Shown here piece by piece: positions 1-64,000 of a DNA stretch of 64,000 nt. How positions within the stretch are numbered: the first letter of the stretch is position 1; the number at the start of each line of letters is the position of its first letter. The stretch spans positions 124,001-188,000 of the forward strand of contig JAFTUG010000016.1 in NCBI GenBank assembly GCA_017466365.1. Direction: 5' to 3'. The position numbers were made by a program, and so were the translations under genes. The notes under the pieces were generated by a model. It ran no database searches. It was given only the letters and a program-made list of their open reading frames with translations, and was not told the origin of the DNA. Origin of the DNA: Clostridia bacterium. Lineage in GTDB: Bacteria > Bacillota > Clostridia > Oscillospirales > Acutalibacteraceae.

Positions 1-2540
1 CAGTTGTACGCTTCAAGGTTATCGGCGAGGATGCATATTTCCTTGCATGGACAACCACTCCCTGGACTCTTCCTTCAAACTGTGCTCTCTGCGTAAACCC
101 CGAAGAGACCTACTGCAAGGTTAAAGCGGCAGACGGCTATACCTATTACATGGCAAAGGCTCTGCTCGATAACGTTCTCGGTTCACTCGGCGATAAGGAA
201 AACGGCGTTGCAGCTTATGAAATCCTTGAAACCTACAAGGGTACAGACCTTGAATATAAAGAATACGAGCCTCTCTTTGCATGTGCAGGTGAAAGCGCAA
301 AGAAGCAGAATAAGAAGGCTCATTTTGTAACCGTTGATAACTATGTTACAATGTCCGACGGTACAGGTATCGTTCACATTGCACCTGCGTTCGGTGAGGA
401 CGACGCAAAGGTTGGCAGAACCTACGACCTTCCCTTCGTTCAGTTTGTTGACGGCAAGGGTAATATGACCGAGGAAACACCCTATGCAGGTATGTTCGTT
501 AAGGATGCAGACCCCAAGGTTCTTGTTGACCTTGACAGCGAAGGAAAGCTCTTCTCTGCTCCCAAGTTTGAGCATGACTATCCCTTCTGCTGGAGATGCG
601 ATACTCCGCTTATCTATTACGCAAGAGAATCCTGGTTCATCAAGATGACAGCCGTTAAGGATAACCTTGTAAAGAATAACAACACTGTTAACTGGATTCC
701 CGAAAGCATCGGCAAGGGCAGATTCGGCGACTGGCTTGAAAATATTCAGGACTGGGGTATCAGCCGTAACCGTTACTGGGGTACACCCCTCAACATCTGG
801 GAATGCGAATGCGGTCACAGACATTCAATCGGCTCAATCGCAGAGCTTAAGTCGATGAGCAGCAATTGCCCCGATGATATTGAGCTTCACCGTCCGTTCA
901 TCGATGATGTAACAATCAAGTGCGAAAAGTGCGGCAAGGAAATGAAGCGTGTTCCCGAAGTTATTGACTGCTGGTACGATTCAGGTGCAATGCCCTTTGC
1001 ACAGCACCACTATCCGTTTGAGAATAAGGACCTCTTTGAACAGCAGTTCCCTGCAGAGTTCATCTCCGAGGCTGTTGACCAGACAAGAGGCTGGTTCTAT
1101 TCACTCATGGCAATCTCGACCCTTCTCTTTGACAAGTCCCCGTATAAGAACGTAATCGTTCTCGGTCTTGTTCAGGATGAAAACGGTCAGAAGATGTCAA
1201 AATCCAAGGGCAATGCGGTTGATCCGTTTGATGCTCTTGCAAAGCACGGCGCAGACGCTATCCGTTGGTATTTCTACACAAACTCCGCTCCCTGGCTTCC
1301 CAACCGTTTCCATGATAATGCGGTTGTAGAAGGCAAGCGTAAATTTATGGGTACTCTTTGGAATACCTATGCTTTCTATGTTCTCTATGCGAACATCGAT
1401 AAGTTCAATCCTGCAGAGCATGAGCTTGAATACGATAAGCTTTCCATCATGGATAAGTGGCTTCTTTCAAAGCTCAACACTCTTATTGATACAGTTGACG
1501 GTTATCTTGATAACTACGCTATCCCCGAGGCTGCAAAGGCACTCCAGAGCTTCGTTGATGATATGAGCAACTGGTATGTCCGCCGCGGCAGAGAACGTTT
1601 CTGGGCACAGGGTCTTGAGCAGGATAAGATTAATGCTTATATGACTCTTTATACTGCACTTGTAACTGTTGTCAAGCTTGCAGCTCCCATGATTCCCTTT
1701 ATGGCAGAGGATATCTACCGCAACCTTGTATGCAATGTTGATAAGAATGCTCCCATCAGCGTTCATCTTTGCGATTATCCCGTTTCTGATGCAAAGCTTG
1801 TTAATGCAGAGCTTGAAGCATCAATGGAAGAAGTTCTCAATGTTGTTGTTCTCGGTCGTGCGGCAAGAAACACCGCAAACATTAAGAACAGACAGCCGCT
1901 CGGCAAGATTTTCGTAACAGCCGCAAAGGCTCTTGATAAGGAATTCTGCGAAATCATTGAGGATGAGCTTAATGTTAAGACTCTTGAATTTGTAACCGAT
2001 TCCTCCGAATATGTTTCATACAGCTTCAAGCCCCAGCTTAAGACTCTCGGACCCAAGTACGGCAAGCTTCTCGGTGCAATCAGAAACCATCTCGCTTCTC
2101 TTGACGGCTCAGCCGCAAAGAAGGAGCTTGATGAAAAGGGCGCAATCAGCTTCAATGCAGACGGCACCGAAATTTCTCTTGCAATTGAGGATCTTCTTAT
2201 CGAAACCGTTCAGAAGGAAGGCTTCCGGGCTGAAAGCGACAAGGGTGTTACCGTTGTTCTTGATACAAACCTTACCGATGAACTCATTGAAGAGGGCTTC
2301 GTAAGAGAGCTTATTTCCAAGGTTCAGACCATGCGTAAGGATGCAGGCTTCGAGGTTATGGATACCATCAAGATTTATGTTAGCGGCAATGAAAAGATTG
2401 AGGCAATCTTCGCTTCAAATGCTGACACAATCAAGCACGATGTTCTCGCAACCGATATTCTCACCGCAGCAGGCGGCTCCTATACAAAGGATTGGGATAT
2501 CAACGGCGAAAAGGTAACCATGGGCGTTGAAAAGAACTGA
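1..2540 (+). CDS. ileS: isoleucyl-tRNA synthetase, 5' end outside window
   Basis: Charges tRNA-Ile with isoleucine in the cytoplasm. The frame is open from base 3, so the gene enters from the left edge and lacks its N-terminal catalytic HIGH region. Visible are the editing-domain start (WTTTPWTLPSN), the DWGISRNRYWGTP block followed by a C-x-C and a CEKC cysteine pair, the KMSKS loop (GQKMSKSKGN), the anticodon-binding helical domain and a long C-terminal tail without the CxxC finger of classical bacterial IleS. These traits point to the eukaryote-like IleS2 class, which family knowledge links to low mupirocin sensitivity; that last point is inference. A terminator follows directly. Confidence 0.97.
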   Translation, partial: VVRFKVIGEDAYFLAWTTTPWTLPSNCALCVNPEETYCKVKAADGYTYYMAKALLDNVLGSLGDKENGVAAYEILETYKGTDLEYKEYEPLFACAGESAKKQNKKAHFVTVDNYVTMSDGTGIVHIAPAFGEDDAKVGRTYDLPFVQFVDGKGNMTEETPYAGMFVKDADPKVLVDLDSEGKLFSAPKFEHDYPFCWRCDTPLIYYARESWFIKMTAVKDNLVKNNNTVNWIPESIGKGRFGDWLENIQDWGISRNRYWGTPLNIWECECGHRHSIGSIAELKSMSSNCPDDIELHRPFIDDVTIKCEKCGKEMKRVPEVIDCWYDSGAMPFAQHHYPFENKDLFEQQFPAEFISEAVDQTRGWFYSLMAISTLLFDKSPYKNVIVLGLVQDENGQKMSKSKGNAVDPFDALAKHGADAIRWYFYTNSAPWLPNRFHDNAVVEGKRKFMGTLWNTYAFYVLYANIDKFNPAEHELEYDKLSIMDKWLLSKLNTLIDTVDGYLDNYAIPEAAKALQSFVDDMSNWYVRRGRERFWAQGLEQDKINAYMTLYTALVTVVKLAAPMIPFMAEDIYRNLVCNVDKNAPISVHLCDYPVSDAKLVNAELEASMEEVLNVVVLGRAARNTANIKNRQPLGKIFVTAAKALDKEFCEIIEDELNVKTLEFVTDSSEYVSYSFKPQLKTLGPKYGKLLGAIRNHLASLDGSAAKKELDEKGAISFNADGTEISLAIEDLLIETVQKEGFRAESDKGVTVVLDTNLTDELIEEGFVRELISKVQTMRKDAGFEVMDTIKIYVSGNEKIEAIFASNADTIKHDVLATDILTAAGGSYTKDWDINGEKVTMGVEKN

Positions 2541-2552
2541 ATAAAATAATCA

Positions 2553-2588
2553 ATCCCCGATGTTCAGCCGAGCATCGGGGAATTTTTA
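2553..2588 (+). terminator. rho-independent terminator of ileS
   Basis: The arms CCCCGATG and CATCGGGG are separated by a 10-base loop and followed by AATTTTTA, 15 bases after the ileS stop. Confidence 0.9.
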
Positions 2589-2598
2589 TGCTTCGCAT

Positions 2599-2747
2599 CC
2601 ACCTCATCACCGCCTATGGCGGAGCTTCCCCTCAAAGGGGAAGCCTGGACAGTTGTTTTCTGCGACACATATTCTTTTTCATCAATAAATCCTTTTTCTT
2701 TGGTGTTTAAAAACAGTGCGTAGGGCGGCTTGACTCAAGCCGCCGTA
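2599..2747. repeat. dispersed intergenic repeats
   Basis: Two units lie side by side. The first contains CACCTCATCACCGCC, a short palindrome around CTATGGCGGAG, and a CCCCTCAAAGGGG hairpin. The second (2718-2747) is GTAGGGCGGCTTGACTC followed by AAGCCGCC, an inverted repeat. Relatives of the first occur at 4804 and, inverted, at 4909; relatives of the second occur at 4756 and 25625. No coding potential is seen. Confidence 0.7.
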
Positions 2748-2750
2748 AAA

Positions 2751-4184
2751 TCAAATATTTGTAACCGACTCTGAATATGTTTTACTTAAGCCGAAAATAC
2801 CCTTGAAGAATGCAATTATCTTATCAAAGAATCCTGCTTTTGAGGTCATAATCTGCTCGTCTGAACAAATAGTGTTTTCATCTTTATCAACAATTTTTGC
2901 CGTGAATGTTGTATCACCCTTTGATTTTGGTGAAATCTTACAGGTTTTGCCGTCTTCGGACGGTGTGAAGGAAAAATTATCGTTGTCTGCTTCCCAAACA
3001 ATTTCAGCATTTACAGGCATATTTTCAACATCCGCATGAAGAATCATACTGTCACCGTAGCTTACAGTTGTTGTTGAAGGCTTTCGAATTTCAATTTTTA
3101 CTTCCTTTTTTGCATTCTCATATGCAATATGGCTGTTATATTCATCTGCATTCACAAATTCTTCTCCGCAGAAGGGACAATTTTCTCTGAATGTTGGTAC
3201 CGTGCCCGGAATTTCTCCGCACACTCTGAACTCAATTCCGTTTTCGTCAGCATATTTTTTTGCATAGCAGTCCGCAGTTTCTGAACAAATATATGCTGTG
3301 GTATTTTCAAGAATATTTTCACCTATTGTTTGTACCGATGATGGACTATGAATATTTTCGAGCCTGATGCAATTATAAAAGGCTTTATCTCCTATGCATA
3401 AGACACTTTCGGGAAGTATTATCTCTTTTAAATAATACAAGTCGCTGAATGCACCTTCACCTATGTTGGTTAATTTGCTGTTATTTTCAAATGTTATTTC
3501 CGATGTAGTACCATACAACATTGCATTTGCACCGATACTTGTTACACTTGAAGGAATGATTATCCTTGTAACCGAATTACGATAGAACGCATAATCTGCT
3601 ATTGTTAACGTACCGTCTTTTACTCTGTATTCACTCGGAATAAATTCACTATTAATTTCAATAAGGTGATTGCCTATATAAAGTACACCATTTTCCCAAT
3701 TACTTGCATTGTTGTAAATTCCGGTATCAGCAAATGCTTCTGCACCGATACTTGTTACACTGTCCGGCAATACTATTCCGTTAAGTGCAATGCACCCGGA
3801 AAATGCATTATTTCCTATTCTTGTTACCGTGTTCGGAATTACAACGCTTGTTATTCCAAGTGAACTAAACGCAGAATTTCCTATGCTTGTTACACCGCTG
3901 CTGATGTTAAGCTGCTCTATTCCATCAAAATCTTTCCAAGGAACTTTTCCTGTGCCTACGCCAGTATAGTCACGCATATCTCCTGTTCCGATGATATCCA
4001 AAGTTTTGGTATCATAGGTATATCTCCACATCAGATTATCTCCGTTATCTCCGCAATTACCTGACACTCCCGCATCTCCCGGTAACGCTCGTGCTCTGAT
4101 GTCTGACATTCCGATGCAAACACCGCAAAAAACAAGAGAAATCGCTAAATGAAAGGAAATTAATTTTTTAACTATGTTTTTCAT
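2751..4184 (-). CDS. secreted BspA-type leucine-rich-repeat protein with Ig-like C-terminal part
   Basis: An exported surface or secreted protein of 477 residues. The start is the ATG at 4184, because GGAGG overlaps the in-frame ATG at 4199. A signal peptide (KKLISFHLAISLVFCGVCIG) is followed by LRR_5-type repeats with the recurring pattern SVTSIGxxAF / IVLPDSVTSIG (about residues 90-320). Next come a CPFC...H remnant near residue 340, an Ig-like stretch (TTTVSYGDSMILHADVEN) and an amphipathic Phe-rich tail (FFDKIIAFFKGIFGLS). BspA-type proteins usually bind host or matrix ligands; the ligand here is unknown. It is transcribed divergently from an XRE regulator. Confidence 0.85.
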   Translation of the reverse strand: MKNIVKKLISFHLAISLVFCGVCIGMSDIRARALPGDAGVSGNCGDNGDNLMWRYTYDTKTLDIIGTGDMRDYTGVGTGKVPWKDFDGIEQLNISSGVTSIGNSAFSSLGITSVVIPNTVTRIGNNAFSGCIALNGIVLPDSVTSIGAEAFADTGIYNNASNWENGVLYIGNHLIEINSEFIPSEYRVKDGTLTIADYAFYRNSVTRIIIPSSVTSIGANAMLYGTTSEITFENNSKLTNIGEGAFSDLYYLKEIILPESVLCIGDKAFYNCIRLENIHSPSSVQTIGENILENTTAYICSETADCYAKKYADENGIEFRVCGEIPGTVPTFRENCPFCGEEFVNADEYNSHIAYENAKKEVKIEIRKPSTTTVSYGDSMILHADVENMPVNAEIVWEADNDNFSFTPSEDGKTCKISPKSKGDTTFTAKIVDKDENTICSDEQIMTSKAGFFDKIIAFFKGIFGLSKTYSESVTNI

Positions 4185-4204
4185 TCCAGATACCTCCATT
4201 TTAT

Positions 4205-4282
4205 TTGGTCAATTATTAAAATACCATAGTATTTTATAAAAGTCAAGCAAAGTTTTATAATAGTATTGATAATTTTGACCAA
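4205..4282. promoter_or_regulatory. divergent promoter region with 8-bp inverted repeat
   Basis: TTGGTCAA (4205-4212) and its exact complement TTGACCAA (4275-4282) bracket the AT-rich gap between the LRR gene and the XRE gene, leaving about 62 bases between them. This is a plausible operator for the adjacent regulator on both genes; no binding data can be inferred from sequence. Confidence 0.4.
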
Positions 4283-4294
4283 GAGGTGTGTTGT

Positions 4295-4573
4295 GTGCTG
4301 AATGAAAAAATAAAGGCATTGAGACTTGCAGGCAACTACAGTCAAGTTGATATCGCCGAAAAGCTTTCTGTTACCAAGCAAACAATTTCAAATTGGGAAA
4401 ACAATAACATTCAGCCGTCTATAGATATGCTTGTTAAAATTGCCGATTTGTTCGGTGTTACAACCGATTATTTGCTTGGCAGAGATACAGCACCAAGAAT
4501 TGATGTCAGCGGGTTAAGCGATAAAGAAATACAGCACATTAATATGATTGTCAATGATATAAGAAAAACTTGA
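4295..4573 (+). CDS. XRE-family transcriptional regulator
   Basis: A small DNA-binding protein of 92 residues with an HTH_3 fold (IKALRLAGNYSQVDIAEKLSVTKQTISNWENN..PSIDMLVKIADLFGVTTDYLLG), followed by a short tail. I choose the GTG at 4295, which sits 8 bases after AGAGG; the GTG at 4286 overlaps that site. It is divergent from the LRR gene, whose promoter it may control. It ends at a strong terminator, so it is monocistronic. Confidence 0.85.
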   Translation: MLNEKIKALRLAGNYSQVDIAEKLSVTKQTISNWENNNIQPSIDMLVKIADLFGVTTDYLLGRDTAPRIDVSGLSDKEIQHINMIVNDIRKT

Positions 4574-4582
4574 ATAAACAGT

Positions 4583-4613
4583 AAATCCCCTCGGCCAAAC
4601 CGAGGGGATTTTT
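4583..4613 (+). terminator. rho-independent terminator
   Basis: AATCCCCTCGG / CCGAGGGGATT with a 5-base loop, followed by TTT, directly after the XRE gene. Confidence 0.9.
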
Positions 4614-4615
4614 GC

Positions 4616-4960
4616 GGTTTTCGGGCGACCACACAGGGTCGCCCCTATGGTAGGATTTAACCGTAGGGACAAACCTCCGTGTCTGTCCGTGTGTGCCACG
4701 GGCATACAATAATTTGAGATAAAAGATAAGAGATAATATTGAATAGAAAATAATGTAGGGAGAGGCTTACACCCGCCGTTTTAATTTATATTGTTGATTC
4801 TCAACCACCTCATCACCGCCTATGGCGGAGCTTCTCCTCAAGGAGAAGCCGAAATAAGAAGATTGGTTTTTATAATTCTTTTTTGTGAATACAACAGATT
4901 ACTGCCATGCCTTCCCCTTGAGGGGAAGGTGTCGCATAGCGACGGATGAGGTGATTGCGG
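4616..4960. repeat. gene-free stretch made of dispersed repeats
   Basis: This gap holds several repeat units and no plausible gene. GGGCGACC...GGTCGCCC and CGTAGGGACAAACCTCC units lie at 4625-4708, and a degenerate GTAGGG..CCGCCG unit at 4756-4780. The CACCTCATCACCGCC unit is at 4804-4850. An inverted relative (CCTTCCCCTTGAGGGGAAGG then TGTCGCATAGCGACGGATGAGGTG) is at 4909-4953. The same families recur at 2599 and 25625. Confidence 0.7.
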
Positions 4961-4974
4961 AGCAATAATATAGC

Positions 4975-5003
4975 AAAAACCCCGATGAAAATCACCGGGA
5001 TTA
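4975..5003 (-). terminator. rho-independent terminator
   Basis: Read on the minus strand, CCCGGTG-atttt-CATCGGGG is followed by TTTTT, just after the stop of the XRE gene ending at 5015. Confidence 0.85.
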
Positions 5004-5014
5004 ATTGTTATAAA

Positions 5015-5230
5015 TCATTTTCTTTTATACGGTTTCTTTTCGTCGGTTAACTCTGCAAGATAATCCATGCTCGTATCAAGAGCAAGTGCAATTCTTTTAC
5101 ATTGTTCAAAAGTAAAATATCTTTTTCCGCTCTCAATTTTAGAATAGTCGCTCTGGTCTATTCCCGTTAAAAACTGCATCTGAATCTGAGTTAATCCTTT
5201 TTCTTTTCGCAATTCTTTAAGTCTGCTCAT
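5015..5230 (-). CDS. XRE-family regulator, twin A
   Basis: A 71-residue protein made almost entirely of an HTH_3 domain (LKELRKEKGLTQIQMQFLTGIDQSDYSKIESGKR). The start MSRLKEL at 5230 is preceded by GGGTGATAATA. The last residues LTDEKKPYKRK match the end of the neighbouring regulator (LTDEKKPYKR), and about 30 bases of DNA are identical there, which suggests duplication or gene conversion. TATAGGTCA and AATAGGTCA (minus-strand sense) lie upstream near 5260-5295 as a possible direct-repeat operator. Confidence 0.8.
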   Translation of the reverse strand: MSRLKELRKEKGLTQIQMQFLTGIDQSDYSKIESGKRYFTFEQCKRIALALDTSMDYLAELTDEKKPYKRK

Positions 5231-5301
5231 TATTATCACCCACAATAATTATGGCAGAATGACCTATTGATATTAGGGTGAAACTGACCTATATTAACAT
5301 A

Positions 5302-5332
5302 AAAAATTCCCCGCTCAGATGAACGGGGAAGG
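5302..5332 (-). terminator. rho-independent terminator
   Basis: On the minus strand, CCCCGTTC-atct-GAGCGGGG is followed by AATTTTTT, downstream of the XRE gene ending at 5370. Confidence 0.85.
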
Positions 5333-5369
5333 GTGTTATAATCTGTCAAATATTTTTGGCTTTTGTACT

Positions 5370-5585
5370 TTATCTTTTATACGGTTTCTTTTCGTCGGTT
5401 AAACCCAGAATATAATCTACACTTGTATTATAATGTTTTGCAAGAATAATCAACACCTCAGACGGCACATCTCTTTGACCTAACTCATATCTTGAATAGG
5501 CAACCTGTGTGCAGTTGAGGATTTCAGCTATATCTTTTTGAAGCAAATCGTTGTCTTCACGCAATTCTCTGATTCGTCTGTACAT
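5370..5585 (-). CDS. XRE-family regulator, twin B
   Basis: A 71-residue HTH_3 protein (IRELREDNDLLQKDIAEILNCTQVAYSRYELGQRDVP...ILAKHYNTSVDYILGLTDEKKPYKR). The open frame extends to 5729, but the start MYRRIREL at 5585 is set by ACGGAG eight bases upstream and by the promoter and palindromes lying inside the longer frame. It shares its C-terminal tail with the gene ending at 5015. Two palindromes over its promoter suggest autoregulation. Confidence 0.82.
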   Translation of the reverse strand: MYRRIRELREDNDLLQKDIAEILNCTQVAYSRYELGQRDVPSEVLIILAKHYNTSVDYILGLTDEKKPYKR

Positions 5586-5610
5586 ATTGATATACTCCGT
5601 AATTTTTATA

Positions 5611-5666
5611 TCAATATTATAGACAAACCAAAGTGGTATATTGACATATAAACCAAAATGGTTTAT
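5611..5666 (-). promoter_or_regulatory. promoter with two tandem palindromic operators
   Basis: ATAAACCA-AAA-TGGTTTAT (5648-5666) is a perfect 8-bp inverted repeat. A second site, AAACCA-AAG-TGGTAT (5625-5639), lies 25 bases away centre to centre. On the minus strand a TATAAT -10 element (5617-5622 region) lies next to the second site. The arrangement fits autorepression by the XRE protein starting at 5585. Confidence 0.6.
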
Positions 5667-5715
5667 GATAGCGTATACAAAAAGGTTGACCCACAAGAGT
5701 GAGACAACCCGGATA

Positions 5716-6228
5716 TTATAATCTGTCAAAAATCTTTGTTTTTCTTACCGCATAATAGAGCGGTATTCCGCCTGCAACGCAGACTGCAAGCTCTCCTGCC
5801 GCAACCTCGAGCGCATAAATAACAAAGGTTGCAAGTCTTGTGTTATCCGTCGGAAGAAGAAAGGTTAATTCCGCACCGACTATGAGTGCATTGAAAATAA
5901 CGGGCATAATAAGCGAGAGCAGAGGAAAGCCCTTGAATTTAATATTTCTTAATGCACGGGCGGTTATCGCCGCAAGAAGCGTTGCGAGCGAGCCGAAAAC
6001 GATGTCCCAGATTCCAAACGGGCTTGAAAGATTGCCTATAATGCAGCCGACGGTAAGACCGGGAATGGCTGCAGGAGTAAATACGGCAAGAATTGTCAGC
6101 GCTTCGGAAAGACGGAATTGAATGTTGCCGTAAGCGATTGCGAAAACCGCACTTAAATAGGTTGCTGCGGCATAGATAGCCGCTATCATGGCACCTTGCG
6201 CCATGACGATGATTTTTTTCTTTTTCAT
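5716..6228 (-). CDS. queT: QueT-family queuosine-precursor transporter (ECF S component)
   Basis: A 170-residue integral membrane protein with about five to six hydrophobic segments. It is the substrate-binding S component that, with an ECF energy module encoded elsewhere, imports a queuosine precursor such as preQ1. Family traits are the N-terminal helix with AAIYAAATYLSA, the stretch IQFRLSEALTILAVFTPAAIPGLTVGCIIGN around residue 35-65, and FGIWDIVFGSLATLLAA. The start follows AAAAGGAG. The structured 110-base leader upstream and the protein family support each other. Confidence 0.88.
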   Translation of the reverse strand: MKKKKIIVMAQGAMIAAIYAAATYLSAVFAIAYGNIQFRLSEALTILAVFTPAAIPGLTVGCIIGNLSSPFGIWDIVFGSLATLLAAITARALRNIKFKGFPLLSLIMPVIFNALIVGAELTFLLPTDNTRLATFVIYALEVAAGELAVCVAGGIPLYYAVRKTKIFDRL

Positions 6229-6235
6229 TTTGATG

Positions 6236-6332
6236 CTCCTTTTGCTGCCGTGCAGCGCCTTTAGTTTTGTTCGGCACCGAGCAGATGCCCGTCAGGAAGG
6301 TTACGAACTGACGTTTAATTTGAACGCTCTGT
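6236..6332 (-). ncRNA. structured queT leader, candidate preQ1 riboswitch
   Basis: Between the HAD gene and queT the minus-strand RNA can form several pairings. GTTC (6322-6325) pairs with GAAC (6269-6272). It encloses a CGTCAG/CTGACG hairpin (6290-6313) and a GGCA/TGCC hairpin (6273-6276 with 6286-6289). The 9-base loop of the latter contains GCTC, complementary to GAGC just 5' of the GTTC arm (6326-6329), so a pseudoknot is possible. A GCTGC-acg-GCAGC hairpin (6244-6256) abuts the ribosome binding site. preQ1-II and preQ1-III riboswitches precede queT-type genes in Firmicutes; the assignment is inference. Confidence 0.5.
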
Positions 6333-6337
6333 CTATA

Positions 6338-7123
6338 TTAAAGATATTCAGCAAGAGCCTTGAGATTTTCAACGGCTACGCTTGCTTTTATATCTGAATT
6401 TGCATATTCTTCGGGAGTGGTTACACCGCTGTAAACAAGTGCGCAGGGAATGCCGTGGTTTGCACCGATTGCAATGTCGGTTGCAAGTCTGTCGCCTACA
6501 AACGCAAGCTCATCTCTTTCACAGCCGAGCATTTCGGTTATATAGTCAACCGTTGCGGTCATGGGCTTTCCGAGAACAACGGGTCTTTTGCCTGTTGAAG
6601 CGGCAAAAAGCTCAATCATTGAGCCTGTGTCGGGCATATAGCCGTCTGCGGTGGGGCAGTTAAGATCGGGATGAGTTGCAAGATAAACAGCACCGCCGTC
6701 AATAAAACGAACGGCATCCCACATTTTCTGATAGGTGAGTGTGGTGTCAAATCCGAGAACAACTATGTCGGGATTTTCCTTGACAAGATTGATTCCTGCC
6801 TTTTCAAAATCTCCCGTAAGTCTTTCGTTGCCGAGAAGGAAAACCTTCTTGCCTGCATAGTTTTTGTTAAGATAATCTGCGGCAACGTGGGAAGAAATGA
6901 TAACTCTGTTTTCATCAACGGGGAAGCCCATTTTTTCAAGCTTTGCACGGCAAACCTCAACGTTGTTTGAGGAATTATTGGTAAAGAAATAGAAATCTCT
7001 GCCGCTTTCTCTTACCTTCTCGATAAAATCCTTTGATCCTTCGATGATGTTGCCGTCAAGGTAAAAGGTTCCGTCCATATCGATAATAAAATATTTTGTT
7101 TTTTCAAAAATACCGTTTGACAT
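6338..7123 (-). CDS. HAD-superfamily phosphatase, NagD-like (class IIA)
   Basis: A cytoplasmic phosphatase of 261 residues. Motif I is DMDGTFYLDG (residues about 15-24, nucleophile the first Asp), motif II FFTNNSSNN, motif III the Lys of LGKPM, and motif IV FVGDRLATDI. The C2-type cap between motifs II and III identifies the NagD/4-nitrophenylphosphatase group; substrates are often sugar or glycerol phosphates but cannot be fixed here. It lies 110 bases upstream of queT on the same strand and may be cotranscribed through the leader RNA. Confidence 0.9.
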   Translation of the reverse strand: MSNGIFEKTKYFIIDMDGTFYLDGNIIEGSKDFIEKVRESGRDFYFFTNNSSNNVEVCRAKLEKMGFPVDENRVIISSHVAADYLNKNYAGKKVFLLGNERLTGDFEKAGINLVKENPDIVVLGFDTTLTYQKMWDAVRFIDGGAVYLATHPDLNCPTADGYMPDTGSMIELFAASTGKRPVVLGKPMTATVDYITEMLGCERDELAFVGDRLATDIAIGANHGIPCALVYSGVTTPEEYANSDIKASVAVENLKALAEYL

Positions 7124-7221
7124 TTTATTACTCCTTCATAAAAGTGTGACAATTCGGAACAATTCCTGAAAATTTATCCGATTGACTGTATACTTTAAAT
7201 ATAATGAAAGGGGGAAGCACG

Positions 7222-7632
7222 ATGAGAAAGTTTTCGGCGATTGATCCTGAAGCGATGGGGAATATCCTCAAAATTTACAGAGTATCAAACCGTATGACAC
7301 AGCAAAGGGTTGCAGATTATCTCGGAATCGCAAGGTCTACCTATGCGAAATACGAAACGATGAGAACACCCGAGCTTGATGTCGTGATGAAGCTTTCCGT
7401 TCTTTATAATACTTCTCTCGATGATTTTTTGAATCCGCTTTTCAATGAGGATACCTCGGCTGTTGCCGCTGCGAGCTCACCCGATTCAGGAAATGAGGCG
7501 CAGGTGGTAACAAGCGCTGAAAAAAAGCTTCTCGAATATTACCGCGGCAGTGTTCGCAAAGCTGAAATTTTAAAGGCTGCCGAGCAAATATTCAATGCGG
7601 ATATCGAAATAATAAATGATATTCAGGATTAA
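7222..7632 (+). CDS. XRE-family regulator with C-terminal extension
   Basis: A 136-residue protein. The N-terminal HTH_3 (ILKIYRVSNRMTQQRVADYLGIARSTYAKYETMRTPELDVVMKLSVLYNTSLDDFL) is followed by an Ala/Ser-rich linker and a helical tail with EKKLLEYYRGSVRKAEILKAAEQIF. The start ATG at 7222 is preceded by AAAGGGGGAAG; the upstream in-frame ATG at 7204 overlaps that site. It is divergent from the HAD gene and ends at a strong terminator shared with the convergent gene at 7679. Its target is unknown. Confidence 0.85.
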   Translation: MRKFSAIDPEAMGNILKIYRVSNRMTQQRVADYLGIARSTYAKYETMRTPELDVVMKLSVLYNTSLDDFLNPLFNEDTSAVAAASSPDSGNEAQVVTSAEKKLLEYYRGSVRKAEILKAAEQIFNADIEIINDIQD

Positions 7633-7648
7633 ATTTTACACATTTATG

Positions 7649-7676
7649 CCCTCTGTTAAAAACAGAGGGCTTTTGT
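7649..7676 (+). terminator. rho-independent terminator
   Basis: CCCTCTGTT-aaaa-ACAGAGGG followed by CTTTTGTT. It lies between two convergent genes and could serve both. Confidence 0.88.
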
Positions 7677-7678
7677 TA

Positions 7679-8452
7679 TTATTCGCTGATCTCGGGAGGG
7701 TCGATTTTTCCTATAACGTTTTTGATATTGCCTCTTGCGGTCTGAATTCTTTCAAGGCTGGTTGCGATTGCTTCGTCGGCGGTTTTCATAATATCCTCAA
7801 CGAAATCGCCTGCTGCCATTCTGATTTCTGCAGACCACTTGTTTGCTTTGTCGATAGCCTCATCGGAGCGGCGTCTTGCATCCTCAATAGTTCTTTCAGC
7901 CTGCTCTGCTGCTGCATTGACGATGTTTTCAGCCTGTGCCTTTGCGCCTGCAATTGTTGAAGCAGCTTCTTCCTGTGCGGCAAGAGAAATCGATTCTGCA
8001 GTTGCCTTTGACTGGATAACGATTTCGCTGCTGTCTACCATAGCTGCAGCTTCAAGCTGGGCATTTGCTCTGATGATTTTTGCATCCTCGTTGGCGGTGT
8101 TGATAATCTGCTTTGCCTGTGCTTCCGCCTCTGCAACCTTACTCTTTGAATAATCCTCTGTTTTAAGAACGAGGGCTCTGACCTTATCTTCTGCGGTTGA
8201 AATGAGAGCTCTTGATTTTTCCTGCGCACCTGTTACGGCAGCAACAGCTTCATTCTTTGCTTTAACAAGAAGGTTGTTTCTGTCTGCAACGATTGCTCTT
8301 GCCTGTGTAATTTCATTCGGAAGGTTAAGTCTGATATCTTCAATAATAGTTCTGATTGCGTTTGCATCAACGCCTGTTTTGTTCGACAGAGGAACCTTTG
8401 AACCTGCCTCTAAAACATCTTCAATCTGGTCAAGTAAATTTTCAATGTTCAT
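7679..8452 (-). CDS. conserved coiled-coil protein of unknown function
   Basis: A 257-residue, Ala/Glu/Lys-rich protein predicted to be almost wholly helical, with heptad-like repeats (AEAQAKQIINTANEDAKIIRANAQLEAAAM; AAAEQAERTIEDARRRSDEAIDKANK). There are no membrane segments and no signal peptide. Such sequences are often labelled as ATP-synthase subunit B/H-like because of the coiled coil, but there is no real evidence for that role. It overlaps coaD by four bases (ATGA), so the two are translationally coupled. DivIVA-like or scaffold roles are possible. Confidence 0.75.
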   Translation of the reverse strand: MNIENLLDQIEDVLEAGSKVPLSNKTGVDANAIRTIIEDIRLNLPNEITQARAIVADRNNLLVKAKNEAVAAVTGAQEKSRALISTAEDKVRALVLKTEDYSKSKVAEAEAQAKQIINTANEDAKIIRANAQLEAAAMVDSSEIVIQSKATAESISLAAQEEAASTIAGAKAQAENIVNAAAEQAERTIEDARRRSDEAIDKANKWSAEIRMAAGDFVEDIMKTADEAIATSLERIQTARGNIKNVIGKIDPPEISE

Positions 8453-8949
8453 TTTGAAAACCTGTTCCTTTCTTTGATTCTTTTTATAATGTCATCGCAT
8501 ACTTCTGCGGGAACAAATTCGCTGATATCTCCGCCGAATTCGCAAACCTGCTTAACTACGCTGGATGAAAGATACATATTTTCTGCATTTGCGGTGAGAA
8601 ATACGGTTTCAAGCTCGGGATTGAGCTTTTTATTTGTCAATGCCTGCTGGAATTCGTATTCAAAATCCGAAACCGCACGCAGACCCTTTACAACAGCACA
8701 TGCGCCCTTTTCGTTTGCATATTCAGCAAGCAGACCGCCGTGCATATCTATTTCGATATTGTCTATGTCCGTAAGGCTGCGCTTTAAAAGCTCAACCCTT
8801 TCTTCAACGGTAAAATAACCTTCGGGCTTGTGATAATTAATCATCACAACAACAATAACCTTGTCAAAAAGCTTTGCCGCACGGTGGATAATATCGATAT
8901 GTCCGATCGTTACGGGGTCAAAGCTGCCGGGACAAATTGCTATTTTCAT
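8449..8949 (-). CDS. coaD: phosphopantetheine adenylyltransferase
   Basis: Transfers AMP from ATP to 4'-phosphopantetheine, making dephospho-CoA in coenzyme A synthesis. At 166 residues it is a standard length. The nucleotidyltransferase motif PGSFDPVTIGHIDII (with the TxGH His) is at residues 7-21. The substrate-binding KGLRAVSDFEYEFQQA and the C-terminal YLSSSVVKQVCEFGGD(I) (ISSS/T motif variant) are present. It lies between rsmD and the coiled-coil gene; the rsmD-coaD pairing is the common Firmicutes arrangement. Confidence 0.96.
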   Translation of the reverse strand: MKIAICPGSFDPVTIGHIDIIHRAAKLFDKVIVVVMINYHKPEGYFTVEERVELLKRSLTDIDNIEIDMHGGLLAEYANEKGACAVVKGLRAVSDFEYEFQQALTNKKLNPELETVFLTANAENMYLSSSVVKQVCEFGGDISEFVPAEVCDDIIKRIKERNRFSK

Positions 8950-8953
8950 AATA

Positions 8954-9490
8954 TCATACCTTTCGGTAAATAGTAACGGCTACTTTGCTGTACTTATATT
9001 CTTTCTGTTTAACAAGACCGCCGATTTCTTCCTCAAGCTCTTCTCCGAACGGATGCTCGCAAATTACGATGCCGCCTTCAGCGATATGGCTGCCGATTTT
9101 TGCAAGAGCCTTTTGAAGCAGACCGTTGCCGTATGGAGGGTCAAGAAAAGCAACGTCAAAAATCTTATCGGTCATGGTGAGGAATGCTATTGAATCGGTC
9201 TGTGCAACCGATGCGGCAGAATCAAGCTTTGTTTTGGCAAGATTTTCCTTTATAATCTTAACGGCATTTTTATCGGAGTCAACAAAAACCGCACTTTCCG
9301 CGCCTCTGCTGATTGCCTCTATGCCGAGCTGACCGGAGCCTGCAAATAAATCAAGAATGCGTCTGCCTTCAATTTCAAACTGGATTGCGCTGAAAACGGC
9401 TTCCTTGACCTTATCTGTGGTAGGTCTGACGTTATCTCCCTCGAGTGTTTTGAGGGTCATGCCTCTTGCCGAACCTGTAATTACTCTCAT
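8954..9490 (-). CDS. rsmD: 16S rRNA (guanine966-N2)-methyltransferase
   Basis: Methylates G966 of 16S rRNA using SAM. A 178-residue Rossmann methyltransferase: N-terminal MRVITGSARG, the RPTTDKVKEAVFSAI block, SAM-binding LDLFAGSGQLGIEAISRGA, acidic VFVDSDKNA, and the catalytic DPPYGNGL. A GGAGG site precedes the start. It lies 4 bases upstream of coaD in the same operon. Confidence 0.96.
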   Translation of the reverse strand: MRVITGSARGMTLKTLEGDNVRPTTDKVKEAVFSAIQFEIEGRRILDLFAGSGQLGIEAISRGAESAVFVDSDKNAVKIIKENLAKTKLDSAASVAQTDSIAFLTMTDKIFDVAFLDPPYGNGLLQKALAKIGSHIAEGGIVICEHPFGEELEEEIGGLVKQKEYKYSKVAVTIYRKV

Positions 9491-9584
9491 CTGAATCCTC
9501 CGCAGGTAATATATATTTATTATCTCATTATTTATAAACGAATGTCAAGATAAAATGTTAATAAAAGGAAAAAAAGTTACAAAA

Positions 9585-11432
9585 TTAATCATCTTTGTCT
9601 GTATTTTGACCGTGAAACGCCTCAAAAACCGCTTTTGCTGCATTTTTGTTCATGCCTTTTACAGAGGCGAGTTCATCAATGCTTGCCTGCGAAACAGCTT
9701 TGACCGTTTTGAAATGCTTCAAAAGAGCCTTGCATCTGCTTTCTCCTATGCCCTCTATTGAGGTGAGGGTTGAAGAAAGAGAAGCTTTTTTTCTTCGGCT
9801 TCTGTGGTACTCGATTGAAAAACGGTGTACCTCTTCCTGAATGGTGGAAACGAGCGTGAAAGCTGCTCTTTTTGAAGTAAGAGAAAGCTCGTCGCCCGAG
9901 CATGCAATCGCTCTTGTGCGGTGGTGGGAATCCTTGACCATGCCGAAAAGAGGAATGTTGAGATTATATTTATCAAGCACGGGTTTAACAGCATTTACCT
10001 GACCGCTGCCGCCGTCAAGCAAAATCAAATCGGGAAGTCTGCCGAAGCCTTCTCCCGTATCTTTTTCTTCAAAATACCGAAGTATTCTTCTTTCTATAAC
10101 CTCTGCCATTGAAGCATAGTCATCCTGACCCGAAAATCCCTTTATTGCAAATCTGCGGTAAGCTTTTTTATAAGGCATGCCGCTTTTGAAAACAACCATG
10201 CCCGCAACATTTTCGCTGCCTGCGGTGTGTGAAATATCGTAAGACTCAATAAATTCGGGTGTTGACTTAAGACCGAGCAGGGTTGCAAGCTCATCGAGAG
10301 CGGCGGTGGTTTTCCCGGCTTTGCCAAGATAGATTCCAAGCTTTTGTGCTGCGTTTGAGCGGCACATTTCAATGAGCGAATGCTGCTCGCCTCTTTGTGG
10401 CAGGGCAATGTTGACCTTGCGTTTTGCAAGCGATGAAAGCCATTCGCAGAGCACCTCGCTGTCCGATACCTCGCCATCAACGGCAATTCTTCTGGGCACA
10501 AAATCACGCATCGAATAATAGCTTCTTATCAGTTCATGCCTTGCCTCGGGCAGATTTTCGGGAGTATCAAAAATAAAATGCTCGCTGTCATAAAGACGTG
10601 AATCCCTGAAACGGATAACAGAAAGGCAAGCCTTGTTTTCCGAGCATACAACGGCAAAAACATCCTGTTCCTCAACGGAAGCTGCAACAACCTTCTGCTT
10701 CTCGTTAACTTTTTTTATGGCATTGATTTTATCCCTGATTTTAGCCGCCTTTTCAAACTCAAGATTTTCCGAGGCTTCAAGCATTTTTTCCGTGAGTGCA
10801 TCTATCGCCTTGCCCGAGCCGTTTATAATAAAATCCAAAGCCTGCTCAATCGCTTCGGCGTGAGCTTTTTCAGTGGTTTTGCCTGCACATGGAGCGGAAC
10901 ATTGTCCGATGAAATAATTGAGGCAGGGGCGGCTTTTGTTATAATCCCTCGGAAAAATCTTTGAGCATTGAGGCAAAAGGAATATTTTTTTTGCCTCATC
11001 GATTGCGTTTGTAATTCCGAATGAATTTGTATACGGTCCGATATATTCCGCACCGTCGTCAAGTCTCTGCTTTACGGCAAGAATGTTTTTCCAGCCGTTT
11101 GATGTAATTTTTATATAATGGTAGCCTTTATCATCTTTTAAAAGAATATTATATTTCGGGGTATGCTGCTTTATAAGCGAGCATTCAAGCACAAGTGCCT
11201 CAAATTCGCTGTCGCACATAATATAGTCAAAATCCTCAACGTTTTCAACCATTTTGCGAACCTTGACGGTGTGGTTATTCTGCGAACCGAAATAGGTGCT
11301 CACTCTGTTTTTGAGAGCCTTTGCCTTGCCTACATATATGATTTCGCCCTTTTTGTTTTTCATAAGGTATACCCCGGGAGTAAGGGGCAGACTCATGGAT
11401 TTTTTGCGAAGATAGGGCATTCTTTCGTTCAT
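9585..11432 (-). CDS. uvrC: excinuclease ABC subunit C
   Basis: Makes both incisions in nucleotide excision repair with UvrA and UvrB. At 615 residues it is of normal length. The GIY-YIG domain (PGVYLMKNKKGEIIYVGKAKALKNRV) is at the N terminus, a Cys cluster (CLNYFIGQCSAPC) near residue 170, the UVR motif near residue 210, the RNase-H-like domain (ESYDISHTAG...LLDGGSGQVNA), and C-terminal helix-hairpin-helix repeats. The start at 11432 is set by GGAGGTGACCCCG-ATG; the longer open frame runs through palindromic repeat DNA. Confidence 0.97.
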   Translation of the reverse strand: MNERMPYLRKKSMSLPLTPGVYLMKNKKGEIIYVGKAKALKNRVSTYFGSQNNHTVKVRKMVENVEDFDYIMCDSEFEALVLECSLIKQHTPKYNILLKDDKGYHYIKITSNGWKNILAVKQRLDDGAEYIGPYTNSFGITNAIDEAKKIFLLPQCSKIFPRDYNKSRPCLNYFIGQCSAPCAGKTTEKAHAEAIEQALDFIINGSGKAIDALTEKMLEASENLEFEKAAKIRDKINAIKKVNEKQKVVAASVEEQDVFAVVCSENKACLSVIRFRDSRLYDSEHFIFDTPENLPEARHELIRSYYSMRDFVPRRIAVDGEVSDSEVLCEWLSSLAKRKVNIALPQRGEQHSLIEMCRSNAAQKLGIYLGKAGKTTAALDELATLLGLKSTPEFIESYDISHTAGSENVAGMVVFKSGMPYKKAYRRFAIKGFSGQDDYASMAEVIERRILRYFEEKDTGEGFGRLPDLILLDGGSGQVNAVKPVLDKYNLNIPLFGMVKDSHHRTRAIACSGDELSLTSKRAAFTLVSTIQEEVHRFSIEYHRSRRKKASLSSTLTSIEGIGESRCKALLKHFKTVKAVSQASIDELASVKGMNKNAAKAVFEAFHGQNTDKDD

Positions 11433-11442
11433 CGGGGTCACC

Positions 11443-11512
11443 TCCGTTGCTTCACTTCGTGAAGCAGTGATATACGCCTGCGGCGAGTTAATGACGGGTT
11501 TCACCCGTACCC
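11443..11512. repeat. chain of short palindromes upstream of uvrC
   Basis: GCTTCAC-ttc-GTGAAGC, CGCCTGCGGCG and ACGGGTTTCACCCGT follow one another, with GTGATATA between the first two. The arrangement resembles the chain at 48950-49050 (GATATA spacers between small palindromes). No gene function is seen. Confidence 0.6.
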
Positions 11513-11550
11513 TTTATATTATACCTTTATATATTGATTTATGCAAGTGT

Positions 11551-11588
11551 AATATTGTTGTTGCAATATTCGCAAATAATGTTATAAT
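11551..11588 (+). promoter_or_regulatory. sigma-A promoter of the beta-helix gene
   Basis: The -35 TTGCAA (11561-11566) and -10 TATAAT (11583-11588) have a 16-base spacer. A perfect inverted repeat AATATTG-ttgttg-CAATATT (11551-11570) covers the -35 box and could be an operator. Confidence 0.6.
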
Positions 11589-11614
11589 TTAAGAAAAACA
11601 AAGTTGGTGGAATT

Positions 11615-12733
11615 ATGAAAAAAGGAATTTCGGTTTTACTTGCGGCAATTATGTTTTTAACTGCTTTTCAGTTAACGGTATTTGCAGAAGATATTGTTAA
11701 AAATTATCTTGTTGTAACGGATTATTTTGCGGTGAATTCAGGTGAGGATGTTTCGACTGAAATTCAGAATATCATTGACTCGAATCCCAACAGAACAATA
11801 TATTTTCCCGATGGCGAATATCTTGTTTCACAGCCGATTTTAACCCCTGCAAATCCCCGCAAGAGTGTTTCTCTTGAGCTTTCGGATTTTGCCGTAATCA
11901 AAGCGGTCGGAGAGTGGCAGAAGGGCGAGGCTGTTATTCAGCTCGGCGGAAAGGAACCGTATAATGACACCCATACCAACGGAAGCAACTATGCAATTGA
12001 CGGCGGAATTGTTGACGGAAGCGGCGTTGCGAACGGTGTTTCGGTAAACAGCGGCAGAGAAACCGCAATAAGGAATGTTTCAATAAAAAACACCGTTGTC
12101 GGCATTCATATCATGTACGGTGCAAACAGCGGGTCTGCTGATGCGGATATAACAGGCTGCAATATCATCGGTACGGGCAGAACCGATTCCGTCGGCATTC
12201 TTGTTGAAGGCTTTGACAACACAATAACAAATGTCAGAATTGGCAATATTTTTACGGGCGTTCATCTCAAGGGTTCGGGCAATATGCTTCGCAATGTTCA
12301 CCCGCTCTATTATTCGGATTATACAGATTATCAGAACAGCTGCGGTTTCCTTGATGAAAGCGGCAACAACTGGTTTGACTATTGCTACAGTGACCAATTT
12401 GCAATAGGCTTCAGAACAACGGGTTATGCAGCAGGCATTTATAACAATTGCTTCTGCTACTGGTATTCGCCCGATAAGGATAGACATACCGCATTCAAGG
12501 CAGACAAGGGATTCAACTCAACCCTCACCAATTTCAAGGCAGATTTCAAGAGCGAAACCCCTGAAAATGTTGTTCTTGATGTGGGTGCATTTGACGGCAC
12601 GGGCAAAATCGAGAATCTTTCAACCAATACAAATGCGGTTACGGATTTTACTTATCTCGCTTATGAAGAGGATGCAAGCTTGTTTGAAAGAATTTATGGC
12701 TTTTTCTTCCTTATTTTCGGTTTAATTAAGTGA
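11615..12733 (+). CDS. exported beta-helix (pectate-lyase-superfamily-like) protein
   Basis: A 372-residue exported protein. Residues 1-25 form a signal peptide ending AFQLTVFAED. The segment TEIQNIIDSNPNRTIYFPDGEYLV is the typical entry strand of pectate-lyase-superfamily right-handed beta-helices, followed by repeating strands (GIVDGSGVANGVSVNSGRETAIRNVSIKNTVVGIHI). No catalytic residues of a known lyase or GH28 enzyme can be identified, so binding versus enzymatic function is open. It ends in a Phe-rich amphipathic tail (SLFERIYGFFFLIFGLIK) like that of the LRR protein at 2751. It has its own promoter and lies upstream of rpsF. Confidence 0.75.
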   Translation: MKKGISVLLAAIMFLTAFQLTVFAEDIVKNYLVVTDYFAVNSGEDVSTEIQNIIDSNPNRTIYFPDGEYLVSQPILTPANPRKSVSLELSDFAVIKAVGEWQKGEAVIQLGGKEPYNDTHTNGSNYAIDGGIVDGSGVANGVSVNSGRETAIRNVSIKNTVVGIHIMYGANSGSADADITGCNIIGTGRTDSVGILVEGFDNTITNVRIGNIFTGVHLKGSGNMLRNVHPLYYSDYTDYQNSCGFLDESGNNWFDYCYSDQFAIGFRTTGYAAGIYNNCFCYWYSPDKDRHTAFKADKGFNSTLTNFKADFKSETPENVVLDVGAFDGTGKIENLSTNTNAVTDFTYLAYEEDASLFERIYGFFFLIFGLIK

Positions 12734-12740
12734 AAAAGCC

Positions 12741-12769
12741 TTGACAATTCAATATTATTCTGTTAAAAT
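12741..12769 (+). promoter_or_regulatory. sigma-A promoter of rpsF-ssb-rpsR
   Basis: TTGACA (12741-12746) and TAAAAT (12764-12769) with a 17-base spacer, 96 bases upstream of the rpsF start. Confidence 0.85.
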
Positions 12770-12816
12770 AATAAACCGCTGCGATAAGCAGCAGGATTAA
12801 AACAAATTTTTATTCC

Positions 12817-12840
12817 TTGCCACGGATGCACCGTGGCCAA
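12817..12840 (+). promoter_or_regulatory. rpsF leader hairpin, possible S6:S18 autoregulatory element
   Basis: CCACGG (12820-12825) pairs with CCGTGG (12831-12836), and the flanks TTG and CAA extend the stem around a bulged C. It lies between the promoter and the rpsF ribosome binding site. S6:S18 leader motifs with an exposed CCG are known upstream of rpsF in many bacteria; whether this hairpin is one is inference. Confidence 0.4.
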
Positions 12841-12864
12841 AGACCAGAAGGAGGTGCTTTAAGA

Positions 12865-13155
12865 ATGTCAGCAAACATCAGCTATGAGACAATGATGGTT
12901 TTTTCAGTTGCCAACGGTGAAGAAGCTGTTCAGCCTCTCATGGAGAAATTCAAGGCTATGATTGAAGCTAACGGCACTCTTGAGAGCGTTGATGAATGGG
13001 GCAAGCGTAAGCTCGCATACCTTATCAACGACGAAGCAGAGGGCTACTATGTTCTCTTCAATTATCAGGCAACACCTGAATTTCCCGCAGAGCTCGACCG
13101 TGTTGTTAAGATCACAGACGGCGTGCTTCGTTCACTCATTGTCAAGAAGAACTAA
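12865..13155 (+). CDS. rpsF: 30S ribosomal protein S6
   Basis: A component of the small-subunit platform, partner of S18. It has 96 residues: SYETMMVFSVANGEEAVQPLMEKFKAMIEANG, then EWGKRKLAYLINDEAEGYYVLFNYQA, which is the conserved S6 core, and LRSLIVKKN at the end. The start is the ATG at 12865 after GGAGGTGCTTTAAGA; an upstream in-frame TTG lies inside the leader hairpin. First gene of the classic rpsF-ssb-rpsR operon. Confidence 0.97.
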   Translation: MSANISYETMMVFSVANGEEAVQPLMEKFKAMIEANGTLESVDEWGKRKLAYLINDEAEGYYVLFNYQATPEFPAELDRVVKITDGVLRSLIVKKN

Positions 13156-13167
13156 GGAGGTCGCAAA

Positions 13168-13614
13168 ATGTTAAACAATGCCGTAATTATGGGCAGACTT
13201 GTTGCAGACCCCGAGCTTCGCACTACAGGAAGCGGTATTTCCGTTTTATCCTTCACTGTTGCCGTTGACAGAGGCTTTGTCCGTCAGGGTGAAGAACGTC
13301 AGGCAGATTTCATTGACATTATTGCTTGGAGACAGACTGCTGAATTCGTCAGCAAATATTTCCGCAAGGGTTCAATGATAGCTGTTCAGGGACGCATCCA
13401 GACCAGAACCTATGATGACAGAAACGGCAATAAGAGAAAGGCTGTTGAAATTGTTGCAGATAACGTAAGTTTCTGCGGCTCAAAGAATGAATCGGGCGGC
13501 GGCTCTTCCTATTCAAGAGAAGACAGCTACGCAGCTGCACAGCCTGCTCCCTCATATTCAACTGCCGATGAAGGAGATTTCAAGGAAATCCCCGAAGACG
13601 ACCTTCCGTTTTAA
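13168..13614 (+). CDS. ssb: single-stranded DNA-binding protein
   Basis: Coats single-stranded DNA in replication and repair and recruits partners. It has 148 residues: an OB fold (MLNNAVIMGRLVADPELRTT, FIDIIAWRQTAEFVSKYFRKGSMIAVQGRIQTR), then a Ser/Gly-rich linker and the acidic tip EIPEDDLPF, the conserved protein-interaction tail. Sits between rpsF and rpsR with GGAGG upstream. Confidence 0.97.
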   Translation: MLNNAVIMGRLVADPELRTTGSGISVLSFTVAVDRGFVRQGEERQADFIDIIAWRQTAEFVSKYFRKGSMIAVQGRIQTRTYDDRNGNKRKAVEIVADNVSFCGSKNESGGGSSYSREDSYAAAQPAPSYSTADEGDFKEIPEDDLPF

Positions 13615-13652
13615 GGTCGTGCCAAACTGAAACTGAAAAGGAGGTTTAATCC

Positions 13653-13898
13653 ATGGCTTACGATAAGAGCGACAGAAGACCCAACAAGAAGGGTCGCAGA
13701 AAGGTTTGCGCTTTCTGCGTTGAAAAAGTTGAATGCATCGATTATAAGGATGTTAACAAGCTCAATAAGTTCACTTCAGACAGAGCAAAGATTCTTCCCC
13801 GTCGTGTAACAGGTACTTGCGCTAAGCATCAGCGTGAACTCACCACAGCTATTAAGCGTGCACGTCAGATTGCTCTTCTTCCTTACACAAGTGACTGA
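13653..13898 (+). CDS. rpsR: 30S ribosomal protein S18
   Basis: Small-subunit protein that binds with S6. It has 81 residues with the conserved [29 protein letters not shown] and [33 protein letters not shown]. The cysteines CAFC..C..C indicate a zinc-binding (C+) form. Last gene of the operon; a terminator follows after 55 bases. Confidence 0.97.
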
Positions 13899-13953
13899 TA
13901 AAATCGTTTGAGATTTGCTTCACGAAGCGAAGAACAAAAGAAACAAATAAATT

Positions 13954-13989
13954 ACGGCTTGTTTCGGATTTCCGATTCAAGCCGTTTTT
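13954..13989 (+). terminator. rho-independent terminator after rpsR
   Basis: ACGGCTTG / CAAGCCGT with an inner TCGGA/TCCGA pairing, followed by TTTTTG. The flanking AAGAAACAAA and TTTGTTTCTTT can extend the stem. Confidence 0.85.
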
Positions 13990-14080
13990 GTTTCTTTTTA
14001 GCCGCTTTTCCCGACTCGACGTATATCCCATACGCCTTCATCGGGCAAAAGCGGCTTCTTCATCTCCGTGAGAACAAATC

Positions 14081-15229
14081 TCATAACGATTTAAAAATTT
14101 TATTATAAATTCGCTCTGCATTATTGCAGTCGGTATAGTCAAAGTTGAATTCTCTGAATTGGCGGAGCTTTTCTTCGCTTTTTCGGGGATTTTTTATTGC
14201 TTCAATAACATCATCAAAGTTTCTTGCGACATCACCCGGAACATATTTCTCATAATCAAAATAGAATGAACGCTCTTTTTCATATTCTTCAAGGTCAAAT
14301 GCAAAGAATATGCAGGGTTTTGAAAGCAGAGCAAAATCCATGCAGGCGGAGGAATAGTCCGTTATCAGCATATCGCAGATGAGAGTTAAATCTCCGATAT
14401 CATGCCCTTTTGTAACGTCAATCGCACCTTCAACGGGTTTTGACGAATTAATCTGCGGATGAAGCTTTATAAGCAGGCAATATTCATCGCCGAGCTGTGT
14501 GTTGAATGCTTCCATATCAATGTTATCAAGCAGTTTTTTATCCGCATCACCGTTTTCACGGAAGGTCGGTGCATAGAGAATCAGCTTTTTGCCTCTGCAT
14601 TCGGGATGGGCATTGTCAAAAGCTTTCCTGATTTCATCTGTATTTCTTTCAGCCGGAAGAAGGTCAATTCTCGGTGCACCGAGCGGAAGAATTTTCTTTT
14701 CATCAACGCCGAATGCCTCGGAATAAATCGGCACAACGTTCTTGGAGGAGCAAATAACATATGTAAGTTTTTCGGAGCATTTCTTTTCACGAACAGCAAC
14801 ATCATCGGCAAGCGGTGCGGAAAGTCCGAATTTTTTGAATGCACCTTCGGCGTGCCAAAGCTGGGTTATAACCGCTTCGGGGCTGAAATTGAGGTCTGCC
14901 ATCGGCATGAAATTATCGTTGAGGAAAATATATTTTGCCGTTGCAAGTGCTTTTGCCTTTAAAGTGAAAAATCCCGCCGCTTTAAGGCAGGATATAACAA
15001 GGGCTTTGATGCCCGAAAAATCAAGCTGCAAATCCCTTGTTGAAATATTAACGATATCGTATCCGCCGATTTTTTCAATATATGAACGCATAACTCCGAG
15101 TGAGTCCTTTTCGCCGCCGTTATGGGGTGCAACGAAAGCAACTCTGTTTTGCTTCACGGGTAAAATGCGGCAGATGTTGAAAAATACGGCATAGAGAGAA
15201 TAGAAAAGTTTTTTCAAAATTAACACCAA
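14081..15229 (-). CDS. CDP-glycerol/ribitol phosphotransferase family (TagB/TagF-like)
   Basis: Likely adds or polymerises glycerol- or ribitol-phosphate on a lipid-linked wall polymer at the inner face of the membrane. It has about 382 residues. Family marks are LWHAEGAFKKFG, LPLGAPRIDLL, LILYAPTFREN, LLIKLHPQ and the C-terminal LITDYSSACMDFALLSKPCIFFAFDLEEYEKERSFY. The start is uncertain (TTG 15229 or GTG 15226), with no clear ribosome site, and lies 3 bases after the upstream gene, which fits coupling. Last gene of the wall-polymer operon; a paralogue is at 62668. Confidence 0.88.
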   Translation of the reverse strand: MVLILKKLFYSLYAVFFNICRILPVKQNRVAFVAPHNGGEKDSLGVMRSYIEKIGGYDIVNISTRDLQLDFSGIKALVISCLKAAGFFTLKAKALATAKYIFLNDNFMPMADLNFSPEAVITQLWHAEGAFKKFGLSAPLADDVAVREKKCSEKLTYVICSSKNVVPIYSEAFGVDEKKILPLGAPRIDLLPAERNTDEIRKAFDNAHPECRGKKLILYAPTFRENGDADKKLLDNIDMEAFNTQLGDEYCLLIKLHPQINSSKPVEGAIDVTKGHDIGDLTLICDMLITDYSSACMDFALLSKPCIFFAFDLEEYEKERSFYFDYEKYVPGDVARNFDDVIEAIKNPRKSEEKLRQFREFNFDYTDCNNAERIYNKIFKSL

Positions 15230-15232
15230 CGG

Positions 15233-16507
15233 TTATTTTAATTTCAAAAACAATTTTGCACCGAATCCGATGAGGAAATCGGGAAACAAACCGAATTTCG
15301 GAGATTTTTTAAGAAGTGTTACAACCTTGAAAAATCTTGTGTCAAGCGGCTTCTTGCCGTCAAGGTGCAAAACAATCTTACCTTTTGCGGCTTCTTTTGC
15401 AGATGCCGCAAAGCCTTCGGATGAAAGCTGTTTTATGTTTTCTGCATCGGGAAGCTTATCGTTTTTTGCTGTTATAAGCTCAAAAACGGGCATCGACTGC
15501 GAATAAACCGAGTTTATGAATTCCGCCGAGCAGTTTTTTGCAATAATGCTTATGAAAGGATTTCGGGAAATTTCGATTTTATCATAAATCTCATTGCCGA
15601 TATCCTTTTGCACCGTTTCGCATTTTTTGCGTGTTTCCGCACTCATACGGCTTTTCAGCTCACTGCATTTTTGAACAATGAGGCGTACAGTTTCGTTTTC
15701 GGCTCTCCATAAAATACGGTAAAATTCATTTATGAGAGCAGAGTATGTCTTGCATATAATTTCCTGAAGATAATCCTCGGCGTATCCCGCTTTTTCGGCT
15801 GCATCATAAACAATCTGCATTGACTGCAAAAAGTGATTGACAAGCTCCGTGCTTATACTCTGGCTTACCGAAAAGCTTTCTTTCGGGGTGTGGCGGCGAT
15901 ATTTGAACATTGCACCGTAAACACCGATAATCTTCGGATTTTCTTTATAAATGAGCGGCATGGTGAACGCACCGTCTTCGCTGTAGCGCAGTGGAGGAAA
16001 AAGAATTTCGCTGTTTTTGATCATTGCTGTTTTGCAGCACTTGTTGCCGAGCAGAAAATTCCATAAAAGGCGCTTGTCCGAGCAGTCTATGAGTTCTTCT
16101 TTTGCAAGCTCTTCCGCAACGGGATTTATCTGCGTGCCGCCGTATCCGAAGCTGGTTATGCGGCATACAGCCATATCTGCATTGCCCTTTTCAAGTGCAT
16201 TGTAAATATTTTCAAGAGATTCAGGCGAAAAAATATCGTCACTGTCAAGGAAAACGGTGTATTTGCCTTCGGCGTGGTTTATCCCGTTGTTTCTTGCGGC
16301 AGAAACACCCGAATTTTCCTGATAAACAGAAAGTATATTGCTGTTTTTCTTTGCATACTCCGCAATAATATCAGCCGTTTTATCCGTTGAACCGTCATTG
16401 ACAATAATAATCTGAATATCATCAAGCGTTTGATTTTCAAGGCAGTCAAGGGTTTCGGCAAGAAACATTTCGCTGTTGTATGCAGGAATAATAACGGAAA
16501 TTTTCAT
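15233..16507 (-). CDS. family 2 glycosyltransferase
   Basis: Transfers a sugar from a nucleotide donor to a surface polymer. It has 424 residues. GT-A fold marks are ISVIIPAYNSEMFLAETLDCLENQ, IIVNDGSTDKT, SGVSAARNNGINHAEGKYTVFLDSDD (DXD-type DSDD). The C-terminal part (about 230-425) is unassigned. The start ATG at 16507 follows GGGAAAAATAAAC and abuts the tarJ stop. In the wall-polymer operon; the sugar is unknown. Confidence 0.88.
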   Translation of the reverse strand: MKISVIIPAYNSEMFLAETLDCLENQTLDDIQIIIVNDGSTDKTADIIAEYAKKNSNILSVYQENSGVSAARNNGINHAEGKYTVFLDSDDIFSPESLENIYNALEKGNADMAVCRITSFGYGGTQINPVAEELAKEELIDCSDKRLLWNFLLGNKCCKTAMIKNSEILFPPLRYSEDGAFTMPLIYKENPKIIGVYGAMFKYRRHTPKESFSVSQSISTELVNHFLQSMQIVYDAAEKAGYAEDYLQEIICKTYSALINEFYRILWRAENETVRLIVQKCSELKSRMSAETRKKCETVQKDIGNEIYDKIEISRNPFISIIAKNCSAEFINSVYSQSMPVFELITAKNDKLPDAENIKQLSSEGFAASAKEAAKGKIVLHLDGKKPLDTRFFKVVTLLKKSPKFGLFPDFLIGFGAKLFLKLK

Positions 16508-16509
16508 GT

Positions 16510-17532
16510 TTATTTTTCCCATTTGATAACGGTTTTTCCGAAATGGCGGCTTATATCACGGGCAAAGGCGGTGTGAATATCAGAGATTGTTCTGACTTCG
16601 ATAACCTCGCCTATGAGGTTTTCAAGATATGCGGAAAGTTTGGGGTTTTCGGCAAGAAGATCCATTGTGCGCTGAAAATCTTCAACACCGCTTCGGCTTG
16701 AACCGAAAAGGTTAAGACCTTTTTCAAGCACCATTCTTGTATTGATATCAACAAATCTTTCGCTTACACCCATAAGACCTATTGAACCTTCGGGGTTTAT
16801 AAGGTCAATTATCTGTGCGATTGCAAAACGTGAGCCTTCACCGCCTACGCATTCAAATGCATGGTCGATTTTAAGCCCCTCGGGAACATGGTCAACATGG
16901 TATGCACCGTCTGCGAATGAAAAGTACGCAAGCTTATCGTAAACCGTTCCGAAAACATATAGCTTTGTTTCGGGATAAAGAGCTTTAAGAATGAGAGCTG
17001 TTATAAAGCCAACATTGCCGTCGCCCCAGATGCCGATAGAGTTTTTGCGCTTGTGAGCGAATTTTTCAAAACGTGTTACCGCATGAACGGCAACGCTGAT
17101 AAGCTCTGCGAATGATGCAATACGCAGGTCTGCGCCGTCGGGCACTCTTACGAGTCTGTCAGGCGCAATGTCTATATAATCTCTCAAAAAGCCGTCGTAA
17201 CCGCTTGAGCAGAAACGGCTTGTGGGTCTGTAGTTTTCAGCGATTATATCGTCTTCATCCATGGGTGTGTTCGGAACGGGAACAACCATTTCACCCGGTT
17301 TGAAATTACCCGTCGGGTCAAAAACAACCTTGGCAACGCATTCGTGAATGAGAGCCATCGGGAGCTTTGCCTTGAGCGCCTCACGGCTCCTGTTGCCGAG
17401 ATAATAACGCTGGTCGGCTTTGCATACCGAAAGGTAAACGGGGCGCAGGAGAACGCTGCTTTTTATATCCGGCTGTGTGCAGGCAACGTCAATCATGCCC
17501 GGTGCAATAAGCCTGTAAACTGAATTAATCAT
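16510..17532 (-). CDS. tarJ: ribitol-5-phosphate dehydrogenase (TarJ-like)
   Basis: Reduces ribulose-5-phosphate to ribitol-5-phosphate with NADPH for CDP-ribitol. A 340-residue medium-chain dehydrogenase: metal-site region PVYLSVCKADQRYYLG and ALIHECVAKV, nucleotide-binding GIWGDGNVGFITALILK. The start follows AAGGAG. It overlaps the preceding cytidylyltransferase by eight bases. That TarI-TarJ pairing is the main reason for naming it TarJ rather than a generic alcohol dehydrogenase. Confidence 0.88.
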   Translation of the reverse strand: MINSVYRLIAPGMIDVACTQPDIKSSVLLRPVYLSVCKADQRYYLGNRSREALKAKLPMALIHECVAKVVFDPTGNFKPGEMVVPVPNTPMDEDDIIAENYRPTSRFCSSGYDGFLRDYIDIAPDRLVRVPDGADLRIASFAELISVAVHAVTRFEKFAHKRKNSIGIWGDGNVGFITALILKALYPETKLYVFGTVYDKLAYFSFADGAYHVDHVPEGLKIDHAFECVGGEGSRFAIAQIIDLINPEGSIGLMGVSERFVDINTRMVLEKGLNLFGSSRSGVEDFQRTMDLLAENPKLSAYLENLIGEVIEVRTISDIHTAFARDISRHFGKTVIKWEK

Positions 17533-18241
17533 CTGACTCCTTGCCTTTCAAAAGAGTATGAGCAACCTTGAGGTCATACGGATAGGTGATTTTGATATTG
17601 AATACTTCTCCCTCAACCATATAAACAGCCTTGTTCTTGATTGAGAAGATTTTGCATGCATCTGTGAGAATTGCCTTCTCGTCATCGGTGAGGCTTGAAA
17701 GAACTCTTGCAAGCTCCTTAAGGCGGAAGGACTGCGGAGTCTGACCCTGATACATCTTGCTTCTGTCGGGGATTGAAGAAATGATTTTTCCGTCGGCACT
17801 TTCAACGATTGTGTCGGTAGCGGGAATAACGGTATCGCATGCACCGTATTCAAGCGCGGCGGCAACGTTTTCTTCAATTATTCTGTGTGTAAGGAAGGGT
17901 CTTACCGCATCGTGAGTTACGATAACGGTGTTTTCATCTGTTTCATAATTCTTTTCTATATATTCAATTGCGTTTTCGAGTGTACCGTTTCTTGAAGCAC
18001 CGCCTGCAATAACGGTAACTTTTTTGCCCTCGGGAAGATGTTTTTTAACCAAGTCCTGGGTGTGTGCAATCCATGCCTTGGGGCAGAGAACAAGAATTTC
18101 GTCAATTTTATCGTTAATGAAGAACTTTTCTATGGTATGAATAATAACGGGCTTTGTTCCGAGCTCAAGATACTGTTTGGGTGTTTCGGAATTGCCCATA
18201 CGGCTTCCTATGCCGCCTGCGAATACTGCTGCAAAAACCAT
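17525..18241 (-). CDS. tarI: ribitol-5-phosphate cytidylyltransferase (TarI/IspD family)
   Basis: Makes CDP-ribitol from CTP and ribitol-5-phosphate. It has 238 residues; MVFAAVFAGGIGSRMGNSETPKQYLEL is the nucleotide-binding loop, TVIVTHDAVRPFLTHRIIEEN the shared IspD/TarI motif, then YQGQTPQSFRL. The ATG at 18241 is preferred because GAAAGG is nine bases upstream; the ATG at 18250 abuts it. IspD has the same fold, but adjacency to tarJ and the wall-polymer genes favours TarI. A role as IspD cannot be excluded. Confidence 0.85.
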   Translation of the reverse strand: MVFAAVFAGGIGSRMGNSETPKQYLELGTKPVIIHTIEKFFINDKIDEILVLCPKAWIAHTQDLVKKHLPEGKKVTVIAGGASRNGTLENAIEYIEKNYETDENTVIVTHDAVRPFLTHRIIEENVAAALEYGACDTVIPATDTIVESADGKIISSIPDRSKMYQGQTPQSFRLKELARVLSSLTDDEKAILTDACKIFSIKNKAVYMVEGEVFNIKITYPYDLKVAHTLLKGKESDD

Positions 18242-18271
18242 ATTTCTCATCCTTTCAAATTGCTTTTAAGC

Positions 18272-19018
18272 TTATTTTCCGCCCTTAACCATTCGGTCAT
18301 ACTGCGCACAGATTTCCTTTGCATCGCCCTGTGCAATCAGCTTGCCGTGGTCAAGGATAATCGCCTTATTGCATATGTTAAGCACCTGCTGTGTGCTGTG
18401 CGAAACAAATAAAACGGTTGTTCCCTTATCAAACATCGAGCGGATTTTTGCTTCACTCTTCTGCCTGAATTTTGCGTCGCCTACAGATAAAACCTCGTCG
18501 AGAATAAGAATTTCCGGCTCAACTGCGGTTGCAATTGCAAAGCCGAGTCTTGCACGCATTCCCGATGAATAGTTTTTGACGGGAACCTCAATAAAATCCT
18601 TAAGCTCGGAAAATTCAACGATTTCATCATATTTTTCATCGATGAATTTTCTGGAATAGCCCATGGTGGCGCCGTAGAGATAAATATTTTCTTTGCCCGA
18701 GTAGTTCATGTCAAAGCCTGCGCCGAGCTCAAGCATGGGTGCAATAACGCCGTTGACCTTAACGCTGCCCTTTGAGGGCTTGAGAACGCCTGCAATAACC
18801 TTAAGCAGGGTTGATTTACCTGCACCGTTAAAGCCGAGAACACCTACTCTTTCGCCTTTTTCAACCGTGAAGCTGATATCCTGAAGTGCCCAGAATTCGG
18901 TGAAATGAAGCTTTCTTGTAACGAGCTTAATAAAATATTCTTTAATGTTATCAACCTTTTCTTTGTTGAGGTTGAACATCATGCTCATATTTTCAACAAC
19001 AATTGCGGGTTTGCTCAT
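18272..19018 (-). CDS. tagH: polysaccharide/teichoic-acid ABC exporter, ATPase (TagH-like)
   Basis: ATPase of the two-component exporter that carries the lipid-linked polymer out. It has 248 residues: Walker A GFNGAGKST, Q-loop region, signature YSSGMRARL, Walker B ILILDEVLSVGDAKF, and H-loop SHS. The short N-terminal stretch with NIKEYFIKLVTRKLHFTEFWALQDISF is typical of TagH/Wzt-type ATPases. There is no C-terminal substrate-recognition domain. It pairs with the permease immediately upstream. Confidence 0.9.
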   Translation of the reverse strand: MSKPAIVVENMSMMFNLNKEKVDNIKEYFIKLVTRKLHFTEFWALQDISFTVEKGERVGVLGFNGAGKSTLLKVIAGVLKPSKGSVKVNGVIAPMLELGAGFDMNYSGKENIYLYGATMGYSRKFIDEKYDEIVEFSELKDFIEVPVKNYSSGMRARLGFAIATAVEPEILILDEVLSVGDAKFRQKSEAKIRSMFDKGTTVLFVSHSTQQVLNICNKAIILDHGKLIAQGDAKEICAQYDRMVKGGK

Positions 19019-19033
19019 AAGCCGTTCCTTTCA

Positions 19034-19843
19034 TCAGATGTGAAGAATGAATTTGTCCTGTTTCTTATAGAAGGCAACAAGTCCTATAACAACGGTAACG
19101 ATTCCGAAGGCAAGTGAATAGAGAAGATGATTGATATTGAACATCTCTCCGAAAAGCACGCAGCTTCGGAACATCTGTGTTATCGAATAAAGCGGATTTG
19201 CCATAAGAGCCATTTTGAATATTTCGTTTTTGATGCCAAGCTGCTCAACCTGATAGAAAATCGGGGTGAGATAGAAAAGAAGGGTGCAGAAAACCTCGTA
19301 AAGATATTCGACATCCTTAAAGAAAACCTCAAGGGTTGAAAGAATAAGCCCGACACCTATGCTTACAAGAAGCAAAATTAAAATCGGAATAGGCGAAAGA
19401 AGGATATACGGGGTAATATGCGGCGGTTCGTTTGAGAAGAAATAGAAATACAGCATAAAGCAAACGAGCACCGTAAGAGAGATAAGGAAGGTTACAAAAT
19501 TTGCGATTATGTTTGAGAGGGGATAGATATATTTCGGAACATAAACCTTCTTGATAACCGATGCGCTGTTTCGGATTGAACGCATTGCTCTCTTTGTTGA
19601 CTGGGTGAAAAATTCAAATATAAGACGTCCGCAGAGAAGATAAATGGGATAATTCACAACTCCCGAACGCTTGCCGCCGAAAACTCCGCCGAAAACAATA
19701 ACAAGAATTATTGTTGTAAGAAGCGGCTGCAAAAACGTCCAGAAAATTCCGAGAACGGAGTTTCTGTATTGCAGCTTTATGTTTTTGCGGACTATTTCAT
19801 AAAGCAGATATCTGTATTTATAGAAATTTTTTAAATATTTCAT
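19034..19843 (-). CDS. tagG: polysaccharide/teichoic-acid ABC exporter, permease (TagG-like)
   Basis: ABC-2 type membrane subunit with 269 residues and about six membrane segments. Family marks are the N-terminal LLYEIVRKNIKLQYRNSVLGIFWTFLQPLL, then VNYPIYLLCGRLIFEFFTQSTKRAMRSIRNSASVIKKVYVPKYIYP, and a C-terminal Lys-rich end. It is 15 bases upstream of the ATPase gene, so they are cotranscribed. Confidence 0.9.
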   Translation of the reverse strand: MKYLKNFYKYRYLLYEIVRKNIKLQYRNSVLGIFWTFLQPLLTTIILVIVFGGVFGGKRSGVVNYPIYLLCGRLIFEFFTQSTKRAMRSIRNSASVIKKVYVPKYIYPLSNIIANFVTFLISLTVLVCFMLYFYFFSNEPPHITPYILLSPIPILILLLVSIGVGLILSTLEVFFKDVEYLYEVFCTLLFYLTPIFYQVEQLGIKNEIFKMALMANPLYSITQMFRSCVLFGEMFNINHLLYSLAFGIVTVVIGLVAFYKKQDKFILHI

Positions 19844-19864
19844 ATCATTTTCCCGTTTCTGCCG

Positions 19865-20626
19865 TTATTTTAAACCCCATTTTGCAAAATAATTGAGCAT
19901 GGAGTTGATTTGAACAAGCTTGAGCTTGAAATTCTTTTTGGATTCACGGCCCCATTCATGGTAAACCGTTGCTTTGGGATAATAAACCGTTCTGCAACGT
20001 GAATTAACCTCGCGTGTAAGGTCGCTGTCCTCAAAATACATGAAGTAGCGTTTATCAAAACCGCCGATTTCCTTAAACAGCTTTGTTCTTATGAACATGA
20101 AGCAGCCCGTTGCGTTTTCAATATCAATCGGCTGTGAGAGGTCGCAGTCAAGCATAGCATATTCTTTAAGAATTCCGCTCGGTTCGCCGCTTCCTCTTAA
20201 CCTGCTTGCAACAAGATATTTAAGGCAGGGATTGCGTTTGCCGAGAACCTGAAGTCTGCCGTCGGGGAAACGGATTTCAGGCGATACCATGCCGACATCT
20301 TTATTATTCTCAAGAAAATCGGCAAGTTTTGCAATAACGTCATCCCTTACTATAATGTCGGGGTTTATTATTACATGATAGTCGGACTCGAGTTTGTCCA
20401 ATATGAGGTTATGACCTTTGCCAAAGCCGATGTTTCCGCCGCTTCGGATAAGAGTAACCTCGGGATAATTTTTTTCTATATGTTCGATTGTTCCGTCTGT
20501 TGAGCCGTTGTCAACAACAAAAAGACGGAACGGAACCTCGGTGCATTTTAAAAGTGAGCCTACTGCATTGTCGATGGTTGCAATGTTGTTGTAGGTCACG
20601 ATGCAGCCGGTAACGGTTATACTCAT
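19865..20626 (-). CDS. family 2 glycosyltransferase, rhamnosyltransferase-like
   Basis: A 253-residue cytoplasmic GT2 enzyme of the WbbL/RfbF-like type: VTGCIVTYNNIATIDNAVGSLL, VVDNGSTDGTIEHI, GGNIGFGKGHNLIL, VIINPDIIV, NATGCFMFIRTKLFKEIGGFDKRYFMYFEDSDLTREV. The last block is typical of rhamnosyl- and related transferases. It is first to act or decorate within the polymer operon; the donor sugar is not determinable. Confidence 0.87.
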   Translation of the reverse strand: MSITVTGCIVTYNNIATIDNAVGSLLKCTEVPFRLFVVDNGSTDGTIEHIEKNYPEVTLIRSGGNIGFGKGHNLILDKLESDYHVIINPDIIVRDDVIAKLADFLENNKDVGMVSPEIRFPDGRLQVLGKRNPCLKYLVASRLRGSGEPSGILKEYAMLDCDLSQPIDIENATGCFMFIRTKLFKEIGGFDKRYFMYFEDSDLTREVNSRCRTVYYPKATVYHEWGRESKKNFKLKLVQINSMLNYFAKWGLK

Positions 20627-20661
20627 TTCTGTTTAATCCTTTCCAAGGCACATATTGGAAA

Positions 20662-21357
20662 TTATTTTATCCTTGCCAAAGATAAAAGTATCTTAAGCCG
20701 CCATTCGATTTTTTGCCGCATTGAAGTTTTTCCGCCCGTTACCGTTTCCGAATGTCTGCGCCACTTTATCAGCGGCTTTGAAAGAAGAAGAACATTTCGT
20801 TTTTTCTTTAACGCAACAAGCGCAATCCACCAGTCATGCATAGGAAGTGCCTCGGGGAAAGGCAGCGATTCCTGCAAAACCTGCTTTGTGAATGCCATGC
20901 AGCAGCCGACAAATGAATTTCTTGCCATGTTGCCGAAGAATGAAGCATTCGAGCCGTGGAGGGCAAAATATGACGGTTCGGTTATATTGAGGGCGGAATC
21001 CGTAACGGATGCATCGTGGAGAACAAGGTCTGCACCGTTTGAAAATTCCTTCATAACTAGTTCAGCCTTATCGGGCATCCATACATCGTCCTGATCACTC
21101 AAAAAGATAATATCTCCCGAGCAGGCTTTAAGGGCATTTTCAAAGTTCTTGACAACGCCCTCACCTTTGCCTTCAATATAGCGGACTCTTTTATCCCGGG
21201 ATTGATAATTCATAACGATTTCACGGGTTTTGCCCTGCGGATAATCGTCGGAAACTATCAATTCATCGTTTTCTCCGAGCTGACCGAGGATGGAATCGAG
21301 CTGCTCGGATATATATTGCTCACCTTTATAAGCGGCGAGTGCAACCGATATTTTCAT
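20662..21357 (-). CDS. family 2 glycosyltransferase
   Basis: A 231-residue GT2 enzyme: ISVALAAYKGEQYISEQLDSILGQ, DELIVSDDYPQG, GDIIFLSDQDDVWMPDKAEL and FVGCCMAFTKQVL. LSDQDD is the DXD metal site seen in rhamnan and capsule transferases. The start ATG at 21357 lies right after the lysS stop with no clear Shine-Dalgarno site, suggesting coupling to lysS; the longer frame would overlap lysS. Confidence 0.85.
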   Translation of the reverse strand: MKISVALAAYKGEQYISEQLDSILGQLGENDELIVSDDYPQGKTREIVMNYQSRDKRVRYIEGKGEGVVKNFENALKACSGDIIFLSDQDDVWMPDKAELVMKEFSNGADLVLHDASVTDSALNITEPSYFALHGSNASFFGNMARNSFVGCCMAFTKQVLQESLPFPEALPMHDWWIALVALKKKRNVLLLSKPLIKWRRHSETVTGGKTSMRQKIEWRLKILLSLARIK

Positions 21358-21358
21358 A

Positions 21359-23311
21359 TTAATAGAGCTTTGCACCGGCAGGTATATGATCATCAACCAT
21401 TAAAAGATGAAGCTTTTCTTCGCCCTCTTCTTCGTGGATTGCGCTCAAAAGCATACCGCAGGATTCAATGCCCATCATTGCTCTCGGAGGAAGATTTGTG
21501 ATAGCGATAAGTGTTTTGCCGATAAGCTCTTCGGGCTCATAGAAAGCATGGATACCGCTGAGAATGGTGCGTTCGTTTTCTGTTCCGTCATCAAGAGTGA
21601 ACTGCAAAAGCTTCTTGCTCTTGGGAACGGCAACGCATTCCTTAACCTTTACAGCTCTGAAATCGGATTTGCTGAAGGTTTCAAAATCAACCGTTTCTTC
21701 AAAGAGAGGCTCAATTTTAACCTTTGAGAAGTCAATTACTTCCTTAACAACAGGCTCTTCAACAGTTGCTTCTGCTTTTACGGAAGGCTGGGTTGAATCG
21801 CTGCCGCCGAGAGATTTCATTGTGGGGAAGAGAAGAACGTCTCTGATAGCCTGCGAATCGGTAAGGAGCATGCACATTCTGTCGATACCGAAGCCGATAC
21901 CGCCTGTGGGGGGCATGCCGTATTCAAGAGCCATCATAAAGTCTTCGTCTGTTGTGTTTGCTTCTTCATCGCCCTGGGCAAGCTGTGCCTCTTGAGCCTT
22001 GAAGCGCTCTCTCTGGTCAATGGGGTCGTTAAGCTCTGAATATGCGTTAGCCATTTCCCAGCCGTTCATAAAGAATTCGAAGCGCTCAACAAAATTGGGG
22101 TCCTCGGGCTTCTTCTTTGTGAGGGGAGAAATTTCGATGGGGTGGTCGATAACGAATGTGGGCTGAATAAGATGCTCTTCTGCATATTCTTCAAAGAACA
22201 TTGCAAGAATATCGCCCTTGCCGTGTCTGGCTTCATAATCTATGTGATGCTTGTCTGCAAGCGCTCTTGCATCCTCAAGAGTTTCTACCTCGTTCCAATC
22301 TATGCCTGCATACTTCTTAACTGCGTCAACCATTGTTATCTTTTCAAAGGGTTTGCCGAGATCCATTTCAACGCCGTTATAGGAAATTTTTGTTGTGCCG
22401 AGAACAGCCTGTGCAACATGGCGGTAGAGATTTTCGGTAAGCTCCATCATGCCGTGATAATCGGTGTATGCCTGATAAAGCTCCATAAGGGTGAATTCGG
22501 GATTGTGACGTGTATCGCAGCCTTCGTTTCTGAAAACTCTGCCGATTTCATAAACCTTTTCCATGCCGCCTACGATAAGTCTCTTAAGATAAAGCTCAAG
22601 AGAAATACGGAGCTTAAAATCTTCATTAAGAGCATTGTGGTGAGTAACAAAAGGTCTTGCGGCAGCACCGCCTGCATTTGAAACAAGAACGGGTGTTTCA
22701 ACCTCAAGGAAGCCCTGTGAATCAAGATAGCTTCTGATTTCGCGAAGAATGAGCGAACGCTTAACGAATGTATCCTTAACATCGGGGTTCATTATAAGGT
22801 CGAGATAACGTCTGCGGTAACGGGTATCTGTATTGGTAAGACCGTGGAACTTTTCGGGCAGGGGAAGAAGTGACTTTGAAAGAAGGCGCAATGCCTTTGC
22901 ATGAACGGAAACTTCGCCTCTTCTTGTTCTGAAAACGAAGCCCTTTACTTCAACGATATCACCGATATCCCACTTTTTAAAATCGGCAAAGCATTCCTCG
23001 CCGATTTCGTCAATCTTAACATAAACCTGCATTCTGCCTGTGAGGTCTCTTACGTCAATGAAGTTTGCCTTACCCATGTCACGGCGGCTCATCATTCTGC
23101 CGCAGATGGAAACATCTGTGTTTTCAAGCTCTTCAAAGCGTTCAACTATCTCTGCGTTGTGAATGGTCTGCTCTGCAAGAGTAATCTGAAACGGGTCATT
23201 GCCTGCTGCCTGAAGTGCTTCGAGCTTTTCAACCCTGATTTGTCGGAGTTCATTTGTGTCTTGAACCTGCTCCTCTTCGGGAGCGGCATTTACAATCTTT
23301 TCTTCAGCCAT
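21359..23311 (-). CDS. lysS: lysyl-tRNA synthetase with C-terminal tRNA-binding domain
   Basis: A class II synthetase of 650 residues, against about 490-500 for typical LysS. It has an anticodon-binding OB fold (ICGRMMSRRDMGKANFIDVRD), motif 1, motif 2 (YEIGRVFRNEGCDTRHNPEFTLMELYQAY) and motif 3 (GGIGFGIDRMCMLL). After a linker rich in Val/Glu (about residues 505-540) comes a Trbp111/EMAPII-type domain (DFRAVKVKECVAVPKSKKLLQFTLDDG..RTILSGI....LIGKTLIAITNLPPRAMMGIESCGMLLSA). This domain normally occurs at the MetRS C terminus or free, and binds tRNA nonspecifically. Heads the wall-polymer gene run. Confidence 0.95.
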   Translation of the reverse strand: MAEEKIVNAAPEEEQVQDTNELRQIRVEKLEALQAAGNDPFQITLAEQTIHNAEIVERFEELENTDVSICGRMMSRRDMGKANFIDVRDLTGRMQVYVKIDEIGEECFADFKKWDIGDIVEVKGFVFRTRRGEVSVHAKALRLLSKSLLPLPEKFHGLTNTDTRYRRRYLDLIMNPDVKDTFVKRSLILREIRSYLDSQGFLEVETPVLVSNAGGAAARPFVTHHNALNEDFKLRISLELYLKRLIVGGMEKVYEIGRVFRNEGCDTRHNPEFTLMELYQAYTDYHGMMELTENLYRHVAQAVLGTTKISYNGVEMDLGKPFEKITMVDAVKKYAGIDWNEVETLEDARALADKHHIDYEARHGKGDILAMFFEEYAEEHLIQPTFVIDHPIEISPLTKKKPEDPNFVERFEFFMNGWEMANAYSELNDPIDQRERFKAQEAQLAQGDEEANTTDEDFMMALEYGMPPTGGIGFGIDRMCMLLTDSQAIRDVLLFPTMKSLGGSDSTQPSVKAEATVEEPVVKEVIDFSKVKIEPLFEETVDFETFSKSDFRAVKVKECVAVPKSKKLLQFTLDDGTENERTILSGIHAFYEPEELIGKTLIAITNLPPRAMMGIESCGMLLSAIHEEEGEEKLHLLMVDDHIPAGAKLY

Positions 23312-23343
23312 GTTATTGTAATTCCTTTCTAACTAACTTAATG

Positions 23344-23387
23344 CCAAAAAGCGACAGGGGGAGAATTTTCTCCCGAATCCCATCGCC
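23344..23387 (-). terminator. possible terminator between greA and lysS
   Basis: On the minus strand a GGGAG-aaaatt-CTCCC hairpin inside a GCGA..TCGC outer pairing is followed by CTTTTTGG. Moderate strength; partial read-through from greA into lysS is likely. Confidence 0.45.
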
Positions 23388-23403
23388 AAATATTTTGATT
23401 TTA

Positions 23404-23874
23404 TTACTTGGAAATTTCAAGAACCTTCATTTTGATAATCTTGCCCGAAGGAGTCTGAACATCTGCAATGTCGCCGACTTTTTTGCCCATAATTGCTGAG
23501 CCCACGGGTGAGAGGTCGGAAATAATGCCGTTTTCGAGGTCGCTCTTACCGAGAATTTTATATTCAACCTCTTCGTCATATTCCATGTCATAAAGCTTTA
23601 CCTTTGAACCGATGCGTACAAATTCGGTTGTAAGCTCTGTTTCGTCAAGAATTTTAGCGTTGCGAAGGTCAGCCTCAAGCTTTGCAATTTCAGCTTCAAG
23701 CTTTGCCTGTTCGTTCATCGCCTCATCGTATTCTGCGTTTTCGGAAAGGTCGCCGTGTGAACGAGCTTCTTTGATTTTTTCGGCTATATCGTCTCTTCCC
23801 TCGGTTTTGAGTTTGTTAAGCTCTTCGCTCAATTTGTTATAATCTTCGCGGGTAAAGACTGTCTTTTTTTCCAT
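23404..23874 (-). CDS. greA: transcription elongation factor GreA
   Basis: Rescues backtracked RNA polymerase by stimulating transcript cleavage. It has 156 residues: N-terminal coiled coil (FTREDYNKLSEELNKLKTEGRDDIAEKIKEARSHGDLSENAEYDEA, with the catalytic acidic tip) and C-terminal FKBP-like domain (RIGSKVKLYDMEYDEEVEYKILG...SPVGSAIMGKKVGD). A strong promoter lies upstream. Confidence 0.97.
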   Translation of the reverse strand: MEKKTVFTREDYNKLSEELNKLKTEGRDDIAEKIKEARSHGDLSENAEYDEAMNEQAKLEAEIAKLEADLRNAKILDETELTTEFVRIGSKVKLYDMEYDEEVEYKILGKSDLENGIISDLSPVGSAIMGKKVGDIADVQTPSGKIIKMKVLEISK

Positions 23875-23929
23875 TTTGATATATCTCCTTTGATTATGAT
23901 AATAGACATACTAGTATAAAGTCTTTTAT

Positions 23930-23958
23930 ATTATATATTATATATATTAATATGTCAA
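23930..23958 (-). promoter_or_regulatory. sigma-A promoter of greA
   Basis: On the minus strand, TTGACA (23958-23953) and TATAAT (23935-23930) with a 17-base AT-rich spacer. Confidence 0.75.
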
Positions 23959-23970
23959 GTTTCAACTTTG

Positions 23971-24801
23971 TTACACTTTTTTGCCTATGAAGCATTTAAG
24001 ACATTTTTCTGCCTGCGGATTTTCACATTCCGAACAGCTTATTTCCGTTTTGCTGAAAGAGGAGGCTCTGTATTCTGAGCTGCCGCAAAGCTCTGTTAAT
24101 GCGCCTGCAAAATCCACGGTTTCTATATCGGGGGAAATAATGCTTTTGTGATAATCGGAAAGCTCAACTCCGCTGCCGCAAAAACGTATTTTTCCGCCGC
24201 TTTTTCTTTTAGCGGTGAAAACTGCGGCATCACTCATGGAGGTAAGTACGGCGCCGTCGCAGCATATCACGATTTCCGGATGCTTTACGGGTTCGTATGT
24301 GTTGCGGATTACAAGGGAAGCGCCGTAATTTTCATATATCTCTGCCGATGCAGAGGCAAATCTTTCGGGGTGGGATGTTATAACCCTCACCGTTGATGCA
24401 AAGGGAATTAATTCGTTTACTCTCTGATACATTACCGCATTTCTGTCCGTCAGAGTAATACAGGTTTTTTCCGGCGGCAAGTCCGATTGACCTATTGTTT
24501 TTAATGCCGTGTTAAAAATCAGAATCGCGTTCATGGAAATGGGGATAAACCTTTTCAGCCCCGAATTATCAGGCAGCGGTATGCTGTGTGAAGCAATTAT
24601 TCGCGAGGCATATCTGCCGCATTTTTCGGATGTGAGTACCCAGTCAATCCCGTTCTTTTCTTCAAGCACTTCCAAAACATAAAACGGCAGACCTCTGTCT
24701 GTTTTGCATACAAGGGCGGGAGCTTTTCTTATTCTTTTAGCTTGCTTTTTTCGCTCTATATATCTTTTTTCGGGCAAGACCGTCTTTAAAACAACAAACA
24801 C
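23971..24801 (-). CDS. conserved protein of unknown function with C-terminal Cys cluster
   Basis: A 276-residue protein I cannot assign. The start GTG at 24801 is set by GAGAGGTG six bases upstream; the frame continues to 24855 but lacks a ribosome site there. The N terminus has a basic stretch (RYIERKKQAKRIRK), the middle has VLTSEKCGRYASRIIASHSIPLPD, and the C terminus carries SCSECENPQAEKCLKCFIGKK, four clustered cysteines that could bind metal. No signal peptide or membrane helix is obvious. It lies 75 bases after the pseudouridine synthase start region, on the same strand, and upstream of greA. Confidence 0.6.
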   Translation of the reverse strand: MFVVLKTVLPEKRYIERKKQAKRIRKAPALVCKTDRGLPFYVLEVLEEKNGIDWVLTSEKCGRYASRIIASHSIPLPDNSGLKRFIPISMNAILIFNTALKTIGQSDLPPEKTCITLTDRNAVMYQRVNELIPFASTVRVITSHPERFASASAEIYENYGASLVIRNTYEPVKHPEIVICCDGAVLTSMSDAAVFTAKRKSGGKIRFCGSGVELSDYHKSIISPDIETVDFAGALTELCGSSEYRASSFSKTEISCSECENPQAEKCLKCFIGKKV

Positions 24802-24876
24802 ATTATTGCACCTCTCAAAGCAGTTTATTACCAAACTATGCAAGAGATAAAACAATAATGTGTTATTGGTTATATT

Positions 24877-25602
24877 TTATTCATCTTTGAAAACAAGCTC
24901 AAGTTCTTCGGCGGTCATTTCACGGCATTCGCCTTCTTCAAGAGAGGTATCAAGCTTAAGTGAGCCAATCTGAATTCTTCTCAAATGCTCAACATTGTTA
25001 CCGAGAGCATGAAACATGCGCTTTACCTGATGATATTTACCCTCTCTTATCTTGATTTCGGCAGCGGGCAATCCCTCACTTGTTGTAAAGGCTTTAACCT
25101 TTGCAGGCAAGCATTCCGTGCCGTCTCCGAGGGTAATTCCTTCCTCTAATTTTTTGATATCGTTTTCGTCAATCGGGAAGGATAATGTGGCTTCATAGGT
25201 CTTGAAAACATGATGTGCAGGGCTCATTATTCTGTGTGCAAAAGCACCGTCATCCGTTATAATTAAAAGACCTACGGTGTCTCTGTCAAGTCTGCCAGCA
25301 GGGAAAAGGCTGCGTCTTTTAAGCTCGGGAGGAATGATGTCAATAACGGTCTTTTTTGCAGGGTCCGTGGTTGCGCTGATAACCCCTTGAGGCTTGTTGA
25401 GCATTATGTAAACATGCTCCTTTGCTGTAAAGCTATATCCCTTTACATCTATGTTATCAACCTCGGGGTCAACAAGCTCCTCCGCACGCAGACAAACTCT
25501 TGAATTTACCGATACCGCAGCATCCTTTATCAGCTTTCGTGCATCTTTTCTGGATACATTGCAGTTGAGTGCTATTAACTTATCAAGACGTTTAAGACCC
25601 AT
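24877..25602 (-). CDS. RsuA-family rRNA pseudouridine synthase
   Basis: Isomerises a uridine in rRNA, probably U516 of 16S (RsuA) by family similarity. It has 241 residues: N-terminal S4 RNA-binding domain (KRLDKLIALNCNVSRKDARKLIKDAAVSVN), then YIMLNKPQGVISAT, the catalytic-Asp motif AGRLDRDTVGLLIITDDG, and REGKYHQVKRMFHALGN. RluB/RluF-type specificity cannot be excluded from sequence alone. Confidence 0.92.
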   Translation of the reverse strand: MGLKRLDKLIALNCNVSRKDARKLIKDAAVSVNSRVCLRAEELVDPEVDNIDVKGYSFTAKEHVYIMLNKPQGVISATTDPAKKTVIDIIPPELKRRSLFPAGRLDRDTVGLLIITDDGAFAHRIMSPAHHVFKTYEATLSFPIDENDIKKLEEGITLGDGTECLPAKVKAFTTSEGLPAAEIKIREGKYHQVKRMFHALGNNVEHLRRIQIGSLKLDTSLEEGECREMTAEELELVFKDE

Positions 25603-25624
25603 ATGAATCTCCCTATAAGAATTT

Positions 25625-25652
25625 GTAGGGCGGGGGCTTGCTCCCGCCGTTC
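25625..25652. repeat. dispersed GTAGGG..CCGCC repeat unit
   Basis: GTAGGGCGGGGGCTTGCTC followed by CCGCCGTTC, an inverted repeat related to the unit at 2718-2747. Confidence 0.6.
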
Positions 25653-25653
25653 A

Positions 25654-25684
25654 AGAAAAAGGACCGGCTGAAACAACCGGTCCC
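25654..25684 (-). terminator. rho-independent terminator of gap
   Basis: On the minus strand, GGACCGG-ttgtttcag-CCGGTCC followed by TTTTTC, 18 bases after the gap stop. Confidence 0.9.
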
Positions 25685-25701
25685 TGAATATTCAGCTTAA
25701 A

Positions 25702-26718
25702 TTATGCAAGCTCTGCGAAGTACTTGATTGTACGAACCATCTGGCTTGTGTAGCTGTTTTCATTGTCATACCATGAAACAACCTGAACCTGATACATATC
25801 GTCAGCAATCTTTGTAACCATTGTCTGAGTTGCATCGAAGAGTGAACCGTAAGTGATACCGATGATATCGCTGGAAACGAGTTCTTCTTCTGTGTAACCG
25901 AAGGAAGCTGATGATGCAGCCTTCATAGCAGCATTGATGCCTTCCTTGGTGATGTCAGCGCCCTTAACAACTGCAACAAGGATAGTTGTTGAGCCTGTGG
26001 GAACGGGAACTCTCTGTGCGGAGCCGATGAGCTTGCCGTTGAGCTCGGGGATAACAAGACCGATAGCCTTTGCAGCGCCTGTTGAGTTGGGAACGATGTT
26101 AGCAGCAGCTGCTCTTGCTCTTCTGAGGTCGCCCTTTCTGTGAGGACCGTCAAGAACCATCTGGTCGCCTGTGTAAGCATGAACTGTTGTCATAATACCG
26201 CTCTGGATGGGAGCATAATCGTTGAGAGCCTTTGCCATGGGAGCAAGGCAGTTTGTTGTGCAGGAAGCAGCAGAGATGATTGTATCTTCAGCTGTAAGAG
26301 TGTTTTCGTTTACGCTGTAAACGATTGTGGGAAGATCATTGCCTGCGGGAGCGGAAATAACAACCTTCTTTGCGCCTGCATCGATGTGAGCCTGGCTCTT
26401 TGCCTTTGAGGTGTAGAAACCTGTGCATTCAAGAACAACGTCAACGCCGATTTCGCCCCAGGGAAGCTCTGCAGCGTTAGCTTTAGCATAGATTTTGATT
26501 TCTTTGCCGTTAACTGTGATGCTGTCTTCGCCTGCAACTACTGTATCAGCGAGAGCGTATCTGCCCTGTGCTGAATCGTACTTAAGAAGATGAGCAAGCA
26601 TTTTGGGATTTGTAAGGTCATTGATAGCAACGATTTCGTAGCCTTCTGCACCGAACATCTGACGGAATGCGAGACGGCCGATACGACCGAAGCCATTGAT
26701 TGCAACTTTAACTGCCAT
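25702..26718 (-). CDS. gap: glyceraldehyde-3-phosphate dehydrogenase (type I)
   Basis: Oxidises and phosphorylates glyceraldehyde-3-phosphate with NAD in glycolysis. It has 338 residues: NAD-binding [18 protein letters not shown], catalytic SCTTNCLAP, substrate-binding [22 protein letters not shown], and the C-terminal [15 protein letters not shown]. Own promoter and terminator, so a monocistron; codon use looks highly optimised. Confidence 0.98.
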
Positions 26719-26761
26719 AGTGAATTACCTCCAAAAATAATTTCATTTTTTGACAAGATAT

Positions 26762-26790
26762 ATTTTATACATTTTTTATCAAATATGCAA
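26762..26790 (-). promoter_or_regulatory. sigma-A promoter of gap
   Basis: On the minus strand, TTGCAT (26790-26785) and TAAAAT (26767-26762), 17-base spacer, about 44 bases before the start codon. Confidence 0.65.
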
Positions 26791-26903
26791 CAGTTTTTTG
26801 ATATTTTTCAAACTTTTGGTAAACTGAACAAAATTAGAAAAATCAGCGAAAAAAACGGTGCAATTCTAACAAAAAAACCAGTGTATTTTTATGCATTTTG
26901 ATT

Positions 26904-27386
26904 TCATTTATGATACTTTCCGCCGCTTGAAATCATAAAAGAACGGTAAATCTGTTCAAGCAGCATAACCCTTGCAAGCTGATGCGGAAAGGTCATGGGA
27001 CTCATGGAAAGACGGAATTTTGCTCTGCTTTTAACTTCGGGCGAAAGACCGTGAGAGCCTCCGATGATGAAGCAGAGCGAGCCAAAGCCCGAAACGGCAC
27101 ATTTTTCAATCTCTTTTGAGAGAGCCTCGGAGGATAATTCCCTGCCTTCTATGCAAAGTGCAAAAACCGCCTCATTCGATGAGATTTTAGACAGAATTCT
27201 CTCGCTTTCATCTGCGAGAGCGGCTTCAATCTGTGATTCGTTGGGATTTTCGGGAAGCCTTGCAGGAGGAAGTTCCGTTATTTTCAGCTTGCAGAATGCA
27301 CCGAGCCTTTTTTCGTATTCAGCGCATGCCATGCGAAGATAATCCTCTTTGAGTTTTCCGACGCATATTATATTTATATTTATCAT
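26904..27386 (-). CDS. rlmH: 23S rRNA (pseudouridine1915-N3)-methyltransferase
   Basis: A SPOUT methyltransferase acting on pseudouridine 1915 in 70S ribosomes. It has 160 residues: ININIICVGKLKEDYLRMACAEYEKRL, the knot motif FIIGGSHGLSPEVKSRA, and C-terminal LSMSPMTFPHQLARVMLLEQIYRSFMI. The ATG at 27386 fits the family N terminus; an ATG three codons upstream overlaps the AGG of the weak ribosome site. Confidence 0.96.
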   Translation of the reverse strand: MININIICVGKLKEDYLRMACAEYEKRLGAFCKLKITELPPARLPENPNESQIEAALADESERILSKISSNEAVFALCIEGRELSSEALSKEIEKCAVSGFGSLCFIIGGSHGLSPEVKSRAKFRLSMSPMTFPHQLARVMLLEQIYRSFMISSGGKYHK

Positions 27387-27429
27387 TGTTATCATCCTGA
27401 CTGCATAATTTTTATACGGGAGTGATTAT

Positions 27430-28518
27430 ATGAAAATGCTTAAAGAAAGGCTGCTTGTTTTGTTTTTTTGCCTTTTTATGATTGTGTGCAGTATCGGCGG
27501 AGTTCAGCTTACACGCAGAATTTCAGATACGGCAGTTACCGTAAACAGCGAACCCGAAACCACCGAAAAATACATAAAATGGGTTGATTTTTCCGTGCCG
27601 TATGCCGCGTTGCGTGACACAATGCAGCTCGATATTGATACCTATGGAACGGAAAGGCACCTTACCTGGATTGATACACTCTCTTATCTCGCCTGCAAAA
27701 ACGGCGGAAAATGGAGCAGCTACAAAAGCTCGCAGCTCGACGGGCTTGTTGAAGCACTCGGCGATGATTTGCTGCCCGATGACCTTATGAAAACCAATGA
27801 ATATTACCGCTTTCATAAGGAGGCTTTCTCTGCCGTGCTTTCGGGAATATTGGGCGAATATACCAAAGCCGCACCGGACGGAAACGGAGGAGTGAAGGTG
27901 GTGGAGGGCTATGGTCTAAAGGCATATTCTCCCGTTGCCGAGGGCTTTTGGTTCAGTCATTATGACGATTTCGGCGACTCGCGTTCATACGGCTATAAAC
28001 GCCGCCATCTGGGCAACGATTTGATGGGTTCAATCGGTACTCCGATAGTTGCCGTAGAGGGCGGAACCGTTGAAGCGATTGGTTGGAACCGTTATGGCGG
28101 CTGGAGAATTGCCGTGAGAAGCTTTGACGGTAAACGCTCATATTACTATGCGCATTTAAGACGAAACAGACCGTACGCCGAGGGTCTTGAAATCGGTTCG
28201 AGAGTTAAAGCGGGGCAGGTGATAGGTTATCTCGGAATGACGGGATATTCAACCGAAGAGAATGTAAACGGAATGACCGTTCCCCACCTTCATATCGGAA
28301 TGCAGCTTGTTTTCAATGAGGCGCAGAAAGAGGGGACAAATCAAATTTGGCTTGATATGTATGCTTTGATTGAGTTGCTGAATAAGAATAAATCAAGCGT
28401 TGTAAAAGATGAGGAAAGCGGTGAATATAAACGGGTTTATGATGTTTTTGACGCCTCATATCCCGATGATATGCGGCATATAACAACTCTTGCCCCAACG
28501 GAAATCACAGAGCAATAA
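27430..28518 (+). CDS. membrane-anchored M23 family metallopeptidase
   Basis: A likely peptidoglycan endopeptidase acting outside the membrane. It has 362 residues with one N-terminal hydrophobic segment (about 9-27). A helical region of unknown role follows. The LytM domain starts near residue 185, with zinc ligands in RRHLGNDLMG (H-x3-D) and HLHIG (H-x-H), so the site appears complete. It is divergent from rlmH and overlaps the 3' end of walJ by 14 bases. A sporulation role is possible but unproven. Confidence 0.88.
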   Translation: MKMLKERLLVLFFCLFMIVCSIGGVQLTRRISDTAVTVNSEPETTEKYIKWVDFSVPYAALRDTMQLDIDTYGTERHLTWIDTLSYLACKNGGKWSSYKSSQLDGLVEALGDDLLPDDLMKTNEYYRFHKEAFSAVLSGILGEYTKAAPDGNGGVKVVEGYGLKAYSPVAEGFWFSHYDDFGDSRSYGYKRRHLGNDLMGSIGTPIVAVEGGTVEAIGWNRYGGWRIAVRSFDGKRSYYYAHLRRNRPYAEGLEIGSRVKAGQVIGYLGMTGYSTEENVNGMTVPHLHIGMQLVFNEAQKEGTNQIWLDMYALIELLNKNKSSVVKDEESGEYKRVYDVFDASYPDDMRHITTLAPTEITEQ

Positions 28519-29290
28519 CGGGGTTTCTGTCGCCTGCAACGCTCAAAATATAGTCAATGTTTTCTTTTGCGCCTGCCATCGTCATTGCGGCGTGTGTTGT
28601 TTCGTATGCGAGAGAGGGAATATTATTTTCCTTGCTTAAGTGCCCCAAAACAAAACGAGTAGTTCCCGATTCAACAAGCTTTACCGCGGTTTTGGCACAG
28701 TTTTCGTTGGAAAGATGCCCGTGATCCGAAAGAATTCTTTGCTTGAGAAAATACGGATACGGTCCGTTCTGAAGCATGCCGACATCGTGGTTTGATTCAA
28801 GCAAAACAAGGTCGCAGCCGTAAATCGCATTCATAACGGAGTCGTTGATGCAACCGATATCGGTTGCAACGGCGAGCCGCTTGTTATCGGGGGTTACTAC
28901 GGTGAAGCCGGTGCTTTCTTTTGTGTCATGCGGAGTTTTAAAGGGTCTTATATGCATTCCGCAAATTTCTGTTCCGTTGTACGGAATAACATCGGCGGTC
29001 ATTTTTTCGGTCAGCGCACCAAGCTCCTCCATACCTGAAAGAGTGCCCTCGGATGCATAGACCTTTGTTCCATGGCGTTGAGCAAAAACCCTTACGCCGT
29101 TTATATGGTCCCAATGCTCATGGGTTATGAATATCGCGCCGATTGATGACGGGTTAACTCCGATTTCAGTCAATGCCTCAGCGGTTCTTTTTGCGCTGAC
29201 TCCGATATCGATAAGTATACCGCCGTGCGATGAACCGATGTATGTGCAGTTTCCGCTGCTTGATGAGTATAAAGAACAAAATCTTGCCAT
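28505..29290 (-). CDS. walJ: MBL-fold metallohydrolase, WalJ/YycJ-like
   Basis: A 261-residue metallo-beta-lactamase-fold protein: FCSLYSSSSGNCTYI start, metal motif THEHWDHINGV, and later HLSNENCAK and LGHLSKENN. The family is a predicted nuclease linked in Bacillus to WalRK and to coordination of division with replication; here no walRK is nearby. The ATG at 29290 follows GGAG. Confidence 0.88.
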   Translation of the reverse strand: MARFCSLYSSSSGNCTYIGSSHGGILIDIGVSAKRTAEALTEIGVNPSSIGAIFITHEHWDHINGVRVFAQRHGTKVYASEGTLSGMEELGALTEKMTADVIPYNGTEICGMHIRPFKTPHDTKESTGFTVVTPDNKRLAVATDIGCINDSVMNAIYGCDLVLLESNHDVGMLQNGPYPYFLKQRILSDHGHLSNENCAKTAVKLVESGTTRFVLGHLSKENNIPSLAYETTHAAMTMAGAKENIDYILSVAGDRNPVIAL

Positions 29291-29306
29291 ATGTAGCTCC
29301 AAAATA

Positions 29307-29344
29307 AACCGCCATAATCCGGTTAAGGCTTACGGCGGTTTTAA
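29307..29344 (-). terminator. terminator after murA
   Basis: On the minus strand, ACCGCC / GGCGGT with an inner TAAGCC/GGATTA pairing, then TTTATTTT. Confidence 0.7.
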
Positions 29345-29394
29345 TTGTAATTTAATTTTGCCGCAGATATTATATACATTATATATTCTTAAAA

Positions 29395-30687
29395 TTAACC
29401 TGCGTTTGTGAGTGCATCGGGTTCGGGGCAGAACATTCTTTTTATATCTGCTCCGAGGCCTTTGAATTTCTCAACAACATCCTCATATCCTCTGTCGATA
29501 TGGTAAATATCCTCAACCTCCGTTGTGCCGCTTGCCGCAAGGCCTGCAATAATCATTGCTGCACCTGCACGAAGGTCATCGGCTTTTACGGGAGCGCCCT
29601 TGAGCTGCTCAACACCCTGAACAACGGCAAGCTGACCGTCAGCCTTGATGTTTGCGCCCATGCGGTTGAGCTGTTCGGTGTATTTAAAACGGTTTGACCA
29701 TACGCTTTCGGAAATTATGCTTGTGCCGTCTGCAAGTGCAAGAAGCACTGCCATTTGCGGCTGCATGTCGGTGGGGAAGCCGGGATGAGGCATTGTTTTG
29801 ATATTGCATTTATCGGGGCGTCTGTCAAGCGAAACTCTGACCGCATCGTCAAATTCCTCAACTGTTGCGCCGCTTTCAATAAGCTTTTTGGAAATTGATT
29901 CAAGGTGCTTGGGAATAACGTTTTTGATAAGAACATCGCCCTTTGTTGCTGCAGCGGCAACCATATATGTGCCTGCCTCAATCTGGTCGGGAATGATTGA
30001 ATATGTGCAGCCGTGAAGCTGGTCAACGCCTCTTACCTTGATAACGTCTGTGCCTGCGCCTCTGATATCTGCGCCCATTGAGTTAAGGAAGTTTGCAAGG
30101 TCAACGATATGTGGCTCTTTAGCCGCATTTTCGATAACGGTAAGACCCTCTGCCTTGACTGCTGCAAGAAGAATGTTGACCGTTGCGCCGACCGATGCCA
30201 TGTCAAGATAAATAGGGCTGCCGATAAGCTTATCCGCTTTTGCGTCAACAATCGCATTATCCTCAACGGAAACGGTTGCGCCGAGAAGCTCAAAGCCTTT
30301 TATATGCTGGTCAATGGGTCTGGGACCGAGATAGCAGCCGCCGGGCATTGAAACCTTTGCTCTTGAAAATCTTCCGAGAAGAGCGCCGATAAAATAATAT
30401 GATGCGCGAAGATGCTTTGTCATATCGTGAGAAATAACATAAGAATCAACACGGCGTGAATCTATTTCAATTGAATGCTTATTTATAACTTTGATTTGTG
30501 CGCCGATTTGCTTGAGAATCTTCATCATATAGCCGATGTCGCTTATGGAGCAGGGGAGATTCTCGATAACGCAGATATCTTGAGAGAGAATAGCGGCAGG
30601 TATAATTGCAAGAGCAGCGTTTTTTGCGCCGCTTATTTCAACCTCACCGTGAAGAGGTGTACCGCCGTTGATTATGAATTTCTCCAA
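29395..30687 (-). CDS. murA: UDP-N-acetylglucosamine 1-carboxyvinyltransferase
   Basis: Transfers enolpyruvate from PEP to UDP-GlcNAc, the first committed step of peptidoglycan synthesis. It has 430 residues: SGAKNAALAIIPAAIL (with the active Lys-Asn), catalytic Cys in PGGCYLGPRPIDQHIKG, and HPGFPTDMQPQ. The Cys form is normally fosfomycin-sensitive. The TTG at 30687 is preferred, giving MEKFIINGG as in relatives, with GAGGG eight bases upstream; the ATG at 30702 has no ribosome site. Confidence 0.95.
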   Translation of the reverse strand: MEKFIINGGTPLHGEVEISGAKNAALAIIPAAILSQDICVIENLPCSISDIGYMMKILKQIGAQIKVINKHSIEIDSRRVDSYVISHDMTKHLRASYYFIGALLGRFSRAKVSMPGGCYLGPRPIDQHIKGFELLGATVSVEDNAIVDAKADKLIGSPIYLDMASVGATVNILLAAVKAEGLTVIENAAKEPHIVDLANFLNSMGADIRGAGTDVIKVRGVDQLHGCTYSIIPDQIEAGTYMVAAAATKGDVLIKNVIPKHLESISKKLIESGATVEEFDDAVRVSLDRRPDKCNIKTMPHPGFPTDMQPQMAVLLALADGTSIISESVWSNRFKYTEQLNRMGANIKADGQLAVVQGVEQLKGAPVKADDLRAGAAMIIAGLAASGTTEVEDIYHIDRGYEDVVEKFKGLGADIKRMFCPEPDALTNAG

Positions 30688-30719
30688 AGAAATTTCCCTC
30701 ATTTCATATATTTATTCTA

Positions 30720-31330
30720 TATAAACATATTATTTTTGTTAAAAACCCAAAGTATTATATCATCTTATTTCTGTTTTGAAAAGCCCTAAAATAAAAAAAT
30801 ATGTTATTTTTTTGTGGTTTTTTTGTAATTTTTTCTTATTTTTTGTGTTTTTGTGCGGCGAGAGAAGTGATTGCACATATAGTATGCCGTAAATCACGGT
30901 ACATATATGCTGTAAATTATTTGCGAATCACGGGTTAAAACATCCAAAAACAATGCTTCTGTTTTGTTGAAATTGACTATGGCTTTTTTGACGAAAGTGT
31001 TTTTCGTCTTTTTAACGGAATGAGCCGTTGTTTTAACAAATTTCGGGTTTGTGATTTGTGAAATTGAACAAACGGAAAGTCGGTTTTTTGTGCCAAATAC
31101 TAAAAATCGGAATTGGAATTTTGGAATGTCGGGATTTTTTTTGACAGCTGAAAATTGCAAAATTTTGTTAATTTTCAATAAAAACGGGCACAAATTCACA
31201 AAAAATTTAAAAAAACACCGAAAAATTACGAATATTTCTATTGCAAAACGGTTGGTTATTGTGTAAAATGTATATGTCCCGATGGTCATTTTGTATAAAT
31301 TCACAAAGAAGTTAAAACAAATCGAATTGT
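30720..31330. other. AT-rich gene-free stretch
   Basis: About 600 bases between divergent genes with long A and T runs. A 136-codon open frame at 30894-31304 (minus) has low-complexity Phe/Lys/Ile content and no ribosome site, and I do not accept it. An imperfect dyad around GTATGCCGT-aaatc-ACGGTACAT lies near 30880-30910, and AAAATG..CATTTT near 31266-31294. No RNA gene is recognised. Confidence 0.5.
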
Positions 31331-31342
31331 GGGGTAATAATT

Positions 31343-32425
31343 ATGTCTAACAGAATTTTCCAGGGTCTTGTTCATCAGATGAGAGATGCAGTAGGAAGAA
31401 CCCTGGGCGTAATTGATGAAACAGGCACCATTATCGCTTGCAGCGAATTGAGCAAAATCGGCGAGGTAATTTCAACTGCAAACGATATATTTGCGGACAA
31501 CGAGCTTCATTATATCAACGGATATACTTTCTGCAATTTCGGCGCACATATTCAGACCGAATATGCCGTTTTTGTTGAAGGCACCGATGAGCTTGCAGGC
31601 AGATTTGCGGCTGTTTGCTGTGTTTCGCTTGAAAATCTTAAGCAGTACTATGAAGAAAAGTTTGACAGGGGCAATTTCATTAAAAATGTTATTCTCGATA
31701 ACATACTTCCCGGTGATATTTATCTCAAGTCCAGAGAGCTGCGCTTTGCCTCCGAGGCAACAAGAGTTGTTCTTCTTATAAGAATAACAGACCATAACGA
31801 TGCCTCTGTATTTGATACTGTTCAGAATCTTTTCCCAGATAAGAGCAAGGATTTTGTTATCAATATCAATGAACACGATATTGCAATCGTTAAGGAAGTT
31901 CGCAGCAACATAGAATCCAAGGATCTCGAAAAGCTTGCACGTTCAATCTCCGATTCGCTCAGCACAGAGCTTTATACCCATGTTCTTGTCGGCATAGGCA
32001 CAACTGTTGAGGGAATAAAGGATCTTGCACGCTCCTTCAAGGAAGCACAGATTGCTCTTGAAGTAGGCAAGGTGTTTGATACGGAGAAAACCATTGTCAG
32101 CTATGAAAACCTCGGTATTGCCCGCCTTATTTATCAGCTTCCCACCACTCTTTGCGATATGTTCCTCAGAGAGGTGTTCAAGAGAGGCTCGATAGAAAGC
32201 CTTGACCATGAAACACTGTTTACAATCCAGCGTTTCTTTGAGAATAATCTCAATGTTTCGGAAACCTCGAGAAAGCTGTTTGTTCACAGAAACACACTTG
32301 TTTACAGACTCGAAAAGATTAAGAAGCTTACGGGTCTTGACCTTCGTGAGTTTGATGATGCAATCGTATTCAAGGTTGCGCTCATGGTTAAGAAGTATCT
32401 TGACGCAAAGCCCGTTAAGTATTAA
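31343..32425 (+). CDS. CdaR/PucR-family transcriptional regulator
   Basis: A 360-residue regulator. The N-terminal part (1-130) resembles a sensory CdaR/GAF-like domain (LGVIDETGTIIACSELSKIGEVI), followed by a GGDEF-like central region (HVLVGIGTTVEGIKDLARSFKEAQIALEVG) and the C-terminal PucR HTH_30 (FFENNLNVSETSRKLFVHRNTLVYRLEKIKKLTGLDLREFDDAI). Relatives sense sugar diacids or other small metabolites. It lies 30 bases upstream of ftsE on the same strand, suggesting it may govern the cell-wall operon; the signal is unknown. Confidence 0.87.
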   Translation: MSNRIFQGLVHQMRDAVGRTLGVIDETGTIIACSELSKIGEVISTANDIFADNELHYINGYTFCNFGAHIQTEYAVFVEGTDELAGRFAAVCCVSLENLKQYYEEKFDRGNFIKNVILDNILPGDIYLKSRELRFASEATRVVLLIRITDHNDASVFDTVQNLFPDKSKDFVININEHDIAIVKEVRSNIESKDLEKLARSISDSLSTELYTHVLVGIGTTVEGIKDLARSFKEAQIALEVGKVFDTEKTIVSYENLGIARLIYQLPTTLCDMFLREVFKRGSIESLDHETLFTIQRFFENNLNVSETSRKLFVHRNTLVYRLEKIKKLTGLDLREFDDAIVFKVALMVKKYLDAKPVKY

Positions 32426-32455
32426 TGCCTAAAATATTTTTAAGGATTTGATACA

Positions 32456-33304
32456 GTGATTGAATTTAAGAATGTATCCAAAAAGTATGACGGCGCAAAC
32501 GCTCATGCTCTTAAGGATATTAACTTGACTATAGATAAAGGTGAATTCGTCTTTGTTGTCGGCTCCTCCGGAGCGGGCAAGAGCACCTTCCTCAAGCTTA
32601 TGATGAGGGAAGAGGTTCCTTCAACGGGAACAATTGTTGTTGACGATGTTGACCTTACCAAAATAAAGAAAAGGGATATCCCGAAATTCCGCCGCAGACT
32701 CGGAATTGTTTTTCAGGATTTCCGCCTTATTCCGAATATGACCGTATTTGATAACGTTGCTTTTGCAATGCGTGTTATCGGAACAAAGGAAAAGAAAATA
32801 CGCCGCAGAGTTCCTTATGTTTTGAGCCTTATGGGTCTTAACGATAAGGCAAGAAATTATCCCAAGGAATTATCGGGCGGTGAGCAGCAGAGAGTTGCTC
32901 TTGCGCGTGCGCTTGCAAATAATGCCGAAATCATTATTGCGGACGAGCCTACAGGTAACGTTGACCCCCAGATGAGCTACGAAATCGTTGATTTGCTTAT
33001 GCGTCTTAACGAAGCGGGAACAACCGTTATCATGGTTACTCACGAGCATAGTCTTGTTCGCTGCTTTGATAAGCGAGTTATCATTCTCGATAAGGGAAGC
33101 GTTGTTTCCGACGGCGGAGCAATTATCCGCGAAGCGGCAACAGCCCATATAAATCCCATAAGCGAGATGTCAAATGAATACGTCGTTCCTCCCGAAGAGG
33201 ATTATTCCGCTTATACCGGAAATGCAGAGGCTATGGACGGTCAGGAAGATAATCCCGTTGAGATGGTTGAGGAAGAATTCATCATTGCAGGAGGCGACGA
33301 ATAA
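32456..33304 (+). CDS. ftsE: cell-division ATPase FtsE, extended C terminus
   Basis: ATPase of the FtsEX complex that activates wall hydrolases at the septum or side wall. It has 282 residues; GTG start. Walker A GSSGAGKST, signature LSGGEQQRVALARALA, Walker B IIIADEPTG and H-loop THEH are intact. FtsE usually ends near residue 225-230; here about 50 extra, acidic residues follow (PEEDYSAYTGNAEAMDGQ). The stop overlaps the ftsX start. Confidence 0.95.
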   Translation: MIEFKNVSKKYDGANAHALKDINLTIDKGEFVFVVGSSGAGKSTFLKLMMREEVPSTGTIVVDDVDLTKIKKRDIPKFRRRLGIVFQDFRLIPNMTVFDNVAFAMRVIGTKEKKIRRRVPYVLSLMGLNDKARNYPKELSGGEQQRVALARALANNAEIIIADEPTGNVDPQMSYEIVDLLMRLNEAGTTVIMVTHEHSLVRCFDKRVIILDKGSVVSDGGAIIREAATAHINPISEMSNEYVVPPEEDYSAYTGNAEAMDGQEDNPVEMVEEEFIIAGGDE

Positions 33305-34218
33305 TGGGTAAATTCGGTTATCTTATTAAAGAAGGCTTCCGCAATCTTAAGGTGAATAAGCTCATGTCGGTTGCTTCCGTAACCGTGCTTTTCAGCTGCC
33401 TTATGCTCATCGGCATCGCTTTTATGCTTCTTGTAAATATTGAGGCATTTATCGGCGGCATTGAGGCTGAAAATGTTATCATGGTTTATGCTGATGTTGA
33501 TGCAACGGAGGTTGACTATATTTCTTTGGGCAATAAGCTTGATGATATTGCGAATATAGCTTCAATAGAGAAGGTTGAGAAGGAAACGGCTTATGAGGAA
33601 ATCCTTGCAGACCTTGACGAGGGTCTTAAAACCTATCTCTCATCACTTGATGAAAACCCTCTTCCCGATGCATACAGAGTAACTGTTGCGGATATGTCGG
33701 GCTTTGAAACTGTTGTTTCGGAAATCAAAACCCTTGACGGCATTGAAAGGGTTTATGAAAACAGCACTCTTGCAAGGCAGCTTGAAGGAATCAGAAATTC
33801 CGTAACTTATATCAGTGTCGGTATGATTGCTTTGCTGCTTGTGGTTTCACTTTTTATTATTTCAAATACAATTAAAGTTACAATGTTCAGCCGCCGCCTT
33901 GAAATCAGCATTATGAAAAGCGTCGGCGCAACCAATTCGTTTATCCGCTTGCCTTTCATGGTTGAAGGCATCATAATCGGCATCATAGCGGGTATTCTTG
34001 CCACGGGAGCGGTATGGGGTATATATGAATTCGCTCTCGGCTCATTTACTGCCGTGCTTTCGGGCTTCGGCGGCACAGCACGGATTGATTTCCTTGATTA
34101 TGCTCTTTATCTTGTTGCGGCTTTTGTCGGTATCGGCGTTTTCACGGGCGTTTTCGGCAGTGCAACATCAATAAGAAAATATCTTAAGGAAAGGAAGTTT
34201 GTTGAACTTGAAGAATAA
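33304..34218 (+). CDS. ftsX: cell-division protein FtsX
   Basis: Membrane partner of FtsE that passes ATPase cycles to an outside hydrolase. It has 304 residues with four membrane segments: one at about 20-45, then an extracellular domain of about 130 residues, then three (175-200, 220-245, 270-295). EISIMKSVGATNSFIRLPFMVEGIIIG is the family signature near the second helix. Overlaps ftsE by one base and the next gene by about 20. Confidence 0.95.
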   Translation: MGKFGYLIKEGFRNLKVNKLMSVASVTVLFSCLMLIGIAFMLLVNIEAFIGGIEAENVIMVYADVDATEVDYISLGNKLDDIANIASIEKVEKETAYEEILADLDEGLKTYLSSLDENPLPDAYRVTVADMSGFETVVSEIKTLDGIERVYENSTLARQLEGIRNSVTYISVGMIALLLVVSLFIISNTIKVTMFSRRLEISIMKSVGATNSFIRLPFMVEGIIIGIIAGILATGAVWGIYEFALGSFTAVLSGFGGTARIDFLDYALYLVAAFVGIGVFTGVFGSATSIRKYLKERKFVELEE

Positions 34219-35593
34219 TAGAAAAACCATAACAAGAAAAATTCTTTGCCTTATTATGGCTTTTGTCTGTGTATTCTCGGTTGCGGCTCCTTACTCGGCA
34301 CCTGTTGCTTCTGCGCAGGAAAGTCTTGAGGATTTGAGAAATCAGATTGACGAAATCGAAAAAGATATAGTTGAAGATAACAAAGCTTTGGCGGAAGTTG
34401 AAAAAGATATCAAAAACAACGAAAAAAAGCTTGATAATCTCAATGACCAGCTTGACAAGATTTCGCAGCAGGTTGATTTGCTCATGGAAAGCATTGATAT
34501 TATTAATGATGATATTGATGATTTGCAGGGAGATATCAACGTTACTACAAATGATATAAAAGAAATTAACACGCAGATTGCGGAAATTGAAGCGCAAATC
34601 ACGGAAACCGAAGCTCTTATGGACAGCACGAGGGAAATCCTTCTTGCAAGAATCCGTGAGAATTATATGTCAGGAGAGGCATCAACCGTTGAGCTTCTTT
34701 TCTCAAGCACTGACCTTTCAACCTTCTTTGCAAGGCAGGAGCTTGTTAAGAGAGTTTCCGAAAATGATGCAGAGCTTATTTCCGAGCTTACGGAAAAAAT
34801 AAACGAGCTTGCAGAGCTTCAGTCAACACTTGAAACAACAAAATCTTCCCTTGAAGAAAAGAAATCCGAGCTCAATTCGCAGATGAATACTCTTAATACC
34901 AGACAGAATGAGCTTGAAAGCAATAAGAAATCCCAGCAGAAAAAGCAGGAAGAAGCCGCTGAAAAATACAGCGAGGTTGAAAATCTTATTGAAGAGCTCG
35001 ATAAGGACAGCGACGAGTATAAGAAGGCAATCAAGAAAAAAGAAGCCGAGCGTGAAGCACTTGAAGCTGAAATTGACGAGATAATCAAGCAGGAAGGCTC
35101 GCAGGTCGGCGATACTCCCGATGAGGAATACGAAAACGACGGTACTCTCGGCTGGCCTCTTAAAGAAAGATGCACAATCACTGCCGGCTATCCTTATTAT
35201 CCGAGCGGCGGCAGGCATTGGGGTATTGATATCTGCCTTTGCACATCAAGCGGCAGCACAAGAGATTCAAACGGCAACAGCCTTTCATACGGTCAGCCCT
35301 ATTATGCTTCGCAGGGCGGTGAGGTTATCATCGCCGATTGGCATAAGAGCTTCGGCAACTATGTTGTTGTTGACCACGGTGACGGTAAGCAGACTCTTTA
35401 TGCTCACTCAAAATCGTTGAATGTCAAGAAGGGTGATATCGTAAAGAAAGGTCAGCAGCTTGGTCTTATGGGTGATACGGGTAATGTTACCGGTCCTCAT
35501 CTTCACTTTGAAGTAAGAATCAAAAACGCAGACGGCAGCGTAAGCAGAGAGAATCCGCTCAATTATGTTTCCAAGCCGTCATATGTCATCTAA
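34199..35593 (+). CDS. coiled-coil M23 murein hydrolase (EnvC/PcsB/CwlO-like)
   Basis: The probable FtsEX-controlled peptidoglycan hydrolase. About 460 residues: signal peptide (ILCLIMAFVCVFSVAAPYSAPVASA), a long two-part coiled coil (about 40-300, full of EKDIVEDNKALAEVEKDIK type heptads), and a C-terminal LytM domain with GGRHWGIDICL (H-x3-D) and HLHFEVR (H-x-H), so the zinc site is complete. The start is one of several TTG codons at 34199-34208 inside the ftsX end, with AAGGAAAGGAAG upstream, so translation is coupled to ftsX. Confidence 0.92.
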   Translation: MLNLKNNRKTITRKILCLIMAFVCVFSVAAPYSAPVASAQESLEDLRNQIDEIEKDIVEDNKALAEVEKDIKNNEKKLDNLNDQLDKISQQVDLLMESIDIINDDIDDLQGDINVTTNDIKEINTQIAEIEAQITETEALMDSTREILLARIRENYMSGEASTVELLFSSTDLSTFFARQELVKRVSENDAELISELTEKINELAELQSTLETTKSSLEEKKSELNSQMNTLNTRQNELESNKKSQQKKQEEAAEKYSEVENLIEELDKDSDEYKKAIKKKEAEREALEAEIDEIIKQEGSQVGDTPDEEYENDGTLGWPLKERCTITAGYPYYPSGGRHWGIDICLCTSSGSTRDSNGNSLSYGQPYYASQGGEVIIADWHKSFGNYVVVDHGDGKQTLYAHSKSLNVKKGDIVKKGQQLGLMGDTGNVTGPHLHFEVRIKNADGSVSRENPLNYVSKPSYVI

Positions 35594-35601
35594 AAAAGCC
35601 G

Positions 35602-35626
35602 CAGACCGAACTAAACATTCGGTCTG
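35602..35626 (+). terminator. intercistronic hairpin
   Basis: CAGACCGAA-ctaaaca-TTCGGTCTG, a 9-bp stem, followed only by TAGTTTATA. It may attenuate transcription between the hydrolase and the S41-like gene. Confidence 0.5.
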
Positions 35627-35647
35627 TAGTTTATAAAGGGTGTTTTT

Positions 35648-36853
35648 ATGAATAAAAAAGTTTCACTTGGTATATGTGTTTCGCTGATTATAATTGCAAT
35701 AACAGCAACCTTTGCGTTAACGATGGTCATATCCTCGCGTGTTTATGACGGAATCATCAGCGGTCTTTCGCTGCGTTCGATAAACTATAAATCGGTTGAA
35801 GAAATCGAAAACGTTGTTTCAAACTATTTCTACGGCAATATTGAAAATCAGAATTCATTGAGTGCATCGCTTGCTGAAGGTTATATCAAGGGTCTCAATG
35901 ACGGTAACAGCCGTTATCTTGATTCCGAAGAATACGCTGCATATACGGCAAAGCTCGAGGGAGGCATAACGGGAATAGGTGTTGAAACCGCATTCGATTA
36001 CCGCACTGGCGATTTCGTGATTACACATGTTTATGAAAATTCACCGGCAGAAAAAGCAGGGCTCAAGGAGCTTGATGTTATAACCGCAATTGCAGATGTT
36101 CCCGTTCACAGAGGAAATTATGCGGATCTTCAGGAAAATCTTTACGGCAGCCGGCTTTCTGCGGTAAAGGTTGAATATGAGCGAGACGGCGAAACAAAGG
36201 TTGTTGAACCCATGCTCGGCTTCCGTATTCCGAGTGTAAGCAGCAGAGCAGAAAGCAATGTAGGCTATATTAAAATAAAAGGCTTCTATAAAGATACCGC
36301 CTCCGAATTCAAGGAAGCGGCAGAAAAGCTCTCGGAGCAGGGTGCAGAGAGTATTATAATTGATGTAAGAGGCACATCTGAAGGCAGCATTGATTATGCA
36401 GCGCAGGTAATTGACGTTATTGTCCCCACGATTCAGGGCAATATAGCCGTTCTTAAAGATGAGAACGGAAATATTTATAAGGACAAGATTTATACTGCGG
36501 AAAACAGCAGCATTATGATGCCGTTTATTGTTCTTATCAACGAAGAAACAAGCGGTCCCGCAGAGCTTTTTGCGTGCGATCTTCGTGATATCAGTCAGGC
36601 ACAGCTTGTAGGAACACGAACAGCAGGTGTCGGAACTACGCAGGAGCTTTTTGCTCTTGAAGACGGAGGCGCAGTGCTTCTTACCGTTGCACTTGTTGAA
36701 CCCAAAAACGGTGCGGATGCGGTATATCACGAAAAAGGCATCGAGCCTACGGTTGAGGTTAACCTTGCAACCGGCAATGAAATCGATATTGATTTGCTCA
36801 CCGATGAGCAGGATAATCAGCTTAGGACAGCATTCAACATGCTGGCGGCTTAA
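35648..36853 (+). CDS. S41 (CtpA-like) peptidase homologue, catalytic dyad apparently lost
   Basis: A 401-residue membrane-anchored protein (hydrophobic segment about 7-29). A PDZ domain (GITGIGVETAFDYRTGDFVITHVYENSPAEKAG...DVITAI) is followed by the tail-specific protease core. Family members carry the nucleophile Ser in a (T/S)-A-S-A-(S/A)-E block and a Lys in G-K-G-x-x-Q. Here the blocks read ETSGPAEL (about residues 300-307) and GVGTTQ (about 327-332), so Gly replaces the Ser and Val replaces the Lys. It is probably non-catalytic, perhaps a scaffold for FtsEX and the hydrolase. It overlaps the convergent S24 gene by four bases. Confidence 0.82.
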   Translation: MNKKVSLGICVSLIIIAITATFALTMVISSRVYDGIISGLSLRSINYKSVEEIENVVSNYFYGNIENQNSLSASLAEGYIKGLNDGNSRYLDSEEYAAYTAKLEGGITGIGVETAFDYRTGDFVITHVYENSPAEKAGLKELDVITAIADVPVHRGNYADLQENLYGSRLSAVKVEYERDGETKVVEPMLGFRIPSVSSRAESNVGYIKIKGFYKDTASEFKEAAEKLSEQGAESIIIDVRGTSEGSIDYAAQVIDVIVPTIQGNIAVLKDENGNIYKDKIYTAENSSIMMPFIVLINEETSGPAELFACDLRDISQAQLVGTRTAGVGTTQELFALEDGGAVLLTVALVEPKNGADAVYHEKGIEPTVEVNLATGNEIDIDLLTDEQDNQLRTAFNMLAA

Positions 36854-37398
36854 AGCTTTCTTCGCAGCTCAACCGCCTTGCCAAGCACGAAAACAGGCAG
36901 GGCATCACACTCCACTTTGCTAAAAATAAGCGGTTCATAAGAAGTATTTTCAGACACAAGCATTATGCTTGTGTCTTTTTTTATTATCTTGCGTATAATC
37001 GCATTTCCGTTGCCGATTGAAAAAACTCCCGTTTCACCGCTGTTAACATCCATTGAACGGCAAACTACAACCGTATCACCCGGAAACATCATCGGCGACA
37101 TGCTGCCGTCGGTTACGTTAAGAGCAAAATAATCATTGCTGCCAAGCTTACTGCAAAGTGCCGCTGCAGTAATCAGACTGAAAACGGGTATTTTGTTTTC
37201 ATCCTCTGTTTTTTCTTCGCCGAGAAGAGCTTCCATTGTAACCCCGAAGGTTTTTGCAAGAAGCCGGAGACTGCTGCGGTCAGGCATTGTGCGCCCTTTT
37301 TCCCATTGGCTTACCGCTGTTTGATGAACTCCGCAAAGCTCTGCAAGCTGCTGTTGTGACATTCCTTTTTGTTTTCTTAAGTCTTTAATTATGCTCAT
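36850..37398 (-). CDS. XRE-type repressor with S24 (LexA/CI-like) peptidase domain
   Basis: A 182-residue repressor: N-terminal HTH_3 (IKDLRKQKGMSQQQLAELCGVHQTAVSQWEKGRTMPDRSSL) and C-terminal S24 domain with VTDGSMSPMMFPGDTVV (Ser of the GSM motif as nucleophile) and Lys in AIIRKIIKKD. Proteins of this build repress prophage or stress genes and may cleave themselves after DNA damage. It is not LexA itself, whose N-terminal domain differs. It is divergent from the gene at 37563, whose promoter holds candidate operators. Confidence 0.9.
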   Translation of the reverse strand: MSIIKDLRKQKGMSQQQLAELCGVHQTAVSQWEKGRTMPDRSSLRLLAKTFGVTMEALLGEEKTEDENKIPVFSLITAAALCSKLGSNDYFALNVTDGSMSPMMFPGDTVVVCRSMDVNSGETGVFSIGNGNAIIRKIIKKDTSIMLVSENTSYEPLIFSKVECDALPVFVLGKAVELRRKL

Positions 37399-37503
37399 AT
37401 TTTCCTCCGTAAGCTGTAAAAATGGTGAGCTTTACATCTGTAATTAATATTAGCAGAACTATTAAAAATGTCAAGTATTAATCGAAAAATGCAAAATTAT
37501 CTC

Positions 37504-37532
37504 TTGACAAACGAACAAATGTTCACTATAAT
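37504..37532 (+). promoter_or_regulatory. consensus sigma-A promoter of the gene at 37563
   Basis: TTGACA (37504-37509), 17-base spacer and TATAAT (37527-37532): a perfect consensus, so strong unless repressed. Confidence 0.9.
37512..37525. promoter_or_regulatory. near-perfect Gram-positive SOS (LexA/DinR) box
   Basis: CGAACAAATGTTCA fits CGAAC-N4-GTTCG except for the last base. It fills the spacer between the -35 and -10 boxes, the classic position for LexA repression. Confidence 0.7.
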
Positions 37533-37562
37533 CAATAGCAGAACTATTAATTTGGAGGAGAA

Positions 37563-38186
37563 ATGAAGGAAGATTATTTGTTTGATATATCGTATCCGAG
37601 TGAGGAGGAAATTAAAGCGGCGCAGCTTGCCTGCTGCGGCAGAGTGTGTAAGGAATGTGAAACCCCTGCCGCCTATGCTTGGCGAAAACGTGAGGTTGAT
37701 ATGTCGCTTTTGCTTGAAAAAGCCATTGAAAATGAGCTGACCGAAAATGAAAGGGCTGTTGTTACTGATAAATGGTATAACTCTTTGTCCCTGACACAGA
37801 TTGCAAGAAACAGAGGCATCAGCCCCGCTGCTGTAAAACACACCTCGGAAAGAGCATTGGAAAAGCTTGAAAAGGTGCTTAAGTATGTTGTTTTTTATCA
37901 GCAGGATATTTTTGAAGAAAACATTGTTCCTGCCGTAATCGGCAGAGCAAGAATGATTATGTCGGCAAGAAAAATAAGCGGCTCCGATATCGGAGAAAGA
38001 GTGAATAGCATGAGGCTCGGCAAGGGTCTGTCGCTGAAATCTTTAAGCGAGTCGCTCGGGGTCGGAGAAGAGCGGCTTGAAAAGATTGAGAAGGGCGATA
38101 TGCCGGAAACGGATGAGCTGATTTTATTAAGCGGATTTTTTGCGGTTACAACGGATTATATTTTGAAAGGAGAAAAAAATGTCTGA
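37563..38186 (+). CDS. sigma-region-4-like / XRE hybrid regulator
   Basis: A 207-residue protein. Residues about 55-110 look like sigma-70 region 4 (LTENERAVVTDKWYNSLSLTQIARNRGISPAAVKHTSERALEKLEKVL). Residues about 145-205 form an XRE-type HTH (VNSMRLGKGLSLKSLSESLGVGEERLEKIEKGDMPETDELILLSGFFAVTTDYIL). No region 2 is present, so it cannot act as a full sigma factor. The N terminus has C-C and C-x-x-C cysteines (ACCGRVCKECET). Promoter, SOS box and direct repeats suggest damage- or S24-controlled expression. Overlaps the next gene by eight bases. Confidence 0.72.
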   Translation: MKEDYLFDISYPSEEEIKAAQLACCGRVCKECETPAAYAWRKREVDMSLLLEKAIENELTENERAVVTDKWYNSLSLTQIARNRGISPAAVKHTSERALEKLEKVLKYVVFYQQDIFEENIVPAVIGRARMIMSARKISGSDIGERVNSMRLGKGLSLKSLSESLGVGEERLEKIEKGDMPETDELILLSGFFAVTTDYILKGEKNV

Positions 38187-38433
38187 AAAAACATTAAGAG
38201 AACTCGGAGAAGAATATGAAGCGGCAGCAACGATTGTTAAAGACAGAATAGCCTTGAAAAGAGCGCAGCTGCATGCGCTTAAGGACAGCGTATGCTCAAA
38301 TGAAGCGTATCTGCTCAAAAGCGAGCTTAAGCTTCTTTATGCCGAGCAGCGCGAAGCGAGGGAGACCGCAGAATATCTTAAATCATATTATGAGCCGCAT
38401 GATGGGAAACGGGAGCTGTTCAGCTATAAATAA
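38179..38433 (+). CDS. small helical protein of unknown function
   Basis: An 84-residue, charged, probably coiled-coil protein (LGEEYEAAATIVKDRIALKRAQLHAL; SELKLLYAEQREARETAEYLKSYY). Strong ribosome site (GAAAGGAG) inside the previous gene, so the two are coupled. No family recognised. The tRNA-Val promoter begins nine bases after its stop. Confidence 0.65.
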   Translation: MSEKTLRELGEEYEAAATIVKDRIALKRAQLHALKDSVCSNEAYLLKSELKLLYAEQREARETAEYLKSYYEPHDGKRELFSYK

Positions 38434-38441
38434 AAAAACAC

Positions 38442-38470
38442 TTGACAAACCCGATTTCATTCTATATAAT
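38442..38470 (+). promoter_or_regulatory. sigma-A promoter of tRNA-Val
   Basis: TTGACA (38442-38447), 17-base spacer, TATAAT (38465-38470), followed by the tRNA 31 bases later. Confidence 0.9.
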
Positions 38471-38501
38471 AACACCTGCGCCTTTTAAGGGGCGCAGATG
38501 T

Positions 38502-38577
38502 GGACGTTTAGCTCAGCTGGTAGAGCATTCGCTTGACGTGCGAAGGGTCAGCGGTTCAAGTCCGTTAACGTCCACCA
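38502..38577 (+). tRNA. tRNA-Val (GAC)
   Basis: A 76-base cloverleaf: acceptor GGACGTT/AACGTCC, D-arm AGCTCAGCTGGTAGAGC, anticodon stem TTCGC/GCGAA with loop TTGACGT (anticodon GAC at 38535-38537), T-arm with GGTTCAAGTCC, discriminator A and encoded CCA. Its 3' end is the left attachment site of the element that follows. Confidence 0.97.
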
Positions 38578-38580
38578 ATG

Positions 38581-38614
38581 AATGCACGGGTATATTTATG
38601 CCCGTGCATTTCTC
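38581..38614 (+). terminator. terminator after tRNA-Val, supplied by the element
   Basis: AATGCACGGG-tatatttatg-CCCGTGCATT followed by TCTC. It stands in for the host terminator displaced to 45968. Confidence 0.75.
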
Positions 38615-38768
38615 ATACAACGGCTTTTTGAGAGAGTGAAAAGCAATTTTTCTATGAACCGATGTTTTTGCGTGCAAAAACGAGGTCACAAAAGCTGTTT
38701 ATATTCTCAAATTGAAAATTGTTGCCGCTGCGACTTAGTTCGGAACGGTTCAAAAAAGCAAAGAGATT

Positions 38769-38805
38769 GGGCAGACACGGTGTTGTGTCTGCCCAATTTT
38801 TTAGC
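38769..38805 (+). terminator. terminator facing the recombinase gene
   Basis: TTGGGCAGACAC-ggtgtt-GTGTCTGCCCAA, a 12-bp perfect stem followed by TTTTTT on the plus strand; the T run overlaps the recombinase stop. The stem can also act in the minus-strand transcript. Confidence 0.8.
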
Positions 38806-40471
38806 TTCTTAATGAAATCGATTCCAGTCTATTTTTGAACATATCAGCACTTACGTATGTTTCTTGATTTATAATTTTATATGTTTCAATAGCATCTCTG
38901 CTTATTGAAGTGCTGAACTCAAAAGGCTCAATCGGAATCTCTTTTGCTTCTTCTTCAGTTTGAGGAACAGTGAGTTTCAAATATAAAGTGATTTTACTGT
39001 CACCAACCTCGATTTTATCAATCAAATGAGAGAGAATAAGCTTTGTTTGTTCGATATTTTCTGCCTTTTTCATACGTTCTTTAAGCGGCTTGAGAACATT
39101 TTTTATATCTTCGTCTGTCAAATGTGAGTGGCAAGCTTTTTTATAGTTGTTAATGAAACTTTGTGAAGCAGATATTTTTTCTTCGATTTCTTTGATTCTT
39201 GAACAGATTGCACTACTGTTGGTTTCTTCTAACGCTTCAATCAGAACATCTCTTGTTTTAAGGTCGGCATCAAGACCTTCTTTTACATTTTTGTATCTTT
39301 CATTTGACATTAGGATGTTGGTTCTGTGTTTGTTTACTGCCTTTGTCAATTTGCTGATAGTTGCATCTGTGAAGAAATTCTTGAAAATTACATCAAGAAC
39401 AAAATCATCGACAATTTCTGTTCTGATTTCTTTTTTACGGCAAGAATGCTGATTGATTTTGTTGTTACATCTGTAGGTCATATACTTGTTACCTTTTGTT
39501 GATGTTCTCAAATTACCGTGCATTTTTGCACCGCATTCAGCGCAGACAAGCATACCCGTCAAAAGATACTGTCTTTTGGCATTAGATTTCATTTTGCCTG
39601 TAACCTTGCGAACAGAATTTGCTTTATTCCAAAGTTCCTCGCTGACTATTGCAGGACAACCGCCAGGGATTCTGATGATTTCTTCATCAGATTTGAACCT
39701 ATGGCTGTTACGCTTTTTATCTTTTCTTCTTTTACTTGAGCGTTTATTAAATACATAAATACCTTTGTATTTTTCGTTCTCAAGTAAATCGTGTAATGAA
39801 TTTTTTGCAAAATTATTGCCTTTTTTGGTCTTATATCCGAGAAGATTAAGACGGTCAATGATTTTGCCGTAGCCATAACCCTCTGCAGCCATTTCAAAAA
39901 TAAGCTTTACTGCTTCGGCTTCTTTTTCATTTATGACAAGCTTCTTGTCAACAACATCATATCCAAGAGGGGGTGGACCACCTGACCAAAGACCTTTGTG
40001 TGCGTTTTCTAACATACCTTTCATAACTTCACTTGAAAGGTTTGAGACGTAATATTCATTTATTCCCGATATAAAGCTTACAATCATTCTTTCAGCAGGG
40101 GAGTCTCCGATTGGCTCGGATACAGAAAGAACTTTTACACCATAATCAGCACATAAATCAAGGTATTCAAAAGTATCTTTTTGATTTCTTGAAAAACGGT
40201 CTAATTTGTGAACTATAAGAGTTTTAATCTTATTGCTTTTTATGTCGGCGATAAGACGTTGAAATTCGGGTCTTTTATCAGTTGTACCTGAAACAGCTTC
40301 ATCACAGTACCACTCAACGATTTTATAATTACCGAATACGCAGTACTGACCGATAGCTCTTTTTTGTGCTGCTATGGATTCTCCACGCTGTGCAGTTGAT
40401 GAATAACGGCAGTAGCCGACTGCAGGTTGTAAATTTTGATTATTATCGCTATTATAATTGTAGTCAATCAT
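38801..40471 (-). CDS. large serine recombinase (integrase)
   Basis: Cuts and rejoins DNA at the attachment sites through a Ser-DNA intermediate. It has 556 residues: resolvase domain with the catalytic Ser in GYCRYSSTAQRGESIAAQ and Arg in HKLDRFSRNQKDTFEY, recombinase domain (PPPLGYDVVDKKLVINEKEAEAVKLIFEMAAEG), zinc ribbon (LVCAECGAKMHGN..YRCNNKINQHSC) and a coiled coil (about 380-470). RBS AAGGAG precedes the start. It sits at the tRNA end of the element. Serine integrases rarely choose tRNA 3' ends, which is noteworthy. Confidence 0.95.
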   Translation of the reverse strand: MIDYNYNSDNNQNLQPAVGYCRYSSTAQRGESIAAQKRAIGQYCVFGNYKIVEWYCDEAVSGTTDKRPEFQRLIADIKSNKIKTLIVHKLDRFSRNQKDTFEYLDLCADYGVKVLSVSEPIGDSPAERMIVSFISGINEYYVSNLSSEVMKGMLENAHKGLWSGGPPPLGYDVVDKKLVINEKEAEAVKLIFEMAAEGYGYGKIIDRLNLLGYKTKKGNNFAKNSLHDLLENEKYKGIYVFNKRSSKRRKDKKRNSHRFKSDEEIIRIPGGCPAIVSEELWNKANSVRKVTGKMKSNAKRQYLLTGMLVCAECGAKMHGNLRTSTKGNKYMTYRCNNKINQHSCRKKEIRTEIVDDFVLDVIFKNFFTDATISKLTKAVNKHRTNILMSNERYKNVKEGLDADLKTRDVLIEALEETNSSAICSRIKEIEEKISASQSFINNYKKACHSHLTDEDIKNVLKPLKERMKKAENIEQTKLILSHLIDKIEVGDSKITLYLKLTVPQTEEEAKEIPIEPFEFSTSISRDAIETYKIINQETYVSADMFKNRLESISLRS

Positions 40472-40545
40472 ATTTATTCTCCTTTTTATTGTTAGTTTTT
40501 AATTACTTTCAAAATAATAATATATTTTTATTTTAGTGATAAAAA

Positions 40546-40580
40546 CGCCCGACTACGGAATTTTTAGTTGTAGTCGGGCA
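40546..40580 (-). terminator. rho-independent terminator inside the element
   Basis: GCCCGACTAC / GTAGTCGGGC with a 13-base loop; on the minus strand it is followed by GTTTTTA. It lies between the 49-codon gene and the recombinase, which therefore probably has its own promoter. Confidence 0.85.
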
Positions 40581-40619
40581 AAGTGTCATTTGTTATTTAT
40601 GTTTATATTTACTATATTA

Positions 40620-40769
40620 TTAATTGTTATTATTATTTTCAAATTCATTATAAATTGTTGTTTCAGCCATCATCGAAACCACCTCATTAAAGAGGTCATC
40701 ATCTGCAGTGATTTCACTGCTTTGTTTCTGCTGTTCATTAAAAATGACACTAAATTCGAGTTCTTGCAT
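40620..40769 (-). CDS. 49-residue acidic protein of unknown function
   Basis: A short frame read directly from the sequence. It starts at ATG 40769 with GGGAGGTGAATTT upstream, begins MQELEFSVIFNEQQ and ends in a run of asparagines (EFENNNNN). Acidic middle (TADDDLFNEVV). The strong ribosome site and the terminator immediately downstream argue that it is real. Size and acidity would suit a recombination directionality or anti-host factor, but that is speculation. Confidence 0.6.
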   Translation of the reverse strand: MQELEFSVIFNEQQKQSSEITADDDLFNEVVSMMAETTIYNEFENNNNN

Positions 40770-40881
40770 AAATTCACCTCCCAAAAGTTTTTTCTTTCCG
40801 AGAAACTCGGAACGGTTTTAAACCTTGGGATTAGCCGTAAAAAGCTAATTAATGAATCGAGCGATAAATAACGGAGGTTAT

Positions 40882-41268
40882 TTATGCAAGATAGATACCG
40901 ACAACGTTTTCGTTGCCGTCAACTGCTTCGTATTTTTCGAAGCTTATAGATGTTTGCTCCGTGAAATCAAGTTTGAATTTATCAATGATTTCTTTAACAA
41001 GCGGAGCATTGTATATAACGGCTTTGTTTTTATTCATCTTTACCGATGAGCCGTTTTCATCGGCAAATGCAAAGATAATTTTTTGCTTTAAATCAAACGA
41101 AAAATCAACTTTTTCAGCGTTTCCAAGCATTTCGTGAATTGATTTTGATAATTCCATTCTCTTGCCTGTTTTCGCATAAACAATAGTTAAGCAACTATTC
41201 TTTGTTGGAAATTTCGCTGATGGTTTTGCATCAAATTTCTTTGCGTTTTCAAATAACGATGCATCCAT
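40882..41268 (-). CDS. element protein of unknown function
   Basis: A 128-residue soluble protein (CLTIVYAKTGKRMELSKSIHEMLGN; KIIFAFADENGSSVKMNKNKAVIYNAPLVKEIIDKF) with alternating strand-like segments and no known motif. GAAAGGAG lies upstream. It is located between the 49-codon gene and the DUF927-like gene, separated from the latter by a strong hairpin. Confidence 0.7.
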   Translation of the reverse strand: MDASLFENAKKFDAKPSAKFPTKNSCLTIVYAKTGKRMELSKSIHEMLGNAEKVDFSFDLKQKIIFAFADENGSSVKMNKNKAVIYNAPLVKEIIDKFKLDFTEQTSISFEKYEAVDGNENVVGIYLA

Positions 41269-41401
41269 AATTGGCTACTCCTTTCTATGAAATTTTGCAG
41301 ATTTTTTAGTTCTGTCTGCAAAGAATATTTTAAAAAATTCAAACCAAAATTTCAATTCGCATTATATACGAAACTGACTTTTTGGAAAAATCAGGTCAAA
41401 G

Positions 41402-41439
41402 GTCAAGGGTCGGCAAAGTCGCTTGGCGACCCTTGACCA
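41402..41439. other. 38-base perfect-stem hairpin
   Basis: GGTCAAGGGTCG (41402-41413) pairs with CGACCCTTGACC (41428-41439); the loop can add CAA/TTG. A second GGTCAAA copy directly precedes it. There is no T run, so it is not a typical terminator. A replication or protein-binding site is possible. Confidence 0.7.
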
Positions 41440-41480
41440 AAGTAGTGATTTTTTAAAAAATACCGTTTTGTGCAAGTTGT

Positions 41481-43205
41481 CTAATTATCATACAAACGGC
41501 TGATTTTGAAGATGTAACAAGCTTGTTTTTCAGACTTTATGCTGAATCTGTATCTTTTATACAATCTGTCTTTTTCGCAATCGAGTATATTTTTTTCTTT
41601 TAATAAATTTAATAGGTTTCTTGTGTCTAATATCTTATTTTCTTTAAACACTTCATCAGCTTTACTTTTTAATATTATTATTTCAATTTCAGAATCTGTT
41701 TTAATTATCCTACCAAGCGGAGCTGACGGTGTTAAATCATAACAATTATAATCTGTTACAAATTTATTCTGATTTACTGCAACAAATTGAAGTATGCAAT
41801 CAAGCAGGTATTTTGTTCTGTCAGAGTTTTCATTTATATGTTTTTCGATTGAAAGTAAATAGTCAATTAAATTGTTGTCTATCTCTATTCCGAAGCATTC
41901 ATCAAAATAAGCTCCAGCTTGTAAAATGATAGCGAGTTTTGAGAATACTCTTTCAGTAAGTTCGCCTTTGCTTTTAAAAGTGTTCTTTTCTTCAAATTTA
42001 GTTATCAGAGCTTTTTGGCATAATAAATAATCTTCTTCAATTTTATCAATTTTTTCTTTCATTATAAATTCAATAAATTCATTACCTGCAAAGCCGTAGT
42101 TTTCAGTTACGGTTGATTTGATTTTAACGCTGTTTTCGGCTGATGTAGTGAAAGTATCGTTGAGTTCAAATACTCTCGCTCTGATACCGTTGGTTGAAGA
42201 TTCGGGAATCAAATCAAACTCGGCAGTTGAAATTATGAAAGAGGAAAAAGAAGTGGCTTCTTTAAGCTCGCTATCCGTGTTAAGGCGTAATTTATCCCTA
42301 CCTGCACAAAGAGTATATAACTGTTTGGTTACATCACTTGCTGTGCTTATAACAGCTTCATCAAGTGCTATTGTATGAGAATTGCATTTTGATGCAAAAC
42401 TCACCAAAGCATTGTTGGTTGCATTGAATGTAATCATTGTTGATTTATCAATGGCAGGATTACCGAAAACACTTGTAGCAAGCATAGCTGCAGTTGTTTT
42501 TCCTTTACTGCTTGAATTTGAAAGGTTTAATATTATTGAACCAAGGTCGTACTTTTCGTTTAAGAATCCAAGCAAAGGACTTGCGAAACCTGCAAGCATA
42601 ACTATTGTTAAAGGAATGCTTCCTATAACTTCCGATTTAACCATATCAAACCATTTATCCCTATCGCCTTTTGGTTTTAGGTCGAGACCGCCTAGATAGT
42701 AACTTATTAAATTTAATGATTCTGGCACAAATAACTTACCTGATTTAAAAACTATTTTGTCATTGATTTTGCACCAACCAAGCTTATTGTGCGAAAGGTA
42801 TGTGATAGCAAGCTGTTCTGAAAAACTGATATATTCTAAAAAATCTTTAGGATTGTTAGTGTTGAAGTAAATCCCATATTCAGCTAAAGTTTCAATTTTA
42901 TTTTTTGTAAGTACATTTCGGTCTATTGTTTTTTCAACAATTTGACCGCCGTTAAAATATGAAATGCTTAATTTTGCTTTTTGAGTATCAAAATCAACCA
43001 ATCTTTTTTCCACTTTTACATAGCTTGAAATGACCTTGTATTTGTTATTATCAAGTGATTTTTTACTTGTTACAAAGCGGCATATTTTACACTTTTCTAT
43101 TTTTTTATCTAATTTAATGAAGTATGGAAATATCGGGCTTTTTTTATATTTTTCTAATTCACTATTATTTAATTTGTAAGTTTCTGTAAAGTTAAATTTT
43201 ATCAT
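41481..43205 (-). CDS. DUF927-like ATPase/helicase, probable replication protein of the element
   Basis: A 574-residue protein. The N-terminal third (about 1-190) is unassigned, with CKICRFV cysteines near residue 38. From about 195 it matches the DUF927 ATPase type: GSIPLTIVMLAGFASPLLGFL, Walker A NSSSKGKTTAAMLATSVFG, HTIALDEAVIS as Walker B, and a sensor-like SFIISTAEFD. Such proteins occur in phages, plasmids and integrative elements as helicase-like replication factors. The start ATG at 43205 follows AAGGAGGTGAAACAG. The C-terminal 150 residues are unassigned. Confidence 0.75.
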   Translation of the reverse strand: MIKFNFTETYKLNNSELEKYKKSPIFPYFIKLDKKIEKCKICRFVTSKKSLDNNKYKVISSYVKVEKRLVDFDTQKAKLSISYFNGGQIVEKTIDRNVLTKNKIETLAEYGIYFNTNNPKDFLEYISFSEQLAITYLSHNKLGWCKINDKIVFKSGKLFVPESLNLISYYLGGLDLKPKGDRDKWFDMVKSEVIGSIPLTIVMLAGFASPLLGFLNEKYDLGSIILNLSNSSSKGKTTAAMLATSVFGNPAIDKSTMITFNATNNALVSFASKCNSHTIALDEAVISTASDVTKQLYTLCAGRDKLRLNTDSELKEATSFSSFIISTAEFDLIPESSTNGIRARVFELNDTFTTSAENSVKIKSTVTENYGFAGNEFIEFIMKEKIDKIEEDYLLCQKALITKFEEKNTFKSKGELTERVFSKLAIILQAGAYFDECFGIEIDNNLIDYLLSIEKHINENSDRTKYLLDCILQFVAVNQNKFVTDYNCYDLTPSAPLGRIIKTDSEIEIIILKSKADEVFKENKILDTRNLLNLLKEKNILDCEKDRLYKRYRFSIKSEKQACYIFKISRLYDN

Positions 43206-43516
43206 CTGTTTCACCTCCTTGTCGGTTATTTCGCCTATATTATAATCGCACTTTTTTATAAGTCAAGACCCTTCGCTTTTGTGAATTCAGAACTATGTCC
43301 TTTCACCCCTTTATCGCTTGGCATGAAGTCACTTTTAAGCCAAAAAAAATTTTTTTGAAAATTTTGAGCTTTTGAAAATCCCGTTTCAAGTCCAAAAAAA
43401 ATTAAAAACTCGGACTGCTTTTCGCCTTGACGAAGGCTGTGAAAAGCTTCTTGTCCCGAAAATCCGAAAATCCAAGGCAAAGTATGAGATTTTCAACATA
43501 CTTTGCCTTGCTTCAT
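43206..43516. other. gene-free stretch with two long hairpins
   Basis: AAGGCAAAGTATG (43474-43486) pairs with CATACTTTGCCTT (43497-43509), a 13-bp stem. GCTTTTC..GAAAAGC with an inner GCCTT..AAGGC lies near 43418-43447. The rest has long A and T runs. A 74-codon frame at 43256-43480 is not accepted as a gene. Together with the hairpin at 41402 these flank the DUF927-like gene. Confidence 0.6.
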
Positions 43517-44008
43517 TCAGATTTTGAGCTTTTCGATTTTCCACTCTCTTGCTTTAGGCGAAAGAGGGTGTGAAAAAGGACTCCCGTTTTTATCAATGAT
43601 TGTGTAGAGCTTATCTTTGTAGTCTGAAAGCATTTCAAGCATTGAGTCTTTGTGTTCCTGATGTGCCGTGTTTCTGCCGAAAGCAATCAAGATGATGTCT
43701 GCTTCAGAGCATTCCTGCAACACAACAGAACTGTTTACTCTGTCGCATTTCGGAACTTCCGAGTTGAGTTGAGAAAAGATGTTTATGATTGAAACAGAGC
43801 CAAATCCATTTTTTATTGCACCGTTTCTTACGAGCATTGTTGTTTGGTCAAGGATGAATTCATCTGCCGTGCTTGGGTAGGTCATCAGGATGGCACAAGA
43901 TTTCTTTTTCTTATCCCATTCCATTTTAAGACAGTATCTGTGCTTTGAGTCTTTGCTGAAAACGGCTGTTGTTTTTATTTCGCTTATTCTTTCAACGGTG
44001 TTATTCAT
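43517..44008 (-). CDS. DUF1643 protein
   Basis: A 163-residue member of the DUF1643 family: TTAVFSKDSKHRYCLKMEWDKKKKSCAILM, MTYPSTAD (the usual MLNPSTAD motif), then VSIINIFSQ and ILIAFGRNTAHQEHKD. The family is common in phages and mobile islands and has no proven role. AAGGAG lies upstream; three bases separate it from the previous gene, so the genes form an operon. Confidence 0.85.
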   Translation of the reverse strand: MNNTVERISEIKTTAVFSKDSKHRYCLKMEWDKKKKSCAILMTYPSTADEFILDQTTMLVRNGAIKNGFGSVSIINIFSQLNSEVPKCDRVNSSVVLQECSEADIILIAFGRNTAHQEHKDSMLEMLSDYKDKLYTIIDKNGSPFSHPLSPKAREWKIEKLKI

Positions 44009-44010
44009 TT

Positions 44011-44415
44011 TTACACTCCTTGTTCAAAAATCAAAAATTCCTCACGGTCAACATTTAAGAGCATATTTGCTTCAAGCTCTTTGTTGCATATACCCTCTGT
44101 GCATACAATATCAACCGCATAATCGTTATTTAAAACAACACAGCCGAAAAGAACATTAAATTCTTCTCGGCTGTTAAATATGTGTATTTTTGTAACGTTC
44201 TCAAATGTTATATCGGATGGTTTGCTGTTAATTCCTGCTTCGGTCAGTTCTTCAACATCGGAAATACCCTCAATTAAAAATATCGAGCCGAAACAAGTTA
44301 AGTTTTCAGTTTTTAATGATTGGGAAAGCACACTCAACCTCTTACGCAGGTAGAATTCCATCCGCTCATCAATTCGGGGATTGTCAAGGTCTTTTAAACT
44401 GTCAATCTTAATCAT
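44011..44415 (-). CDS. element protein of unknown function
   Basis: A 134-residue soluble protein beginning MIKIDSLKDLDNPRIDERMEFYLRKRL. The ATG at 44415 follows GAGGGCAAAGA and overlaps the stop of the tiny gene upstream; the longer frame to 44478 is the shadow of that gene. The central stretch SIFLIEGISDVEELTEAGI and the strand/helix alternation resemble no family I can name. Confidence 0.7.
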   Translation of the reverse strand: MIKIDSLKDLDNPRIDERMEFYLRKRLSVLSQSLKTENLTCFGSIFLIEGISDVEELTEAGINSKPSDITFENVTKIHIFNSREEFNVLFGCVVLNNDYAVDIVCTEGICNKELEANMLLNVDREEFLIFEQGV

Positions 44416-44548
44416 TCTTTGCCCTCTTATTCTTCGGCAGTTTAGTTCCGCAATAAAGTGACATAGCAGTACAAACACCGCTTATGAACATTTCTATTGC
44501 ATAGGATGTTGCGACGGTTGTTGCGGTAGTCAAAAAGGCGGTTATCAT
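44408..44548 (-). CDS. 46-residue hydrophobic protein
   Basis: Read directly: ATG at 44548 after GGGGGCAGATAA; MITAFLTTATTVATSYAI then EMFISGVCTAMSLYCG and a basic end LPKNKRAKND. One long hydrophobic segment suggests a membrane protein. Its start overlaps the stop of the 29-codon gene (ATGA) and its stop overlaps the start of the gene at 44415, so three genes are translationally coupled. Confidence 0.6.
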   Translation of the reverse strand: MITAFLTTATTVATSYAIEMFISGVCTAMSLYCGTKLPKNKRAKND

Positions 44549-44634
44549 TTATCTGCCCCCTTTCTCAAGACTTTTTTGTCTGTTACGGCTATGACACTAA
44601 AGCCTATAACAAATCCCATAATAAAATATTGCAT
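44545..44634 (-). CDS. 29-residue membrane peptide
   Basis: Read directly: ATG at 44634 after AAGGAGGAAAT; MQYFIMGFVIGFSVIAV followed by TDKKVLRKGADK. A single hydrophobic helix with a basic C terminus, like small holin- or toxin-type peptides, though no family is recognised. Stop and next start overlap as ATGA. Confidence 0.55.
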   Translation of the reverse strand: MQYFIMGFVIGFSVIAVTDKKVLRKGADK

Positions 44635-44652
44635 ATTTCCTCCTTATAGATA

Positions 44653-44684
44653 TAAAAATAACCCCATCGCATAAGCAATGGGGA
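44653..44684 (-). terminator. rho-independent terminator or attenuator
   Basis: On the minus strand, CCCCAT-tgcttatgcg-ATGGGG followed by TTATTTTTAT, between the 65-codon gene and the 29-codon gene. Confidence 0.75.
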
Positions 44685-44700
44685 AAATATTGTGTGTTGA

Positions 44701-44898
44701 TTAAAAACGAGATACAAAGTTTGGGCACTTAAACCATGCATCCCTAATGATTCCGTTTAATGTGCAAGGGTATTTTTCGGAAGGGTCAAAAGAAGCGAAT
44801 AAACGTCCTTCAATTTTTAAAGAACGTGGTCCTAACCCATTGTTATAGTTTCTGCAAAAAGCACATACCCTTGATTCCTTGCTATAAATTTTTTGCAT
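44701..44898 (-). CDS. small Cys-containing protein
   Basis: A 65-residue protein starting MQKIYSKESRVCAFCRNYNNG. Start at 44898 after GGGAGGAATTTTT; the frame continues to 45021 without a ribosome site. CAFC plus two later cysteines (PCTLNG, KCPNF) could bind zinc. Unknown role. Confidence 0.68.
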   Translation of the reverse strand: MQKIYSKESRVCAFCRNYNNGLGPRSLKIEGRLFASFDPSEKYPCTLNGIIRDAWFKCPNFVSRF

Positions 44899-44917
44899 AA
44901 AAATTCCTCCCAATGTC

Positions 44918-45106
44918 TTATTTCTTTTTCCATACTTCGTAGCATTTGGGGCATACGGGAAGTCCTTCGAGTTTTTTCTTATGTGTATTACACACCCATT
45001 TCTGACAGTATGCACATACATCCAAATCTCTTATGTAAAACTTCCTTCTGCAAGTGCCACAAAGACCGTATCCGTTTTGGTCAAGCGTTGTTGTATTAGT
45101 TCCCAT
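44918..45106 (-). CDS. small double zinc-finger protein
   Basis: A 62-residue protein with CGTC, CAYC, C-x3-H (CNTHKKK) and CPKC, enough ligands for two zinc sites. AAGGTG lies upstream. Neighbouring genes on both sides are 12-20 bases away, so this is one operon. Nucleic-acid or protein binding is plausible; no family name is certain. Confidence 0.72.
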   Translation of the reverse strand: MGTNTTTLDQNGYGLCGTCRRKFYIRDLDVCAYCQKWVCNTHKKKLEGLPVCPKCYEVWKKK

Positions 45107-45118
45107 TCAAAATTCACC

Positions 45119-45388
45119 TTATTTGTTGTGTCTTGATTTGTACTCGTTATAAGCAGCTTGTTTTTCAATTGATGAATAAGAACCGCCCCTGCTTGTAGCT
45201 ATATCTTTGAGCTGTTTATCTGTTTTATCTGCCATTCGAGCCTCGGCTTTATTCATTTTATCCTGCTGTTCATAAGCATAGTTTTCTAACTTGCCTAATC
45301 CTTCTTGTGCTTTGCCGTATACTTTTTGATATTTTTCATTATTTTCAAAAATGGCATTTAAAATACCGCCTATTATTTCAAAGAGCAT
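45119..45388 (-). CDS. small coiled-coil protein of unknown function
   Basis: An 89-residue protein starting MLFEIIGGILNAIFEN, then a charged helical region (AQEGLGKLENYAYEQQDKMNKAEARMADKTDKQLKD). Start at 45388 after GGAAGGTG. The hydrophobic first helix may touch the membrane. Confidence 0.65.
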   Translation of the reverse strand: MLFEIIGGILNAIFENNEKYQKVYGKAQEGLGKLENYAYEQQDKMNKAEARMADKTDKQLKDIATSRGGSYSSIEKQAAYNEYKSRHNK

Positions 45389-45406
45389 TGTCACACCTTC
45401 CGATGA

Positions 45407-45679
45407 TTATTTTTTTGCTATTTCTCTTATTCTTCTTTCAGAATAGCCGTACTTCTTCGCAAGTTCTTTGCTGTTTTTACCGTTGTATTCTTTTTTGATT
45501 TTCTTTGCTATGTATTTTTTGTCAAGTAAAGTCATTGGAAATGTTATTTGCTGACCTTTGAACATCGAATAGAATTGCAAAGTGACATCAATTCCGAATA
45601 CATTTTTTAATTCATCATATATGCCGTTTAAATTGTCGAAATCAGAGTCGATAACAACCATCTCCAATACTTTTGTCAT
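45407..45679 (-). CDS. Mor-like transcriptional activator
   Basis: A 90-residue member of the Mor (Mu middle-operon regulator) type: DLNGIYDELKNVFGIDVTLQFYSMFKGQQITFPMTLLDKKYIAKKI, then the HTH YNGKNSKELAKKYGYSERRIREIAKK. First gene of the element's transcription unit, next to attR. The start is uncertain: ATG 45679 lies right behind a TATAAT-like box, suggesting a short or absent leader; ATG 45661 and 45709 are alternatives. It probably drives the rest of the element. Confidence 0.8.
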   Translation of the reverse strand: MTKVLEMVVIDSDFDNLNGIYDELKNVFGIDVTLQFYSMFKGQQITFPMTLLDKKYIAKKIKKEYNGKNSKELAKKYGYSERRIREIAKK

Positions 45680-45696
45680 AATTATAATATAGGCAG

Positions 45697-45735
45697 TTGG
45701 AAATTTCATTGGAAAAAACTCTTATAAATTTCCAA
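45697..45735. promoter_or_regulatory. inverted repeats upstream of the Mor-like gene
   Basis: TTGGAAATTT (45697-45706) and AAATTTCCAA (45726-45735) are exact complements, and a further TTGGAAA starts at 45709. A TATAAT-type box lies just downstream on the minus strand. Candidate operator for the Mor-like protein. Confidence 0.6.
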
Positions 45736-45753
45736 ATATATCCTGATGTATAA

Positions 45754-45792
45754 AAAAGCACGCTCGGTGCATCAAGCAAAGAGCGTGCTTTT
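45754..45792. terminator. bidirectional hairpin near attR
   Basis: AAAAGCACGCTC / GAGCGTGCTTTT with a 15-base loop and T runs on both sides. It would insulate the element from outside transcription. Confidence 0.7.
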
Positions 45793-45851
45793 ATCAATAA
45801 TAAATTTAATTGTATCTATTGAAATCTGTTTAAGTAAATAGTATAATCCAT

Positions 45852-45879
45852 ATAAATGCTATATTTTTATTGCATTTAT
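45852..45879. repeat. 8-bp inverted repeat near attR
   Basis: ATAAATGC (45852-45859) and GCATTTAT (45872-45879) lie 70-110 bases inside the attachment site, a reasonable place for an accessory recombination site; this is inference. Confidence 0.45.
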
Positions 45880-45951
45880 GCTTGGAATGAAAGCGTGGAT
45901 TTGAAAACCCTGAAGGCAAGTATCAAAAAACGGTGAATGCCGTGGGTACTG

Positions 45952-45965
45952 GTTAACGTCCACCA
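45952..45965 (+). repeat. right attachment site (tRNA-Val 3' end copy)
   Basis: GTTAACGTCCACCA, identical to 38564-38577. The bases before it differ, so the copied core is 14 bp. Confidence 0.88.
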
Positions 45966-45967
45966 TC

Positions 45968-45994
45968 AAAAGCACGCTTTGGCGTGCTTTTTTT
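45968..45994 (+). terminator. original tRNA-Val terminator, displaced by the insertion
   Basis: AAAGCACGC-tttg-GCGTGCTTT followed by TTTTTC, two to three bases after the right attachment site. Confidence 0.8.
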
Positions 45995-46000
45995 CTTTGT

Positions 46001-46028
46001 TTGACACATTTTTTAATTATGATATAAT
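46001..46028 (+). promoter_or_regulatory. sigma-A-type promoter of the sigma-factor gene
   Basis: TTGACA (46001-46006), 16-base spacer, TATAAT (46023-46028). Confidence 0.8.
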
Positions 46029-46064
46029 AAATTGTATAAATTTGAAGCAAAGAGGTGATATATA

Positions 46065-46610
46065 TTGATTAGCTGTGAGAGGGCTGCCGAAATAGCGGAG
46101 TTATACTATGAAGATATATATCATTTTTGTTTGTCGAGAATCAAGGATGAAGAATATGCTTCGGACACCACGCAGGAGGTTTTTCTTTTTTTTCAGGAGA
46201 AAAGCGGTGCGCTTGAAGACAGATATATAAAGACGTGGCTTTTTTCGGTTGCGGATAAAAAGATAAAGGAAAAATTCAGAGAAATAGCTAAGCGCGAAAA
46301 AAGCCTTATATTTAATAATTTCGGCGGCAAATCCTTAACGGAAATAACAACCGAAATTGAATATGATGACCTGATAACGGCGCAGGATATTGAAGACAAG
46401 AAGGCGGATATATTAGCTTCATTGACAGATAAAGAGCTTGAGCTTTTTGAAATGGTTTACACAAAGCATAAAAAATATAGTGAGCTTGCAAAGTCATTGA
46501 ACATTTCGGAAAATGCCGCAAGAACGAGAGTACACAGACTGAATTTGAAAATAAAAGAGAAAATTATATATGCATTTATGGTTGTTTTGCTGGTTATTAT
46601 GAAAATTTAA
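46065..46610 (+). CDS. ECF-type RNA polymerase sigma factor
   Basis: Directs RNA polymerase to a stress regulon. It has 181 residues; TTG start after AGAGGTG. Region 2 is YEDIYHFCLSRIKDEEYASDTTQEVFLFF and region 4 is LASLTDKELELFEMVYTKHKKYSELAKSLNISENAARTRVHRLNLKIKEKI. The extreme C terminus is hydrophobic (IYAFMVVLLVIMKI), unusual for a sigma factor and possibly a membrane contact. It is followed by its probable anti-sigma gene. Confidence 0.87.
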   Translation: MISCERAAEIAELYYEDIYHFCLSRIKDEEYASDTTQEVFLFFQEKSGALEDRYIKTWLFSVADKKIKEKFREIAKREKSLIFNNFGGKSLTEITTEIEYDDLITAQDIEDKKADILASLTDKELELFEMVYTKHKKYSELAKSLNISENAARTRVHRLNLKIKEKIIYAFMVVLLVIMKI

Positions 46611-46737
46611 GGACTATACGAAAAAAATTTAAAATTTTTTTGAAAATTTTTTGTAACAAAGCGTATTTTTCGTCATTAATATATGAAGGAGGTAAATACG
46701 TTTTGCAAATTATGATTAACAGGAGGTGAAAAAATCC

Positions 46738-47538
46738 ATGGGAAACGGATATGATTCAGGCTTTGCAAAGCAGAGCTTAAAGGATAAGCTTACGGCTATT
46801 ATTTTGCTTGAATCTTCAAAGTCTTACGAGGAAATGGATGGCGACCTTGTAACGGAATGCGTTGATTTTCTCATGGAGCTTGAAGGAAAAGAAAAACTTA
46901 CAAACGAAGAAATCTGCAGAAGGGTTCAAAATATACCTTTCAAGGGCAAATCCGAAAATAATCAGCCTGCCAAGAAGAAAATAAGGACTAAAGTCCTTGT
47001 GGCAATAGCCGCCACACTTGCGGTTTTGATTACGCTTTTTGGTATTGTCGGTCTTGCTTCAGGTGATACTTTTGATATGCTTTTGAGAAAACTGGGCAAT
47101 GAGTTTTCAGCTTTATTTGATGAAGGTCCCATTGAGCTCGACGGCAGAACACTATACTTATCTGACGAAGAAAAGGCATATTCATCGATAAAAGCTCTTG
47201 TTGAAGCTGAAGGAACAGAGCTGCTTTATCCGTCATGGATGCCTGAAAATGAAAAGATTATCGAAATTTTTTATGATTCAACAAATGGCATAGGGGAGTA
47301 TATCTTGCAGTGTAACAATACTCTCCACAGTATAAATATTACTGTCAATTGCAAAGTGGCCGAAGATATAAAAAATACTTGTGCCGAAAAAGAAATTGAC
47401 GGTAAGACTGTGTATTATTTTACCTCGGCTCAATATGTTCAAGCGAACTTTGAGTACAAGAATAATGCTTATGCCGTTAAAGCAGATTCCGAAGAAAATC
47501 TTTTCAAAATAATTAAAAATTTAGAGGAGATTACATAA
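46738..47538 (+). CDS. membrane DUF4367 protein, probable anti-sigma factor
   Basis: A 266-residue single-pass protein. A cytoplasmic N-terminal domain (1-80) is followed by a membrane segment (VLVAIAATLAVLITLFGIVGLA) and an outer domain ending with a DUF4367-type stretch (VYYFTSAQYVQANFEYKNNAYAVKADSEENLFKII). Position and topology fit an anti-sigma factor that holds the upstream ECF factor. Start ATG 46738 after GGAGG; the GTG at 46726 overlaps that site. Confidence 0.78.
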   Translation: MGNGYDSGFAKQSLKDKLTAIILLESSKSYEEMDGDLVTECVDFLMELEGKEKLTNEEICRRVQNIPFKGKSENNQPAKKKIRTKVLVAIAATLAVLITLFGIVGLASGDTFDMLLRKLGNEFSALFDEGPIELDGRTLYLSDEEKAYSSIKALVEAEGTELLYPSWMPENEKIIEIFYDSTNGIGEYILQCNNTLHSINITVNCKVAEDIKNTCAEKEIDGKTVYYFTSAQYVQANFEYKNNAYAVKADSEENLFKIIKNLEEIT

Positions 47539-47539
47539 T

Positions 47540-47929
47540 ATGAAAAAAATAATTGCACTTATCATGGCTGTTGTTTCGGTATTTTCCGTTATGACAATTT
47601 CGGCTTATGCGCAGAATATCGAGGAAGAAACAGTTACCGTAACCGTTGAAAATACAGATTTTATTTTCAACTCAAATACCACAGAGGAATTCCGCAGCAA
47701 GTTTATTGCTTCTTATTTAAACCCTGTTGATGACGGTGCAGAGACTTACGGACTTACCTGCACTCTTTTCGGTCACAAGCTTGAATCCTCTATTGTAACA
47801 AGCGTAACTCACAAGGTCAGGACAATAGCTCCCAGATGTTTGCAGGAAAAATATAATGTTGAAACCTGCACAAGATGCGACTACACAAATAAAACATTAA
47901 TCAGCAGCACTTATATCAGCTGCTGCTGA
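47540..47929 (+). CDS. small exported Cys-rich protein
   Basis: A 129-residue protein with signal peptide (residues 1-24, ending TISAYA). After an acidic/Thr segment there is TCTLFGHKLESSIVTSVTHKVRT, then RCLQEKYNVETCTRCDYTNKTL and a C-terminal ISCC. Six cysteines lie in the last 75 residues, enough for disulphides or a metal site. It begins one base after the anti-sigma stop, so it is made with the regulatory pair. I do not recognise a named family; signal, sensor ligand or wall protein are all possible. Confidence 0.72.
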   Translation: MKKIIALIMAVVSVFSVMTISAYAQNIEEETVTVTVENTDFIFNSNTTEEFRSKFIASYLNPVDDGAETYGLTCTLFGHKLESSIVTSVTHKVRTIAPRCLQEKYNVETCTRCDYTNKTLISSTYISCC

Positions 47930-47937
47930 ACCAAAAA

Positions 47938-47976
47938 GACCGTGTCTGCTTTTGCAGGCACGGTCCTGTTTTTTAT
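47938..47976 (+). terminator. rho-independent terminator
   Basis: GACCGTG-tctgcttttgcagg-CACGGTC followed by CTGTTTTTTATT; ends the sigma operon. Confidence 0.9.
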
Positions 47977-47985
47977 TCAATTCAA

Positions 47986-48846
47986 TCAAACTTCAATCAG
48001 ATTATATTCTCTTGTGCCGTAGCCGAGTTCTGCGGCGGCTTCAATGGTGTGAATGCCGTTGCGGCTTTCAATTCTTTCAATAAGATGAGGCTTGCCGGGG
48101 TCAGAGCAGGCATAGACGAGGTCGATGCAAGCCTGATCAATTGCAATCGGGTCATCGGAAACAAGAATGCCGATATCGGCAATGCAGGGATCCTCCGCCT
48201 TTGCGCAGCAATCGCAGTCAACGCTCATGTTTTTCATAACATTGACATAAACAATGTTTCCCTTGAACAAATCAACAACCGATTTTGCGGCATCTGCCAT
48301 TGATTCAAGGAAGGAATCGTGGTCAGAAGTCCAGAAATTTGCTGGGTTGCCCACACCGTGAATATAGCCCTTGCCGTATGACGAAGCAACGCCGATTGAA
48401 AGCTGCTTTATTGCTCCGCCGTAGCCGCCCATGGGATGACCCTTAAAATGGGAAAGCACAAGCATTGAATCATAGTTTGCAATATTTTTGCCGACAAAAT
48501 TCTTTTTTATCATTTTACCATCGGGAATATCAAGCTCAAGGTCGGGACCTTCGGCATCAAGAAGGTCAACGGGAAAGATATTCCAGCCGTGTTCTTTAAA
48601 AAGCTCAAGGTGCTTTTCGGTGGTGTTTCTTGCACCGTCATATGCCGTGTTGCATTCCGTAACCGTGCCGCCTACATGGTCAATAATCGGTTTCCAAAAA
48701 TCGGGCTTCAGGAAATTCTGGTTGCCTTTTTCGCCTGAATGAACTTTGATTGCAACCCTGCCGTTAAGCTCCTTGCCGAGCATTTTATAAAGCTCAAGCA
48801 CCTTTTCGGGTGAAATTACTTTTGAAAAATAAACATTTGCGCTCAT
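47986..48846 (-). CDS. DUF362 protein
   Basis: A 286-residue soluble protein of the DUF362 family: GRVAIKVHSGEKGNQNFLKPDF near the start, NYDSMLVLSHFKGHPMGGYGGAIKQLSIG in the middle, and DCDCCAKAEDPCIADIGILVSDDPIAIDQACIDLV. Many relatives carry ferredoxin clusters or sit near them; here only one CxC-C group is seen. The biochemical role is unknown. The ATG at 48846 follows GAAAGGAG; the longer frame extends into the promoter region. Confidence 0.85.
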   Translation of the reverse strand: MSANVYFSKVISPEKVLELYKMLGKELNGRVAIKVHSGEKGNQNFLKPDFWKPIIDHVGGTVTECNTAYDGARNTTEKHLELFKEHGWNIFPVDLLDAEGPDLELDIPDGKMIKKNFVGKNIANYDSMLVLSHFKGHPMGGYGGAIKQLSIGVASSYGKGYIHGVGNPANFWTSDHDSFLESMADAAKSVVDLFKGNIVYVNVMKNMSVDCDCCAKAEDPCIADIGILVSDDPIAIDQACIDLVYACSDPGKPHLIERIESRNGIHTIEAAAELGYGTREYNLIEV

Positions 48847-48945
48847 GGAAAACTCTCCTTTCGATGATATTATTATGCTATCATATTTCCGGTTATATTT
48901 CAAGATGATTGACATTTGTTATTAATTAAAGTATAGTTTTATAAA

Positions 48946-49310
48946 CAGCGATATACGCCTTACGGCGTGCGATATATTGCTTCGCAATACGATATTTCCT
49001 TCGGAAGCGATATATTCCTGACGGAATGTTAAGGATAGGCTCCGCCTATGACCATTTTAATTGCTGACGCAAAAGCTGATTTTAAACCCCTCCGCCTCGC
49101 TATGCTCGGCACCTCCCCTGAAGTGGAGGCTAATTAAACAACAATCTTCCTGCATAAAAGAAACTGACTGTTTAGGCTCCTTAGAAAAGGAGCTGTCCGT
49201 AGGACTGAGGATTGATTTCAGTTTTTTCGGAGCAATATACAAAAAGCGTCGCAGACCCTTAATTGCGAATTACGCATTACGAATTGCGAATTGATTCAGG
49301 GTAGTAACTA
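48946..49310. repeat. gene-free stretch of palindromes and dispersed repeats
   Basis: From 48950 to 49050 a chain of small palindromes (CGCCTTACGGCG, TTGCTTCGCAA, TTCCTTCGGAA, TTCCTGACGGAA, AGGCTCCGCCT) is joined by GATATA-type spacers. At 49088-49130 a CCTCCGCCTCGC..CTCCCCTGAAGTGGAGG unit follows; near 49169-49215 an AGGCTCCTTAGAAAAGGAGCTG..CTGAGGATTG unit; near 49262-49293 an AATTGCGAATT / ACGAATTGCGAATT unit. No accepted gene. Confidence 0.7.
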
Positions 49311-49373
49311 ATCCATAAACTTCGCTGTTCACAAAAGTATACTTTACTTCATAACTACAGGGAGGATAATAAT

Positions 49374-50078
49374 ATGTCAGATAAAAAAGTATGCATGATT
49401 GCTCACAGAGGCTACAGCTCAAAATACCCCGATAACACGGAAATTGCTTTTATAAAGGCTGCCGAAAACGGCTCGGGCGGAGCAGAAACCGATGTTCGCA
49501 TCACTAAAGACGGCGTTTTTGTTACAAACCATAACGATGAAGTGACATTTTTCGACGGAACGGAAATGCTTGTTGCAGAGCATACCTATGCCGAGCTTAC
49601 CGCAAAGCCTTTGGAAAATGATGAATCGGATGATGTTGTTTATCTCTGCACCTTTGAGAGATACCTCGAAATAATGAAAGAAAACAACATGATTTGCTTT
49701 ATTGAGCTTAAGGGCGAATATACACAGGAGCAGGTAAGGGCTGTTTTTGAAATGTGCGAAAAGGTCTATGACCTCAAAAAATGCATTATGCAGTCATTTG
49801 AATTTGATAATCTCATAAAGGCGCGTGAAATGTTCCCCGAGCTTCCGCTTATGTTTACCTACGGCTCATCAAAAGACGGCGACTACAAACGCTGTCTTGA
49901 ATACGGTTTTTCGCTCGATGCATACTATAAAAATATCACAGAAGAAATGATTAAGGAATTCCATGAAAAGGGTCTTGAGGTTGCTCTGTGGACGGTCAAC
50001 AGCAAGGTTGCTCTTGATTACTGTCTTACTCTCGGCGTCGATTATATCGAATCCGACTGTTTCGGCGGAAATGAATAA
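49374..50078 (+). CDS. glycerophosphodiester phosphodiesterase
   Basis: Hydrolyses glycerophosphodiesters to glycerol-3-phosphate and an alcohol, recycling lipid or teichoic-acid head groups. A 234-residue TIM-barrel: IAHRGYSSKYPDNTEIAF (usual PENT is PDNT here), GAETDVRITKDGVFVTNHNDEV with E-x-D and HND metal ligands, and a C-terminal VALWTVNSKVALDY..GVDYIESD. No signal peptide, so cytoplasmic. Confidence 0.92.
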   Translation: MSDKKVCMIAHRGYSSKYPDNTEIAFIKAAENGSGGAETDVRITKDGVFVTNHNDEVTFFDGTEMLVAEHTYAELTAKPLENDESDDVVYLCTFERYLEIMKENNMICFIELKGEYTQEQVRAVFEMCEKVYDLKKCIMQSFEFDNLIKAREMFPELPLMFTYGSSKDGDYKRCLEYGFSLDAYYKNITEEMIKEFHEKGLEVALWTVNSKVALDYCLTLGVDYIESDCFGGNE

Positions 50079-50085
50079 AATTTTT

Positions 50086-50115
50086 GAGAGGTTGCTTATG
50101 CGACCTCTTTTTTTG
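50086..50115 (+). terminator. rho-independent terminator
   Basis: AGAGGTTGC-ttat-GCGACCTCT (one mismatch) followed by TTTTTTT. Confidence 0.85.
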
Positions 50116-50245
50116 AGTGTTTTTTCATATTTTTGCGAATAATATATAAATATTAATTTATTCGTAATATTTTTTTAATTGCTTTTACACTTATATAATG
50201 CTATAATTTTAAACGGCATAAATTACCTTGATGGGGGGAAAGCAC

Positions 50246-51811
50246 ATGAAGAAGTGCATTATTATCGGCGGAGGTCCTGCAGGACTTACCGCGGGCTATG
50301 AATTACTCAAAAAATCGAATGATTATGAAGTTGTTATTCTTGAGCAGAGCGAGGTTCTCGGCGGTATTTCAAGAACCGTAAAATATAACGGCAACAGAAT
50401 GGATATCGGCGGCCACCGCTTCTTTTCAAAGGATAAAAGCGTAACCGATTTCTGGGAAAGCCTTATGCCCGTTCAGGGCGCAGAGTCCTTTGACGATAAG
50501 CTTCTCGGCAGGGAAAAGCCTCTTTCAAAAGGCGGCCCCGACCCTGAAAAAGAGGACAGAGTAATGCTTATCCGCCGCCGTATTTCAAGAATTTACTATC
50601 TCAATAAATTCTTTGATTATCCCATAACCATGAAGCCGCAGACCTTTATCAACATGGGTCTTGTCAAAACGGTTAAGGCGGGCTGCAGTTATCTCAAATC
50701 AACCGTAAGCAAGAAAGAAGAAACCTCTCTTGAAAATTTCTATATAAACCGCTTTGGTAAAGTGCTTTACTCCATGTTCTTTGAGGGCTACACCGAAAAG
50801 CTCTGGGGCAGACATCCGAGCGAAATTTCTGCGGATTGGGGCGCACAGAGAGTAAAGGGTCTTTCTATTCTTGCTGTCATAAAGGATATGCTTTCAAAGC
50901 TTGTTCCGAATAAGGACAGAAAGGTTGAAACCTCACTTATTGAAGAATTCCGTTATCCCAAATTCGGACCGGGTCAGCTTTGGGAAATCGTCGGCGCAGA
51001 GTTTGAGAAAATGGGCGGTAAAATCATTTATAACAGCAAAGTTACCGATATTGATATTTCAAACGGCAGAGTTAACAGCGTTAAGTGCGAAAACGGCGAA
51101 AGCTTTGAGGGCGATATCTTTATTTCTTCAATGCCCGTTAAGGATTTGGTTGCAGGCATGGGTGAAACCGTACCTGCCGCACCTGCAGAAATCGCAAACG
51201 GACTTCCTTACAGAGATTTTGTTACAGTCGGTTTGCTGCTTGATAAGCTTAATCTTAAGAATGAAACGGGTATAAAAACCCTCAATAATATTGTTCCCGA
51301 CTGCTGGATTTATGTTCAGGATGTCGGAGTAAAGCTCGGCAGAATACAGATTTTCAATAACTGGTCTCCGTATCTTGTCAAAGACCCGCAGAATACCGTT
51401 TGGATCGGTCTTGAATATTTCTGCGATGAGGGCGATTCCTTCTGGAATATGAATGAGAAGGAATGCGTTGATTTTGCGGTAAACGAGCTTAAAAAGATGG
51501 GAGTTATCTCATCGGATGCAAGAGTGCTTGACAGCCACCGTGAAAAGGTGCAGAAGGCATATCCCGCATATTTTGATACCTACGACAGGATTGATGAGCT
51601 TGTTGAATATCTTGATACATTTGAAAATCTTTACTGTGTAGGCAGAAACGGTCAGCACAGATATAACAATATGGACCACTCCATGGTAACTTCGTTTGAA
51701 GCAGTTTCCAATATTATCAGCGGAAAGAAAACGAAGGAAAATATCTGGAGTGTCAACACCGAGGCTGAATATCACGAGGAGAGCGATGATGAAAACGGCA
51801 AAAAGCAGTAA
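50246..51811 (+). CDS. FAD/NAD(P)-binding oxidoreductase, UDP-galactopyranose-mutase-like
   Basis: A 521-residue flavoprotein: dinucleotide loop [17 protein letters not shown], then [20 protein letters not shown] and [11 protein letters not shown], and near the C terminus [19 protein letters not shown]. The HRFFS and the C-terminal block resemble UDP-galactopyranose mutase and amino-oxidase-type enzymes. Likely modifies a sugar or lipid for a surface glycan. Start at 50246 after GGGGGAAAG. It overlaps the next gene, so the three-gene set is an operon. Confidence 0.83.
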
Positions 51812-53831
51812 ATTTTTTGTTGCCGTCATTGCTGTTGTTGCAGGAATATTTCTGCTTGAAGCCTTGCTTTCCAATTTTGTGTGGTTTGCGTATGTTTCGG
51901 GAAAAACCGATGCAGTTGACATTCTTCCTGCAGAAGGCGAAGTGTTTACGGTTGATAAGGAAGCACCGTTTATTGACCTTGAATGCGGCAGATTTCCGCT
52001 TAATTCCGCAAGCTTTACGATAACCGCAACGGAGGAATTATATCTCGATACCCTTGCAACCGTGAACTTTTATGTTTTTGACGAAAACAACATCAGCGGA
52101 GCATCTCTTATCAGGAGCGAGAAAATCTGTGTGAGCAATACTCCGCAGAATTATAAATTCTATTGCAGCTCCAGAGGCGATATGAGCGGAATAAGCATCG
52201 AGATTGCGGATTTAAGTACGGAATGCATTGTTTCGGATATCGTTATTAATCCGAAATATGAATTTTTGTTTAATTCCGTAAGATTTGCGGCAATGGTTTT
52301 TGCGGCAGCGCTGATTTATCTTGTCAAATCAAAAAAAGGCAGGCAGCTTCGTAATGAAATGACATTCACGCAGGCGCAAATTCTTTCGTGCGCACTTTGC
52401 TGCAGCATGGCAATCATGTTTTGGTTGTTTTCCGCATCTGGTGAAGTTGGTACCTTTGTTGAATATCCTCTTGACGGCGAAATTAAATATTATTCGCCTT
52501 ATATTCAGCAGCTTGATGCTTTCCTTAAAGGGCAGATACATCTTGACATACAGCCCTCTGCGGAGCTTATTGCCCTTGAAAACCCTTACACCCCCGATAA
52601 CAGAGAGGGTGTTGAATTTGTATACGACAGAGCATTTTTTGACGGTAAATACTATTCCTATTTCGGTATAGCACCGATACTTGTTTTTTATTATCCCTAC
52701 TATCTTTTTACGGGAGATTTTCCCGTGGACAGCGCAGTTATGGGATTTTTCTCGTTGATTACGGCAATATTTTTACCTCTTGCTGTTGTTGAGTGGAACA
52801 GATTCAGAAAAGCAGGAATGCGCCCGTGGGTTTCCTGCGTTTGCGCCGTCGGAGCTTATTTTGCAAGCTGTTCTCTGCTTATTCAGCGAGGCAGAGCACC
52901 GTTTTATTATGTTGCTGCCTCGGCGGCGATGGCGTTTGTTTCGGCATATCTTTTCTGGCTCATAAAAGCGCTCGGCTCAAAGAAATTTTTGCGAGTTTTA
53001 TTTATGCTCTTTGCCGGCATAAGCTTTGCACTCGGATTTCTTTCAAGGCTCAACACCGTTTTCCCTGTTGCAATCGTAACGGCGGTGTTCATAGTTATTT
53101 ATTTTGCCGATGCAATAAAAGAAAAGAAGCTTACCGCATTTATCGGAGATATGCTTCCTCTCGGCTTGCCCGTTGCTGCATCGCTTGCTTTTTCGCTTTA
53201 TTATAACCATATCCGTTTCGGCGATATTCTTCAATTCGGAACGGATTATCAGCTTACTCTTGCGAATGCATCCTTGTATGACGGCGGCGCAAACGGAATA
53301 ATTCCGTCAATATTCCATTATTTCCTTCAGCCGTTCAATATTTCACAGGAATTTCCGTATATTACTTTGTCGTATCTTGCATTGAAGGATTACGGCAAGC
53401 AGGTTTATATTGACAGCAACATCGGTATTTTCGCAATGCCGTTCATGCTGTTTCTGATTTTAAGCCCCGTGCTTTTCAAAAGCAAAAAGATTTCAGGCAG
53501 AGGGAAAACCATGCTTTCGGCATCGCTCTTTGCCATGCTTCTGACTGCTTATATGAATTTCAGCTACGGCGGAGTTATTTTCAGGTACACGGCAGATATA
53601 ACCGTGCTTGCGGCATTTACCTCGGCGGCGGTTATTTCGGAAATCTGCCTTATTATTCAAAGAGATTATCACGACTATGTTTCATGCTTTGCAAAGAAAT
53701 GTGTCTGCGGTGTCAGCGGCGCAACGGCTGTTATTTCTTTCCTTGCCGCTGTTATGCTTAACGGAAATCTTGTTTCGTTCTATCCTGCCGTGCATACCGC
53801 GCTCAGAGATTTCTTTGTTTTCTGGAATTGA
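51789..53831 (+). CDS. large polytopic membrane protein, possible GT-C glycosyltransferase
   Basis: A 680-residue protein with one N-terminal membrane helix, an outer domain (about 35-155), and 10 or more further helices. Motifs such as [24 protein letters not shown] and the overall layout suggest a lipid-sugar-using GT-C enzyme, but no catalytic residue can be fixed. Starts at ATG 51789 (or 51786) after GAGGAGAG, inside the oxidoreductase gene. Confidence 0.65.
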
Positions 53832-53840
53832 GGATGATTT

Positions 53841-55454
53841 ATGACAGATAAAATCCAAAAGCATTTAAAAAGACTTTGGCTTGCCGCAACCGCTTTGTTT
53901 GCTGCAGGTGCGCTTGCCACGGTCATTTACTATATTGTTTTTCCGTCGGAAGAATTTTTCCATGCCGATTGCTCCGATACCCTTCTTTGGGCACAGGCGA
54001 GCTATGACAGCGGAACGTTGTTCAACCCCGATTTCGGCTATGCTGCAATGCTTCCCTTTGGCGGCACGATGCTGATGATACCGTTTATCGGTATTTTCGG
54101 CGTTTCAATGACGACTCACCACATCGGAATGGTGCTGTTTACTCTGCTTTTCTTTGCCTCGGCATGGCTGCTTTGCAGAAGCCTTAAGTTCAGCCTTCCT
54201 CTGTCTTTTTCGGCTGTCGGAATTCTTTCGCTGACTCTTTGTGCATCAGCAAAGCTTCGTGAAATATTCTATGAGCATGTTATTTACTACAGCATAGGAG
54301 TTGCAATTATATTTGTTCTTCTGTCTTTGCTTATCCGTTTCAAAGCATCGTTCAGCGAATCGGGTTCGCCGAAAAAAATATTGGCGGTTGTATTCTTTAC
54401 CGTTATTTTCTCGGCGTTATCCGCTCTTGACGGAATGCAGATTATTGCAACGGGCATTTTCCCGGTGCTGTTTGCGGCGGTTGCGGAAATATTCCTCGAA
54501 AAGGACAGAAAGCTGCTTGATAAAGAGAACAGAGCATCAATTTATTTCTGCCTTATTTGCGGAATTTCAACCGTTATCGGCATGTGGCTGCTTGCTGTTT
54601 TAAGCAACGGTGTTACGGCAGGCTATGCAGGCGCTTTTTCGCAGTATGCCAACATGAATGAGTGGCTTTCAAATCTCGGTAAATTCCCCGAGCATTGGTT
54701 TGCTCTTTTCGGCGTTGATGCCGCTTACGGAATGGGAATTTTCTCTGTCGACTCCGTTCTCAACATAATCAGAATTGCCGCTGCGGCGATAATCGCAATT
54801 GTTCCCGTTATTGCACTGATTTTCTATAAAAAATTCGATTATGCCTCAAAATGTCTCATCCTTTCGCATTTTGGCGTGAGTGCGGTTATAATGTTCGGCT
54901 ATGTTTTCGGAATTCTTTCTGCGGCAAACTGGCGTTTGAGCCCGATGATTTGCACCGGTCTTATGGTGTGCTTTGCGGCATTCAGAGCAGCAAAACCTTA
55001 TGTTATTTCAGTAAGATTTTCGGTTCTTGCCGTATGCGTGCTTCTCCTTATGAATGTGATTTCGGTTAAGACTGTTGCACAAATGGATAAAAACGGCATT
55101 GAAAATAATGAGAAATATCAGCTTGCAAGGATTCTTGAGGAAAACGGTCTTGAATATGGCTTTGCAACCTTCTGGAATTCGCAGGCAATAACCGTGCTTT
55201 CGGATTCGAGAGTCAGAGTTGCCAACACCGATATCAACGAAAACGGAATAACCCCCTGCGGTTATCAGGCAAACACGAAATGGTTTGCCATGCAGGAGGG
55301 TATTGATGAATATTTTGTTCTCGCCTCGGATTATGAGCTGTCAATTCTTGAGCAGACGGAGGATTGGGAAATGTTCAGTTCTCTTGTTAAAGATGCAATC
55401 CGTATTGAAGGCTATACGATATTCATTTTTGACTCTGTTCAATTCCTTGTATAA
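53841..55454 (+). CDS. polytopic membrane protein, possible GT-C glycosyltransferase
   Basis: A 537-residue protein with about 11 hydrophobic segments. The first outer loop has HADCSDTLLWAQASYDSGTLFNPDFGY, with acidic residues placed as in GT-C enzymes. A soluble C-terminal tail (about 420-537) contains EENGLEYGFATFWNSQAITVLS. Nine bases after the previous gene, GAGGATGATTT-ATG. Probably acts with the oxidoreductase and the upstream membrane protein on a surface glycan. Confidence 0.65.
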   Translation: MTDKIQKHLKRLWLAATALFAAGALATVIYYIVFPSEEFFHADCSDTLLWAQASYDSGTLFNPDFGYAAMLPFGGTMLMIPFIGIFGVSMTTHHIGMVLFTLLFFASAWLLCRSLKFSLPLSFSAVGILSLTLCASAKLREIFYEHVIYYSIGVAIIFVLLSLLIRFKASFSESGSPKKILAVVFFTVIFSALSALDGMQIIATGIFPVLFAAVAEIFLEKDRKLLDKENRASIYFCLICGISTVIGMWLLAVLSNGVTAGYAGAFSQYANMNEWLSNLGKFPEHWFALFGVDAAYGMGIFSVDSVLNIIRIAAAAIIAIVPVIALIFYKKFDYASKCLILSHFGVSAVIMFGYVFGILSAANWRLSPMICTGLMVCFAAFRAAKPYVISVRFSVLAVCVLLLMNVISVKTVAQMDKNGIENNEKYQLARILEENGLEYGFATFWNSQAITVLSDSRVRVANTDINENGITPCGYQANTKWFAMQEGIDEYFVLASDYELSILEQTEDWEMFSSLVKDAIRIEGYTIFIFDSVQFLV

Positions 55455-55713
55455 ACCAATAAATATTGCTTACGGGCGGCGGTGCAATGCTTGCCGCCCT
55501 TTTTATGCCTTCGGCGATTTTTCGGATTGCAGGCAGGGGATTTATTTCGTTTTCATCAAGACTTTCCTCTGCACTGCTCATTACCACAACCGCAAATTCT
55601 TCGCCTAGGCTGATTTTTCTTGCGTTTTCATCTGCGATAAAAATGCAGGCAACGGTTGATGCGATGCTGATACATGCAATAACCGTTATTATATATGCCC
55701 TGAATATTTTCAT
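55423..55713 (-). CDS. small membrane protein downstream of spoIIP
   Basis: A 96-residue protein with one N-terminal membrane helix (IFRAYIITVIACISIASTVACIFI) and an outer Glu/Ala-rich domain (SLGEEFAVVVMSSAEESLDE). Start at 55713 overlaps the spoIIP stop (ATGA) with GGAGGAATAC upstream, so it is coupled to spoIIP. Its end overlaps the convergent gene by 32 bases. Function unknown; coexpression suggests a role in sporulation. Confidence 0.65.
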   Translation of the reverse strand: MKIFRAYIITVIACISIASTVACIFIADENARKISLGEEFAVVVMSSAEESLDENEINPLPAIRKIAEGIKRAASIAPPPVSNIYWFIQGIEQSQK

Positions 55714-56804
55714 TCGGTGTATTCCTCCATCAGTGATGCAAGAGCGGCTGCAAGCATTCGCCCCGAATAGCAAGCCTCCTCCAATGTGTTTGCTTCGCTT
55801 CCCATTTCAATAAGAAGGCTGAAGCGTGTCATATCCATGTTATATTTTCTCTGCGAAAAAAGCACCGGCCTCATAAGTCCGGGAAACATTGTTTCGCATT
55901 TTTTCTGAAGCTGTAAAGCAAAGCGCAGATTATATTCCCAATCGGGGAAGTCCTCTACCTTTCCTTCCTCTGCACCCGTGATAATCATAAGCTGCGCTGC
56001 CTTTTTGCCGCTTATTGTGTTGACGGGCTTTATTTTATCGCCGTTATTCTGTGTTATTGCATCTCTGTGAATATCGAGAACAATCTGTATTTCGGGATGC
56101 TCTTCAAGATGCTTTTCAACCGTTTTTCTCGATTCGGAGTAAGAATCTGAATAGTTATCATCGTGAATTGTTTTGTCATGGATAACAGTATACCCCATAT
56201 TAGTCAGATAATCCGCAATTTCCGTGCCGACTCTTACGATATTTCGGTTTTCATCGTTGCTTCTCGCCGTGTAATCGCAGGCATACCAGTCTCTTTCAAT
56301 CATCTCATAGCCTTCGGAGGTGTGGCTGTGAAAAATCAGCACGGCGGGCTTTGATTTGTCGATTGAAAGCTCCAGTCTCTGCGACAGAACGTTTTCTATA
56401 TCAAGCGGCTTGGTGTCCGTGTTGTTTTTTACCCTCACATTTTGAAAAATATGAGTTGCACCCGATTCTTTATATGTTACGGGCTTGATATCGCCGTCTT
56501 TTTTATCGTCTGCAAAGAGCTTTGTGTATTTTTCGATAAGCTCTTTTATATCAGACGGAGTTTCGGTTATATCGTCGTTTTTTACGGCGTTTTTTTTGGG
56601 CTGCGTTGTTGCGGGAACGGTCTCCTCCTTCGTGAATTCGACAGCTTGGCTTTCAGATTCGGTTTTGTTTCCCGAATAGAAAACAACCGACGCCATTGCA
56701 AGCGAAAGCTTTCCCATGCTGCCGCTTAAAATCAATGCCGAGATGATTACTGCCGAAACAGCAAAGGTGATTATGTCTGTATGTTTTATATTTCCGTTTT
56801 TCAT
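55710..56804 (-). CDS. spoIIP: stage II sporulation protein P
   Basis: Peptidoglycan amidase/endopeptidase of the DMP engulfment machine. It has 364 residues: membrane anchor (about 11-40), a linker with Thr/Lys, and the SpoIIP domain with LIFHSHTSEGY (zinc His), VRVGTEIADYLTNMGYTVIHDKTIHD, VLDIHRDA and a C-terminal LLIEMGSEANTLEEACYS. The presence of this gene is the main sign that the organism can make endospores. Confidence 0.93.
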   Translation of the reverse strand: MKNGNIKHTDIITFAVSAVIISALILSGSMGKLSLAMASVVFYSGNKTESESQAVEFTKEETVPATTQPKKNAVKNDDITETPSDIKELIEKYTKLFADDKKDGDIKPVTYKESGATHIFQNVRVKNNTDTKPLDIENVLSQRLELSIDKSKPAVLIFHSHTSEGYEMIERDWYACDYTARSNDENRNIVRVGTEIADYLTNMGYTVIHDKTIHDDNYSDSYSESRKTVEKHLEEHPEIQIVLDIHRDAITQNNGDKIKPVNTISGKKAAQLMIITGAEEGKVEDFPDWEYNLRFALQLQKKCETMFPGLMRPVLFSQRKYNMDMTRFSLLIEMGSEANTLEEACYSGRMLAAALASLMEEYTE

Positions 56805-57169
56805 TCCAATCTCTCCATGAAACTATACTTTTATAAAGTATATGCATCAAAACAAAATAAAATAGTTACAAATTGTAACAATTTCGCCTGATTTTGTAAC
56901 CATTTTGTAGTGATATTGTAATTTAATAAGGTGGTATTTCTGTTTCGGATGTAATATAATAGTGTCATAGCAAGTGCAGAAATTCATTTGATTCAAAAAA
57001 CGAAGTGCAAGCGTTTATTGAATTCCCCATCCATCCTTTCAATTGTTAATAACAAAGTCGCATAAGGGAGTTTCCTCAAAAAGGAAGCTCCCTCGGCTTT
57101 TGTTCTGTAAAGTTGCATAATGTTAAGCTGTATGGTATAATCGAGAAAAATAAAAAAGGGAGAGTAAAA

Positions 57170-58201
57170 ATGAGAAAAGTAAAAATCGGGCTGATTTTCG
57201 TCCTTGTGATGTTTATTGCCGTTTTTGCCGCATGCGCAAAGGAAGATAAAGATGAAAATGCAGAAACAACAACTGCCGTTACCGAATATAATATGTCCAT
57301 GGCTGTTGAAGCGTTTAATCCCGCAACTCAAGAAGAAACAGATTTTGTTGAAATAACAACGAAGCTTGTTTCGGAGATTACGGAAAAAATCCGTTCAACA
57401 ACAAAAAAGAATGAGATAACAGAAAAGGAAACCGAAACAGAGACAAAGCCCGTTACCTCAAAGCCCGTAACAACAACTGCCGCACCTACCGCAAGGCAGA
57501 CGGTTAAGATTACGATAAACGAAGGCGATACGCTTACACAGATTTTTAAAAAGCTTGATGAAAACGGTGTCGCAGATTTCGATGCACTTATGGAAACCTC
57601 GCAGACCTATGACTACAGCTATTATCCGCTTGTTGCGGCAATTCCGTCAAACGAAAACCGCTGTTTCAGGCTTGAAGGTTATCTTTTCCCAGATACATAT
57701 GAGTTTTATCTCAATCAGAAGCCGCAGGATGCCATAGGTAAATTCCTTCGCAACGGCAAGGCGAGAATTACCGATTCAATGAAATCGCAGGCATCGGCAC
57801 TCGGCTACAGCATGGATGAAATACTGACGGTTGCATCTATAATTGAAAAAGAGGGTGCAAACTCAAACGAGGTGGCGAAGATTGCGGCGGTAATTTATAA
57901 CCGACTTGAGGCAGGCATGAAGCTGCAAATGGATTCATCGATTTACTACATCGAACGCCATGTAAAGCCGTATCTTTCGGGCGATATAAACCGTTATAAC
58001 AGCCACTACAACACCTATAAATGCTCTGCGCTTCCCGCAGGACCCATATCAAATCCGGGAATGAGAACGATTAATGCGGCGCTCAATCCCGCAGATGTGG
58101 ATTATCTCTATTTCTGCCACGATGAAAACGCAAATTATTACTATGCAGATACCTATGAAGAGCATCAGGATAATCTCAAAAAAGCAGGTCTCGCAGAATA
58201 A
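57170..58201 (+). CDS. mltG: endolytic murein transglycosylase MltG, lipoprotein form
   Basis: Cuts nascent glycan strands near the membrane. It has 343 residues; start at 57170 after GGGAGAG. The N terminus ends AVFAAC at residue 22, a lipobox, instead of the usual membrane helix. A Thr/Glu/Lys-rich linker runs to about residue 125. The YceG-like domain then shows EGYLFPDTYEFYL, catalytic-Glu region VASIIEKEGA, AAVIYNRLEAGMKLQMDSSIYY and YNTYKCSALPAGPISNPG. Intact. Confidence 0.9.
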   Translation: MRKVKIGLIFVLVMFIAVFAACAKEDKDENAETTTAVTEYNMSMAVEAFNPATQEETDFVEITTKLVSEITEKIRSTTKKNEITEKETETETKPVTSKPVTTTAAPTARQTVKITINEGDTLTQIFKKLDENGVADFDALMETSQTYDYSYYPLVAAIPSNENRCFRLEGYLFPDTYEFYLNQKPQDAIGKFLRNGKARITDSMKSQASALGYSMDEILTVASIIEKEGANSNEVAKIAAVIYNRLEAGMKLQMDSSIYYIERHVKPYLSGDINRYNSHYNTYKCSALPAGPISNPGMRTINAALNPADVDYLYFCHDENANYYYADTYEEHQDNLKKAGLAE

Positions 58202-58209
58202 AAAGCAGC

Positions 58210-58250
58210 ATACCCCCGATAAAACGGATAATCCGCTTTGTCGGGGGTAT
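58210..58250. terminator. bidirectional terminator
   Basis: ATACCCCCGA / TCGGGGGTAT with an inner CGGAT/ATCCG hairpin, between two convergent genes. The downstream T-rich side is on the minus strand (GCTGCTTTTTA). Confidence 0.8.
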
Positions 58251-58262
58251 AAAAATTACAGA

Positions 58263-60170
58263 TTATATAAAGAGCAATGCAACCGAATCAAATATGCATT
58301 CAACCGCTCTTCTGGTTGTTGTTTTGACGAGGAAGCTGTAAAGAGTTTCGGGAATTGCCTTTTCAAGCATTGTGTCAAACTCAGCTTCCGCCGTGCCGCC
58401 GTTATATTTCGGTGCAGGGCCGTTATTAATTGTGATTTCAAAAACCTTTGAGCAAAGTCCGCTTGCAACGCCAAGCTTGACATAGTTGATTGTTATATCG
58501 CCTCTTGTTGCGCTTACCTCGGGAATATCGCCGCTGAAGGGAATTTCGATGCTTTCACCCGGCATGATTGCACCCGAATTAAGCACATCAAAGTCAACGT
58601 CAATGCCGTTTGCGGCAACCGAAACAATTTTTATTGCGGTTCTTTCATATACGTTTCTTACAACAAGTGAGGTATCCTTTGAGGAAACATAGCCTGTGAG
58701 GCTGTTATTGAATTTTGCATGAACACCCTGATGAGGATTATCGGAATATTCAAACTGGGGATATGCAGGGTCGGAGTGAACATCCTCAAGCTCATCCGTG
58801 AAAAGAAGCTTTGCACAAAGAGAAATTGCATAATCCTCAAGCTCAAACATTGCATGGTATGAATCCTCGATGAACCATGTGTTTTCAGGAAGAAATGCGC
58901 TTGATGCGTCAACCTCCATTGAGGGTGAAACATGGTTGTGTTTGGAATTGCTGCACGATGTTTTAGCGCCCGCATAGCCGTCTGCAAAGCGTTTGCCCAT
59001 TTCCGTAACCGTTGCGCCCGATGCGCTGTAGGTGGGAACAAGAATATCGCCGTTGAGGCTGCCGCCGAGGCAGATATTGCTGCCTGTGCAAGCGATTATT
59101 GAAACATCAATGCCCTTGTTTTCACATTTTTCAAAGGTCTCTGCCATTGAGGGCATGATATCATAATGAATGATATCGTTGTTTTTTATAATATCCTTGC
59201 TTTCTTCAGGGTCAAGGAAATCCTTTTTCATGCCTTCGTAAAGGTCTGTTGAGGTAATGGTATAAAGTGAGCTCCAATAGCGAACAACATCAAGCAAGCC
59301 GCCGCTTGCGCCGTTCAAGGTTGTGTTGAGGAAGTCGCCGTCATTTGCTTCAAATATTGCGGCAAGCTCTGTGCCTACGCCGAGAACGCTTTCAACGAAA
59401 TCGATTAAGGTTTCAAGGGGAAGGTCAACATTCTGCCTGAAAAGTCTGTCGGGGAAATCAGTTCCCTGAAGGGGAGGAACGTTAAGAACAGCCTTGTCTA
59501 CGTCCTTTTCATTCATATAATAATAGAAATATGTTGCGGTGATAAGTCCGCCGTAGCTGATTGTGAAAAGATTCACTTTGTCAGAGCCGGTGTATTTCTT
59601 AACATCCTTAATGAAAGTACGAAGCTCATTGGCAAGCTGAATTGCATCGTAGCGTGAATCGTATTCAAAAACAAAAACATTTTCAAGGTCGGCATAACCG
59701 TTTGCATCGATATAATCCATGAAATCCTCAAAGAGAATGTTCTTTCTTTCCGCTTCCTTGCTTACAATCTTTTTGAGATTGGCGGCATTGGATTCTGCAG
59801 GGTCATTTTTATAATGAACAACGGGATAAACGGTTGTGCCGTCGGGATTGCAGCGCATTTTTTCTGAAACCGCGTATGCACCTCCGCCGAGAGTTTCGCC
59901 GAAGTTTTCTACTTCGCCGAAGAGCAGACCGAAAATTGACATAAGGAAGTTCGGCATATCGTCAACAATTCTTTTAAAGATTTTTTCTTTCTTGGGAAGC
60001 CAGAGATATTCGTCCTCTGCGCCGTCTTCACCTTCAATATACATATAGGGCTGAAGGAAGCCGGGAACAAAGATAACGGGGGTATCCTCTTTTTCTTTTG
60101 CAAGTGCGAAAATTCCGCAGCTTGAAACAATGAGTGCCGCACAAACGAGGATGCTGATGAGCTTTTTCAT
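58263..60170 (-). CDS. secreted alpha/beta hydrolase, LCAT/lipase-like
   Basis: A 635-residue exported protein. Signal peptide (ILVCAALIVSSCGIFALA) followed by TPVIFVPGFLQPYMY (oxyanion-hole strand), VFVFEYDSRYD, and the nucleophile elbow LFTISYGGLITATYFYYYM, in which T-I-S-Y-G replaces the usual G-x-S-x-G. The fold order is that of lecithin:cholesterol acyltransferase-type esterases. The C-terminal third has a strand-rich segment of unknown role. SSCG at residues 16-19 might be a lipobox variant. Substrate unknown. Confidence 0.72.
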   Translation of the reverse strand: MKKLISILVCAALIVSSCGIFALAKEKEDTPVIFVPGFLQPYMYIEGEDGAEDEYLWLPKKEKIFKRIVDDMPNFLMSIFGLLFGEVENFGETLGGGAYAVSEKMRCNPDGTTVYPVVHYKNDPAESNAANLKKIVSKEAERKNILFEDFMDYIDANGYADLENVFVFEYDSRYDAIQLANELRTFIKDVKKYTGSDKVNLFTISYGGLITATYFYYYMNEKDVDKAVLNVPPLQGTDFPDRLFRQNVDLPLETLIDFVESVLGVGTELAAIFEANDGDFLNTTLNGASGGLLDVVRYWSSLYTITSTDLYEGMKKDFLDPEESKDIIKNNDIIHYDIMPSMAETFEKCENKGIDVSIIACTGSNICLGGSLNGDILVPTYSASGATVTEMGKRFADGYAGAKTSCSNSKHNHVSPSMEVDASSAFLPENTWFIEDSYHAMFELEDYAISLCAKLLFTDELEDVHSDPAYPQFEYSDNPHQGVHAKFNNSLTGYVSSKDTSLVVRNVYERTAIKIVSVAANGIDVDFDVLNSGAIMPGESIEIPFSGDIPEVSATRGDITINYVKLGVASGLCSKVFEITINNGPAPKYNGGTAEAEFDTMLEKAIPETLYSFLVKTTTRRAVECIFDSVALLFI

Positions 60171-60317
60171 ATAACCTCTCCTTTAACATTATATAAAATG
60201 TTTTATCAACAATTTTAAATTATAGCATTATAAAAACCAAAAATCAACATTTCAGGAATGATAATTATACAATCAGCATGCAAATTATCCCGATTGAAAA
60301 ACAGCATGATATATGGT

Positions 60318-60353
60318 ATAATAAACCAAAAGAAAAAATAAGGAGGGAATCAT
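60318..60353 (+). promoter_or_regulatory. -10 box and ribosome site of the Thr-rich lipoprotein
   Basis: GTATAATAAACC contains TATAAT; AGGAGG lies eight bases before the ATG at 60354. The -35 box is not clear. Confidence 0.45.
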
Positions 60354-61364
60354 ATGAATTCTTTCAAAAAAATAGCCGCCGTTATTTCCGTGTTTTCAAT
60401 GCTTTTTGCTTTCGCATCATGCGGAGATAAATCACCTGAAGTAACTACAACCGCAGCAACGGAAACTACAATAAGTGCGGTTACGGAGCAGACTGATGCA
60501 CCGTCAATCGAGGTAACAACCGCTGCCGTTGAAACAACGGAGGAAACAACAACCGAGGCGGTAACAACACAAGCAACAACGGCTGAAACCACAACAGAAA
60601 AGCCTACTACGACAACCACAACGGCAAAGCCGACTACCACAAAGAAACCGACTACAACCAAGAAGCCGACTACAACCAAGAAGCCGACCACAAAGAAGGC
60701 AACAACCACCAAAAAGCCGACTACTACCAAGAAAAAGGTGACTGCGCCGACTAAAAAGGAAGATATCGTTAAGCTTTATAATACAGCTGCGGCAACGGCG
60801 GCAAGTGCAAAGCCGGGTTACAAAAAATCCACCGATACTGTATTGAGCAATCTCAATATGGGCGCACTTGCAAAAATCGCAGCCGTCAGGGATGCAGTGG
60901 GTGATTTTCTCGGTGAGGGCAGCACATCCGAAACAGTTAAAAAAGGCAACTTTGACGGAAAATCACTTGTTAAGAGCTCTCTTAAGGCTTCCGATGTTAC
61001 AGCTGCAACCTGTAAGCTTTCAAGTGACGGCAAGTATTACGAGGTAACAATTACCGTTAAAAACGAAACCAATCCGCTCAAGGGAAGCAGTGCCCTCGGT
61101 AGATTTACAAAGGATTATAAAGATATCAACGAAATAAAGTCAGGTCTTGCCGATGCAGGTGCAAGTGTAGGCTCGCTTACAGTCAAAACAACAAAGGTGA
61201 CAATTACGGCGAAAATTAATGCGTCAAACAACCGTTTTGTTTCTCTCACTCATAACATAAAAATGGCGGCAACCCTCAATGATGTAAAGTATTCAATCGC
61301 AAAGGTTAAGACTGCAACCGCCGACCTTGAAACAACGGTAAAATATTCAGAATTCAAGTATTGA
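60354..61364 (+). CDS. Thr-rich low-complexity lipoprotein
   Basis: A 336-residue lipoprotein: signal peptide with lipobox AFASC (Cys 23). Residues about 30-140 are Thr/Glu then Thr/Lys/Pro rich, with tandem KPTTTK units (about five copies), a likely wall-spanning linker. The C-terminal domain (about 145-336) with KLYNTAAATAASAKPGYKKST and a long strand-rich part matches no family I can name. It is expressed from its own promoter and ends at a strong terminator. Confidence 0.8.
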   Translation: MNSFKKIAAVISVFSMLFAFASCGDKSPEVTTTAATETTISAVTEQTDAPSIEVTTAAVETTEETTTEAVTTQATTAETTTEKPTTTTTTAKPTTTKKPTTTKKPTTTKKPTTKKATTTKKPTTTKKKVTAPTKKEDIVKLYNTAAATAASAKPGYKKSTDTVLSNLNMGALAKIAAVRDAVGDFLGEGSTSETVKKGNFDGKSLVKSSLKASDVTAATCKLSSDGKYYEVTITVKNETNPLKGSSALGRFTKDYKDINEIKSGLADAGASVGSLTVKTTKVTITAKINASNNRFVSLTHNIKMAATLNDVKYSIAKVKTATADLETTVKYSEFKY

Positions 61365-61378
61365 TAAACACAAAGAAA

Positions 61379-61408
61379 CGGGGCTGCTTTTTTACAGCCC
61401 CGTTTTTG
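61379..61408 (+). terminator. rho-independent terminator
   Basis: CGGGGCTG-ctttttta-CAGCCCCG followed by TTTTTG. Confidence 0.92.
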
Positions 61409-61417
61409 TATCCTGCT

Positions 61418-62221
61418 TTACAGTTGAGTTTTTATACCTATAAAATATTCCATTTCGGCATTGTTGGTTTCTGCATATACCCAATATTTGCCGGGCAGAA
61501 TATTGGTTTTCTGATAGTGTCTTGCTTCGCCGGTGTAGGTCAGAGTGGGATTTTTCAGCCTTTCTTCTGTCATTTCTTCGCCCTCGGGAACGAGCCAGAC
61601 TTTTACATAATCCTCGCCGCGTATGCCCATGCCGTTTTCCTGCTGAACATAGCATTCAAGGTTATAATTATCGTCTTCTCCTATATAAAAGAGTTCTTTT
61701 GCATCAACATTTCCTTTTGCTTCATTTATATATCGTGTTATTACAAGATCCCTGTCTTTGCCCGTTGTGAAATATAAATCAGGGTCGGCAATTCTTGATT
61801 TTTTCTCATCGGACGATCTGACGAAAATGACTCTGCTTATGCCGAGATCTTTTTCATTAAAAAGGCTCATTGTGCAATATGAAAGATACATTGAATAGGT
61901 GTCCTTGGTTGTTTCAATAACATAAATGTATCTGTGGTAGCAATCGGTGCCGATGATGTTGCTGGATGTGAAAGACGGAGTTTCATGCTCAATTTCCGTC
62001 ACTTCGCCATCGATGCTGTTCATCATTTTTTCGATTCCGTTTTCAATGTCCGGATTTTCTTCGATAAGACTCTCGGAAAGCAAATCAACAAATGCATCGG
62101 CATCCTTCTCCACAATTGCCGTTTCGACCGGAGTTACATACTTATGTTCCTCATAAGCCTGAAAAATCGAAGTGAACGGCAGAAAAAGAAGCATGATATA
62201 TCCTATAATTGATACAAGCAT
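61418..62221 (-). CDS. exported protein of unknown function
   Basis: A 267-residue protein with an N-terminal membrane or signal segment (LVSIIGYIMLLFLPFTSIF). It continues with an acidic domain (EKDADAFVDLLSESLIEENPDIENGIEKMMNSIDG), the pattern of DUF5104-like lipoproteins, but without a lipobox. The C-terminal part ends in YTGEARHYQKTNILPGKYWVYAE, a beta-sandwich-like stretch. AAAGGGGG lies upstream. Confidence 0.62.
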   Translation of the reverse strand: MLVSIIGYIMLLFLPFTSIFQAYEEHKYVTPVETAIVEKDADAFVDLLSESLIEENPDIENGIEKMMNSIDGEVTEIEHETPSFTSSNIIGTDCYHRYIYVIETTKDTYSMYLSYCTMSLFNEKDLGISRVIFVRSSDEKKSRIADPDLYFTTGKDRDLVITRYINEAKGNVDAKELFYIGEDDNYNLECYVQQENGMGIRGEDYVKVWLVPEGEEMTEERLKNPTLTYTGEARHYQKTNILPGKYWVYAETNNAEMEYFIGIKTQL

Positions 62222-62378
62222 TTTTATCCCCCTTTGTTTTTGGTATTTTTATTATATCATATTTATGGAAAAAAGCAATCGCTTTAGGTTTACATGGGTG
62301 TAAACTCTGCTTTACATCAGCTTATATATTGTCTTATAACGCCATGCATGATATGCTTTTTGAACAGCGGTTTAAAAT

Positions 62379-62410
62379 AAAAAAAGCACCGACATTGTCG
62401 ATGCTTTTTA
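62379..62410 (-). terminator. terminator of tRNA-Gln
   Basis: On the minus strand, GCATCGAC-aat-GTCGGTGC followed by TTTTTTTATTTT, seven bases after the tRNA. Confidence 0.9.
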
Positions 62411-62411
62411 C

Positions 62412-62485
62412 TGGCTGGGGAATAGGGATTTGAACCCCAACAAACAGAGTCAGAGTCTGTCGTGCTACCGTTACACTATTCCCCA
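62412..62485 (-). tRNA. tRNA-Gln (CTG)
   Basis: A 74-base cloverleaf on the minus strand: TGGGGAAT/ATTCCCCA acceptor, anticodon stem ACAGA/TCTGT with loop CTCTGAC (anticodon CTG), T-arm GGGGTTCAAATCCC, discriminator G and encoded CCA. Confidence 0.96.
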
Positions 62486-62667
62486 ATGTAACTCGCAACT
62501 GGGCTACGGATATATATTATACACAACAAAACGGAAAAGTCAACACTTTTTTTGAGAAAATTTTAATTTTTTTGAGATTTTTTCTTTGGCTTATTTTGCA
62601 TTTTTCCTATTGTAAAAACCGCAGTCATATATTAGAATATATCCGAGGAAATTTTCGGAGGAATTTG

Positions 62668-63804
62668 ATGAAAAATTTTATCAAAAAACTTTTGAGTGCC
62701 CGCAACAGACGGAAAATTTTGAGATTTCTTAATAAAATATGGCGTGCCTTTTGCTCGGTTCTGCCTCTTCGCAATGTTGTGCTTTTTTATTCCGTAAGGG
62801 CTGACGGCAGGCTGCTTGAAAACGCAAAGGCGGTTTATGATGCTCTTGATGCAAAGAAAATAATTTTTGCTCATAAGCTTCCGCATTCGGTTAAAATAAA
62901 GCCTCTTGCTTATTTTTATCTTATGACGAGCAGGGTTATTGTGACCGATGACTATGTCAGATACATGAGGGTTATAAAGCTCCGTGAGGGTCAAAAGCTC
63001 ATGCAGATATGGCATGCCTGCGGTGCGTTTAAAAAATTCGGGCTTGATGTGCCCTCGCAGCTTACTCCCGAGGAGGAAAAAGCAACCCATTCGCAGTATT
63101 CCGCAGTTGCCGTAACGGCTGAAAAATGCCGTGAGAGCTATGCGGGAGCTTTCGGAATAAGCAAGGAGGTTTGTCTGCCTCTCGGTCTGCCGAGAACGGA
63201 CAGTCTCATTAAATCTGCGCCCGAAATGTGTAAAAGCATATTTGAAAAATATCCCGATTTAAAGAATAAAAAAATCTATCTTTACTGCCCGACCTTCAGG
63301 GAGGAAAACGGTAAAAAGGTTGAATATAACCCCGAAATCAACTGGTCTGAATTAAGCAAATCCATGCAGAGCGACGAGGTGTTTATCATCCGCCGCCATC
63401 CGCTCATGGACTATCGCTTTGAAAACGGCGAATATCCGAATATTCTTGATTTATCGGGAGATTCTACCCTTGCGTTAACTGCGGCAAGCAAGATTATTAT
63501 AACCGATTATTCTTCGGTTATTTATGATGCTGCGCTGCTTTCCGTGCCCTCGGTTTTCTATTGCCCCGATTATAAAAAGTACGAAAGAGGATTTTATCTT
63601 GATTTCCCCGATGATTTACCCGGAGAAATGGTAACTGACGGCTCGCACTTGCTTGACTACATACGAAGAACCGCTGAAAATCCCCCCGCCGATAAAATCG
63701 AAAGGTTCAAAAATGAACAGCTTTCTGCCTGTGACGGCAAATCAACGCAAAGAGTTGTTGAGCTTATTGAAAAATGGCTGAAATTGCCTATGAGCTTTAT
63801 CTGA
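62668..63804 (+). CDS. CDP-glycerol/ribitol phosphotransferase family (TagB/TagF-like)
   Basis: A 378-residue paralogue of the gene at 14081. Marks are MQIWHACGAFKKFGLD, CLPLGLPRTDSL, IYLYCPTFREENGKK, FIIRRHPLMD and IITDYSSVIYDAALLSVPSVFYCPDYKKYERGFY. Likely transfers polyol-phosphate units to a lipid-linked wall polymer at the membrane. Start at 62668 after CGGAGGAATTTG; the longer frame lies in AT-rich noncoding DNA. Confidence 0.9.
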   Translation: MKNFIKKLLSARNRRKILRFLNKIWRAFCSVLPLRNVVLFYSVRADGRLLENAKAVYDALDAKKIIFAHKLPHSVKIKPLAYFYLMTSRVIVTDDYVRYMRVIKLREGQKLMQIWHACGAFKKFGLDVPSQLTPEEEKATHSQYSAVAVTAEKCRESYAGAFGISKEVCLPLGLPRTDSLIKSAPEMCKSIFEKYPDLKNKKIYLYCPTFREENGKKVEYNPEINWSELSKSMQSDEVFIIRRHPLMDYRFENGEYPNILDLSGDSTLALTAASKIIITDYSSVIYDAALLSVPSVFYCPDYKKYERGFYLDFPDDLPGEMVTDGSHLLDYIRRTAENPPADKIERFKNEQLSACDGKSTQRVVELIEKWLKLPMSFI

Positions 63805-63887
63805 AATATCATTCCGAAACCTGAAAAAGTCAGGATATAACTGACATATCACAATATGCACTCGATGTGTTGAAAAAGGAGTAAAAT

Positions 63888-64000
63888 ATGGGCATATTAA
63901 GGTGGATAAGACAGAAAAAATACTATAAACGCACACCCGTTCTTGAAACCGAACGGCTGATTTTAAGACCGATAACTCCCGAAGATGCCGAAGCGGCATT
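63888..64000 (+). CDS. GNAT-family acetyltransferase, 3' end outside window
   Basis: Starts at ATG 63888 after AAAAGGAG. The visible residues include TPVLETERLILRPITPEDAE, the typical first strand of RimJ/RimL-type N-acetyltransferases. The substrate cannot be told from 37 residues. Confidence 0.75.
   Translation, partial: MGILRWIRQKKYYKRTPVLETERLILRPITPEDAEAA

Follow-up and report, generated by a model that had tools for sequence, protein, structure and literature searches.

SCC brought methicillin resistance to staphylococci. To our knowledge, the origin of SCC and its route between cells are poorly understood. SCC-like islands of Bacillota and rare tRNA-targeting serine recombinases are already in print. 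Passages of PMC10061031 describe such islands, selected for Pol-SSB pairs, with large serine recombinases and rlmH or ssrA as targets. The C. difficile and C. perfringens islands lie in ssrA, some islands carry DUF927 helicases, the cargo is conflict-related and the extra ORFs of SCC type are not syntenic with SCC. The main text of that paper has 0 occurrences of "tRNA". According to a passage of the database paper PMC4383910, no serine recombinases are known at tRNA genes, and a passage of the earlier PMC3218068 calls them rare and gives two cases. Priority for a serine recombinase at a tRNA was considered and is not claimed, on account of these earlier cases.

The window analysed here is a stretch of 64,000 nucleotides from a Clostridia bacterium of the Acutalibacteraceae. 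It holds an element of ~7.4 kb that is most likely an SCC-like integrative element. Profile matches show its core to consist of a Cch-type helicase, a CcrB-like large serine recombinase and a DUF1643 protein. Small gut relatives with an SCC core provide comparative material and a minimal model.

Bounds and gene content of the element at tRNA-Val

The target gene tRNA-Val(gac) is located at 38502-38577 on the plus strand (ARAGORN; Rfam tRNA, 66.8 bits). Its final 14 bp, GTTAACGTCCACCA (38564-38577), form the attL core. The repeat search placed the attR core, a copy of this tRNA 3' end, at 45952-45965 (plus strand), 7,388 bp away from start to start. Exact copies of GTTAACGTCCACCA number two in the 2.06 Mb genome (79.6% complete) and the reversed control has 0. 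With up to two mismatches the mean in shuffled windows was 0.15 and 1 of 100 shuffles reached two, compared to two exact copies in the real window. As judged from the sequence, a copy of the tRNA 3' end marks the boundary of the element, and tRNA-Val is left intact. All genes assigned to it lie on the minus strand. The earlier note had described a 14-bp repeat of the tRNA-Val 3' end around a one-strand gene set and read it as an integrated mobile element, and both the repeat and the reading held up.

A hairpin with a 14-bp stem lies directly 3' of the CCA (38580..38611, plus strand). The hairpin is strong but its T-run is weak. It probably serves the tRNA as a substitute terminator. This strong hairpin at the left end, from 38580 on, was absent from the account in the earlier note, which had placed the tRNA terminator on the far side of the element. 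A hairpin with a T-run is indeed found there, directly after the far repeat (45966..45995, plus strand), and is probably the host's own terminator displaced from the tRNA. Another strong hairpin was found by inverted-repeat search between the helicase and p128 genes (41401..41438, no strand assigned; fold z -4.98) and is a candidate terminator or structured site.

The Pfam scan covered 10 proteins of the element. Matches above cut-off were obtained for Mor, DUF1643, DUF927 together with the Cch HTH_56, and Resolvase/Recombinase/Zn_ribbon_recom. The gene set proposed previously is recovered in this way, with the zinc-ribbon match remaining below cut-off. The 10 proteins gave no match to structural, terminase, relaxase or coupling families, in line with the earlier statement that phage-structural and conjugation genes are lacking. 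The same proteins gave no polymerase or SSB family and, in an element of <8 kb, no resistance family. The tyrosine integrase family (PF00589) had no match inside the elements of 9 genomes searched, the window element included.

The first gene of the set encodes a Mor-family transcription activator (45407..45709; PF08765, E 9.6e-10); Mor matches occur in 20 of 33 stretches scanned. A 91-aa protein (45119..45394; ORF and Pfam scan) occupies a variable slot. It is followed by a 62-aa double zinc-ribbon-like protein (44918..45106; DZR_2 E 0.013 and DUF3039 E 0.0016, below cut-off), whose counterpart in the congeneric genome G044 is 74% identical, and by a 65-aa Cys-rich protein (44701..44898) with relatives in stretches L126 (by eye, a profile seed) and L137 (4e-13). 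Two small proteins are predicted by eye to be membrane proteins, one of 29 aa (44545..44634; a 29-aa ORF is at the same place in G044) and one of 46 aa (44408..44548; the ORF is present in the window, G044 and the congeneric G027). The 134-aa protein p155 is encoded at 44011..44415, and the DUF1643 protein (163 aa, 43517..44008) matches PF07799 (E 1.6e-25). The Cch-type initiator helicase (41481..43214; DUF927 and HTH_56) has 577 aa counted from a GTG, and an ATG is found three codons inside this GTG. The protein p128 (128 aa, 40882..41268) is perhaps a DNA-binding protein with an MraZ-like fold. Before the recombinase lies p54, an acidic 49-aa protein conserved in G044 and G027 (40620..40769), which by its position is a candidate directionality factor. 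A similar sequence in L126 was picked by eye and then put into the profile; the profile match in L126 is circular because this sequence is itself part of the profile.

Sister copies and unoccupied sites in the genus

Of 45 genomes of the genus, 3 have a repeat-bounded copy at this tRNA (host genome completeness 79.6, 95 and 88%). G044 and G027 each carry the element there with their own repeats; the natural core has CG in the window and TG in G027. When the flanks of the G027 copy are joined, the resulting sequence aligns through the junction to G008 (932 bp, 95.3%) and to G033 (335 bp, 98.5%). In these alignments a clean insertion is seen in the G027 copy, with unoccupied sites in G008 and G033. 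The right flank of the window copy was compared to 16 unoccupied loci and the matches stop at or within ~8 bases of the tRNA, with two weak exceptions (117 and 110 columns at 80%, tRNA included). In other genomes of the genus, the available flanks around the 10 closest orthologues of the gene on the right lack the 14-bp repeat, G044 excepted. By the earlier note, a lack of empty sites in close relatives would have refuted its reading. This outcome did not occur: junction-spanning unoccupied sites were found for the G027 copy, though none for the window copy.

The host DNA to the left of the tRNA agrees at 83% between window and G027 and at 68–76% in the main pieces between window and G044. Within the element, window and G044 agree at 86.9% over the first 6.2 kb, and window and G027 at 76–79% in three main blocks. 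The relatedness of element and host is discordant because 910 of 912 bp (41481-42392) are identical in window and G044, whereas the neighbouring chromosome reaches only the values given above. Exchange of the element between species of the genus is apparent from these sister copies. An AbiD-type defence gene is carried by the G044 copy and is absent from the window. A single scan of genome contigs gave G044 and G027 and, besides these, one distant helicase. Terminal overlap indicating circularity was absent in 6 of 6 small contigs.

Helicase, recombinase and gene order

The helicase matches PDB entry 5dgk, which we take to be Cch, over residues 49–566 (E 7.2e-47) and the NCBIfam model Cch1 at 1.3e-67 (228.6 bits, equivalog cut-off 700 bits). 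By these matches, the DUF927 protein is related over its full length to the SCCmec helicase Cch, as a homologue and not as an equivalog. In the helicase tree, from which rows <450 aa were left out, 15 of 39 rows including staphylococcal Cch and the window split off at SH-aLRT 100. DUF1643, Mor, p155 or DUF960 is present within the available stretch in 14 of the 15 rows of this Cch clade versus 0 of the 24 others. Origin iterons were not found in the 14 intergenic regions tested: the commonest 8-mers did not exceed the largest shuffled value, and the sole region level with the shuffles was the one between p54 and the recombinase (WIN_p54-int, 2 versus 2). A scan of viral contigs with the window helicase gave no relative.

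The large serine recombinase (556 aa, 38801..40471, minus strand) contains Resolvase, Recombinase and Zn_ribbon_recom domains. Its best NCBIfam match is CcrB (6.7e-60, 203 bits; cut-off 900 bits). In the recombinase tree, CcrA and CcrB are outside the 11-row clade of the window recombinase; rows <400 aa (e.g. L228, L232, L218 and L221) were left out and only 8 of the collected viral and phage-type recombinases were used. Eight of the 11 recombinases are at tRNA-Val, tRNA-Leu or tmRNA genes, and each of these eight members has a hairpin with TATAT at the tip. The other three (L135, L226, L229) lack an RNA gene at the end with the recombinase, and their target was not found. Along the tree, the target type changes three times for four states, which is the minimum possible. 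The recombinase gene overlaps the RNA gene in L131, L137 and L227. The viral-contig scan with the recombinase gave 19 relatives. The present case adds a Clostridia lineage to the small number of serine recombinases on record at tRNA genes, and enzymes with 12–14 bp identity at conserved tRNA/tmRNA 3' ends are possible integration tools.

The DUF1643 protein is 33% identical to a staphylococcal SCC protein. DUF960 is located next to DUF1643 in the sisters L135, L226 and L229, and the window has DUF1643 only. Drawn as a circle, these three sisters follow SCC in gene order, with Cch, recombinase, X, DUF960 and DUF1643 all on one strand, where X is a member of the p155 family in the place of SAUGI. 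The p155 family comprises 20 members (E<1e-8), spread over 17 of the 33 stretches; some of the members had served as profile seeds. No homology of p155 to SAUGI was detectable, and a SAUGI profile made from two sequences had no match in the 33 stretches at E 0.01. Viral-contig scans gave no relative with the p155 alignment, one with p128 (on the same contig as L067) and eight with DUF1643. One of these eight, L155, is a staphylococcal-type SCC by gene content (helicase, two recombinases, DUF1643). A tentative and, taken jointly, rather doubtful proposal is that the gut elements keep a core of SCC-precursor type as the same circle opened elsewhere, that p155 is an unrecognised anti-repair protein, for example an inhibitor of uracil-DNA glycosylase, that protects the circle while it replicates, and that the recombinase clade is a source of tRNA/tmRNA-entering enzymes.

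Kind of element and comparison with known systems

For an SCC-like integrative element, the following cycle is suggested. The Mor-like protein would turn on the one-strand operon. The recombinase would pair the two ends containing the 14 bp and excise a 7.39 kb circle, and the tRNA would regain the host terminator. The Cch-type helicase may unwind an origin for self-replication of the circle, whose passage to another cell could depend on a helper phage, a conjugative element or DNA uptake as a foreign vehicle. After transfer, the recombinase would re-insert the circle at tRNA-Val and the left-end hairpin would substitute for the tRNA terminator. Two places would hold exchangeable cargo, the far end and the slot that separates Mor from the 134-residue protein.

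PICI/SaPI elements are defined by a tyrosine integrase together with packaging or interference genes. A satellite of this type would excise and replicate in SaPI style and be packaged by a helper phage. The helicase matches the SaPI protein 8tch (E 7.5e-16), Mor-like proteins are phage late activators (phrog_532), the G044 copy has AbiD and one sister is in a record labelled Bacteriophage sp. Furthermore, Cch is described in a passage of PMC7581432 as related to SaPIbov1 Rep. However, the window recombinase is a serine and not a tyrosine enzyme, there is no PF00589 match inside the element, the scan of 10 proteins gave neither a terminase nor any other packaging family, the tree places the helicase with Cch and away from the phage- and plasmid-type rows, and the "phage" record has a tmRNA gene adjoining the element and reads as chromosome. 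A satellite is unlikely. Among the kinds of element considered in the earlier note, "integrative plasmid" comes near; the replication and recombination core is of SCC type and not that of a known phage satellite.

A mobilizable element (IME) riding on a conjugative helper through an origin of transfer or an unrecognised relaxase would fit the size and the gut Clostridia setting, and serine-integrase IMEs are described as common in gut Firmicutes in a passage of PMC6907783. It is quite unlikely given that the scan of 10 proteins gave no relaxase, coupling or other conjugation family. A decayed island that has lost its mobility and become a fixed part of the chromosome would agree with the compactness of the element and with the failure to find a matching empty site for the window copy. 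This explanation is very improbable, as the core frames are open, near-identical segments are common with another species and the helicase is mosaic.

As an SCC-like integrative element, the window element can be compared with several described systems. Mycobacterial AICEs (tRNA-Leu) and phage phiRSM1 (tRNA-Ser), going by their description in PMC3218068, likewise have a serine recombinase inserting at a tRNA, but are conjugative elements or a filamentous phage. The Dehalococcoides ssrA islands, as described in passages of PMC3146451, share a CcrB-like recombinase (DsiB), a stable-RNA gene and a direct repeat, and there is an overlap of the DsiB gene with the RNA gene, also seen in L131, L137 and L227. 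They differ by DsiA, RecF-like and ParB-like genes, a 20-bp repeat and the tmRNA target. The islands described in PMC10061031 have a helicase and a large serine recombinase in common with the window. Their A-family Pol-SSB pair, a feature of the published SCC-like set and not of all SCC, was not found among the 10 window proteins scanned. Unlike the extra ORFs of those islands, which are not syntenic with SCC, DUF960-DUF1643 and the circular order are retained in the sisters L135, L226 and L229.

Compared to SCC of the ccrAB/Cch type, the Cch-type helicase, large serine recombinase and DUF1643 protein correspond at 28–33% identity over most of their length, and a short identity at a gene 3' end is likewise present. 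In contrast to SCC, the window element targets tRNA-Val instead of rlmH, has one recombinase instead of two, includes a Mor-like activator, lacks a SAUGI match and has proteins below the NCBIfam equivalog cut-offs. It is not SCC by strict definition: the Cch helicase is present as a homologue, without a ccr gene, an insertion at the rlmH 3' end or a SAUGI-DUF960-DUF1643 block. The features of SCC-like Bacillota islands in the broad sense, a large serine recombinase, a replication helicase and a short identity at a gene 3' end, are all found in the window element.

The element at tRNA-Val and its cargo

The final 14 bases of the target gene, tRNA-Val(gac) (38502–38577), are repeated at 45952–45965, and a whole-genome search found no other copy in the assembly. 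All genes assigned between the two repeats lie on the minus strand, consistent with the one-strand gene set of the earlier note. They encode a Mor-like activator, several small proteins (Cys-rich or membrane), p155 (134 aa; 44011–44415, minus strand), DUF1643, a DUF927 protein with the Cch helix-turn-helix (the helicase), 128-aa and 49-aa proteins without assignment and a large serine recombinase. A family scan of ten of the proteins found no phage-structural or conjugative one, which agrees with the same note.

A good sigma-70-like promoter (TTGACT-16 bases-TATAAT, 43239–43266, minus strand) was read by eye immediately upstream of the helicase start. The part from helicase to recombinase may thus be transcribed separately from the Mor end. 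A second HTH_56 match in the window's genome (G000:C6:159743-160009; L118, L143) is weak and below the cut-off, and the element profiles have no match at this locus.

The variable slot between Mor and p155 contains small proteins without assigned function in the window, and SHOCT and DUF6273 proteins in the related loci L131 and L227. The G044 element carries an Abi_2/AbiD protein (Pfam 7.6e-25, PADLOC 6.2e-23), the sole Abi_2 match in that genome; genome searches gave no Abi_2 match in G000, the window's own genome, or in G027. PADLOC has no match to the DUF1643 and 134-aa proteins of the window.

Sister copies, empty sites and horizontal movement

The helicase is matched in 13 of 148 genomes searched, including the window's own. 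In two congeneric genomes, G044 (82%) and G027 (about 60%), this tRNA is likewise occupied by the core set. A third congener, G018, shows only a 28% helicase match, placed among phage-type helicases. The sister copies have 14-bp repeats of their own, 8,760 bp (G044) and 7,853 bp (G027) from the tRNA end. Both G027 repeats carry the host variant base (GTTAATG vs GTTAACG), which is paired by the tRNA acceptor stem. This single differing base sits in the CG centre of a near palindrome formed by the G044 element-side sequence TTGGTTAACGTCCACCA followed by T or A. With this one variant as basis, the CG would fit the central dinucleotide of a serine-recombinase crossover.

A match was present in 38 of the 45 genus genomes, and eighteen tRNA-Val regions from these were compared. 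Empty sites of the kind that the earlier note proposed to look for were found for the G027 copy: with the element cut out between its repeats in silico, the sequence is continuous through the junction with G008 (932 bp, 95.3%) and G033 (335 bp, 98.5%). Beyond its junction G044 shows short similarity only (alignments of at most 165 columns, 76 of these tRNA). The window copy, on the other hand, has no direct empty-site match of its own, since alignments of its flanks to 16 unoccupied loci stop at the tRNA or within about 8 bases, except for two (117 and 110 columns, 80%, tRNA included). In L063 (G020:C6), the tRNA-Val 3' end recurs twice more as 25-bp copies, 231 and 460 bp after the tRNA; they resemble traces left by other insertions at this tRNA in the genus.

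The likeness of the elements is opposite to that of the chromosomes. Left of the tRNA, the window is nearer to G027 (83% identity over 10.5 kb) than to G044 (68–76% in the main shared pieces), whereas its element is nearer to G044 (86.9% across the first 6.2 kb) than to G027 (76–79% in three main blocks). Within the C-terminal half of the helicase, 41481–42392 is identical to G044 at 910 of 912 bp and the N-terminal part has about 62% identity; the helicase is therefore a mosaic.

Insertion at RNA genes

The repeats match RNA 3' ends up to CCA: 14 bp of tRNA-Val in the window, G044 and G027 (plus one base in G027), 12 bp of tRNA-Leu(caa) in L126 and L227, and 12 bp of tmRNA in L131 and L087 (plus three bases in L087). 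For L137, also at tmRNA, no far copy was found within the stretch. Chance would give about 1e-5 to 6e-4 such copies per 10 kb in each of the six sister cases (with an 11-base word for L227).

One clade (100/100) in a tree of 34 rows unites the eight RNA-gene recombinases with those of L135, L226 and L229, three loci whose recombinase ends lack an RNA gene. Target type changes three times on this tree, the minimum possible for four states. Directly after the RNA gene, each of the eight RNA-targeting members has a hairpin tipped by TATAT. Its T-run is good in four of them (L126, L131, L087, L227) and weak in those at tRNA-Val. The recombinase gene ends antisense within the tmRNA gene in L131 (131 bp overlap) and L137 (79 bp), and spans the entire 87-bp tRNA-Leu in L227. 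Outside the clade, serine recombinases are present at tRNA-Ser(gct) (L222, 12 bp plus 3) and tmRNA (L220, 17 bp plus 1).

PF00589 has no match inside the elements of nine genomes searched, a set without L087. L140 and L217 have Cch-clade-like helicases, DUF1643 and Mor at tRNA-Met, with repeats of 46 and 47 bp, respectively; no serine recombinase was found in either, and perhaps they combine a comparable core with another type of integrase. L225 has a 23-bp repeat at tRNA-Leu; its serine recombinase is not between the repeats but outside them.

Two related loci come from virus-labelled records. L087 (MT835879.1, 8190–14320, labelled Bacteriophage sp.) contains, besides a tmRNA gene, an SCC-like element of about 5.7 kb with tmRNA repeats at its ends. 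What follows the repeat is similar on both sides, as at a tandem site, and the helicase gene is split into two frames. L067 (IMGVR_UViG_3300031555_009535, catalogued as a viral contig) encodes Mor, DUF1643 and p128 along with two large serine recombinases, and so is probably a related cassette-type element.

Relation to staphylococcal SCC

Among solved structures the helicase is closest to 5dgk ('Active helicase'; E 7.2e-47, residues 49–566), the SCCmec Cch helicase, and next to the SaPI protein 8tch (E 7.5e-16). The best NCBIfam matches, Cch1 for the helicase (1.3e-67) and CcrB for the recombinase (6.7e-60), are both below the equivalog cut-offs. Identities to the S. epidermidis SCC proteins are 28% (Cch), 30% (CcrB) and 33% (DUF1643). 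In a helicase tree of 39 rows, made by a quick method, 15 rows including the window and staphylococcal Cch split from the other 24, of phage, plasmid or unassigned context, at SH-aLRT 100. In the stretches examined, several of them short contigs and L082 scanned at a stricter threshold only, DUF1643, Mor, p155 or DUF960 is nearby in 14 of 15 Cch-side rows (all but L149) vs none of the 24 others.

A helicase profile matches (E up to 1e-40) 22 of the 391 genomes searched at class level and 33 of the 398 at family level; weaker matches include phage-type helicases. Profiles built here were used to map 33 stretches, with 19 places from the class and family search and with L149 and L233 overlapping. 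The profiles of p155, p54, the 65-aa Cys-rich and the OB-like protein include L126 members picked by eye, so that their matches in L126 are circular and those in other loci are not.

SCC-like islands and serine recombinases at tRNA genes are already in the literature. PMC10061031 places such islands of Bacillota at rlmH or ssrA; DUF927 helicases occur in some of them, and their additional ORFs 'lack synteny with SCCs'. PMC7581432 has DUF927 contained in Cch and Cch related to SaPIbov1 Rep; PMC3146451 has the CcrB-like DsiB at ssrA; and PMC3218068 calls serine-recombinase integration at tRNA genes 'rare' and gives as cases elements at tRNA-Leu in mycobacteria and phiRSM1 at tRNA-Ser. Given these precedents, the window element is a variant of a published type.

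The order in many stretches is Mor - p155 - (DUF960) - DUF1643 - Cch - (OB-like, 108 aa) - p128 - recombinase; DUF960 is absent from the window element. L135, L226 and L229 have p155 - DUF960 - DUF1643 - Cch - recombinase on one strand. Read as a circle, this is the one-strand order of staphylococcal SCC (Cch - ccrA - ccrB - SAUGI - DUF960 - DUF1643) with p155 in the place of SAUGI, a protein to which it has no homology that could be detected. In L142 (G315:C57, 8376–14734), L218 and L222, large serine recombinases flank the Cch-type helicase on either side, recalling the two ccr genes of SCC.
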